Of a stretch of DNA of 42,679 bases, positions 1 to 42,679 are shown piece after piece (the first letter of the stretch is position 1; each line of letters opens with the position of its first letter). The DNA lies in the NCBI GenBank assembly GCA_013288285.1, contig JABDCE010000016.1:1-42679 (forward strand). Direction: 5' to 3'. The translations under genes and the position numbers were made by a program. Below the pieces are notes generated by a model that saw nothing but the letters and a program-made list of their open reading frames with translations, did not search any database and had not been told where the DNA came from. Source of the stretch: Bacteroidota bacterium (GTDB lineage: Bacteria > Bacteroidota > Bacteroidia > Chitinophagales > Chitinophagaceae).

Positions 1-1
1 A

Positions 2-394
2 TATAAGTCGCCGATACAACCGGACAAGGAAGGGACAGACAAAGACTATGATGCGGCAACGCAGTTCTGCCTGGAGCATCTGGATGGCCTTGCCTTGTTT
101 GTAGGGACCCACAACGAGGCAAGCTGCTTCAAGGTAGCCAAATACATGGACACGCACGGGATACCTGCGCAGACCGACAAAGTTTACTTCTCACAGCTAT
201 ATGGCATGAGCGATAATATCTCCTTCAACCTGGCACATAGCGGCTACCATGTGGCCAAGTACCTGCCATACGGGCCGGTAAAGGATGTACTGCCCTACCT
301 GATGAGGCGCGCACAGGAAAACACTTCTGTGGCCGGGCAAACTGGACGGGAACTGGGCCTGATAGACAAGGAGATGAAACGCAGGAAGCTATAG
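2..394 (+). CDS. Proline dehydrogenase, C-terminal part (gene starts outside the window)
   Basis: The frame is open from base 2 (YKSPIQPDKEGTDKDYDAATQFCLEHLDGLALFVGTHNEAS...) to TAG at 392-394. The sequence resembles the PRODH C-terminus (NxSxxFNLAxxGYxVAKYxPYGPVxxVxPYLxRRAxEN). Confidence 0.88.
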   Translation, partial: YKSPIQPDKEGTDKDYDAATQFCLEHLDGLALFVGTHNEASCFKVAKYMDTHGIPAQTDKVYFSQLYGMSDNISFNLAHSGYHVAKYLPYGPVKDVLPYLMRRAQENTSVAGQTGRELGLIDKEMKRRKL

Positions 395-411
395 GGCTCC
401 AACAACCAGCT

Positions 412-822
412 TTAATAAGAATAAGTAGGCACTATAACGTTCACGGTATCTAATGTGCCGAGTGTGCAAGGCACACCGCCCTTTACATAAGGCGGCACAT
501 ACAGTGCATGATAGCCATGCGCATATATATAATAGTCGCCGGCGCGGAGGCCTGCGAATACTGCAACGGGTGTAGTATCAACCATAAGGCATACCATCGA
601 GTCATCGTAAATGCCATTGGCGGGTGCGTCCAGCGTGTTGTACTTTATATATATAGTGCAGGTATCTACAAAGAAGCCATGATGCTCCGGGGTGACGACA
701 ATAGTAAACGTGCCACCCAATCCACCACCTGACGTAGGCACCTTGACCGGCTTCTTACAGCTCTGGGCAGTAATAAAACAGGTAATAACAACTAGTATGA
801 CGGCTAAGAAACGGGCTTTCAC
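412..822 (-). CDS. Small putative lipoprotein of unknown function
   Basis: 136 aa with a signal peptide and lipobox-like TAQSCKK. The start codon is GTG and overlaps the stop of the upstream ORF (GTGA). Confidence 0.7.
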   Translation of the reverse strand: MKARFLAVILVVITCFITAQSCKKPVKVPTSGGGLGGTFTIVVTPEHHGFFVDTCTIYIKYNTLDAPANGIYDDSMVCLMVDTTPVAVFAGLRAGDYYIYAHGYHALYVPPYVKGGVPCTLGTLDTVNVIVPTYSY

Positions 823-1832
823 GGGGCCAATTTATCACTTTTTCCCGAGTTGCTGAAAAAGAAGTAACGCTGTATACCCACCAGGACGAAGGGATAGAGG
901 TGGTCGTATGACTTGTTGACAAGCGGGAGCGCAGTTGAAAAATCGATACGGTAGGTAGAGCTCAGGATGCATTGTATACCGGGGATTACATCAAGATAGC
1001 TGCCCGCCTGCAGTATGGGAGTATTGATGGTAATGGGTATGGGCAAGGCATTGGCGGCTGGACCGTCTTTTTGCGATACCTGTGCGGCACCATAGGCTTT
1101 ACCGGTGAACTCTATATATACATTCCAGTTGGTCTGTCGGTAACCCGTATAACTTGCCGGGAGCAAACGATACCCCAATGAGAGGCTGTAGGTGAGGGCA
1201 TTGCCATATGTGATGGTAGTGGGGTAAATGCCACCGTATCTGTCGTAGGCATCACCACTATATGCCAGGGGCAAAATAAAACCTGAGGACAACGAACCCG
1301 CGAACCGCTGCCGGAGCCATGTGGCGATGAGGCCGGCGCCAAAGCCGGAGGTATGTATGAGGAGGTCGGGCTCTGCCTCGTGCGAGGGCGGCGACACCTT
1401 AGAAGCTTCGGCATAAGCAGCCATGCGGAAGTGCGTATTCTGCCCGTCGGAGGAGACGAAGCGGTACTTGGCATAAAGGTCTACGCTGTTATAAATAAGC
1501 GGGTATGCAACACCCTGTGCCGGGGTATTGGCGCCACCGAAGGTTTGTCCGCCATGATTATGCGAGATAAAATCGAAGGGCAATGTTTTCTCATGAAAAT
1601 CGGAAGCAGTGACGGTGCCGTAGAGCGACAGCCGGGGCGTGATCCCATACATCAACCTGCATGCCGCGAGATCGCGCACCAGGCCGGATTCTTTATATCC
1701 TTCATCAAACAGGCGAACACCGAGCGCGCCCTTGGGCACCGTGCTTGCAGGTTCCGCTACCGGGAAGAGCTCCTGCGCTCTTAAGGCCGGTGACACTACA
1801 AAGAATAAAACAAAAATGACAATGCTTTTCAT
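819..1832 (-). CDS. Putative outer-membrane beta-barrel protein of unknown function
   Basis: 337 aa with a signal peptide (SPALRAQ), alternating aromatic beta-strand patterns and a C-terminal aromatic strand (YPFVLVGIQRYFFF). Confidence 0.65.
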   Translation of the reverse strand: MKSIVIFVLFFVVSPALRAQELFPVAEPASTVPKGALGVRLFDEGYKESGLVRDLAACRLMYGITPRLSLYGTVTASDFHEKTLPFDFISHNHGGQTFGGANTPAQGVAYPLIYNSVDLYAKYRFVSSDGQNTHFRMAAYAEASKVSPPSHEAEPDLLIHTSGFGAGLIATWLRQRFAGSLSSGFILPLAYSGDAYDRYGGIYPTTITYGNALTYSLSLGYRLLPASYTGYRQTNWNVYIEFTGKAYGAAQVSQKDGPAANALPIPITINTPILQAGSYLDVIPGIQCILSSTYRIDFSTALPLVNKSYDHLYPFVLVGIQRYFFFSNSGKSDKLAP

Positions 1833-1880
1833 AACCGGGAAGGCATGGTAAAAGTAGGAAATAATGCACAGGCGAGCGCG

Positions 1881-2396
1881 CTATGTAGCAGAAACGTAGT
1901 ACACTGTGCCGAAGGTAGGGCCACAACCGGTCTTCGCGGGCACGGGCTCTTTTTTTAGCTCGCTTTTAGGCATGTATCTTTTGCCTATGAACTTCAATTT
2001 AATTGTTCCCTTTACCGGCATCTGCGGCGCTGACGCAAACACGTACTGATCACCACTGTAATTAAAGCAGGAAGCAGATATTGCTATATCATCGGTTTTA
2101 AGATCGGCTTGCAGGGAGCGGACGGAGAAGCCGGCATCTACCACTGCCTGGGCTATCTGCTCCATGCTGGCCTTTTTATCTTTTTTGAGCAGCACCTTGC
2201 CCTCGGTGTGCTGGAGGTTCATCTGCACATCAGCTACAAAGGGGAGCTTGCGTATCTTCAACTCCACTGTGCGGGAGCATTGCGAACAGGTGAGACCATT
2301 GACAGCCACATACACCGCCTGGAACTGCGCACGCGCCGATGTGACGGATAAAGAAGTGATGACGAAAACAAATGCCTGTAAAAAACGCTTACGCAT
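1881..2396 (-). CDS. Exported heavy-metal-associated (HMA) domain protein
   Basis: 171 aa with a signal peptide (SVTSARAQ) followed by VNGLTCSQCSRTVELKIRKLPFVADVQMNLQHTEGKVLLKK, an HMA fold with a CxxC motif. Confidence 0.8.
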   Translation of the reverse strand: MRKRFLQAFVFVITSLSVTSARAQFQAVYVAVNGLTCSQCSRTVELKIRKLPFVADVQMNLQHTEGKVLLKKDKKASMEQIAQAVVDAGFSVRSLQADLKTDDIAISASCFNYSGDQYVFASAPQMPVKGTIKLKFIGKRYMPKSELKKEPVPAKTGCGPTFGTVYYVSAT

Positions 2397-2449
2397 ACCT
2401 AAAGTTAAAGATCAGGAAACAAATGAACCCGCTAAACATTAGTTAAAGC

Positions 2450-3277
2450 CTACCCTTTTAATTCGGCATACAGCTTTATTACTTCCATTGCTTCTTTCAC
2501 ATCATGTACCCGGAGTATGTTAGCGCCCTGCTGCAGGGCCACCATATTCAGCGCAGTAGTCCCATTGAGCGCATGGGGCGGATTGACCTTCAATACCTTG
2601 CAGATCATAGACTTGCGGGAAACGCCCGCCAGCAGCGGCTTGCCCAAAGCACGAAACTCGCCAAAAGAACGAAGGAGCGCAAAGTTGTGAGCGACGGTTT
2701 TACCGAAACCAAATCCGGGATCAAGCACCACATTGGTGATACCTGCCGCCTGGCACCGGGCGCATATATCAGCGAGGTAGGCGTATACTTCTGCTACTAC
2801 ATCATTGTATGTAGGATCCTGCTGCATGGTCGCTGGTGTGCCCTGCATATGCATGGCTATATATGGCACTTTCAGCGCGGCTACAGTGGGGAGCATGGCT
2901 TTATCGAACCTGCCGCCGCTAACATCGTTGACAATGGCTACACCCGCCTCAACTGCTTCCTTAGCCACCTTTGCGTTGTAGGTATCTATAGACAGCCAGG
3001 CATCCGGAAAGCTGCGATGGACGGCAGTAACGACCGGCATCACCCGGCGCAGTTCTTCATCTGGCGATACAAGTTCCTGCCCCGGTTTTGTGCTGGCCCC
3101 ACCTATGTCGAGGATGGCGGCGCCATCTTTTAACATTTTTTCAGCAAATCGCAGGAGGGCATCTGCATCGCCTGCGTGTCCTATGTCGTAGAAGCTATCG
3201 GGCGTGGCATTGAGTATGCCCATGACCACGGGTTGCGAGAGATCGGGTAACCTGCCTTTGCTGTGAAGTACGGACAA
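2450..3277 (-). CDS. folP: Dihydropteroate synthase
   Basis: VMGILNATPDSFYDIG, AAILDIGGASTKPGQ, PWLSIDT-like and NDVSGG motifs. The annotated start is TTG. Confidence 0.93.
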   Translation of the reverse strand: MSVLHSKGRLPDLSQPVVMGILNATPDSFYDIGHAGDADALLRFAEKMLKDGAAILDIGGASTKPGQELVSPDEELRRVMPVVTAVHRSFPDAWLSIDTYNAKVAKEAVEAGVAIVNDVSGGRFDKAMLPTVAALKVPYIAMHMQGTPATMQQDPTYNDVVAEVYAYLADICARCQAAGITNVVLDPGFGFGKTVAHNFALLRSFGEFRALGKPLLAGVSRKSMICKVLKVNPPHALNGTTALNMVALQQGANILRVHDVKEAMEVIKLYAELKG

Positions 3278-3302
3278 ATTATTTATGATTTTAAACTGAC
3301 GA

Positions 3303-3333
3303 TTTGGGATTGACCTGACACTACGTATATTTG
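3303..3333 (+). promoter_or_regulatory. Candidate Bacteroidota promoter (TTTG-N19-TATATTTG) for the DoxX-type gene
   Basis: TTTG at 3303-3306, a 19-nt spacer and TATATTTG at 3326-3333. This matches the Bacteroidetes -33/-7 consensus TTTG...TAnnTTTG. Confidence 0.55.
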
Positions 3334-3387
3334 GTGAGTAAAGTTAGGGAAGAAGCCATTTAACCTTTTAAACTATTTAGTATTTAT

Positions 3388-4524
3388 ATGAAATATCTCC
3401 TCTGGACGTTAAGGATCATCGTCGGTGTGTTGTTTATTTTCTCCGGGCTGGTAAAAGCAAACGACCCGCTGGGCCTCACGTATAAAATGGATGAATTCTT
3501 TGAGGTGTGGAACATAACTTTCATGACCCATTATACCCTGGCCCTGTCTGTGCTCATGATCGCGTTCGAGATCATATCCGGCGTGGCAATGCTGGTGGGC
3601 ACTGCGTTCCGCACGTATGTGACCTTGTTGCTGCTGCTGAACATTTTCTATACCTTCCTCACCGGCTATGTGCTTTACTCGGGAAAAATAAAAGAGTGTG
3701 GCTGCTTTGGCGATTGTATTCCGCTGTCTAATTCGGTGACCTTTTATAAAGATGTCGCGCTCACCGCTATGGCTATAGTGCTGTATATGAACCGCAGCAA
3801 GATATCTGCCGTCTTCAGCAATAAGGCCATCAATTTCTCCATCATGACCATAGCCATCGTATTCGCATTTGGCAGCCAGTGGTGGACGCTGAAACACTTG
3901 CCCATACATGATTGCCTGGCATACAGAGTGGGCAATAACATCTGGCAGAAAATGCAGCCCGAGCCGGGAGCTACCTCACCGGTTTACCAGACCACATTCG
4001 TATACGAGAAAGGCGGCGTGAAGAAAAATTTCACATCAGAAAACTACCCATGGCAGGACACTACATGGAAATTCGTATCGAGCGACAGCAAGCTGATAAA
4101 AGAAGGTACCGGGCAACCGAAGATACCCCACGATTTCGCATTCACAGACTCTGACGGCACCGACCAGACACAGGCCATACTTACCGCGAAAGGCTATGTA
4201 TTTCTCTGGTACCTGCGCCAGCCTGAAAATGCCAGCACGGCCAATATGGACCGGCTGCGCACGATCATCAGCAAGGCGGCTACCATGCACATACCTATCT
4301 ACCTGCTGAGCTCTGTGACCTACGATGTAGCCCTGCCCTACCGCAAAGAATGGAATGTAATGGACGTGCCGATGATGACCCTTGATGGCACGGTGAGCAA
4401 AACTGCTATGCGCACCAATCCCGGGCTGATGCTGATGAAGGATGGCGTAGTGATGCAGAAGTGGAGTTACTTAGATTATCCGAAGGATATGGTACTGGAT
4501 AACGGCAACCTGGAATTCAAATAA
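3388..4524 (+). CDS. DoxX-like membrane protein with C-terminal thioredoxin-like domain (BT_3928-type)
   Basis: 378 aa. The N-terminus has four TM helices (RIIVGVLFIFSGLVKANDPLGLTYKMDEFFE, GCFGDC); the soluble C-terminus resembles a redox fold. Confidence 0.8.
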   Translation: MKYLLWTLRIIVGVLFIFSGLVKANDPLGLTYKMDEFFEVWNITFMTHYTLALSVLMIAFEIISGVAMLVGTAFRTYVTLLLLLNIFYTFLTGYVLYSGKIKECGCFGDCIPLSNSVTFYKDVALTAMAIVLYMNRSKISAVFSNKAINFSIMTIAIVFAFGSQWWTLKHLPIHDCLAYRVGNNIWQKMQPEPGATSPVYQTTFVYEKGGVKKNFTSENYPWQDTTWKFVSSDSKLIKEGTGQPKIPHDFAFTDSDGTDQTQAILTAKGYVFLWYLRQPENASTANMDRLRTIISKAATMHIPIYLLSSVTYDVALPYRKEWNVMDVPMMTLDGTVSKTAMRTNPGLMLMKDGVVMQKWSYLDYPKDMVLDNGNLEFK

Positions 4525-4543
4525 CCAACCTAAAAAATACCGG

Positions 4544-4579
4544 ATTTAAAAAGACACTTGCAATAGTGTCTTTTTAAAT
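4544..4579. terminator. Rho-independent terminator hairpin
   Basis: Perfect 15-bp inverted repeat ATTTAAAAAGACACT-tgcaat-AGTGTCTTTTTAAAT, 20 bp downstream of the DoxX gene stop. Confidence 0.8.
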
Positions 4580-4598
4580 TTCGTAATCTGACAACACA

Positions 4599-5114
4599 AT
4601 GAAAACGGCGAAAACGGCAGATAAGATCACGATAACGGACTACCATCACACCCATGCCGATGAGTTGATGGTGCTGCTGATGGAACTTCATTGCCACTAC
4701 TTCAAGGAAAACGCTGAGGCACAGCACCGGGAACTGAGGGAAGAGAAAAACATGGAAAAGGCTTACCGCAAATACGTCAATGAGATACATGCCAGTAAGA
4801 ACGACACCTGGAAGATATACCTGGCAAAGAACGCGGAAGCAAAAGTGATCGGGTTCATAATAGGCAGCGTGGAGGTGGATGCCAGCCTGGTGAAAGGCCA
4901 CATAGGCAAGTTGGAGGACTGGCTGGTGCTGAAAGACAGCCGCGGACAGGGCACGGGTATGCTGCTCTACAAATCGCTGGAAAAATGGTTTGTAAAAAAA
5001 GGCTGTGACCAGGTAGTATCTGACACCTGGCATGGCAACCACCTGAGCGTGAAAGCGCACCAGCAATCGGGGTTCTTTGTCTCCGGTATCTCCTTTAGCA
5101 AGAAGCTCAAATAA
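4599..5114 (+). CDS. GNAT family N-acetyltransferase
   Basis: 171 aa; LEDWLVLKDSRGQGTGMLLYKSLEKWFVKKGCDQVVSDTWHGNHLSVKAHQQSGF is the acetyl-CoA-binding motif A/B pattern. Confidence 0.85.
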   Translation: MKTAKTADKITITDYHHTHADELMVLLMELHCHYFKENAEAQHRELREEKNMEKAYRKYVNEIHASKNDTWKIYLAKNAEAKVIGFIIGSVEVDASLVKGHIGKLEDWLVLKDSRGQGTGMLLYKSLEKWFVKKGCDQVVSDTWHGNHLSVKAHQQSGFFVSGISFSKKLK

Positions 5115-5143
5115 GACCGTTTGTTTTTTGTACATTTAATATC

Positions 5144-6202
5144 ATGATCCGCTTCCTGGGAAAACGTTTGCGTTATAGCCTGCTGGTGTTGTGGGGCGTG
5201 GTAACTTTCGTCTTCTTTCTCTTTAATGTGCTGCCGGCAGACCCTGCGCGACTGACAATGGGACAACGGAGCGACCTGGCATCGGTAGAGAACGCTCGCA
5301 AGGCGCTGAACTTAGACAAGCCATTGGTGACCCGTTACCTCCTGTACCTGAATGACCTGCTGCCACTGAGCATCAATGCCCGCAGTGATGCCGCCCGGCA
5401 ACAGTACAATTATGTGCGTTTACTTCCCCTGCCGGCCAACAAGGCACTGGTGCTCAAATGGCCTTACCTGGGCCGCTCTTACAGCAGTAAGAAAGAAGTA
5501 AATACCATACTTGCCGAGGGTATACCCGGCACTGCGCTGCTGGCGCTAACGGCAATGACGTTTGCCACCATTGCGGGTATATTGCTGGGTGTGCTGGCCG
5601 CGCTGAAAAAAGGCACGTGGATGGATACATCAGCCATAGTGGCGAGCGTAGCAGGCATTTCCATGCCTTCGTTTTTTGCGGGGCTGCTCATAGCGTTCGT
5701 TTTTGGCTACCTGCTGCATAGCTATACGGGGCTGAACATGACCGGCAGCCTGTGGGAATATGACCCTATGGGTGGCAGGCACCTGGCCCTGCGAAATCTC
5801 ATACTCCCCGCGTTTGCGCTGGGGATCAGGCCGCTGGCAATAATAGCGCAGCTCACCCGCAGCGCCGTACTGGATACTCTTTCGCAGGACTACATCCGCA
5901 CAGCATATGCAAAAGGATTATCACCAACGCAGGCCCTGTTCCGGCACGCATTACCAAATGCGCTGAACCCGGTAATAACTGCAGTATCGGCCTGGCTCGC
6001 GGAGCTACTTGCCGGATCTTTTTTTGTGGAATATATTTTCGGATGGAAAGGAATAGGGAAGATAACCGTAGATGCACTGGATAAATTTGATTTTCCGCTG
6101 GTGATGGGGTCAGTATTGCTGACCGCATTTATTTTTATCATCATCAATCTTTTTACCGACCTTTTTTATGCATGGGTAGATCCCCGCGTAAGGCTTTATT
6201 AG
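5144..6202 (+). CDS. ABC transporter permease, DppB/OppB type
   Basis: 352 aa; MIRFLGKRLRYSLLVLWGVVTFVFFLFNVLPADPAR and the EAA loop DYIRTAYAKGLSPTQALFRHALPNALNPVIT. Confidence 0.88.
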   Translation: MIRFLGKRLRYSLLVLWGVVTFVFFLFNVLPADPARLTMGQRSDLASVENARKALNLDKPLVTRYLLYLNDLLPLSINARSDAARQQYNYVRLLPLPANKALVLKWPYLGRSYSSKKEVNTILAEGIPGTALLALTAMTFATIAGILLGVLAALKKGTWMDTSAIVASVAGISMPSFFAGLLIAFVFGYLLHSYTGLNMTGSLWEYDPMGGRHLALRNLILPAFALGIRPLAIIAQLTRSAVLDTLSQDYIRTAYAKGLSPTQALFRHALPNALNPVITAVSAWLAELLAGSFFVEYIFGWKGIGKITVDALDKFDFPLVMGSVLLTAFIFIIINLFTDLFYAWVDPRVRLY

Positions 6203-6284
6203 CCTGCCTCCCGCTATGTTCATTTCCATATTTTGACCGTCTATATATAGCAGTTCGTTTAACATATATTTATAGCAAACCCGA

Positions 6285-6314
6285 TTGAAGTACGACGGTT
6301 TTTCGGTACTTTTG
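6285..6314 (+). promoter_or_regulatory. Candidate Bacteroidota promoter for the SNF2 helicase locus
   Basis: TTG at 6285-6287, a 19-nt spacer and TACTTTTG at 6307-6314 (TAnnTTTG), 34 bp before the ATG at 6348. Confidence 0.55.
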
Positions 6315-6347
6315 CAGATTGCCTTTTTTGAACCGCAGCACAGATAA

Positions 6348-9300
6348 ATGTCATTACCCCCAATACTCAAACACGTATATAATCACGGAAACGAAGAAGT
6401 AATACGCCGTGGTAAGAAAATATTCTATACATCGGGCGTCCAGATGCTGGATGTAGACCATTTGCTGGAGCAGGTGCGATTCCGGGTACGGAACGACCTG
6501 TACCAGAACTATTACACTGTTACCGTTAACAAGTACCTGCAACCGAAAGAACTGTCGGTAAGGTGACAGTGCCCGTATAACCTGGGTGAGATATGCCGCC
6601 ATGAGGTTGCTGCGCTCTTCCAGCTCAATGATATATTGCAGAGCGGATTTTTTGAGGATACTAACATCACCTACGACCAGAAGCATACAGTAGTGCGTAT
6701 GCGGCAGATTAACAGGCAGATGCTGCTGATCTTTACCAATGGCGACTCCTTAGATAAGGCCGAGCGGCTGGCGGCATCTAACAAAGCAATCATTGTCACG
6801 AATAAAAACGACAGGATCGAAGCCGAAGTACCTGATGACGAAAAGACATACCATGTAACCATAAAGCAGAACGAAGAACGGTACTTTGATACCTCTTGCG
6901 GATGCGATGAGAAAACACATCCGCTATGCGTGCATAAAGCAACTGTATTCCTGCAGGTATTAAAATCGCATGGCGCACAGTACTTCCAGTCTATGCAGAA
7001 CTGGGATGTGCAGAAAAATAAACTGCTGGAGCAGTATGGCTACAGCCTGAATGATGACCTGACAAACAAGTTCACATTCACGTACGAGAACAACAAACCC
7101 TTCCTGAGGGTCTTAGATACTTCGATAAAAAAAGTAGAAGCGAAGCAACCGGTGGCTAAGCCGGTGATGAGCGAAACCGCAGTGGCAACAGCCCCTCCGG
7201 AAGAGAAACGATTGGGCATAGTGCTGGATACGGATGTACCCCACTTCCCGTTTGTAGATGTGCTGCTGGTAGCTGGCACGGCAGATGAAAAGGAAACAAA
7301 GTTTGCAGGCAGCATAGATAAACTGGAGTTGCTGCAATATATAAACCCAACAAGGTATAAGACCGAGGACCGCGACCTGCTGCCGGTGATCAGGAAATTC
7401 CAGCCGGAAGAATTGCTGAAATACCTGAAGAAGAACCTGCCTTTCGGCGATTTTCTGAATGACTATGACGCGGTGCTGAAAGACGTTCCGGAAGAAGAAG
7501 TAAAGGAGCAGGTATGGGAATACCTGCTGCCGAAATACCAGAAGTTATTAGACCGATATTCGGCGCACCACTTCCTGTACATCAAGAAGAAAGGCAAAGC
7601 GCTGTCATCAACGGCCCTGCAGCAGGTAGAGTTCTCTGAGCGGCCTGCTCACCCGCAGATCATAGCGAAGAAAGAAGGAAAAGGATATTCACTGACCCTC
7701 GAGTGGATCATAAATAATAATGCAGTGGCGTTCACAGATGTGAAGATGCTGAACGAAGCGCTGCTACTGAGCGATGGCCATATATGCTGCGCAGGCAGTA
7801 TGCAGGAGATGAAGCTGGTAGCCGCTTTCCCCGCAAACGGCAAGATGACCGTTACGGCAGCGAAATGGCCTGACTTCCTGAAGAATACAGTGATGGACTG
7901 GAGCAACCTGGTGCATGTGCATTTCTCGGAAGAGTTGACAGAACATGTGGTGCAGGCCAGGCCTGATACCCGCCTGTACCTGCAGGAACGGGAGCAGATA
8001 TTGATGCTCCAGCCCGCATTTGTATATAACGGTATAGAGATACGCCCCGGCCATTTTGGCGATGTGATACAATCACAGAACGGCATAGTGAAGATCATGC
8101 AGCGGAATGAAGCGGCGGAGCAGGAATTTATGGAGCTGCTGTCGACGCTACATTCCGACATTCAATACCAGAAAAAAGAAGGTTTTTATTATTTGCCGGG
8201 CACGGTGGTATTAGCCAATAACTGGTTTTACCGCTTCACGGAAGTATTGCGTGAAAATCATGTAGAGATGCTGGGCTTTGATACCCTGCGGACCCTACGT
8301 GTAAATACCCATAAACCGGAAACACAGATACAGGTAAGCAGCGGCATAGACTGGTTTGACGCATCTGTGGAACTGAAGTTCGGGGAGCAGTCGGTGTCTA
8401 TTATAGAAGTAAAGAAAGCCCTGACACAAAAACAAAATTTTGTGAAGCTGGCCGATGGCTCTATAGGCCTGCTGCCTGAAGAGTGGCTGAAGAAATATAC
8501 CCTGCTGCTGAAGATGGGTGAGACGCGGGGCAATAAGATAAGGCTGAAAAAATACCACTTCAGCGTACTCGATGAATTGCTGAAAGAGATAGATGAAGAC
8601 GCACTACAGCAGGAACTGGAAGTAAAGAAAGAGAAACTCGAAAATATATTAACAAACGACTATAGCCTCATCGTTCCGCCGGAACACCTGAAGGCGCAGT
8701 TGAGACCCTACCAGTTGGCTGGGTTCCAGTGGCTCATCTTCCTGAATGAAGCAGGATGGGGCGGCATACTGGCCGATGATATGGGTCTTGGTAAGACGGT
8801 GCAGACGCTTACGTTCTTCCAGCATTATAAGAACAAGAGCGTGGAGCAGGTAAAATACTTAGTGGTATGCCCTACTACCCTGATGTATAACTGGGAGAAT
8901 GAAATAAAAAAATTCACACCCGAACTGACGCACGTGATCCATCATGGGCCGAAGCGCAATATAAGCCTCGGGGCGTATGAAAACATTGATATCATCATCA
9001 CTACCTACGGCACCATGCGCGGCGATATAAAGTCGTTCAAGGAAATACAATTTGATTATGTGGTGCTGGATGAATCGCAGTCGATCAAAAACCCGCAGTC
9101 GCAGGTAGCCAAGGCATCTCTGCTGCTCAACAGCAAGAACCGCCTGGCACTAAGCGGTACGCCCGTGCAGAACAACACCTTTGACCTGTACGCACAGATG
9201 AATTTCCTGAACCCCGGTATGCTGGGCAGCCGTGAATTCTTCATGAGTGAATTTGCTACCCCTATAGATAAGTTCAGGGAAGACGATGTGAAGCAGCAGT

Positions 9301-10091
9301 TGCGTAAGCTTACTTACCCCTTCCTGCTGCGCCGCACCAAGGAGCAGGTGGCCAAAGACCTGCCGGAAAAAACAGAGACCATATTGTATTGCGAAATGGG
9401 CCCCGAACAGCGCAAGATATACGAGGCATATCGCAATATATACCGCTCTCAGATACTGGGCATGATAGAAGAGAAGGGCATGGAACGCTCGCAGATGCAT
9501 ATACTGCAGGGACTGACCAAGCTGCGCCAGATATGTGACTCGCCCGCCATCATGAACGAAGAAGAGCGCTACCACAACTACTCTATAAAGCTGGATGAGT
9601 TGTCACGCGAAATAGAGGAAAACGTAGGCGACCACAAGGTGCTGATATTCTCGCAGTTCCTGGGTATGCTGGCGCTGATAAGAAAGAAGCTGGAAGACGA
9701 CGGCATCAGCCATGTGTACTTCGATGGCAGCAGCACCGCCAATGAGCGCGAGGCAGCCATACAGGAATTCCAGAACAATCATGAATGCCGGGTATTCCTT
9801 ATATCGCTGAAAGCAGGTGGTATAGGTTTGAACCTTACGGCGGCTGACTATGTATACATAGTAGACCCATGGTGGAACCCGGCCGTGGAACAACAGGCTA
9901 TTGACCGTACACACCGTATAGGACAAACCAAGAACATCTTCGCTTACCGCCTTATCTGTAAGGATACGCTGGAAGAAAAGATGCTACAGCTGCAGGAGCA
10001 TAAACGCGCACTGGCCAACGACCTCGTAGGCGACGACAGTGCATTCCAGAAGCGCCTCACAAAAGACGATATCGAGTTCCTGTTCAGTTAA
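6348..10091 (+). CDS. SNF2/Swi2-type DEAD-box helicase with tandem SWIM zinc-finger motifs, interrupted by one in-frame TGA (6564-6566)
   Basis: ORFs 6348-6566 and 6636-10091 are in the same frame, and the sequence between them is open and conserved-looking (QCPYNLGEICRHEVAALFQLNDILQSGFF). Helicase motifs: ILADDMGLGKTVQTL, DESQSIKNP, ALSGTPVQNN, LISLKAGGIGLNLTAADYV, QQAIDRTHRIGQ. A second SWIM motif follows: CGC...LCVH. Confidence 0.9.
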
Positions 10092-10115
10092 CCGATACAG
10101 GAAACGTAACATAGT

Positions 10116-10153
10116 AACAAAGCGTAACACCGTAACAAGTGTTACGCTTTGTT
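10116..10153. terminator. Rho-independent terminator hairpin after the helicase
   Basis: Perfect 15-bp inverted repeat AACAAAGCGTAACAC-cgtaacaa-GTGTTACGCTTTGTT. Confidence 0.75.
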
Positions 10154-10216
10154 GTTTATAGCTGCTACACTTTGTGTGCAAATAGCCTTAAATTTGTAAG
10201 TAGCAACCTACTCTTT

Positions 10217-11149
10217 ATGACAACAACGAGCTTACCATCACTTGACCTTGCTGCGTGGGAGCAAAGCAAAACAACGCTTAATTTATATCTGCAGGTAGTA
10301 GGCAAGATACAGTTGGCACTTATGCCCCGTAAAAACCATTGGTGGAACATTACTTTCCTCGTGAATGCCAAAGGGCTCATCACCCACACCATGCCTGCAA
10401 ACGATTTCACGTTCGATATCCAATTCAACTTCCTCGAGCATAAAGTGGAGCTGGTTACCAGCAAGGGCATTCATGAGTCCTTTCCGCTTACGGATGGACT
10501 AAGTGTTGCCGACTTGTATAAGAAGATGTTTGCCATACTGGAGAAGTTGAACATACCGGTAAAGATAATACCGCACCCTTACGGCATGCCTGATGCTAAC
10601 CCTATGACCACTCCATTTAAAGAGCTGACTAACTATAACAGTTATAACGCCGAGTATGTTCAGAAATTCTGGCGAATACTGGTATGGACATGCGAGGTGT
10701 TTACCGAATTCAGCGGTCGGTTCTATGGCAAGACAAGCCCCGTGCAGCTATTCTGGCATCATATGGACCTTGTAGTTACCCGCTTCTGCGGCAGAAGGGC
10801 TCCTGCTATGCCGCCGGGTGCCAACATTTCTAATAAAGACGCCTACAGCCATGAACTCATCAGCTTTGGTTTTTGGGCAGGTGATGAGAACGTAAGAGGC
10901 GCAGCGTTTTACTCCTACACCTACCCTTCTCCGAAAGACCTGGACAAAGAACCCTTGGCACCACCGGTTGCGAAATGGCAGCTATCTAATGGTAGCCCTA
11001 TGGCTTTGCTTATGTATGATGATCTCAGGACATCTGCTGACCCGCATAAAGATTTACTGGCTTTCCTGGAAAGCTGCTATATGGCAGGCGCTACCCTGTC
11101 GGGCTGGGATATAGCGGACCTGAAAGTTGTACCACTAAAAGATATATAG
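10217..11149 (+). CDS. DUF5996-like protein
   Basis: ORF 10139-11149. The GTG at 10139 lies in the terminator, so ATG at 10217 (MTTTSLPSLDLAAW) is the likely start. Contains LPRKNHWWN- and FHEELISFGFWAGD-like patterns typical of this family. Confidence 0.75.
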   Translation: MTTTSLPSLDLAAWEQSKTTLNLYLQVVGKIQLALMPRKNHWWNITFLVNAKGLITHTMPANDFTFDIQFNFLEHKVELVTSKGIHESFPLTDGLSVADLYKKMFAILEKLNIPVKIIPHPYGMPDANPMTTPFKELTNYNSYNAEYVQKFWRILVWTCEVFTEFSGRFYGKTSPVQLFWHHMDLVVTRFCGRRAPAMPPGANISNKDAYSHELISFGFWAGDENVRGAAFYSYTYPSPKDLDKEPLAPPVAKWQLSNGSPMALLMYDDLRTSADPHKDLLAFLESCYMAGATLSGWDIADLKVVPLKDI

Positions 11150-11150
11150 C

Positions 11151-11426
11151 CTACTCGTAGTCCACAAACAGTTCATCAGGATAACACCATAGCCATTTTT
11201 CACCCGGCTCGGCAGATATCACTACCGGGTGCTTTGCTTTGTGGTAGTGAGCCGTCATGTGCTTGTTTGGCGAGTTGTCGCAGCATAACGTAGCGCCGCA
11301 GGTCTGGCAGGTACGCAGGTGCATCCAGGTGCTGCCTGTCTTTATACACTCTTCACATTCATATGCTTTCGGCTCTTTAAGCTCCTTAATGCTGCTGATA
11401 TGTTCACAAACTTTTTGCGCTGCCAT
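11151..11426 (-). CDS. UBP-type zinc-finger protein
   Basis: 91 aa; CEHI...YECEECIKTGSTWMHLRTCQTCGATLCCDNSPNKHMTAHYHKAKHPVV matches the zf-UBP Cys/His spacing. Confidence 0.85.
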   Translation of the reverse strand: MAAQKVCEHISSIKELKEPKAYECEECIKTGSTWMHLRTCQTCGATLCCDNSPNKHMTAHYHKAKHPVVISAEPGEKWLWCYPDELFVDYE

Positions 11427-11511
11427 AACAAGTTATTGTTGTCTAAAGTTATCACATGTCTGCCAAAAAAATAGAATAGGATTCACTTCACACCATCAGA
11501 GCTAACAAAAA

Positions 11512-11533
11512 AGCCGAACCAAAAGGCCCGGCT
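11512..11533 (-). terminator. Rho-independent terminator of fbp
   Basis: On the minus strand, AGCCGGGCC-tttt-GGTTCGGCT is a 9-bp stem (2 GU pairs) followed by a run of T. Confidence 0.75.
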
Positions 11534-11558
11534 GTTACTATTATAAAGAAAGCGTTGC

Positions 11559-12581
11559 TTACGCTACGGTTTCTTTTTCTTTTATGTACTCCAATACCTT
11601 ATTTACCATATTCTTAGAGCCAATGAATATAGGCACGCGCTGGTGTAGCTCGGTAGGCTGCACATCCAGCACATTGCCATAACCGGTAGAAGCCTTACCA
11701 CCTGCCGCCTCCACTATGAAAGCCATTGGGTTACATTCGTATTGCAGGCGCAGCTTGCCGTTTTTGTTGCTCTTATCAGCGGGATAAATGAATATACCTC
11801 CCTTTATAAGGGTACGGTGCATATCTGCCACCATAGAACCTATATAACGGTGTGAGTAAGGCCTGTTCTCTTCCTTATTGCTTTCCATGCAATAATTGAG
11901 GTAGGCCACCATGCCCTCGCTATATTTGATAGTATTGCCCTGGTTGAGGGAATATATCTTACCGTTCTCAGGCACTTTCATATTTGGGTGCGACAGGCAG
12001 AATTCGCCAATAGATGGCTCCAGGGTAAAGCCGTTGACACTTATCCTGGTAGCATATACCATCATAGTACTGGAACCGTAAATGATATAACCTGCTGCCA
12101 TCAGGCGGTTGCCCGGCTGCAGGAAGTCAGCTTCCGTACAGGGCTTGCCCATTTCGCTCACACGGCGGTAGATAGCGAATATGGTGCCGATGGGCGCGTT
12201 GACATCGATATTGGAAGAACCATCGAGCGGATCGAACAGCACTACATATTTTGAATTTGCGGAGAAGGTATCTTCATAGCAAACATGATTATCGTTTTCC
12301 TCAGAGGCTATGCCGGCGCAGTCGTTACTGTTCTTCAGGATATTTATCAGCGTCTCGTTTGCAAATACATCCAGCTTCATCTGCTCTTCGCCCTGCACAT
12401 TGGTAGCGCCGTGAGCGCCCAGTATATCTACGAGCCCTGCTTTGCGCACCTGCTTGTTTACTATCTTGCCTGCCAGGCCAATATCCCTGAGCAATGCCGA
12501 CAATTCGCCGGTAGCCTGTGGAAATTTCCGGGTCTCCTGGATGGTAAACTCATCCATCGTAATTAATTTTCCCTGCGACAT
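11559..12581 (-). CDS. fbp: Fructose-1,6-bisphosphatase class 1
   Basis: 340 aa; VLFDPLDGSSNIDVNAPIGTIFAIYR, SMVADMHRTLIKGGIFIYP and LRLQYECNPMAFIVEAAGG. Confidence 0.95.
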   Translation of the reverse strand: MSQGKLITMDEFTIQETRKFPQATGELSALLRDIGLAGKIVNKQVRKAGLVDILGAHGATNVQGEEQMKLDVFANETLINILKNSNDCAGIASEENDNHVCYEDTFSANSKYVVLFDPLDGSSNIDVNAPIGTIFAIYRRVSEMGKPCTEADFLQPGNRLMAAGYIIYGSSTMMVYATRISVNGFTLEPSIGEFCLSHPNMKVPENGKIYSLNQGNTIKYSEGMVAYLNYCMESNKEENRPYSHRYIGSMVADMHRTLIKGGIFIYPADKSNKNGKLRLQYECNPMAFIVEAAGGKASTGYGNVLDVQPTELHQRVPIFIGSKNMVNKVLEYIKEKETVA

Positions 12582-12697
12582 TATTTCTTAATGATTATTT
12601 TGTCCAAAAATAACGAATTATCAACGAATAAGCATACAATACTGGTAACAATCCGGCTATGGCATTGTTTTTATATCCTATGTATGCACACATGATT

Positions 12698-13426
12698 ATG
12701 AATAGAAAAGTACCTTTTGTTGTTTTTTTGCTGTTTGCCATGGCCTCTTTTAGCGGTTGTGATATGCTGCACCAAAGCGCTAAATACAGTTTCACCGACG
12801 GCGTATACCGGACAAAGAAATTCTCGCACGATAGCAGGGTTTATGTGCTGAAGGTAGACGATGATACCCTGACCGTTTTCCCCGTGCGGGAATTCAAAGA
12901 CTCTACTGCTATTATGACCAAGCAACGGGTAGACTATACCAGCCGGCAAAAAAAGTTCAAAGACAATAAAGTGCTGCACGTCTTCTACAAACCTTCTTTC
13001 GACCTGGACGTAATGACGATACCTATTAACTACCGGCCTCCAGTATTTGGCTACCCCAACCAACTCACTAATAATTTCAACGGGGCATTGTATGGCGGCT
13101 ACCGGATAGACGCCTATAAACTCAGTTACCGGCGTACACCACTCAACACATACAAGCAAAAAATAAAGCACGTTGGATACAGCGCCGGCCTGTTCCTGGG
13201 TATGGGAAATGCATACATAGACGCATTTTCATTGCGCAACCCCAACTACCCCTACCAGTATGAAGGTGCGTTGCTGCTGACTGGCGTGGCCGCAAACATT
13301 GCTGCGGGCCATTTTACGATTGGTATTGCCCTGGGTACCGATCACCTGCTGGACAAAAACCACAGCGAGTGGATATACGAAGGCCAGCCATGTATCGGGT
13401 TCACTGTGGGGCTGAACCTGAATTAG
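12698..13426 (+). CDS. Putative lipoprotein of unknown function
   Basis: Signal peptide MNRKVPFVVFLLFAMASFSGCDM with lipobox SGC. The ORF track start at 12659 is probably upstream of the true start. Confidence 0.65.
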   Translation: MNRKVPFVVFLLFAMASFSGCDMLHQSAKYSFTDGVYRTKKFSHDSRVYVLKVDDDTLTVFPVREFKDSTAIMTKQRVDYTSRQKKFKDNKVLHVFYKPSFDLDVMTIPINYRPPVFGYPNQLTNNFNGALYGGYRIDAYKLSYRRTPLNTYKQKIKHVGYSAGLFLGMGNAYIDAFSLRNPNYPYQYEGALLLTGVAANIAAGHFTIGIALGTDHLLDKNHSEWIYEGQPCIGFTVGLNLN

Positions 13427-13429
13427 CCG

Positions 13430-14788
13430 TCACTTGTCTTTCCACAACAGTTTCACCTGCTCATATTCATTTGCCAGTAGCGAGAAGATAACTGAATCTT
13501 CCATAATGCCATCCCTGCAGAAGTGCGACCGTAGCACTCCTTCCTGAACGAAACCACAACCAGTCACAATTTTCAGAGAGGGCACATTCTGAGGCCCCAC
13601 AAACGCTTCTATCCTGTTGAGCCCCATCGCCTCAAACCCATGTGCGATTACCGCGCGGGCTGCTTCTGTCATGAGTCCCTTCCCTCTTGCCGATTCGTCC
13701 TCCATTAAATAACCAAACTCAGCCCTGCTGTGCATAGCGTACCAATTGTGAAAACCACATTTACCAATAGCATTGCCTGTTGCTTTCTCAATCAGTACAA
13801 ATGTCTTGAATGAAGTACGGTACGTAGTCATTCCGTTCTCAAATTTCGCGCGCTCCGCATCGAGTTGTTCTTTTGTGGCCACGCCAACCAGTTTCATAGC
13901 CTCATCGTCAGTACACGTGCTGTAGATTTGGCGCAACACTTCAGGGTTAAGTTCCTTGAGCAACAACCTTTTTGTTTCCAACGTATGCAGGGTGATCGCC
14001 GTTGGTTTGGCAGCGGCAGGCATCCCCATATTGAACAGAAAAATGTGCTGCTGTTCCGGCATTGTGAGCACTACGTCAACGTCATTTTTCTGAGTGAAAT
14101 TAGTCAGTCCCGCTTTCTTCAGCCTGTCTATCTTCAGCTTCATGTCGGCGGCGAAGTAAGTAATAGCAGGATAACTGAAATGAGCGGACTGATGCAAACC
14201 AACAATACTCAGTCCGTCAGACACTATAGCCCATGGATAAGGATGCTCAAATTTTGAAACAGCTTTGAAACCAAGCAGCGCCCAGTACGCGAGCGATGCC
14301 TTGAGGTCCTTAACACGATGCGCCAACTCACCAAACAAACCAATAGTCTTATTCACGTATTTCTCCGGTTTGAAATAGTCCTCAGGGAGCATAGCAAGCA
14401 TACCGGGACCCGGTGGTTGAGCGAAACCATCAACAATACCCACCAGGCTGATATTCAAGCCATCCGGTGACAGGAATAAGTAGCGCCGCACCTGGTCAGT
14501 TTTTTTAGGTTTCTGCACAAATTCAATACCTTTTTTCCCCAGCAATGAAACTACCTTATCGAGGTCCTTCACATAGTACGTCAGTGCCAGGTACGGTTGC
14601 GGATCCTTGCGCAGCATAATAAGTAGTACACCATCGCTCACCTGCATCCACGGAAACGGCCAGTCGGCACGAAACACTTCAGTGAACCCCAGCTTTTTAT
14701 AACACGCGAAAGACGCGTCTATATCAGGCGTGGCAATGGTGAGTGCAGTTATTTCGCCCAGAAAGGACTTTGGAGTAACAGACATCAT
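13430..14788 (-). CDS. VOC-VOC-GNAT fusion (two glyoxalase/bleomycin-resistance-like domains plus a RimJ-like N-acetyltransferase)
   Basis: 452 aa. Two VOC-like modules (ITALTIATPDIDASFACYKKLGF; FGELAHRVKDLKASLAYWALLGFKAVSKF) precede a GNAT module (TKRLLLKEL...FGYLMEDESARGKGLMTEAARAVIAHGFEAMGLNRIEAFVGPQNVPSLKIVTGCGFVQEGVLR). Confidence 0.82.
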   Translation of the reverse strand: MMSVTPKSFLGEITALTIATPDIDASFACYKKLGFTEVFRADWPFPWMQVSDGVLLIMLRKDPQPYLALTYYVKDLDKVVSLLGKKGIEFVQKPKKTDQVRRYLFLSPDGLNISLVGIVDGFAQPPGPGMLAMLPEDYFKPEKYVNKTIGLFGELAHRVKDLKASLAYWALLGFKAVSKFEHPYPWAIVSDGLSIVGLHQSAHFSYPAITYFAADMKLKIDRLKKAGLTNFTQKNDVDVVLTMPEQQHIFLFNMGMPAAAKPTAITLHTLETKRLLLKELNPEVLRQIYSTCTDDEAMKLVGVATKEQLDAERAKFENGMTTYRTSFKTFVLIEKATGNAIGKCGFHNWYAMHSRAEFGYLMEDESARGKGLMTEAARAVIAHGFEAMGLNRIEAFVGPQNVPSLKIVTGCGFVQEGVLRSHFCRDGIMEDSVIFSLLANEYEQVKLLWKDK

Positions 14789-14874
14789 TTAAAACGTTGG
14801 TAGCCTGTAAAGATATTAAACACATAACGAAAACGATGGCATGATTTTTAAAGGCATATTAAAAACGCCTGTTT

Positions 14875-15309
14875 ATGCGCATAAAGGTATTGCTCGTTGG
14901 GGACGACCCTGCATCATTAATGGCAGAAGGGCAACTGCTCAGAGAAAGAGGACTACTTGTATTCACTACATTTAATCCCGACAATATTGGGGATCTGATC
15001 GACGAAGTAAAGCCGGATGTGGTTTTCTTCAGTTCCCACAGCATGAAAAATCAGGTAACGGATGCATACAATAGGTTCCTTACAGATGTCTTTCACATGC
15101 AACTGCCCGTCATATTCACGCTGGCAGACGATGACCTCTACTTAGTTACCAAGCGGCGGACGATGCTGCGGGAAAAACGCACCTGTGTGGCAGAGAGCAT
15201 AATAGACGGCATAAAAATGGCGCTGAACGACAAGTATGTACAGCCAAAGAATATCTACAAGATAAATCCGGGAGGGTTTAATTCACCTACATTACCTACA
15301 AGGGCATAA
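14875..15309 (+). CDS. Degenerate response-regulator receiver-like protein
   Basis: 144 aa; VLLVGDDPASLMAEGQLLRERGLLVFTTFNPDNIGDLIDEVKPDVVFFSSHS...LPVIFTLADDD resembles REC but lacks the phosphoacceptor Asp. Confidence 0.55.
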   Translation: MRIKVLLVGDDPASLMAEGQLLRERGLLVFTTFNPDNIGDLIDEVKPDVVFFSSHSMKNQVTDAYNRFLTDVFHMQLPVIFTLADDDLYLVTKRRTMLREKRTCVAESIIDGIKMALNDKYVQPKNIYKINPGGFNSPTLPTRA

Positions 15310-15315
15310 TGCCTA

Positions 15316-16176
15316 CTAATTTTCGGTGATCCTTATTTCTACACGCCTGTTCTTCTCTGCATCGGCATCGGTAACTTCATAAAGTACTACCGGCTTACGT
15401 TTTCCAAATCCCTCATATTTCAGCCGCGAGGCATCAATACCTTTTCTTACCAGGAAATTATAGATAGCTTTAGCCCGGTTCACAGATAAAGATACTTCCC
15501 CGGTTTCGGCGTCCTCGGCATCAGGCGCCTCTGGCGAAATACAGCACACATGCCCTTCTATACTGATCTTCACCCTTGGATTATCTTTCAGCACCTCGTA
15601 TAATTTTTCCAATGTCTCCCGCGATTCCGGCATGATTGTATGCCTGTCTGGCGGGAAGTATACATTCTTCAATAAAAAGGTAGTGCCTGGCTTTAGCTTC
15701 TTGATCTCATCGAGGTTGGTGAGCGCAACTTTAGTATTCCCTACTTTCCCTGGCTTCTCCACAGGCGGTTTTTTAGTGCGGTTGTTCACTACTATATCCA
15801 CCCTTCTGTCTGTAGGATAACCGTTTTTCCCGGTAACCCCCGTGCGTGTTATCTCTCCTTTTCCCTCGCAAAGTTTTATGTCATTGGCATTGATGCCGTA
15901 CTTCACCAGGTAGTCTTTTACGTTCTGCGCGCGTTTTACAGAGAGGTCTTTATTGTGTCCCTCTGAACCCAGAAAATCGGCATAGCCTATCACCATAATA
16001 TTGCTACCGTTGATGATCTTGTCGTTATATACCAGCAGGTCTATTTTTTTCTGTACTGTGGTGTTCAGCTTTGTTACGTTGAGGTCAAAGAATAATTTAA
16101 AAGTATCCGTTTCACGCTGTGCATGAACAGAATGGAGAGAAAAACAAAAGAAGACAAGTAACAGCGTTTTATACAT
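15316..16176 (-). CDS. Secreted protein with two OmpA-like domains
   Basis: 286 aa with a signal peptide and two OmpA-C-like units (IMVIGYADFLGSEGHNKDLSVKRAQNVKDYL; ISIEGHVCC...LSVNRAKAIYNFLVRKGIDASRLKYEGFGKRKPV...RRVEIRI). Confidence 0.8.
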   Translation of the reverse strand: MYKTLLLVFFCFSLHSVHAQRETDTFKLFFDLNVTKLNTTVQKKIDLLVYNDKIINGSNIMVIGYADFLGSEGHNKDLSVKRAQNVKDYLVKYGINANDIKLCEGKGEITRTGVTGKNGYPTDRRVDIVVNNRTKKPPVEKPGKVGNTKVALTNLDEIKKLKPGTTFLLKNVYFPPDRHTIMPESRETLEKLYEVLKDNPRVKISIEGHVCCISPEAPDAEDAETGEVSLSVNRAKAIYNFLVRKGIDASRLKYEGFGKRKPVVLYEVTDADAEKNRRVEIRITEN

Positions 16177-16258
16177 AACCGTGTTATTCCAAGTATAAAG
16201 TACGGAAATTTTTCAATCCATTGTATACTATTTTTTCATTGCGCCGCCACCAGCCGGG

Positions 16259-16729
16259 TTATACGGAAACACTTGTGCTGCTTTCAGGATCACGCCTCAA
16301 TAACAGGTAGCCCAGGTAGGTAAATGGCAGGTAAACCAATAAGTTAACGACCGAGAACCAGACCGGGTGCGGCAGGTACAGGATATTATACAGGCCCGCA
16401 AGCGTCAGCACTATGCCCACAACAGTGGCTGGCTTTGCAGATATTCTTTTTGACAACAGCGTAGATACTATACCTGCCAGGAAGGAACAAACGATGTAGT
16501 TGACCAGCAACAGCATGAACGCTTTATCGGGCATGGCCTTCATGCCTTTTGCCAGCGAGTCTACATCATATTTATCTGTGCCGGGTGCCAGTGGATACAG
16601 TGTTTCGATCCACATTTCACCAAGGGTTATCAGCATCATAGCCGACATAGCGCCTACCACTACGGGCAATACATATTTAGTAACTCCCATTTTTAAAATG
16701 TTTGTACCTGTAAAGTTAGTAGAAACCAA
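16259..16729 (-). CDS. Small integral membrane protein of unknown function
   Basis: 156 aa with four predicted hydrophobic helices. Confidence 0.6.
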   Translation of the reverse strand: MVSTNFTGTNILKMGVTKYVLPVVVGAMSAMMLITLGEMWIETLYPLAPGTDKYDVDSLAKGMKAMPDKAFMLLLVNYIVCSFLAGIVSTLLSKRISAKPATVVGIVLTLAGLYNILYLPHPVWFSVVNLLVYLPFTYLGYLLLRRDPESSTSVSV

Positions 16730-16828
16730 TATACAGTGGCTACAAAAGATGCCTCGTTATATTCCATGTTTATGCACCTGTAAATATTTAGCTTTAATAT
16801 TGCAACGTACTCACCTGCACACAAACGT

Positions 16829-17614
16829 ATGATCCACAAACTATTCAACGACAAGCCGTCGCGGCTTTTGGTCATCCTTACCTCGTTCTTTGTTGCTAAT
16901 GCGCTGATAGCTGAGTGCATAGGCGGCAAGCTGTTTTCGCTGGAGCGTGTGCTTGGATGGACGCCCCATCCATTCACCCTGCTGGGCGAACACGGGCTCA
17001 CCTTTACCCTTACCTGCGGCGTGCTACTGTGGCCACTGGAGTTTATAATGACCGATGTGGTCAATGAATACTATGGCCCTAAGATCGTGAAGCGCATATC
17101 CTACATAGCCATCGCGCTTATCTGCTATGCATTCCTTATGTTTTACTTAGCCATACAGGTACCGGCAGATACCTCTTTCTGGGTGGGCAGCCAAAAGGAT
17201 AGCGGTGTGCCGGATATGCAGGCCGCTTTCTCCAATATCTTCGGGCAGGGCATGTGGATCATACTGGGTAGCCTCATCGCCTTCCTCGTGAGCCAGGTGG
17301 TAGACGTATGGATATTCCACAAAATTAAAAGAGTTACCGGGGAGAAGCATGTGTGGCTGCGGTCTACCGGCTCCACGATCGTATCGCAACTGGTAGATAG
17401 TTTTATAGTGTTGTTCATTGCGTTCAAGATAGGGAAGGGATGGTCTTACCAGCGCGTTTTTGCAATAGGCCTCGTCAACTATACCTACAAGTTCACAATG
17501 GCGGTAGTACTTACGCCGCTCATTTACTTTATAGAAAAAGGAATCAGCAATTACCTGGGGCATACAGTTACAGAAGAAATGAAACATGCGGCTATGGGTA
17601 AAGTGAATGAATAA
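16829..17614 (+). CDS. Queuosine precursor transporter (YhhQ/VUT family)
   Basis: 261 aa; VILTSFFVANALIAECIGGKLFS, WPLEFIMTDVVNEYYGPKIVKRISYIA, VSQVVDVWIFHKIK and RSTGSTIVSQLVDSFIVLFIAF. Confidence 0.88.
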   Translation: MIHKLFNDKPSRLLVILTSFFVANALIAECIGGKLFSLERVLGWTPHPFTLLGEHGLTFTLTCGVLLWPLEFIMTDVVNEYYGPKIVKRISYIAIALICYAFLMFYLAIQVPADTSFWVGSQKDSGVPDMQAAFSNIFGQGMWIILGSLIAFLVSQVVDVWIFHKIKRVTGEKHVWLRSTGSTIVSQLVDSFIVLFIAFKIGKGWSYQRVFAIGLVNYTYKFTMAVVLTPLIYFIEKGISNYLGHTVTEEMKHAAMGKVNE

Positions 17615-17630
17615 GACTACCCTGTCCACA

Positions 17631-17665
17631 AAAAGAAAACCCCTGAAAGTCAGGGGTTTTCTTTT
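17631..17665. terminator. Bidirectional rho-independent terminator between convergent genes
   Basis: Perfect 16-bp stem AAAAGAAAACCCCTGA-aag-TCAGGGGTTTTCTTTT. Confidence 0.9.
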
Positions 17666-17683
17666 GTCATTATCCAACCAAAA

Positions 17684-20041
17684 TTATTCTTTGTCTTTTT
17701 TATGGCCACCTAAGCGGTATATCATAGAGAGCTGGAATGATGGGCTCCTGTATAGCTGGGTAGAAATGATCTTCTGCCCGGTAGTGCTGCCATTGTCCCA
17801 AACGGTCTGTACATCGCGGAAGTCGAACATGAGGTTAGGCGCTGCCTGGAAACCCGCACCCAATAGATAACCAAGGCCAAATCGCGAATTGAAATCCTCG
17901 TCTTTTATCTTGGCAGCATCATCGTTCTGTATGGTCTTCACCTGTGTGATCGTTGTTGGATCAGGATCTGGCGCTGCACCGGTATTGATAGCAAACGTGT
18001 ACACAAAGTTACCGCCTACGAAGAAATTGAAATTACCTGTACAGTAACGCACGGATATTGGCATTTCAATACTATGCAATGTGGAGAAGGTATAGTTGTT
18101 GCTGACCATTTCTCTTGTATAGCCTCCGCCGGTATTAGGCGTGTAGGTATAGTAGTTATCAGTAAGCGTGTAATCATTATTGATGCGGTGGAAATATTTC
18201 ACTTCCGCCATCACGTTCAGGTTATCGCTGAAGATAAAGTTACCCGCCAGCCCGAACTGGAATCCTTTAAAGCTGTTTGGCCCGAAGAAGGTGCCATTGA
18301 TACCGCCGGTGAGGCCCGGTGCAAAATGAGCGCCGTGTACTTTATCCTTTATATCGTTGAACGCAGCATGCAGATTTTCCATTGAATTATTGCCTTGCAT
18401 TTTCTTCACGGTCCTGGTATCTTTTGCATAAGCGCTGGTGTTAGTTACCTGGTTATCATCTGCATCATAAGGCGGTGGGCCAAAGGCAGGCGCGCTGGCC
18501 AGTTCATACTCTTCTATAACGGTCTCCATAGAGATCGTATCCAGGTGGAATTCTCCGGTGGTAGGCGAGGTCTTCACATAGTGCTGGCCCAGTATCAACC
18601 GCTGTACAGTACGCTGACCCTTGCGAGGTATCTTAGCTACAGGCTGGCTGGTAGTGCTGCCATTGGCGCCCACAGCCAAAGGCAACTTGCTGGCTGCAGG
18701 TTTCTTCGCCGCAGTTTTTGGAGCAGTAGTTTTCGGAGCAGCGGTCTTTGCAGCAGTTTTGTGTGCAGTTGCGGCCTTAGTTCCCACACCTGCGGTCGTT
18801 ACAAGTCCGGCATCAGCAATACCATCTGCATCAGGGCCTGGAATTGCTTTCGAGGCAGGAGTATTGTTTACAGCTAACGTATTATTGTTATTGTTTGCAA
18901 TAGCATTGGTATTCTTGTTCTTAGCAATAGATGTATGATGCTTTGTTGGTTTCGCATCCTGCTTGGTTAAAGCAGTTTTTGCTGTAGATGCAGGTGCGCC
19001 GCTGGCCAATGGAAGCGACTTCACATTGTCTTTCTTAGTTACATTATCTTTCTTAGCAGTTGACTGTTCAGGTTCCACTCCGGTATTCGTTGTTTTAGCC
19101 ACTGCTTCAATTGCTTTGGTATGACGTGTTGCAGCAGCTATTTTATGGTCCTTCTTAGTAACGGCGGTAGCTGTAGTAACGCCGGCAGTTGTCTGCCCTG
19201 TCGTTGTCCCGGCATCTATTGTTTTGGTATGAGGTGCTGCAGAGGCTATTTTATGATCCTTATGGGTAGCACGTGCTGTGGTAGCTGCAATTGCAGCAGT
19301 ACCGGTAGTTGTGTGCACATCAGCCTTAGCTATCTTGTCGACTGGCTTGCCATCTTCAACGCCTGTTACATCAGTTTTTGACACCAGGTTGTTCTTATGC
19401 GTTTTGCCTGCTGGTTTAGCAGTTGGTGCGTTGTCGCTTGCAGGTGTACTGTTAGCTGCAACCGCTGTAGACGTCTTGGCCGTTACAGTATTATCATCTG
19501 TGTTGTTATCGCCTGTATTGCTCTTTGGATGATGCTTTGTTGCCACTGCTGTGTGTTTGTGGCTTTCTTTCTGTTCGGTAGTTGTACCTGATGCGTATAT
19601 GTTAGTATTGTTGTCGTTAGTATTTTTTATGTTATTGTTATTTACCGGTGCAGTTCCGTTATTTTCTGTGGCTGCAGGGGCGTTATTGTTTGTAGTAGTG
19701 TTAGTATTGTTCACGCTTCCGGTATTATCAGCAACGGTGGTATTTGTAGTATTAGCTGACGATACAGTGCCTGAAACAGCAGCAATATCATTATTTATTC
19801 CATTGGCAGTTTTGTTTTTTGCAGAATACATTTCATATCCGCCCACACCTGCAGCCGATATCAGTAATAGCAATGCTAAAGCGCTGAGCGAACGACGCCA
19901 GTACATACCCGCGGGCCGCTGCGGCATTTCTTTATCAAGCATTTCACGCATACGCCCCCAGGAACCTGCCTGTTCCTGCTCCTCGCCTCCACCTAATCGC
20001 TGCCTTACGAGGTCATCGATGTTGATCAGATTTTTATCCAT
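17684..20041 (-). CDS. Single-TM protein with long low-complexity linker and C-terminal outer-membrane beta-barrel domain, adjacent to an ECF sigma factor
   Basis: 785 aa. Residues ~1-50 are cytoplasmic-like, ~51-69 are TM (SLSALALLLLISAAGVGGY), ~70-568 are a K/A/T/N/P-rich linker and ~569-785 form a barrel (FAPGLTGGINGTFFGPNSFKGFQFGLAGNFIFSDNLNVMAEVKYF...FQLSMIYRL). Confidence 0.8.
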   Translation of the reverse strand: MDKNLINIDDLVRQRLGGGEEQEQAGSWGRMREMLDKEMPQRPAGMYWRRSLSALALLLLISAAGVGGYEMYSAKNKTANGINNDIAAVSGTVSSANTTNTTVADNTGSVNNTNTTTNNNAPAATENNGTAPVNNNNIKNTNDNNTNIYASGTTTEQKESHKHTAVATKHHPKSNTGDNNTDDNTVTAKTSTAVAANSTPASDNAPTAKPAGKTHKNNLVSKTDVTGVEDGKPVDKIAKADVHTTTGTAAIAATTARATHKDHKIASAAPHTKTIDAGTTTGQTTAGVTTATAVTKKDHKIAAATRHTKAIEAVAKTTNTGVEPEQSTAKKDNVTKKDNVKSLPLASGAPASTAKTALTKQDAKPTKHHTSIAKNKNTNAIANNNNNTLAVNNTPASKAIPGPDADGIADAGLVTTAGVGTKAATAHKTAAKTAAPKTTAPKTAAKKPAASKLPLAVGANGSTTSQPVAKIPRKGQRTVQRLILGQHYVKTSPTTGEFHLDTISMETVIEEYELASAPAFGPPPYDADDNQVTNTSAYAKDTRTVKKMQGNNSMENLHAAFNDIKDKVHGAHFAPGLTGGINGTFFGPNSFKGFQFGLAGNFIFSDNLNVMAEVKYFHRINNDYTLTDNYYTYTPNTGGGYTREMVSNNYTFSTLHSIEMPISVRYCTGNFNFFVGGNFVYTFAINTGAAPDPDPTTITQVKTIQNDDAAKIKDEDFNSRFGLGYLLGAGFQAAPNLMFDFRDVQTVWDNGSTTGQKIISTQLYRSPSFQLSMIYRLGGHKKDKE
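19110..19278. repeat. Two-copy internal repeat, 108-bp period, inside the linker-coding region
   Basis: attgctttggtatgacgtgttgcagcagctattttatggtcctt (from 19110) versus attgttttggtatgaggtgctgcagaggctattttatgatcctt (from 19218). They encode KDHKIAAATRHTKAIEA and KDHKIASAAPHTKTIDA. Confidence 0.75.
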
Positions 20042-20087
20042 CTGGATAAATTTTAGTTTTTAAAAAATTATTCATTCAGTTCTTGCC

Positions 20088-20663
20088 CTACATTTTCAAA
20101 TGCAATTCCATTCTTTCTATCTTCTCCTTCAATATTCGCCTGCCTTCCGATAAATGCCACTTTGACGTTCCTTCACTTATTCCTATTAGATTACTAATTT
20201 CCTTGTGTGTAAAACCCTCCATCACATACATGTTAAATACATTTCTCGTAGCATCGGGCAGCTCCTGCACCAGTTTCAGCAGTTGGTCGTAATACAACTT
20301 CTCTGCATGACCGTTTTCCACGCTCTGGTCTTTCTCTACCAGCACCACATTATTTGCATAACGCGTATTTTGCTTCACATAGTCTGCCACGGCATGAAAA
20401 ACTATTTTTCGCAACCATCCTTCGAAAGAACCTTGAAAATTATACTGTCCTACTTTCTGAAACGCCCTTAAAAATCCATTGTTCAACACCTCTTCTGCCT
20501 GCTCACTATGATCTATATACCGCTTTACAAGCGCCATCATCCTCGGGTAAAACAGGTGATATAACTTCTCCTGTGCGCCACGCTCATTGCGTATGCACCC
20601 TTGAATGAGTTGCTCCAACTCACTGGCATGACCCGAAACAGTATATGCCAAAGCTATAGACAA
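20088..20663 (-). CDS. RNA polymerase sigma factor, ECF subfamily
   Basis: 191 aa; region 2-like GCIRNERGAQEKLYHLFYPRMMALVKRYI...AEEVLNNGFLRAFQKVGQYN...FEGWLRKIVFHAVADYVKQ and region 4-like LPDATRNVFNMYVMEGFTHKEISNLIGISEGTSKWHLSEGRRILKEKI. Confidence 0.9.
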   Translation of the reverse strand: MSIALAYTVSGHASELEQLIQGCIRNERGAQEKLYHLFYPRMMALVKRYIDHSEQAEEVLNNGFLRAFQKVGQYNFQGSFEGWLRKIVFHAVADYVKQNTRYANNVVLVEKDQSVENGHAEKLYYDQLLKLVQELPDATRNVFNMYVMEGFTHKEISNLIGISEGTSKWHLSEGRRILKEKIERMELHLKM

Positions 20664-20892
20664 GTGTATTGGTTATTAATACAAAACAATATAGTAGACT
20701 GTTTCATTTTCTAAATGGTTGGGTACTTTTTCCAATCATCATCTAAAATTAACGAATATTGGCTGTTTTATTGCATTTAGTTAATAAATCAAATGCGAAT
20801 TGTTACAATACCTAAATAGTGTTGGAAATGGAGACTAATCATTTAAATCACATCAGCACAAATAAGTTTTCAGAATAGTGTAATTTTAACTG

Positions 20893-21195
20893 ATGCAAGC
20901 CAACCATATCCCCCAATTCAACAAGCGTCTGTTCTGGGATGTCAACTTTGACACCCTCGATTATGACAAGAAGGCTGCTTTTGTGATAGAACGGGTATTT
21001 GTGCGCGGCGATGTGCCTGACATACGTAATTGCCGCCGGTATTATGGGGATGAGAAAATAAGGGAGGCCCTTACCAACGCCAAGTGGCTGCCATTACAGA
21101 CCATATATCTTGCCTGTGCCGTATTAAGTAATGAATTAACAGACTACAAATGCTACAATACCGCACGATCGAACCCGGGACACTGGACTTACTAA
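20893..21195 (+). CDS. DUF6922-like protein, putative antitoxin partner of the downstream AbiEii-like protein
   Basis: 100 aa; FNKRLFWDVNFDTLDYDKKAAFVIERVFVRGDVPDIRNCRRYYGDEKIREAL. It overlaps the start of the AbiEii-like ORF. Confidence 0.7.
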   Translation: MQANHIPQFNKRLFWDVNFDTLDYDKKAAFVIERVFVRGDVPDIRNCRRYYGDEKIREALTNAKWLPLQTIYLACAVLSNELTDYKCYNTARSNPGHWTY

Positions 21196-21776
21196 GAAGA
21201 CTTATGACTATTCCTGAATTAAGGGATTTTTACCTTGTTGGCGGCACTGCTCTTTCGCTGTATTACGGGCATAGATTATCCATTGATATTGATCTGTTTT
21301 CTACAACCGATTTTAAAACAGACACTATTCTCGCTGTGCTGGAAAACGGCTTTCCTGATCTCACTTATAGCAACCCCAATAACACGGTGGGAATATTTGG
21401 TTTTATAGGCGATATAAAAGTAGATCTTGTAAGACACCATTATTATCCTTTAATAGACCCCCCATACATTGAGAATAATATCAGGCTGGCCAGTACCAGG
21501 GATATTATGGCCATGAAGGTGGCCGCGATCTTAAAAAGAGCAGTAAAAAAAGACTTCTGGGACATAGCGGAGTTACTGAAACACTATACTGTAAATGATC
21601 TCATCGGCTGTTATACCGAAAAATATCCAAGCCATCAGTTGCTTATTTCCATTCCTCAAGTATTAACTTATTTCGCTGAAGCTGAGGAAAGCGATGACCC
21701 GGTAAGCCTTAATGGCCAAACGTGGGAGGAAGTGCAAAAAATGATACAACAAAAAGTGAATGAATACTTACGCTGA
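21150..21776 (+). CDS. AbiEii-family nucleotidyltransferase (toxin-like)
   Basis: 208 aa; FYLVGGTALSLYYGHRLSIDIDLFS (GG...DxD nucleotidyltransferase motif) and MKVAAILKRAVKKDFWDIAELL. Confidence 0.82.
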   Translation: MLQYRTIEPGTLDLLRRLMTIPELRDFYLVGGTALSLYYGHRLSIDIDLFSTTDFKTDTILAVLENGFPDLTYSNPNNTVGIFGFIGDIKVDLVRHHYYPLIDPPYIENNIRLASTRDIMAMKVAAILKRAVKKDFWDIAELLKHYTVNDLIGCYTEKYPSHQLLISIPQVLTYFAEAEESDDPVSLNGQTWEEVQKMIQQKVNEYLR

Positions 21777-21791
21777 CAGCCAGCCGTAAAG

Positions 21792-22739
21792 CTACTTCTC
21801 TATCCTATAACACTTCCTGCTCAACTTGCCCTGGAAATCAAACGGCGTAGTTTGCCCGGTGATGTCTTTTACCGTCAGGGCAGGAATGCTGTCGCGTTCC
21901 AGTACAAAATCGCGGTAGTTATTGCTGAAAAATATTTTGCCGCCGTCCGTGCAGCCTTTCAGTAGTTTTTTCAGCAGGAATACATGATCCCGCTGCACAT
22001 CAAAGTTATCTTCCATGCGCTTGCTGTTAGAGAATGTAGGGGGATCGCAGATGATCAGGTCGTATGCATTGGCGGGCATATAGTCCAGCCACTCCATTAC
22101 ATCACCATGTACGAAATCATGCTGGGTATCTTTATACAGTTTGTTGTACTGCATATTACGTTTGGCCCAGTTCAGGTAAGTTTTCGAAAGATCTACGGAG
22201 GTAATACTTCTTGCGCCACCATCAGCGGCATACACACTGAAGGAACCGGTATAGCAAAACAAGTTCAGTACATTCATCCCCTTCGCTTCTTCGCGCACCA
22301 GGCCACGGGTAATGCGGTGATCGAGAAACAGGCCGGTATCTAAGTAGTCAGTAAGGTTGATGATAAAATTCAATCCCCCTTCAGGCACTATCCGTTCCGT
22401 TTTCTGCTCATCAAATTTTTCATATTGTCCCTGCCTTCCCGCCTTGCGTTGCCGCACCTTCATAAAGATATTATCCGCTGAGATCTCAATCACTTCCGCC
22501 AATATCTCCTTGCAACCTTGCAGCCACGCTTCGTGCTCCTCATCTTCCATACCATGCCTGCGTTTGTACTCCGCGGCATGCACTACCCCATTGTACCAGT
22601 CTATGGCAAAAGGGAATTCCGGAAGATCGTGATCATAAAACCGGTAACAGGCCACCTCCTGGCGCTTAGCCAGTTTACTGAAGTGCTTGTACACTTTCAG
22701 CAGGCGGTTCCGGAACATCTCAGACTTTTCTACAGGCAA
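21792..22739 (-). CDS. Class I SAM-dependent 23S rRNA methyltransferase, RlmK/RlmI-like
   Basis: 315 aa; DTGLFLDHRITRGLVREEAKGMNVLNLFCYTGSFSVYAADGGARSITSVDLSKTYLNWAKRN and YDLIICDPPTFSNSKRM. Confidence 0.88.
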   Translation of the reverse strand: MPVEKSEMFRNRLLKVYKHFSKLAKRQEVACYRFYDHDLPEFPFAIDWYNGVVHAAEYKRRHGMEDEEHEAWLQGCKEILAEVIEISADNIFMKVRQRKAGRQGQYEKFDEQKTERIVPEGGLNFIINLTDYLDTGLFLDHRITRGLVREEAKGMNVLNLFCYTGSFSVYAADGGARSITSVDLSKTYLNWAKRNMQYNKLYKDTQHDFVHGDVMEWLDYMPANAYDLIICDPPTFSNSKRMEDNFDVQRDHVFLLKKLLKGCTDGGKIFFSNNYRDFVLERDSIPALTVKDITGQTTPFDFQGKLSRKCYRIEK

Positions 22740-22828
22740 GGCTATTCATTAAGAGCCTAAAAGTACTTAATTGATTACTTAGTGGCGCATACGACTGATC
22801 CATGACCGAAAATTGATAGAAAACACTC

Positions 22829-23263
22829 TTATTGGCGCACTAGCGTCAGGTCGAAAGGACCCTTGGCTTCCTTCATATTCCCTTCCTCTATTTCCAGCGG
22901 AATAAGATTACCGTCTTTTTTCAGTCCATAAAGCGTACTACGGCCGGGCTGTCCCTTTACCGCCATCCCAATAACCATAGTAATACCCGCAGGCTGCTTC
23001 ATCTCTTTGTGCTCATAAGTAAAATGCAGTTTATACCATCTACCCTTGTCGCTTTGCACAGAATCCCATGTTTGTCCTCCTTCACGTTTGTTGGTCAGCA
23101 CATAAGTACCCTGGCCTATTGTGTCAGACTTCAAAATAAGCATAGTCTCTATGGCGCGGCAATCTGCGCATGGCAGTTTGCCTTTGTAGGTGCCGTCCAC
23201 TTTTTGTGCGTAGACTGCCGAACAAAAGGTCTGCATGAGCAAAAGGAATATGGTTGTACGCAT
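22829..23263 (-). CDS. NlpE N-terminal-like exported protein
   Basis: Signal peptide MRTTIFLLLMQTFCSAVYAQ, then GTYKGKLPCADCRAIETMLILKSD (NlpE CxxC motif). The ORF track extends to 23290, but the MRT start fits the signal peptide better. Confidence 0.78.
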   Translation of the reverse strand: MRTTIFLLLMQTFCSAVYAQKVDGTYKGKLPCADCRAIETMLILKSDTIGQGTYVLTNKREGGQTWDSVQSDKGRWYKLHFTYEHKEMKQPAGITMVIGMAVKGQPGRSTLYGLKKDGNLIPLEIEEGNMKEAKGPFDLTLVRQ

Positions 23264-23353
23264 ACCTATTCTTTCTCCTAAAATAACCATTGATTGCGGG
23301 TGTGCTTGTAGAAATCGTTTTAGTGCCTTAGCTTGAGGGTTATGATGTAAGAA

Positions 23354-23614
23354 CTAACTATTTTGATCTTTTTTTGAATCAGACCATGAAACTCTCGTAA
23401 GAAACATCGCACAACCAACAGATCTTCTGATCCTTTCTGCAAAATAAATTCCCGACACAATACCTATTACTAACAATCCCATAAAAGATACAATGCCAAC
23501 GTTGCCTTTATAATTGTGGTAAATCACGAATCCGATAAAGCCGAATATAGCTGTAGGACATAAAAATATCCAACACCAACTAAAAAACTCAATTAAATTC
23601 TCAAGAAATCTCAT
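23354..23614 (-). CDS. Small membrane protein of unknown function
   Basis: 86 aa with two hydrophobic helices. Confidence 0.45.
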   Translation of the reverse strand: MRFLENLIEFFSWCWIFLCPTAIFGFIGFVIYHNYKGNVGIVSFMGLLVIGIVSGIYFAERIRRSVGCAMFLTRVSWSDSKKDQNS

Positions 23615-23758
23615 TGCATTGAGTGTATAATATAAAGATAATAAAAAATGCTAATCGTTTATTTGTTATAGCAATTATGGAATATCACCCCTCTAAATCA
23701 TGTTTTCGCCAATATCCGTACCTTTGCGCTTTCTCAACAAAAAACAGGAAGGTACACC

Positions 23759-24820
23759 ATGCCAGTGCTACACAACCGCGTAAACAATGAGGAACTGAAG
23801 CAGCGTATGCTGGCCGAAACAGAACGGCGTACCACAGTTTCTTTCTACAAATATTTCCCGGTAGCGGACCCGGAATCCTTTCGTAACGATCTCTATATCA
23901 GGTTTGACCAGCTTAAAGTCTTCGGGCGCATCTATGTGGCCCATGAAGGTATTAACGGCCAGGTAAGCGTGCCGGAAAGCAACTATGAGTTATTCCGTGA
24001 TGCGCTGTATACCGCCACACCAGAGCTGAACGGCATACGTATGAACATAGCCGTTGACGATGACGGCAAGTCGTTCTGGGCGCTACGCCTGAAAGTACGC
24101 CCCAAGATAGTAGCTGATGGCATAGATGACCCCAACTTTGACCCTGCAAAAACAGGCAGGTACCTGAAAGCCGGTGAATACAACGAACTCGCCGACCAGC
24201 CCGATACCGTAATAGTGGACATGCGCAACCACTACGAATACGAGGTGGGTCATTTTGACCATGCCATAGAAGTACCGTCAGATACTTTTAGAGATCAACT
24301 ACCTATGGCAGTTGATATGCTGAAGGACAAGAAAGATAAGAACATCATTATGTACTGCACGGGCGGCATACGCTGCGAGAAGGCGAGCGCCTATATGCTG
24401 TACAATGGTTTTCACAATGTATTCCATGTAGAGGGTGGCATCATAGAATATACCCGTAAAGCAAAAGAAGAAAACCTGCCCATAAAATTCAAGGGTAAGA
24501 ACTTTGTTTTCGATGAGCGCCTCGGAGAGCGCATCACTGAAGATGTGATCGCCCAGTGCCACATCTGCGGTACCCCTTGCGATACCCATACCAACTGTAA
24601 AAATGATGGCTGCCACCTCCTGTTCATACAGTGCGCTGCATGCGCCGAAAAATATGAAGGCTGTTGTAGCGAATCATGCAAGGAGGAAAAAAACCTGCCG
24701 CCCGATGAGCAGCGCGCCCTGCGTGCAGGCCGCGAGAACGGCATGATGATCTTCAACAAATCAAAGCAGCACCCCATACGCAAACACCGGGATGAATGGA
24801 AAGAAGCCCGGGAACAATAA
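23759..24820 (+). CDS. trhO: tRNA uridine(34) hydroxylase (rhodanese-family)
   Basis: 353 aa; [55 protein letters not shown] and a C-terminal Cys cluster [41 protein letters not shown]. Confidence 0.93.
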
Positions 24821-24906
24821 GCTTTTTTGGTAAAAACCCAAGATGCTGACCGGTTTTTACGTCTATTATACAGAGCGTTGTATATTTAACCGGTACAAAT
24901 ATTCGT

Positions 24907-26217
24907 TTGCAGATAGGAATGATAAAACTTTACATCCTCGTTTTTGCGGTCTTTTCTTGCTTTACCGCCAGTGCGCAACTGCGGTCAAGGCTGGTTGCTT
25001 TTGCAAAATATGGCGCAGATACTACTATTGCCTGCGTGGATAGTGGCGGCTACAACCACTATACCAGGAACCGTGGTGGAGGAATGAACCCGCAGACACC
25101 GTATTTCCTGGAAGAAGACCCGTTTCTGCTTTATGCACCCACTGATTTCGAGACAGGCAATTATGGCCTTACCCAATTTGATTCGGCGTGGGAGACAGGC
25201 CGTGGAGATACGGACATCAGTACACAGGTATTTGACGAGAACGATAACATCATCTATTCCTTTTGTCAAATATTTACCGATGGATCATGGCAGAAGTATG
25301 CCGACTTTATATACACCTATGATGCAAACAATAACTTACTAAAACAGATAGACACGACATGGACTCTTGGCAAATGGTCGTATATCCAACTCGATTCCTA
25401 CATATACGATCAAAAAGATCGTATCATTTCAACTCTTCAATTAAGCAGGTACGAGACTGACAGTACTTGGTTTCTGGGCAGCGTCTCGCAATTCAATTAT
25501 GATATTTCAGGGAAGCTTATTTCGACCGTTTATAAAAACTGGGATGCCCCAAATGATTCCTTTAGTAATCTCGGAAAAATCAATTTTTATTATACGGGGG
25601 ACAAATTAGATTCATTCGCTCAACTTGCATATGAACCCTCATTTGGCTACTTTCCGAGTAAATATGGATATTATTACTTCTCGCCCGCAAACGATACGAT
25701 GATTCTGAACTACGTTTTAGACACAAATTTTATGAGGGTAACGAACACTTATGACCAATATCATAATAAAACTTCGTCTACAACCTTAGTTTTTAGTACT
25801 GTTTTCGCTGGAGGAAGGAATCCTGGCCGTGTCACATGGGCCTACAACTCATATAACCAGGTGACGACGGAAAGAAACTATAATATTGACGCATCAGGCA
25901 ATTTCGTCTTCAGTGGGCTAACCCGATTTTATTATGAGACCTACGCGCCCGAAGTGCCTTTTAGTCTGAACAACCTGCTCATATTCCCATCCCCCACAAC
26001 AAATACACTGACGATAAAACTCGAGTGGGATCAGCCCCGCTCATTTACCGTAGCCATTTTTGATGTACTCGGAAGAAGGATAATGCAGTGGGATGAACCT
26101 GTCTTTCAGAAGTATGAAAAGACAATAACCCTGCCTGATCTTGCCGCAGGCAATTACTTTATCAGAGTGTCAAGCGGCAAGCAACGGTTTGTAAAACAGT
26201 TCGTTGTTTTACACTAA
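24907..26217 (+). CDS. Secreted protein with T9SS C-terminal sorting domain (type A)
   Basis: 436 aa with a signal peptide (FTASAQ), RHS/YD-like beta strands, and C-terminal LLIFPSPTTNTLTIKLEWDQPRSFTVAIFDVLGRRIMQW...LPDLAAGNYFIRVSSGKQRFVKQFVVLH. Confidence 0.88.
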   Translation: MQIGMIKLYILVFAVFSCFTASAQLRSRLVAFAKYGADTTIACVDSGGYNHYTRNRGGGMNPQTPYFLEEDPFLLYAPTDFETGNYGLTQFDSAWETGRGDTDISTQVFDENDNIIYSFCQIFTDGSWQKYADFIYTYDANNNLLKQIDTTWTLGKWSYIQLDSYIYDQKDRIISTLQLSRYETDSTWFLGSVSQFNYDISGKLISTVYKNWDAPNDSFSNLGKINFYYTGDKLDSFAQLAYEPSFGYFPSKYGYYYFSPANDTMILNYVLDTNFMRVTNTYDQYHNKTSSTTLVFSTVFAGGRNPGRVTWAYNSYNQVTTERNYNIDASGNFVFSGLTRFYYETYAPEVPFSLNNLLIFPSPTTNTLTIKLEWDQPRSFTVAIFDVLGRRIMQWDEPVFQKYEKTITLPDLAAGNYFIRVSSGKQRFVKQFVVLH

Positions 26218-26222
26218 ACTCC

Positions 26223-26420
26223 TCACATCGCCTTAGCCATCGCCAGCAATTTAGAGATGGCCTCAGGGCGTGGCTGTAACAGATCTTTTGCCGCATCATG
26301 CAATAACTTCATCTCCTGCGCCAGGCCCGAAAATGTGTCTTCACCACTGGCATATGAAAACGTATGTGCCTGTGGGTAGTGGAATTTCTCAGTAAGTTTA
26401 TTATGTAAAGTTTTGTCCAT
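26223..26420 (-). CDS. Small protein of unknown function
   Basis: 65 aa from MDKTLHNKLTEKFHYPQ; it sits tail-to-tail with the T9SS cargo gene. Confidence 0.4.
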   Translation of the reverse strand: MDKTLHNKLTEKFHYPQAHTFSYASGEDTFSGLAQEMKLLHDAAKDLLQPRPEAISKLLAMAKAM

Positions 26421-26546
26421 CGAAAGAAGTGGTTTTAGGAAAAAAACGCACAAGACTGCCTATTATTGTATAGAAAATAAAAAATAATGTTAAACATGCT
26501 CACGAGAAGGCAGGGTTTTTGTGTAAACATATATAACTGATTAAAA

Positions 26547-27473
26547 ATGAAAGAGATCGTTGGCATTACCGGGGGAACAGGATTTGTAGGCGGCCATCTA
26601 TCCCGGCTGCTGCTGAATGAAGGACATAGGGTGATCATTTTCACACGACATATACCGGTAAAGACTGTCGGAGACCAAATTAGCTACGCCCATCTTGATG
26701 CGGAAAAAGGCAAGTGCGACCTCCAGGCACTAAAACAAGTGACAGTGATGATAAACCTGGCCGGCGCAGGAATAGCCGATAAACGATGGACCGCAGCACG
26801 AAAGAAAGAAATTGTGGACAGCCGTGTAGCCACTACCAATTTCCTGGTCAAACAACTGAAAGCCTTCGCGCCTGACTGCACCATCTATATATCCTCCTCG
26901 GCCACCGGCTACTATGGGCCAGACAAGGTCGGCGGCGCTCCCTTCACCGAGGCGGCGCCTCCTTACAATGACTTCCTGGGAGATACCTGTAGCCAATGGG
27001 AAACCGCTAGCCAGGAAGCCGCCTCATTTTTAAGAACCGTTATTTTACGATTCGGCGTTGTACTCGGTAAAGAAAGCGGTGCATTCCCAAAGTTTGCTGC
27101 GCCGTTGTCATTCGGCATCATGCCCCTATTGGGCGGCGGCGCACAGATGATGAGTTGGATTGAGGTAAACGATCTCGCCCGCCTTATACTATTTGCAATG
27201 GAGCAGCGGCAGCTATCCGGCATATACAATGCGGTGGCGCCAAACCCCGTTACCTACCGGCAACTTAGCTCCACTATAGCCTCTGCCAAACGCAGCCTCA
27301 GCATCCCGTTGCCTGTCCCTGCTTTCTTACTAAAGATGGCTTTAGGTGAATTAAGCACTGAACTATTAAAAAGCTGTACGGCCAGCGCGCAGAAAACACT
27401 CAGCACTGGTTTCTCATTTCACTGCCCTGACATTACCAGTGCAGTGAACGCTATATTATCAGTGCAGAAGTAA
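26547..27473 (+). CDS. TIGR01777 family epimerase (SDR, SulA-like)
   Basis: 308 aa; VGITGGTGFVGGHLSRLLLNEGHRV, NLAGAGIADKRWTAARKKEIVDSRV and SSSATGYYGPD. Confidence 0.92.
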   Translation: MKEIVGITGGTGFVGGHLSRLLLNEGHRVIIFTRHIPVKTVGDQISYAHLDAEKGKCDLQALKQVTVMINLAGAGIADKRWTAARKKEIVDSRVATTNFLVKQLKAFAPDCTIYISSSATGYYGPDKVGGAPFTEAAPPYNDFLGDTCSQWETASQEAASFLRTVILRFGVVLGKESGAFPKFAAPLSFGIMPLLGGGAQMMSWIEVNDLARLILFAMEQRQLSGIYNAVAPNPVTYRQLSSTIASAKRSLSIPLPVPAFLLKMALGELSTELLKSCTASAQKTLSTGFSFHCPDITSAVNAILSVQK

Positions 27474-27478
27474 ATTTC

Positions 27479-29272
27479 TTACGCCAATACTCTCTTGCCT
27501 GCCCCTTCTTTCCGCTCACCTATCTGCTGGCGCCACATAGCGTAGTACAACCCCTTTTCTTCGAGCAGTGTATGATGCGTACCTGTTTCTATAACCTGTC
27601 CCTTTTCCAGCACATAGATACGGTCTGCATGCATAATGGTCGACAGTCTGTGGGCGATCATAATAGTGATGTGCTGCCTTTGCGAAGTGATGCTTCTTAT
27701 CGTAGTAGATATCTCGTCTTCGGTGAGTGAGTCAAGTGCAGAGGTAGCTTCATCAAATATCATAAGGCGTGGTTTGCGCAGCAATGCACGCGCTATGGAT
27801 ATACGCTGGCGCTCACCACCCGAAAGTTTCAGACCACCCTCGCCTATCATGGTGTCGAGGCCCTTTTCCGCACGCGACAACAGGTTCTGACAGGAAGCTT
27901 GCTGTAGCGCAGCATTTATATCCGCCTCAGTTGCCGATGGATTTACGAACAGAAGATTTTCTTTAATAGTGCCGGAGAATAGCTGTGGGTCCTGCGTTAC
28001 AAGGCCCATCTCGCGCCGCAACTCTTCATAATCAATATTGGCTTCGTCATGGCCGTTGTAAAGAATATGACCCTTGATCGGATGGTACAGGCCCACCAAC
28101 AGTTTCACAAGGGTTGTTTTACCACTGCCCGAAGGGCCAACAAATGCCACCGTTTCGCCCAGCTTCACATTGAAGCTAATACCATCCAGCGCTGGCCGTG
28201 AAGAACTGTTGTGCTTAAAGGTCACATCATTGAATTTCACTTCCTCGATCCCGTTTATCGCTTCCGGATTTTCAGGAGTGAATTCAACCGGCTTTTTGAA
28301 CAAGTCCTGTATATTGTTGAGACTGGCTTCAGCTTCACGATAAGACAGTATCACGTTGCCTATTTCCTGCATAGGGCCAAAAATGAAGAAAGAGAAAAAA
28401 GTAAGGCTAAGATATTGACCGGCGTTAATGGTTGTCCCATAAACAAAGAAAAGCAGGCACATCACAATCACCTGCTGCAAAAAATTGACAAAGGTCCCCT
28501 GGATGAATGATATAGTGCGTATGCTGCGCACTTTCTTCAGCTCCAGTTGTAGTATCTTAATGGTGGTGGCATTGAGCCTGCGTATTTCCTGTTGAGTAAG
28601 CCCCAGGCTTTTCACGAGTTCTATATTACGTAGCGATTCCGTAGTAGAGCCGGCAAGTTGGTTGGTTTCTCTGACGATATTTTTCTGTACTGTCTTTATT
28701 TTTTTGCTCAAAGCGCTGGTAAGAAAACCCAGCACCGCTGCACCGCCAAGATAGACCAACGGCAGGTAATGGCTGATGGGAAAGGTATACACAATGACGA
28801 AGACGATGCCTACGATAGTAGGCAGCAGCACGTTGAAAAAAGCGTTGATGAACTTTTCGCAATCAGCCCGCACTTTCTGCAAAACTGAAAGTGTCTGCCC
28901 GCTGCTCTGATCTTCAAAATCCTGGTAAGGCAAACGCAAAGCATGGCGAAGACCATCAGTATACAGCCGTGCCCCGAATTTCTGAATGACCACATTCACC
29001 ACATAATCCTGGAAGTTCTTAGCAATCCTGGAAACCATAGCAAAGCCCATAATGAGGCCTACCAAACGCAATGCAAGGTGGTAAAAGGCCGTTTCAGTTC
29101 TGGGTATGTGGCCCGCCAGGTCATAAGAGTGCGGATGGTTGACCAACAGATTCAGAATCTTACCCGATACGATAGGGTTAAGCAGGGAAAAACTTTGGTT
29201 GATTGCCGCCAGCACTACAGCGAGGAAGATCATCAGCTTGTAACGGCTGAGATATTGCATCAGTAATTTCAT
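27479..29272 (-). CDS. ABC transporter, fused permease and ATP-binding protein
   Basis: 597 aa; TM domain, Walker A GPSGSGKTT, signature LSGGERQRISIARALL, Walker B LMIFDEATSALDS. Confidence 0.93.
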   Translation of the reverse strand: MKLLMQYLSRYKLMIFLAVVLAAINQSFSLLNPIVSGKILNLLVNHPHSYDLAGHIPRTETAFYHLALRLVGLIMGFAMVSRIAKNFQDYVVNVVIQKFGARLYTDGLRHALRLPYQDFEDQSSGQTLSVLQKVRADCEKFINAFFNVLLPTIVGIVFVIVYTFPISHYLPLVYLGGAAVLGFLTSALSKKIKTVQKNIVRETNQLAGSTTESLRNIELVKSLGLTQQEIRRLNATTIKILQLELKKVRSIRTISFIQGTFVNFLQQVIVMCLLFFVYGTTINAGQYLSLTFFSFFIFGPMQEIGNVILSYREAEASLNNIQDLFKKPVEFTPENPEAINGIEEVKFNDVTFKHNSSSRPALDGISFNVKLGETVAFVGPSGSGKTTLVKLLVGLYHPIKGHILYNGHDEANIDYEELRREMGLVTQDPQLFSGTIKENLLFVNPSATEADINAALQQASCQNLLSRAEKGLDTMIGEGGLKLSGGERQRISIARALLRKPRLMIFDEATSALDSLTEDEISTTIRSITSQRQHITIMIAHRLSTIMHADRIYVLEKGQVIETGTHHTLLEEKGLYYAMWRQQIGERKEGAGKRVLA

Positions 29273-29342
29273 GTAGCAAAGATAAAGGGCGTAGCTACAT
29301 ATATTCCGGTGGCAATATTACTATTCCTTATAGCGCAATACA

Positions 29343-29756
29343 TCATGAATATAACGACTGTAACAACTCACCCACTTTTTTATCTATGGCCAGCGTAAAG
29401 GTATCTGTCGATACATCTTTTACGTCCATCCAGTAGGTCCGTTCATTGTCTTCATAATTCTTCAACGTTACGAATGGGTCAGCCGTTACCAGGTAGTAGA
29501 TGCTGATCACTTGCGAATTGTCGAAAGCCGACTGCTGAAAAAAATCGGTAGTGTAAAAATGTCCCCTAACAGTTACCGCTATCCCCAGTTCTTCTGCCCA
29601 CTCCCGTTTCAGGCAGTCTATGGTGCCTTCACCCCAATCCAGTCCACCGCCCGGAAACTTTATGACTTTTCTCCCCCTCACCTGTTCTTCGTTCACTAAT
29701 ATTTTGTCGCCATTCACCCAGATGCCATACACCCTTACATTAAAGCGTTTATCCAT
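29343..29756 (-). CDS. NUDIX hydrolase
   Basis: Nudix box GGLDWGEGTIDCLKREWAEELGI matches Gx5Ex7REUxEExGU exactly. Confidence 0.9.
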   Translation of the reverse strand: MDKRFNVRVYGIWVNGDKILVNEEQVRGRKVIKFPGGGLDWGEGTIDCLKREWAEELGIAVTVRGHFYTTDFFQQSAFDNSQVISIYYLVTADPFVTLKNYEDNERTYWMDVKDVSTDTFTLAIDKKVGELLQSLYS

Positions 29757-29950
29757 ACCATGAAGATAAGTCGAATGGGCAATAAATACCGCCTGCAAAA
29801 ACTGCCCAGATAGCTATTTGATTATGAAAAATGGCCTACCACTGCAAAATATTGTATTACAACCGCTTATAATTATATTAAATAAAAATTATATTAAGAG
29901 CCCTTCCAACTATTGCAAGTATATTTTTTTATACTTAAATTGCAGATAAG

Positions 29951-29970
29951 TGTAGGTATTAATACCTACA
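29951..29970. promoter_or_regulatory. 20-bp perfect palindrome upstream of the glycine-rich porin gene (candidate operator)
   Basis: TGTAGGTATT|AATACCTACA, 75 bp upstream of the ATG at 30045. Confidence 0.4.
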
Positions 29971-30044
29971 TTCGTAATGCGTTTCGATTAGAGACAAAAT
30001 TTACCAGTCATGTATTGATTTGAACGATAATCCATGATTTATTT

Positions 30045-31967
30045 ATGAACCGATCCTATAGCTACATATTACCTCCTATCATCTTAGCTATACTGCTTTG
30101 CTGCTGCAATGGTTTTGCCCAAAGCGTTTCCTTCAGCTATACCGGTTCTGTGCAAACCTACATCGTTCCAAAAGACGTTTCCAGTATTGCTATCGACATG
30201 TCGGGTGCGGCAGGCGGTTCTACGAGTATATCTGAAGGTGGCGCTGGTGGCCGTGTGCAATGTTCACTGGCGGTAACGCCCGGTGATGCGATTTATTTAT
30301 ACATGGGCGGTGCAGGACATAACTCTAAGAGCAATGGAGCAGCGGGAGGATATAATGGTGGTGGCGCGGGAAGCGAAGACGCGGGCGGCGGCGGCGGCGC
30401 TACCGATATTCGCTATCGCAGCACAGCGCTGTCAAACCGTGTGGTAGTGGCCGGTGGGGGCGGAGGCGCCTGCGGGCCCATTCTTGTTGCTGTGAGAAAT
30501 TACAACAGGGGTGGCAATGGCGGCGGCCTTACCGGAGAGATAGGTTATTACAATGGTGCAGCAAAAAAAACAGACACCACATACAACAAGCCGGGTAAGG
30601 GCGGCGATGGCTATTCAGATTACGTGGGTGGTGGCGGCGGCGGCGGTGGCTACCAAGGCGGTGCCGGTGGCAACGAAAGCGGCGGCAGTGGCGGGTCTTC
30701 TTATACCGATCCGTTACTCGCAACTTCAGTTATCCATACGCAGGGCTATAATGCGCACAGCAGCGGTGCACTCATCATCACACCGGTGATCGTTGCAAAA
30801 GAGCATACGGTACCCCAGCCCGCGCAGACAGTGCCTGAAAAAGCCGATAGCGTTTTCAAACCGCATGGCAGTGTCTATGGCTCTGTTTTCTTCGACTATA
30901 CGTACAAAGCACATGGTGATACCAGCCTGGGCGTAAGGAGCGCCAGGAGCCAGTATGCAGGGCTGCCAGCCAGTACCAGCATGTTTCAGTTCAGACGCAT
31001 TTATCTCGGTTATAACTACGAACTCAGTGAAAGATTTTCAACAGAATTTTTAATGTCTGCGGAAGATGATTATAGCTTACCGGTAAATAGCTATACAGGC
31101 GATCTGCTGAAGGATAATAAATTCGCACCGTTCATTAAGCTCGCCAACCTGCGCTGGAAAAATATTTTTAACGGCACAGACCTCGTGATAGGACAGCAAT
31201 ATACCCCGGCCTTCCACTATACCTCAGAAGCTGTTTTTGCATACCGTGATGTGCAGCGCACCATAGCCGATGTATACCATACCCCCGAGGCAGACATGGG
31301 CATAGCATTGCAGGGACATTTGTTGTCCGATAATAATTTCGGCTATCACCTGATGGTGGGCAATGGCAGTGGGGCAATACCTGCAAGCAGCACCTATAAG
31401 TGGTTCTATGCCGATGTGAATTATAAATTCTTTGACCAGAGATTGATGGTGGACCTGTATGCAGATTATAAACGCCTGGCGTGGACCGCCGACTGGCACA
31501 GCGACAGGCAGATGAGTAAACTGTTCATTGCCTATACTGTGCCTCGCTTCACGATAGGTTTCGAATCCTTCATCAACACGCTGCGCAACGATGACATAGC
31601 AACAAAATGGACCGGCGATCTCGATACCATCGATACCAAACGAATTGCATTCTCCCTGTTCGCACATGTTTCCATCTACACAGACAAGCTAAGCATACTT
31701 GTCAGCTACAACAATTATAATACAGGGGGAACAAACAACAATGCCGTTTACAGAGAGTACGACAGCCAATCTATTTATTACGACCAATGTACCCGCCAGC
31801 AACTAGTAACGGTTGCAGTCGACTATGCTCCCGCGAAAAACATCCACATCATACCTAACGTGATGTACAACCATTATGTCAACATCACCCCTGCCGATTA
31901 CGGCAGCGACAATACGGGCTATGACCTTATTTACCGCCTTACTCTGGCATACCAGCTTACCCGCTAA
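30045..31967 (+). CDS. Secreted glycine-rich (ALK-type polyglycine) domain fused to a porin-like beta-barrel, paralog A
   Basis: 640 aa with a signal peptide. The Gly-rich domain has GGGGGATDIRYRSTALSNRVVVAGGGGGACG; the porin-like C-terminus has FQFRRIYLGYNYELSERFSTEFLMSAEDDYSLP...FAPFIKLANLRWKN...LVIGQQYTPAF...LTLAYQLTR. Confidence 0.85.
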   Translation: MNRSYSYILPPIILAILLCCCNGFAQSVSFSYTGSVQTYIVPKDVSSIAIDMSGAAGGSTSISEGGAGGRVQCSLAVTPGDAIYLYMGGAGHNSKSNGAAGGYNGGGAGSEDAGGGGGATDIRYRSTALSNRVVVAGGGGGACGPILVAVRNYNRGGNGGGLTGEIGYYNGAAKKTDTTYNKPGKGGDGYSDYVGGGGGGGGYQGGAGGNESGGSGGSSYTDPLLATSVIHTQGYNAHSSGALIITPVIVAKEHTVPQPAQTVPEKADSVFKPHGSVYGSVFFDYTYKAHGDTSLGVRSARSQYAGLPASTSMFQFRRIYLGYNYELSERFSTEFLMSAEDDYSLPVNSYTGDLLKDNKFAPFIKLANLRWKNIFNGTDLVIGQQYTPAFHYTSEAVFAYRDVQRTIADVYHTPEADMGIALQGHLLSDNNFGYHLMVGNGSGAIPASSTYKWFYADVNYKFFDQRLMVDLYADYKRLAWTADWHSDRQMSKLFIAYTVPRFTIGFESFINTLRNDDIATKWTGDLDTIDTKRIAFSLFAHVSIYTDKLSILVSYNNYNTGGTNNNAVYREYDSQSIYYDQCTRQQLVTVAVDYAPAKNIHIIPNVMYNHYVNITPADYGSDNTGYDLIYRLTLAYQLTR

Positions 31968-32153
31968 CTTTTCTGTTTGCTACATTTACGCATAGGCAAT
32001 GCATTGTCACGGAAATATCATTTATATATTTTTAATTTATAGAATAACAAGTAAATAACTGCTTTGCTTATCAATTGTATATATTTTCGACAATTATTTA
32101 GTGCATTAATTGCACAAAATGAGGTTATTACACGCCGCGCAAATTGTCATCTT

Positions 32154-34127
32154 ATGAGTAAAAACTACCTTCTACCCCTGATTTTACTGTCTTCTATATG
32201 TAGCATTAATGTAGTTGCTCAGCCGGTTACTTTTAGTTACACCGGCAGGATACAAACTTACCTCGTCCCTAAAGATGTTACCAGCCTGGCTATCGACATG
32301 CAGGGTGCCTCAGGCGGCGCTGCCAATTATTCAAGAGGCGGCAATGGCGGCAGGTTACAATGCGCATTGACAGTGACGCCGGGTACAATACTTTATTTCA
32401 ATATAGGCGGCAGCGGATCTGCATCCACAACCATGGGAGCAAGAGGTGGCTACAATGGCGGCGGCACAGGTAGTGAAGACGGCGGTGGCGGTGGTGGCGC
32501 TTCAGATATACGCTATGGCGGCAGTGCCTTGGCAAATCGCGTGGTAGTAGCTGGTGGCGGTGGTGGCGCATGTGGTGCAGCATCGGTAACAGTTAAGAAC
32601 TATACCAGGGGTGGTGATGGCGGCAGCCCGGTGGGCGAATCAGGCTACAGTAACGGGAAGAGTGGGGCAGCCGATAATTATTATGCAGGCATAGGCGGCG
32701 CCAATACCTTTATGAGATACAACGATATACGGAGCGGAGCCGCAGGCAAAGGCGGTGACGGCTATGGTAATTATGCAGGCGGTGGTGGTGGCGGCGGCGG
32801 CTACTTCGGCGGCAATGGTGGCGACGAGAATGGAGGCGGCGGCGGCGGCTCGTATACCGACCCTGTACTGGCAACATCAGTGGTACACACACGCGGATTT
32901 AATGCCGGCGGCAACGGAGCAATGACCATTGAACCCGTATTGGCGGTGGTCGTTCAGCAACATGAGATTCTGGCAACGGATAAGCAAGCCGACGCTGATA
33001 AAATATTTGTACCCCATGGCACACTCTATGGTTCTGCTTTCAGCGACTTTGCATACAAGTCCCATGCCGACACTGTGCTGGAAGGCAGAAGCGGCATCAG
33101 CCAGTATTCCAAAGTTGCAGCAGGTACCAGCCAGTTCCAGTTCCGCCGCATCCACATCGGTTATAATTACGACATCAGCCAGCGGTTTTCCACTGAGTTC
33201 CTGCTGGCCGCTGAAGACGATTATAACCAGCCCTTAAATAATTCAGCCGGTGATCTGCTGGCAAATGGCAAGTTCGCGCCATTCATTAAACTCGCAAACC
33301 TGCGCTGGAAAAATGTATTCAAAGGCGCCGACATCGTTATCGGGCAGCAATATACGCCGGCATTTCACGCTACTACAGAAGAGGCCTGGGCTTACCGCTC
33401 CATCGCACGCACACTCACCGACATCTACCGCACAAATGAATACGACATGGGTATATCCATACAGGGTCATCTGCCCACTAATGACAATTTCGGATACAAC
33501 CTGATGGTAGGCAACGGATCGGGAGCTATGCCGGAAGCCAATGCATTCAAATGGTTCTACGGAGATGTGTACTATAAATTCCTGGACAAAAGGATGATCG
33601 TAGACTTCTTTGCCGATTATGAAAAGTTAACCTGGACATCTACCTGGCACCGCGACCGCCAGATGAACAAGATACTGGTAGCTTATTCAGTGCCTAAATA
33701 CACTATTGGCGTAGAAGCATTTGTAAACCGCCTCATGGCCGATGATATTGCTACCCGCGTTGATGGCGTCACTATAGATACTATCACTACAAAAAGGGCT
33801 GCCGTGTCTGTTTTTGTGCATGGCCGCATCTATGGAGAGAAGTTAGGCTTCTTCGCCCGCTACGACCAGTACGACTGGGGTGCAAACAACAGCAATGCCA
33901 ACGCCGTTTTCGCGTCTCATAACGAACAGACCAACTACTACGACCACAATACCAAGCAGGAAATGGCCACCTTGGGGCTCGATTTCTGCCCATATACCAA
34001 TGTGCACATTATGCCCAATCTGTGGTACAATTATTATGAGAACACGACTACCACTAATCTCGGCACAAACAATGTAGGGTACGACCTTGTATACCGCCTA
34101 ACGGTATCGTATAAGTTCACTAAATAA
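32154..34127 (+). CDS. Secreted glycine-rich (ALK-type polyglycine) domain fused to a porin-like beta-barrel, paralog B
   Basis: Likely start MSKNYLLPL at 32154. Same architecture as paralog A: GGGGGASDIRYGGSALANRVVVAGGGGGACG, then FQFRRIHIGYNYDISQRFSTEFLLAAEDDYNQP. Confidence 0.85.
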   Translation: MSKNYLLPLILLSSICSINVVAQPVTFSYTGRIQTYLVPKDVTSLAIDMQGASGGAANYSRGGNGGRLQCALTVTPGTILYFNIGGSGSASTTMGARGGYNGGGTGSEDGGGGGGASDIRYGGSALANRVVVAGGGGGACGAASVTVKNYTRGGDGGSPVGESGYSNGKSGAADNYYAGIGGANTFMRYNDIRSGAAGKGGDGYGNYAGGGGGGGGYFGGNGGDENGGGGGGSYTDPVLATSVVHTRGFNAGGNGAMTIEPVLAVVVQQHEILATDKQADADKIFVPHGTLYGSAFSDFAYKSHADTVLEGRSGISQYSKVAAGTSQFQFRRIHIGYNYDISQRFSTEFLLAAEDDYNQPLNNSAGDLLANGKFAPFIKLANLRWKNVFKGADIVIGQQYTPAFHATTEEAWAYRSIARTLTDIYRTNEYDMGISIQGHLPTNDNFGYNLMVGNGSGAMPEANAFKWFYGDVYYKFLDKRMIVDFFADYEKLTWTSTWHRDRQMNKILVAYSVPKYTIGVEAFVNRLMADDIATRVDGVTIDTITTKRAAVSVFVHGRIYGEKLGFFARYDQYDWGANNSNANAVFASHNEQTNYYDHNTKQEMATLGLDFCPYTNVHIMPNLWYNYYENTTTTNLGTNNVGYDLVYRLTVSYKFTK

Positions 34128-34134
34128 ATGCTGG

Positions 34135-34806
34135 TCATTTTATCCTTATCCTGATGTCCTCAAGGTTGCGGGTAGCACATTCAGGGCAGGTAGCCTTGAT
34201 ATTCGTAAATAGGATCACTGTGCCTGCTGGGGCGTCCTTGATCTGCTGCTGTACTTCCTTCGTCAGAAAAAACCCATTCACGTTTATAGTGGCGCTGCCA
34301 TTTGCATGGCTTACTTTAAAGGTGTATTGCCTTATGCTGTAGGGGTAGCTGTACAACGAATTAGGGAAGAATGCCTTCAGCGTTATTTGCGATAGTATAT
34401 CTTTTCGTTGCGCATCGCTCCGGGTTATATTTCCTAAGCGGGCCACAGGCGGCGGCACATTATCACTCTCAAACTCTACTGTCTTTATCATCCTGCCTGT
34501 TTTCCTGTACATCACCGCCAGGCGCATTCTTTTGCCTTTCTTCGGGTAGGGCATGGCCATTACAAAACTGGTATCGCCCTTTACTTCCGGGTTCCCTATC
34601 CGCAGGCTCGCGTCCAGGCTCTTCAGCTTTATATCAGTGGGTTTCAGCGTTGGGCTGTATACCCCTATTACGTTATTGCCTGCAGCAAACAACAACAGCG
34701 TGTCTTTCCGCGAGCACCACTTATTCCATAGCCGCACACTATCGGCCTGTGCGAAGCCATCCGCAGCAATGGCGAGGAGCACTATTACAAGAAGTATTCT
34801 TTTCAT
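34135..34806 (-). CDS. Secreted protein of unknown function
   Basis: 223 aa with a signal peptide (MKRILLVIVLLAIAADGFAQ), downstream of a sigma/anti-sigma-like pair. Confidence 0.65.
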   Translation of the reverse strand: MKRILLVIVLLAIAADGFAQADSVRLWNKWCSRKDTLLLFAAGNNVIGVYSPTLKPTDIKLKSLDASLRIGNPEVKGDTSFVMAMPYPKKGKRMRLAVMYRKTGRMIKTVEFESDNVPPPVARLGNITRSDAQRKDILSQITLKAFFPNSLYSYPYSIRQYTFKVSHANGSATINVNGFFLTKEVQQQIKDAPAGTVILFTNIKATCPECATRNLEDIRIRIK

Positions 34807-34836
34807 TCCCTTCAGTTCAGTTTTTTGTCAGAGGAT

Positions 34837-35199
34837 CTACGGGATAAACTTTCTCAGCACAAGATAAGCAACAACAATGAGCAATAATACAACTGCTATT
34901 GCCACCAGGGTAAACTGGCTGGTTTGTAATGGCCGGCGTTTATGTTTCTTCGCCTGTATTGTTTTACGCAGCTTATGATTCAGTTTGTTTACCGCCGCCT
35001 TTGTCTCCGTAGGTGCCAGCCCCCGCAGCCCTTCCATGGCGTCGCTCTCCATCCCCTCTTCAGCTATCCACTTTTCCACCTCATGTTGATCACCTTCCGG
35101 CAGCTTTCCTTCCAGCCACGCCATCAGCTTATCTTCAGAGAGTTTCCCTGCTTCGTCATTGCCGGGGCCGGGGCGCAATATGTCGTTTGTTTCACTCAT
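34837..35199 (-). CDS. Putative anti-sigma-like single-TM protein
   Basis: 120 aa; LSEDKLMAWLEGKLPEGDQHEVEKWIAEEGMESDAMEGL with a C-terminal TM helix. It overlaps the upstream sigma gene stop by 4 bp. Confidence 0.65.
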   Translation of the reverse strand: MSETNDILRPGPGNDEAGKLSEDKLMAWLEGKLPEGDQHEVEKWIAEEGMESDAMEGLRGLAPTETKAAVNKLNHKLRKTIQAKKHKRRPLQTSQFTLVAIAVVLLLIVVAYLVLRKFIP

Positions 35200-35765
35200 A
35201 GCCGCGTACCCGTTTTCTTTAATAAAATCGTTTTCAAATTACGTTTACCATTTTGTATAAAACTTTTCACTTGCATAAAAGTATAGCCCGTCTCTGCTAT
35301 TATCCGCTCGTAGCTATACCTGCGCAGATAGAAAAGCACGATCGCTTTTCTTTGTTCTTCATTCAGCAGTTCTATCGCACCGGTCATTTGCTCCAGTGTA
35401 TGTTCCTGCCATTTTATTTCTTCCTTGTCCGTTTCCGCCGCTGACAGTTCAGCAACCGCCGCCTCATCCGCAAATGGCGTTTTATCACGTAGCTGCTGCA
35501 GGCAATGGTTGCGCATCAGTATATACAGCCACCCCTTAAAGTTAAGTATATCTTCCTGCGGAAAATGTGTCAGCACTTTTAAGAACACTTGCTGCACAGC
35601 GTCTTCCGCCAGCGTTCTGTCTTTCAGGTATTTCAGCCCCACGCCAAACAGCAGTGCCGTGTATCGCTGCAGCAGGTACCCCAGCCATTGGTTGTCACCG
35701 CTCACCTTGTAGGCCCGCTGTAGCTCCTCATCTGTTTGGGTAGTATGGTTGGTATGTCCCAGCAA
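35196..35765 (-). CDS. RNA polymerase sigma factor, ECF/sigma-70 family
   Basis: 189 aa; YLLQRYTALLFGVGLKYLKDRTLAEDAVQQVFLKVLTHFPQEDILNFKGWLYILMRNHCLQQLRD and LLNEEQRKAIVLFYLRRYSYERIIAETGYTFMQVKSFIQNGKRNLKTIL. Confidence 0.88.
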   Translation of the reverse strand: MLGHTNHTTQTDEELQRAYKVSGDNQWLGYLLQRYTALLFGVGLKYLKDRTLAEDAVQQVFLKVLTHFPQEDILNFKGWLYILMRNHCLQQLRDKTPFADEAAVAELSAAETDKEEIKWQEHTLEQMTGAIELLNEEQRKAIVLFYLRRYSYERIIAETGYTFMQVKSFIQNGKRNLKTILLKKTGTRL

Positions 35766-35917
35766 TGTCCTTAGTTGTAGATAGTGGTTGGCAATTTACA
35801 TTACACCTATCGCATTAAAGATCACAAAAAACTTAAATTCCATAAAATCAGCTCTGGATAGTTACATATAGTAAAATTAATTTATAAAATTCAAAACTTT
35901 ATTTTACATAAATTTCT

Positions 35918-36013
35918 GGTATGCTCCAGCGGAGCTACCGCTTTGTAGTGAAAACGATCTAGTGCCTTTTTGCCCCGGAGCGGGCTACCCAATTCGCGAA
36001 GATTTGAATTGCT
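35918..36013. repeat. Hairpin-rich REP-like intergenic element
   Basis: GGTA(t)GCTCC-agc-GGAGCTACC at 35918-35939, GCCCC-gga-G(c)GGGC at 35972-35985 and CAATTC-gcgaagattt-GAATTG around 35990-36011. It shares GCGAAGATTTGAA with the element at 38118-38265. Confidence 0.5.
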
Positions 36014-36090
36014 TTCCTCTTAGGAACGTTAATGGTAAAAACCTACCTTTGCATCCCATTTATTCTTTATAAATTCCAAACACTCCATAA

Positions 36091-37725
36091 ATGAATAACG
36101 CATATTTCGATTTTGTCGAACCAAAGAATGAGCCGGTACTTGGTTATGCTCCACATAGCGCAGAAAGAAAAGCGCTGCAGAAAGCAGTAGCGGAACTGAA
36201 AAGCCATACCCGCGATATACCTATGTATATCGATGGTAAGGAAGTACGCAGCAACAATAAAAAAGAGATACGCCCCCCGCATGAGACAGCGCACCTGCTG
36301 GGCCACTTCCATGCCTCCGATGCTGAGCATGTGCTTACCGCTATTGACGCAGCGCTTGCCGCACGCGAAAGCTGGGCGGCTACAAGTTGGGAGCACCGCG
36401 CCGCTATTTTTATGAAAGCAGCAGAGCTCCTCGCCACAAAATACCGCTTCAGAATGAACGCGGCTACCATGCTGGGCCAGAGCAAGAACGCCTACCAGGC
36501 CGAGATAGACAGCGCCTGTGAGCTCATCGATTTCCTGCGCTTCAACGTGCATTTCCTCAGCCAGATATACAAGCAGCAGCCGCTGTCGCCACAGGGCATG
36601 GACAACCGCATGGAGTACCGTCCCCTCGAAGGGTTTGTGCTGGCAGTTACCCCGTTCAATTTCTCTGCCATTGGTGGCAACCTGCCTACAGCACCCGCTA
36701 TGTGCGGCAACGTGGTAGTATGGAAACCGGCCAATACACAGATTTATTCCGCAAGTGTATTTATGGAGATACTCATTGAGGCCGGGCTGCCTAACGGCGT
36801 CATCAACCTCATCTATCCGCCGGGCCCTATGGTAGGCGAAATCTGCTATGCGCATCCTTATTTTGCAGGCGTGCATTTTACAGGTTCTACCGGTGTGTTC
36901 CAGAGTATGTGGAAGAGCATAGGCGAAAATATAGCACGCTACAAGTCGTATCCGCGCATCGTGGGCGAAACAGGCGGTAAAGACTTCGTGTTTGTTCATC
37001 CTACTGCTAATGTTGATGCAGTGGTGGCAGGCCTCGCACGCGGCGCGTTCGAGTACCAGGGACAGAAATGCTCCGCAGCTTCACGCGCTTATCTGCCCGC
37101 CAATATCGCCGGTGAAATAAAAACAAAGCTCGTAGCCGAACTCAAGACTATGAAAATGGGCGTTGTCGACGACTTCACTAATTTCATCAATGCGGTCATC
37201 GACGAAAAATCGTTCACCAGCATCGAAAAATATATCAGCAACGTAAAGAACAGCAATGGCGCAGCAAAGATACTTTGCGGTGGAAAGTGCGACAGGTCGA
37301 AAGGATGGTTTGTAGAACCAACAGTGATCGAGACCACCGACCCGTCTTATGTGACCATGTGCGAAGAGATATTCGGCCCCGTGCTGTCTATCTATGTTTA
37401 CGAACCCGACCAATGGATACAAACCCTTGAGGTAGTAGACAGCACTTCGCCTTATGCCCTTACCGGCGCCATATTCGCGCAGGATCGTCATGCTATAGAA
37501 TACATGACTAAGGCACTCGTGAACAGCGCAGGTAACTTCTACATCAACGACAAACCTACCGGTGCGGTAGTAGGCCAGCAGCCTTTTGGCGGCGCGCGCG
37601 CATCAGGCACCAACGACAAGGCAGGATCTATACTTAACCTTTACCGCTGGCTCAGCGCAAGGACGATCAAAGAAACTTATGTGTCCCCGGTGGACTACAG
37701 ATATTCTTTTCACCAACCGGATTAA
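36091..37725 (+). CDS. pruA: L-glutamate gamma-semialdehyde dehydrogenase (1-pyrroline-5-carboxylate dehydrogenase)
   Basis: 544 aa; GFVLAVTPFNFSAIGGNLPTAPAMCGNVVVWKPA, RIVGETGGKDFVFVHPTAN, FEYQGQKCSAASRAYLP and GAVVGQQPFGGARASGTNDKAGS. Confidence 0.95.
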   Translation: MNNAYFDFVEPKNEPVLGYAPHSAERKALQKAVAELKSHTRDIPMYIDGKEVRSNNKKEIRPPHETAHLLGHFHASDAEHVLTAIDAALAARESWAATSWEHRAAIFMKAAELLATKYRFRMNAATMLGQSKNAYQAEIDSACELIDFLRFNVHFLSQIYKQQPLSPQGMDNRMEYRPLEGFVLAVTPFNFSAIGGNLPTAPAMCGNVVVWKPANTQIYSASVFMEILIEAGLPNGVINLIYPPGPMVGEICYAHPYFAGVHFTGSTGVFQSMWKSIGENIARYKSYPRIVGETGGKDFVFVHPTANVDAVVAGLARGAFEYQGQKCSAASRAYLPANIAGEIKTKLVAELKTMKMGVVDDFTNFINAVIDEKSFTSIEKYISNVKNSNGAAKILCGGKCDRSKGWFVEPTVIETTDPSYVTMCEEIFGPVLSIYVYEPDQWIQTLEVVDSTSPYALTGAIFAQDRHAIEYMTKALVNSAGNFYINDKPTGAVVGQQPFGGARASGTNDKAGSILNLYRWLSARTIKETYVSPVDYRYSFHQPD

Positions 37726-37747
37726 TACAAGTATAAAAGAGATAAGG

Positions 37748-37769
37748 GCCTGCTGTAACTACGGCAGGC
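37748..37769 (+). terminator. Rho-independent terminator of pruA
   Basis: GCCTGCTGT-aact-ACGGCAGGC is a 9-bp stem (one GU pair) followed by TTTTATTTTT. Confidence 0.85.
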
Positions 37770-37771
37770 TT

Positions 37772-38077
37772 TTATTTTTCAAAGAAGATCGCGTAGATAG
37801 TGTATACAACCATCGCCGCAGAGCCACCATATACGACCCAAGGCAGAAGCCATTCAGGAATATAAAAGTCAAAACCTCGTGAAGGTTGCTGACCCGGGAT
37901 AGATTTTCTCCCACAAGAAACACAGAGTATTTCAATATTTTCTGACCCCAGGAACCCTGCGAGGCTACCTAATAATCCGAATGTGACCACACCCAAAAAA
38001 ACCGCTGTATCGTTGTAGCCTTTTTTGTAGGCATGCAGCCGTGAGCTTCCGCAGTATGGGCATTTAACTTCGTTCAC
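37772..38077 (-). CDS. Small membrane protein with two CxxC (zinc-ribbon-like) knuckles
   Basis: 101 aa; VKCPYCGSSRLHAYKKGYND...LCVSCGRKS plus hydrophobic helices. Confidence 0.6.
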   Translation of the reverse strand: MNEVKCPYCGSSRLHAYKKGYNDTAVFLGVVTFGLLGSLAGFLGSENIEILCVSCGRKSIPGQQPSRGFDFYIPEWLLPWVVYGGSAAMVVYTIYAIFFEK

Positions 38078-38117
38078 AATGCAAATATATGGCTCTTTTA
38101 TAAAGAGGTAAACGAAG

Positions 38118-38265
38118 GGTGCATTTCAAATCTTCGTTGGTAGCGAAGGAAGTCCAAAGGACTTCAATATGAATAGCTGCCGGTGAAACCGGCGGTGGAT
38201 AGATTAGGTTGTTACAACCCTGTAAGGGTTGAATATGCTGTATGAAGCGAAGATTTGAAACATCC
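38118..38265. mobile_element. MITE/REP-like non-coding element with imperfect TIRs, three internal hairpins and flanking 8-bp direct repeats
   Basis: TTTCAAATCTTCG (38124-38136) and CGAAGATTTGAAA (38248-38260) form a perfect 13-bp inverted core. Hairpins are at 38149-38165, 38179-38193 and 38215-38231. AAACGAAG occurs at 38110-38117 and 38266-38273. Confidence 0.65.
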
Positions 38266-38291
38266 AAACGAAGCATACACTACATTTTGCT

Positions 38292-38852
38292 CTATTTATT
38301 AAACTCTGTCATCGCTTTACCTATACCCTGTGTAGCAAAGCACTCTATAGCATCCACACTTTTCAGTATCATCTCTTTCACTGCCGGCACCTCCGAAGGC
38401 TTCCATTTACCCAGCACAAATTCCACCTGCCTGCCCTTCGGAAAATCGCCCCCTACACCAAAACGCAGGCGCTGGTATTTATCAGTGGTCAGCACCAGCT
38501 CTATGTTCTTAAGACCGTTATGCCCCGCATGGCTGCCACCGCCGCGCAGCCTTATAGTACCCACCGGCAGCGCTATCTCATCCACCACTACCAGCATGTT
38601 TTCCATGGATATCTTCTCTTTGTCCATCCAGTACTTTACCGCCTTGCCGCTCAGGTTCATATACGTGGTCGGCTTTATCACCACAAAGGTCTTGCCCTTC
38701 CATTTTACTTCAGATACAAACGCATGCCTGTCCAGCGTGAAGGTACCACCGTGTTTGAGCACAAAGGTATCTGCCACATCAAAGCCTATATTGTGGCGCG
38801 TGGAATCATATTCCGCGCCTATATTGCCGAGCCCGGCTATCAGGAATTTCAT
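38292..38852 (-). CDS. pth: Peptidyl-tRNA hydrolase
   Basis: Starts at MKFLIAGLGNIGAEYDSTRHNIGFDVADTF; contains KPTTYMNLSGKAV, VVVDEIALPVGTIRLRGGGSHAGHNGLKNIE and RLRFGVGGD. The ORF track start at 38930 is upstream of the canonical N-terminus. Confidence 0.94.
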   Translation of the reverse strand: MKFLIAGLGNIGAEYDSTRHNIGFDVADTFVLKHGGTFTLDRHAFVSEVKWKGKTFVVIKPTTYMNLSGKAVKYWMDKEKISMENMLVVVDEIALPVGTIRLRGGGSHAGHNGLKNIELVLTTDKYQRLRFGVGGDFPKGRQVEFVLGKWKPSEVPAVKEMILKSVDAIECFATQGIGKAMTEFNK

Positions 38853-38875
38853 CCCGCGAAGATAATTGATAAATG

Positions 38876-41140
38876 CTATCGGATCAGTATCACATCGCCC
38901 TTGCTCTCTTCTACCCTGCCTGTCAGGCACTGACCCTTGAAGTAAAAAAAGTAAGTGCCTATATCACACGGCAGGCCTTTGAATTTTCCCGTCCAGTATG
39001 CCTCCGGGTCAAAGGTCTCGAATACCATCTGCCCCCAACGGTTAAAGATCATCAGGTGGTAGTTCATCATATTGCCAAAGGTGATCACCTTGAACCCATC
39101 GTTCTTACCATCCCCGTTGGGCGTGAACGCATTGGGATAGGAGAAGGTGCAGCAGTACTCTATATTCTTATAGCTCGCATAGGTCGAATCTGTGCAGCCA
39201 TATTCATCAGTTACATTCAGTTGTATCGTTGTGGGCACCAGCACACGTATATATAGCCTGCCGGTAACCGAGTCGTTGAGTATCTCATTTTGTGGCGACC
39301 ATACATAGGTCACTCCGCCCGCACCTGCCAGGTATATCGTATCTCCCAAACAAATGGTAGGCGGTATGCTGATGATCTGTGCAGCCGGCAACGCATGTAC
39401 CGTAGCTATAACTGGCACATACCCCGATGAGCATACTCTATACTGCTCTGTAAAGAACCACGTTTGTGTGCCCACTTTTTTAGTATTCGGCACAGGCGCA
39501 AAATAGGCCGGCGATAGATTGAGGTTGTACCAGTTAATAAGAGCGCCCGGCCTTATTGGCTCCACATCTATCACGCTGTCTGGCACGTCTATACAGTAAT
39601 TCCTGATTATCGGGGCCAGTGGCAGTGTGCCACTGTCCTTCACCGTGTATGTCTGCGTTGCCGCGCACAAGGTATCAGAGCTCACAATAGCGATAAAAAC
39701 ACCAACTGGCAGACTATCCCTTACCACCCCAGTGGTATCTATATAACTTTTGTAGAGTGCGCTCCCCTCCATTACATTCAGCGTTCTCGGCGGGAATCCG
39801 TACTTTATATCATACTCTACATAGGCGTCATGTACACACTCGGTAGACAACAGGGTCTGGATCGACAATTGCGGCACGCTTGCTATATTGATCGTATAGG
39901 CGATCGTTTGTTTATCCTCTATCGGGCAATGGTCTGTTTGCAGGGTCAGGTAAAAAGTATAAATGCCAGAGGGTACACTGCCCGTCACCCACTCAAACGA
40001 GGCGCTGGGTGTAGGCGTGTTATTGCCACCTATATTCAGCGTCGATGCGCCCGGTAGGGTACTGTTACTCAGGGTTATATCAGATCCCTCCGGATTCGAG
40101 AACCCCAGGTCGAACCTCAGGTTGGACGTGCCCACGCATATATTGATCACATTGTTGCCGGTCACGCGTCCCGTCGACACATCCTGCAGAGTCACGGCTG
40201 GAGGTGTATTATTACAGTTGTTCAGCACCACAAACGTCATCTCCCTTTCGCTTGTTCCTATCAGCACACCCTTCCTGTATTCCGATACGCGGCACACCAC
40301 CAGTGCATCCTGTACAACGTCCGGGGTAAAGGTCACCTGCCCGTTCAGCGGGTCGAACAGGAAGTTACCCACCGCGGTAGATACCGGCTTGGATCCGGTG
40401 AACGGGCTGCGGTAATTGACCGATGAGCCGCCATTCGCATCGATAGCATTCACCAGCTCAAAGGCCAGTGAATCTCCGTCCGGGTCTATCGCTCCCTGGC
40501 TATATTGTTCCAGTTGATTGATACAGTAAAATGGTGTAGGCACTGCTGAGTATACCGGCGATGAGTTATTGCCTGTACTGTCGTTCAGGTCGGCCTCTAT
40601 TTGCATCACGGTTGTTCCTGCGTTCAGTACGTTCGTTATATGGTTGCTGCGTCCCGCCTGTATCGATCCCAGGCCGCCCATGTTCCCGCCAAAAATAAAT
40701 TGCCAGTCCAGCGATTTTTCGGGCAGGATGATCGTATCCGAATACACGAATTTTTTCACACCAGGCAGCGTGCCACCGTTACACGAGGTATTGTGCAGTT
40801 GTGCCGGGCATACTGGCGATACTTCCAACCCCAGCAATGTTGCTTTCAGTGTGATAGACCCATAATACAGGCCGCTATTATAAACATCTACTATGGGGGC
40901 AGCAGAGTACAGCGAATGGAATATGGCGCTGTCTGCCGAACAGTCCCCATAAACGGTAAGCGTCACCAGGTACTTATTGGCCGATACATAAGTATACAGC
41001 AGCTCGCCCCCGTATATATGGGTAGCTGAGCTGCGGTAGCTCCCGGCCACGCACAGCAACAATAGCAGTAACCTGTATAATTTTCTGCTCACTTGAATAA
41101 GGTACTTATTTATAAAACAGGTAAAACCTTTATCTGACAA
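38876..41140 (-). CDS. Large secreted protein with gliding-motility-associated (CHU/T9SS type B) C-terminal domain, paralog A
   Basis: 754 aa; signal peptide, C-terminal YCCTFSYPNAFTPNGDGKNDGFKVITFGNMMNYHLMIFNRWGQMVFETFDPEAYWTGKFKGLPCDIGTYFFYFKGQCLTG. Confidence 0.9.
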   Translation of the reverse strand: MSDKGFTCFINKYLIQVSRKLYRLLLLLLCVAGSYRSSATHIYGGELLYTYVSANKYLVTLTVYGDCSADSAIFHSLYSAAPIVDVYNSGLYYGSITLKATLLGLEVSPVCPAQLHNTSCNGGTLPGVKKFVYSDTIILPEKSLDWQFIFGGNMGGLGSIQAGRSNHITNVLNAGTTVMQIEADLNDSTGNNSSPVYSAVPTPFYCINQLEQYSQGAIDPDGDSLAFELVNAIDANGGSSVNYRSPFTGSKPVSTAVGNFLFDPLNGQVTFTPDVVQDALVVCRVSEYRKGVLIGTSEREMTFVVLNNCNNTPPAVTLQDVSTGRVTGNNVINICVGTSNLRFDLGFSNPEGSDITLSNSTLPGASTLNIGGNNTPTPSASFEWVTGSVPSGIYTFYLTLQTDHCPIEDKQTIAYTINIASVPQLSIQTLLSTECVHDAYVEYDIKYGFPPRTLNVMEGSALYKSYIDTTGVVRDSLPVGVFIAIVSSDTLCAATQTYTVKDSGTLPLAPIIRNYCIDVPDSVIDVEPIRPGALINWYNLNLSPAYFAPVPNTKKVGTQTWFFTEQYRVCSSGYVPVIATVHALPAAQIISIPPTICLGDTIYLAGAGGVTYVWSPQNEILNDSVTGRLYIRVLVPTTIQLNVTDEYGCTDSTYASYKNIEYCCTFSYPNAFTPNGDGKNDGFKVITFGNMMNYHLMIFNRWGQMVFETFDPEAYWTGKFKGLPCDIGTYFFYFKGQCLTGRVEESKGDVILIR

Positions 41141-41192
41141 ATCTCGCGCATATTCTTACATGCTACACAGAATCTTTTCTACGTGCCTGCCG

Positions 41193-42612
41193 TCAGCGTA
41201 TCAGTATCACATCGCCCTTATGCTCTTCCGTCCTTCCCGTCAGGCACTGCCCCTTGAAGTAAAAATAATAGGTGCCTATATCACACGGCAGCCCGTTGAA
41301 TTTCCCCGTCCAGTAGGCCTCAGGGTCCATGGTCTCAAACACCATATTCCCCCACCGGTTAAAGATCATCAGGTGGTAGCTCATCATGTTGCCAAAGTTC
41401 AGCACCTTGAACCCATCGTTCTTCCCATCCCCGTTCGGCGTGAAAGCGTTAGGGTAGGAGAACGTACAGCAGTACTCTATATTCTTATAGCTGGCATAAG
41501 TAGAATCCGTACAACCATATTGGTCCGTCACATTCAGTTGTATAGTTGTAGGTACCAGCACGCGTATATACAGCCTGCCGGTAACAGAGTCATTGAATAT
41601 CTCATTTTGTGGTGACCATACATAGGTCACTCCCCCGGCACCCGCCAGGTATATCGTATCTCCCAAACAGATAGTAGGCGGTATGCTGATGATCTTCGCG
41701 TCTGGCAATGCATGTATCGTAGCTATGGCCGGCACATATCCCGACGAGCATATCTTATATTGCTCTGTAAAGAACCAAGCCTGGGTGCCTACTTTTTTTG
41801 TATTCGGCACAGGCGCGTAGTAAGCCGGCGAAAGGTTGAAGTTGTACCAGGTAATAATAGCGCCCGGCCCCAGCGGACCCACATCTATTGCGCTGTCTGG
41901 TACGTCTATACAATAGCTCCTGGTCACGGGGCTCAGTGGCAGCGATCCGCTGTCCTTTACGCTGTACACACGTGTTGCCGCACATAAAGGGTCAGAGCTC
42001 ACCACAAAGTTGAAAAGTCCATAAGGCAGGCTATCTCTGATGACTCCTGTACTGTCCGTATAGATTTTAAAAATGGCTCCGGTGCTGTCCGTTATCGTCA
42101 GTGTCCTCGGCAGGTAACCATATTTCAGGTCATACTCTACGTAGGCGTCATGTATGCACTGGGTAGGGGCCAGTGTAGTGATAGCCAGTGAAGGTATTGG
42201 CGTAATGTTGATAGTATAGGCTATCGTCTGCTTATCCTGTATCGGGCAATGGTCTGTCTGCAGCGTCAGGTAGAAAGTATATACTCCGGCAGGCACACTC
42301 CCGGTCGCCCAGCTAAAACTTCCAGACGGGCTCATTCCGGGATTACCGGTGATGTTCAGCGTTGATGAGCCCGGCAGTATGCTGCTGGTCAGCGTTATAT
42401 CGTCATTGCCCGGATTGGTGAATGCCAGGTCGAACGACAGATTGGGTGTGCCTATGCATATATTCACATCGTTTAGGCCGGTGATAGTGCCGCCCGACAC
42501 ATTTTGCATGGTCACCGCAGGTGGCGTATTCGTGCAGTTGTTCAGCACTACAAAGGTCATCTCCCTTTCGCTCGTTCCTATCAGCACACCCTTCCTGTAT
42601 TCCGATACTTCA
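41193..42612 (-). CDS. Gliding-motility-associated C-terminal domain protein, paralog B, truncated at its N-terminal end near the right window edge
   Basis: Same C-terminal domain (FSYPNAFTPNGDGKNDGFKVLNFGNMMSYHLMIFNRWGNMVFETMDPEAYWTG). Homology with paralog A extends upstream to ...VSEYRKGVLIGTSEREMTF, and the frame then hits TAA at about 42615. Confidence 0.82.
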
Positions 42613-42679
42613 GCTTAGTGCCGCCAATTGACGCCAATACGGAAGCTCCTGTTTATTATTTATCGCCGTATACGGCCAC

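Follow-up and report, generated by a model that had tools for sequence, protein, structure and literature searches.

A probable envelope-spanning sigma/anti-sigma operon of the Dma/Reo type in Chitinophagales, with a conserved promoter motif and a possible tie to type IX secretion

The window analysed here is a 42,679-nucleotide stretch of DNA from a bacterium of the order Chitinophagales, whose genome is estimated to be about 58% complete. A gene for an ECF sigma factor is followed, after 46 nt and on the same strand, by an open reading frame for a protein of 785 residues (Table 1), which confirms the gene order that a sequence-only reading of this DNA had proposed. The sigma protein matches both Pfam regions above their cut-offs (4.7e-11 for Sigma70_r2 and 8.6e-12 for Sigma70_r4_2) and scores 82 bits against the NCBIfam model TIGR02985, below the cut-off of 126.4. 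The TTG start and the N-terminus, LSIALAY, are kept across its orthologs. Neither a FecR domain nor a TonB-dependent receptor was found beside the sigma gene by Pfam or by reading of the neighbours, which consist of the gene for the barrel protein and a convergently oriented gene for a membrane protein. The inverted repeat past the end of the 785-residue gene is probably a terminator common to this gene and the convergent gene at 16829-17614, judging from its sequence; it was absent from the output of a simple terminator scan.

Table 1. Features of the locus, and proteins of other orders that carry the same kind of head
Feature	Position	Strand	Basis or members
ECF sigma factor gene	20088..20663	(-)	191 aa, TTG start; Sigma70_r2 and Sigma70_r4_2 matches
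Predicted Dma/Reo-like envelope-spanning anti-sigma factor gene	17684..20041	(-)	785 aa; ORF reading, architecture kept in orthologs
Cytoplasmic head, residues 1-48 (predicted sigma-binding domain)	19898..20041	(-)	Alignment of 40 sequences; AlphaFold helices 9-17 and 27-38
TM helix, residues 51-69	19835..19891	(-)	Hydropathy peak; AlphaFold long helix 45-89
Low-complexity periplasmic linker, residues 70-571	18329..19834	(-)	Composition; AlphaFold hairpin 480-507 and helix ~553-570
Outer-membrane beta-barrel, residues 572-776, ~11 predicted strands	17714..18328	(-)	AlphaFold pLDDT mostly >90; Foldseek
ECF-type promoter ACCCAACC-N17-GTCT of the sigma/anti-sigma operon	20696..20724	(-)	Alignment of ortholog upstream regions
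Inverted repeat AAAACCCCTGA-aag-TCAGGGGTTTT	17636..17665	(.)	Read from sequence; candidate terminator shared with the convergent gene
CHU_C-ended head-TM proteins, other orders			L368, L371, L375, L383, L385, L389, L395, L405, L407
Tandem-head PorP/SprF proteins, other orders			L414, L415, L416, L417, L419

The window protein has no family match in Pfam or NCBIfam, and no curated anti-sigma model in these collections matches it. Its head is strongly conserved, and D9, W28, M31 and L35 are invariant among the 40 aligned sequences. The two helices in the AlphaFold model of the head come with low overall confidence (pTM 0.36). The only hydrophobic peak of the whole protein is the predicted TM helix (Kyte-Doolittle 1.78). 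It is followed by a linker of about 500 residues, the larger part of which (residues 70-480) is of low complexity and rich in T, A, N and K. AlphaFold confidence is low over most of the modelled end of the linker, where a short beta-hairpin and a helix precede the barrel. The earlier description of the protein as head, TM helix, linker and barrel holds for all the parts, with small revisions of the extents: the barrel occupies approximately residues 572-776 and the hairpin at 480-507 lies in front of it.

The fold of the C-terminal part is that of an outer-membrane (OM) beta-barrel, and the suspicion that this domain might not belong in a membrane was not borne out. The AlphaFold model of residues 479-785, built with 65 aligned sequences, is a barrel with a mean pLDDT of 83.6 and a pTM of 0.66. 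The solved structures that Foldseek matched to it at E<=0.001 are OM beta-barrels and one designed transmembrane barrel, led by Ail, OmpA, NspA, OmpX and OmpW (E-values from 1e-5 to 2e-4). Furthermore, the Pfam family OMP_b-brl_2 is present in 16 of 41 homologs of the protein.

The pairing of the two genes is conserved. The named relatives within the genus of the window genome are Flavipsychrobacter; Taibaiella is the next closest, and the other relatives belong to Chitinophagales. A search of 24 genus relatives found one-to-one orthologs of the sigma factor, 78-87% identical, in almost every one, and all 20 genus loci examined have the same architecture downstream, in proteins of 690-1036 residues. 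In a wider scan of named genomes the pair was present in about 70 of 73 loci, a few of which are truncated where a contig stops; two very distant matches and one contig end stand out as clear exceptions. Because the adjacency is kept in both sets, it is not a chance arrangement, and homologs that lack the sigma neighbour, which could have spoken against the sequence-only reading, are the exception. The comparison genomes are mostly metagenome bins. Close orthologs of the downstream protein vary in length from 659 to 1036 residues, and wider relatives from 438 to 1046. Head-TM proteins, many of them barrel-ended, are also encoded downstream of the paralogous sigma groups that these genomes contain and of the best matches in other families of the order. 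A head profile, iterated once, recognizes this kind of head next to sigma genes throughout the class Bacteroidia, and every unrelated frame among 1,200 background ORFs had an E-value of at least 0.3.

All 19 aligned orthologs share both boxes of the sequence ACCCAACC-N17-GTCT unchanged upstream of the sigma gene, whereas most of the flanking intergenic DNA differs among them. The window contains a single match to it, which is the sigma promoter, against 0.03 expected. ECF promoters characteristically have AAC in the -35 box and GTC in the -10 box. The motif has this appearance, so the operon is most likely self-regulating, as judged from the sequence of its upstream region. Upstream of the paralogous sigma group 2 of several genomes (L051, L053, L054, L057) there is a different candidate promoter, in which CTAACATTT or CTAACGTTT is followed by CGTC. 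Since this paralogous group bears a different -35 element, CTAACATTT, the ACCCAACC motif is not common to ECF promoters of the genus in general.

The promoter motif leads to a list of predicted target genes. With a spacer of 16 to 18 nt (ACCCAACC-N16..18-GTCT) there are 120 matches in 26 genomes of the genus, summed over the tabulated genomes, a threefold excess over the 39 matches of the reversed pattern; a control with a scrambled -35 box gave 19. Sixteen genomes of the order that lack an ortholog of the sigma factor show no such excess (13 matches, compared to 18 for the control). Of 83 sites examined, not counting the sigma factor's own promoter, 55 have the start of an ORF of 100 residues or more no farther than 130 nt away, and a simple rule assigns a signal peptide to 51 of the 55 ORFs. 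Such ORFs are found at 51/83 motif sites and at 0/19 control sites (Fisher p 5e-7, with orthologous sites not being independent of each other). Of the 19 control sites, 18 lie inside genes, compared to 24 of the 83 motif sites. The assignment of a gene to this regulon is a motif match, and another ECF sigma factor could share the motif.

The predicted targets are large surface proteins with Ig-like, NHL, SBBP or PKD domains, lipoproteins, a PorP/SprF protein, and exported proteins outside the type IX secretion system (T9SS). Among the 65 proteins downstream of the motif, many of which are incomplete, 14 contain the T9SS sorting domain TIGR04183 and 3 contain CHU_C. T9SS sorting domains are very common in the genus, numbering from 111 to at least 148 per genome, and the T9SS cargo among the targets is only suggestive for this reason. 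The PorP/SprF ortholog occurs in 20 genus relatives: in 18 of them the motif is directly upstream, in some as ACCCAACT, and in the remaining two the PorP gene is repeated in tandem and the motif precedes the first copy. The motif also stands before the sigma gene itself, before PorP and before genes for exported proteins in records of other genera. Apart from PorP, no core T9SS component turned up in the set of predicted targets. The idea that this PorP heads a porKLMN operon was discarded, as by eye the neighbours in the loci inspected are unlike porKLMN genes.

In three genomes (L097, L136, L159) a second conserved ECF sigma gene has the ACCCAACC promoter 183-188 nt upstream of it, hinting at a possible sigma cascade. 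In Taibaiella lutea (L300) the motif precedes an apparent housekeeping sigma factor gene.

Elsewhere in the class, in orders other than Chitinophagales, the genes that follow related sigma genes encode the same kind of head and TM helix with a different C-terminal end. Nine of these sigma-adjacent proteins end in CHU_C, a T9SS type B sorting domain, which scores above the Pfam cut-off; before it come a head, a TM helix and a linker, often with PKD repeats. By its sequence, such a protein is a candidate for a membrane-anchored anti-sigma factor that bears an export signal. Five others have three to five tandem anti-sigma-like heads, one TM helix, a linker and a C-terminal PorP/SprF domain (E-values from 2e-16 to 6e-24). 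A third variant has the head and the TM helix with a short tail alone. Once iterated, the head profile recognizes almost every T9SS-linked variant, with the exception of L375 (E-values calculated for a set of 14 sequences), and brings fusions to T9SS modules to light in these orders. No description of head-CHU_C or head-PorP/SprF fusions was found in a literature search that covered few subscription papers. The promoter of PorP and the T9SS-module fusions together suggest that this anti-sigma family may be connected with type IX secretion, which is plausible.

The overall architecture has been described before. Dma proteins consist of an N-terminal anti-sigma domain, a TM helix, a long disordered tether and a C-terminal barrel, and are encoded beside an ECF21 sigma factor (PMC13088901). 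Dma1 and Dma2 with Das1 and Das2 of Bacteroides thetaiotaomicron are treated in that paper, which cites Pardue et al. 2024 PNAS. The window protein resembles Dma in its single TM helix after the head, in its long low-complexity tether (residues 70-480), in its predicted terminal OM barrel, and in the position of its gene next to an ECF sigma gene in a member of the Bacteroidota. The window head is a conserved element of 48 residues found beside sigma genes, matches no curated anti-sigma model, and is likened to Dma by layout. Deletion of dma2 raises das2 (PMC13088901), and the sigma factor's own promoter in the window predicts a comparable self-induction. Unlike the published Dma systems, the pair in the window belongs to Chitinophagales, and its predicted regulon comprises exported proteins with PorP/SprF, whereas the Dma regulons comprise vesiculation and polysaccharide loci.

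EcfO-Reo of Bacteroides fragilis and Phocaeicola vulgatus likewise has a sigma gene followed by a gene for an OM-barrel anti-sigma factor (PMC9308784, PMC13114119). P. vulgatus Reo has a Dma-like layout, is induced by OM-damaging toxins, and its disruption frees the sigma factor; EcfO is self-induced (PMC9308784) and is derepressed by an insertion in the Reo gene. The known targets of the Reo system are NigD lipoproteins and O-antigen length, and no T9SS link is described in the available text of the two papers. Genetics in Bacteroides and Phocaeicola shows that a Dma/Reo-type protein restrains its sigma factor (PMC13088901, PMC9308784, PMC13114119). The match to this class supports the earlier proposal of one chain running from the inner to the outer membrane with its head placed to hold the sigma factor. 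It also supports the view that one protein takes the place of the relay of FecR and TonB receptor. Like the FecI-FecR-TonB receptor relay, the pair would carry OM information to an ECF sigma factor, but with one protein instead of three and with no FecR domain or TonB receptor at the window locus.

ECF sigma factors have been connected to type IX secretion by other routes. SigP of Porphyromonas gingivalis controls T9SS genes and itself, and is activated by the response regulator PorX, with no dual-membrane anti-sigma factor described in the available text (PMC7712824). The adjacent envelope-spanning protein suggests that control of the window sigma factor differs from the control of SigP by PorX. 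The SM6 regulon of Flavobacterium psychrophilum has ECF-type promoters before T9SS genes and one sigma/anti-sigma pair; unlike the predicted regulon of the window sigma factor, its targets are the core T9SS genes GldN and PorU. The accessible text gives the -10 CGT box alone for the SM6 promoter, and leaves the architecture of the anti-sigma factor undescribed (PMC9723704). The sigma/anti-sigma architecture itself is already known from Dma and EcfO-Reo; what the present analysis adds is the promoter motif, a predicted set of target genes and a possible connection to type IX secretion.

The domain layout, the barrel fold, the conserved pairing, the conserved promoter and the bias towards exported proteins are computed results. 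They are best accommodated by a two-gene, self-regulated operon of the Dma/Reo type, a reading in which we have considerable confidence. We infer, by analogy, that the head binds the ECF sigma factor at the inner membrane and represses it. The chain would cross the periplasm, and its C-terminal barrel, as modelled, would be inserted in the OM. What triggers the system and how the sigma factor is let go are purely conjectural: a disturbance or change of state of the OM, for example a failed or altered barrel insertion, might be passed to the head, and the sigma factor would then be released, probably by proteolysis of an unfolded or TM part. Once free, it would transcribe its own operon and genes for exported proteins through ACCCAACC-N16..18-GTCT; T9SS cargo and PorP/SprF, a protein of type IX secretion, would be among these predicted targets.

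It was a concern of the sequence-only reading that residues 51-69 might be a cleaved signal peptide. The protein would then be a plain OM protein that stands beside a sigma gene by coincidence, as its ordinary barrel fold might suggest. This is most improbable, because the segment is preceded by 48 conserved residues that include the four invariant positions; the recurrence of the head profile beside sigma genes across Bacteroidia, with no unrelated ORF scoring better than E 0.3, also speaks against it. The same reading had offered a sensor of envelope distance or of OM state. A single chain anchored at both ends could in principle gauge the gap between the membranes, but a ruler should be of fixed length, and the chain ranges from about 660 to 1036 residues within the genus and still more widely beyond it. 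Moreover, an unstructured linker of hundreds of residues far exceeds the width of the periplasm and would be slack. The distance model is rejected on these two grounds and has very little chance of being correct; a sensor of OM state is the best reading of the protein's role, by analogy with Reo.

The state that is sensed might be that of type IX secretion. The barrel would read PorP occupancy or surface cargo and the sigma factor would adjust the supply of PorP and cargo, a feedback akin in purpose to PorXY-SigP. The PorP/SprF and cargo genes among the predicted targets favour such surveillance, as do the fusions of the head to CHU_C or PorP/SprF in other orders and the precedents from P. gingivalis and F. 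psychrophilum, where ECF sigma factors are tied to T9SS genes (PMC7712824, PMC9723704). However, lipoproteins and non-T9SS exported proteins are also targets, no core T9SS gene except PorP is among those predicted, and a contact between barrel and T9SS is purely hypothetical. Surveillance of this kind is a possibility to which we give only limited credence. The predicted Dma/Reo-type operon extends that design to free-living Chitinophagales, and offers a testable tie between an OM-anchored anti-sigma factor and the T9SS. A still broader and rather doubtful proposal is that Bacteroidia share a family in which one sigma-binding head with its TM helix is mounted on interchangeable OM modules (a plain barrel, CHU_C, or PorP/SprF behind three to five heads). 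These would act as direct wires from the OM and its T9SS to transcription, and the window pair would be a feedback loop matching the synthesis of PorP and surface cargo to export capacity.

The window contains a second ECF sigma gene, on the minus strand. The genes at 34837-35199 and 35196-35765 are arranged as a sigma gene followed by one for a 120-residue protein with a C-terminal TM helix, which is likely a conventional tail-anchored anti-sigma factor. By eye, two adjoining paralogs on the plus strand at 30045-34127 each combine a glycine-rich N-terminal domain with a porin-like C-terminal part. Two neighbouring genes on the minus strand at 38876-42587 have nearly alike C-terminal halves and end, also by eye, in gliding-type (CHU_C-like) T9SS sorting domains; this pair looks like a tandem duplication.
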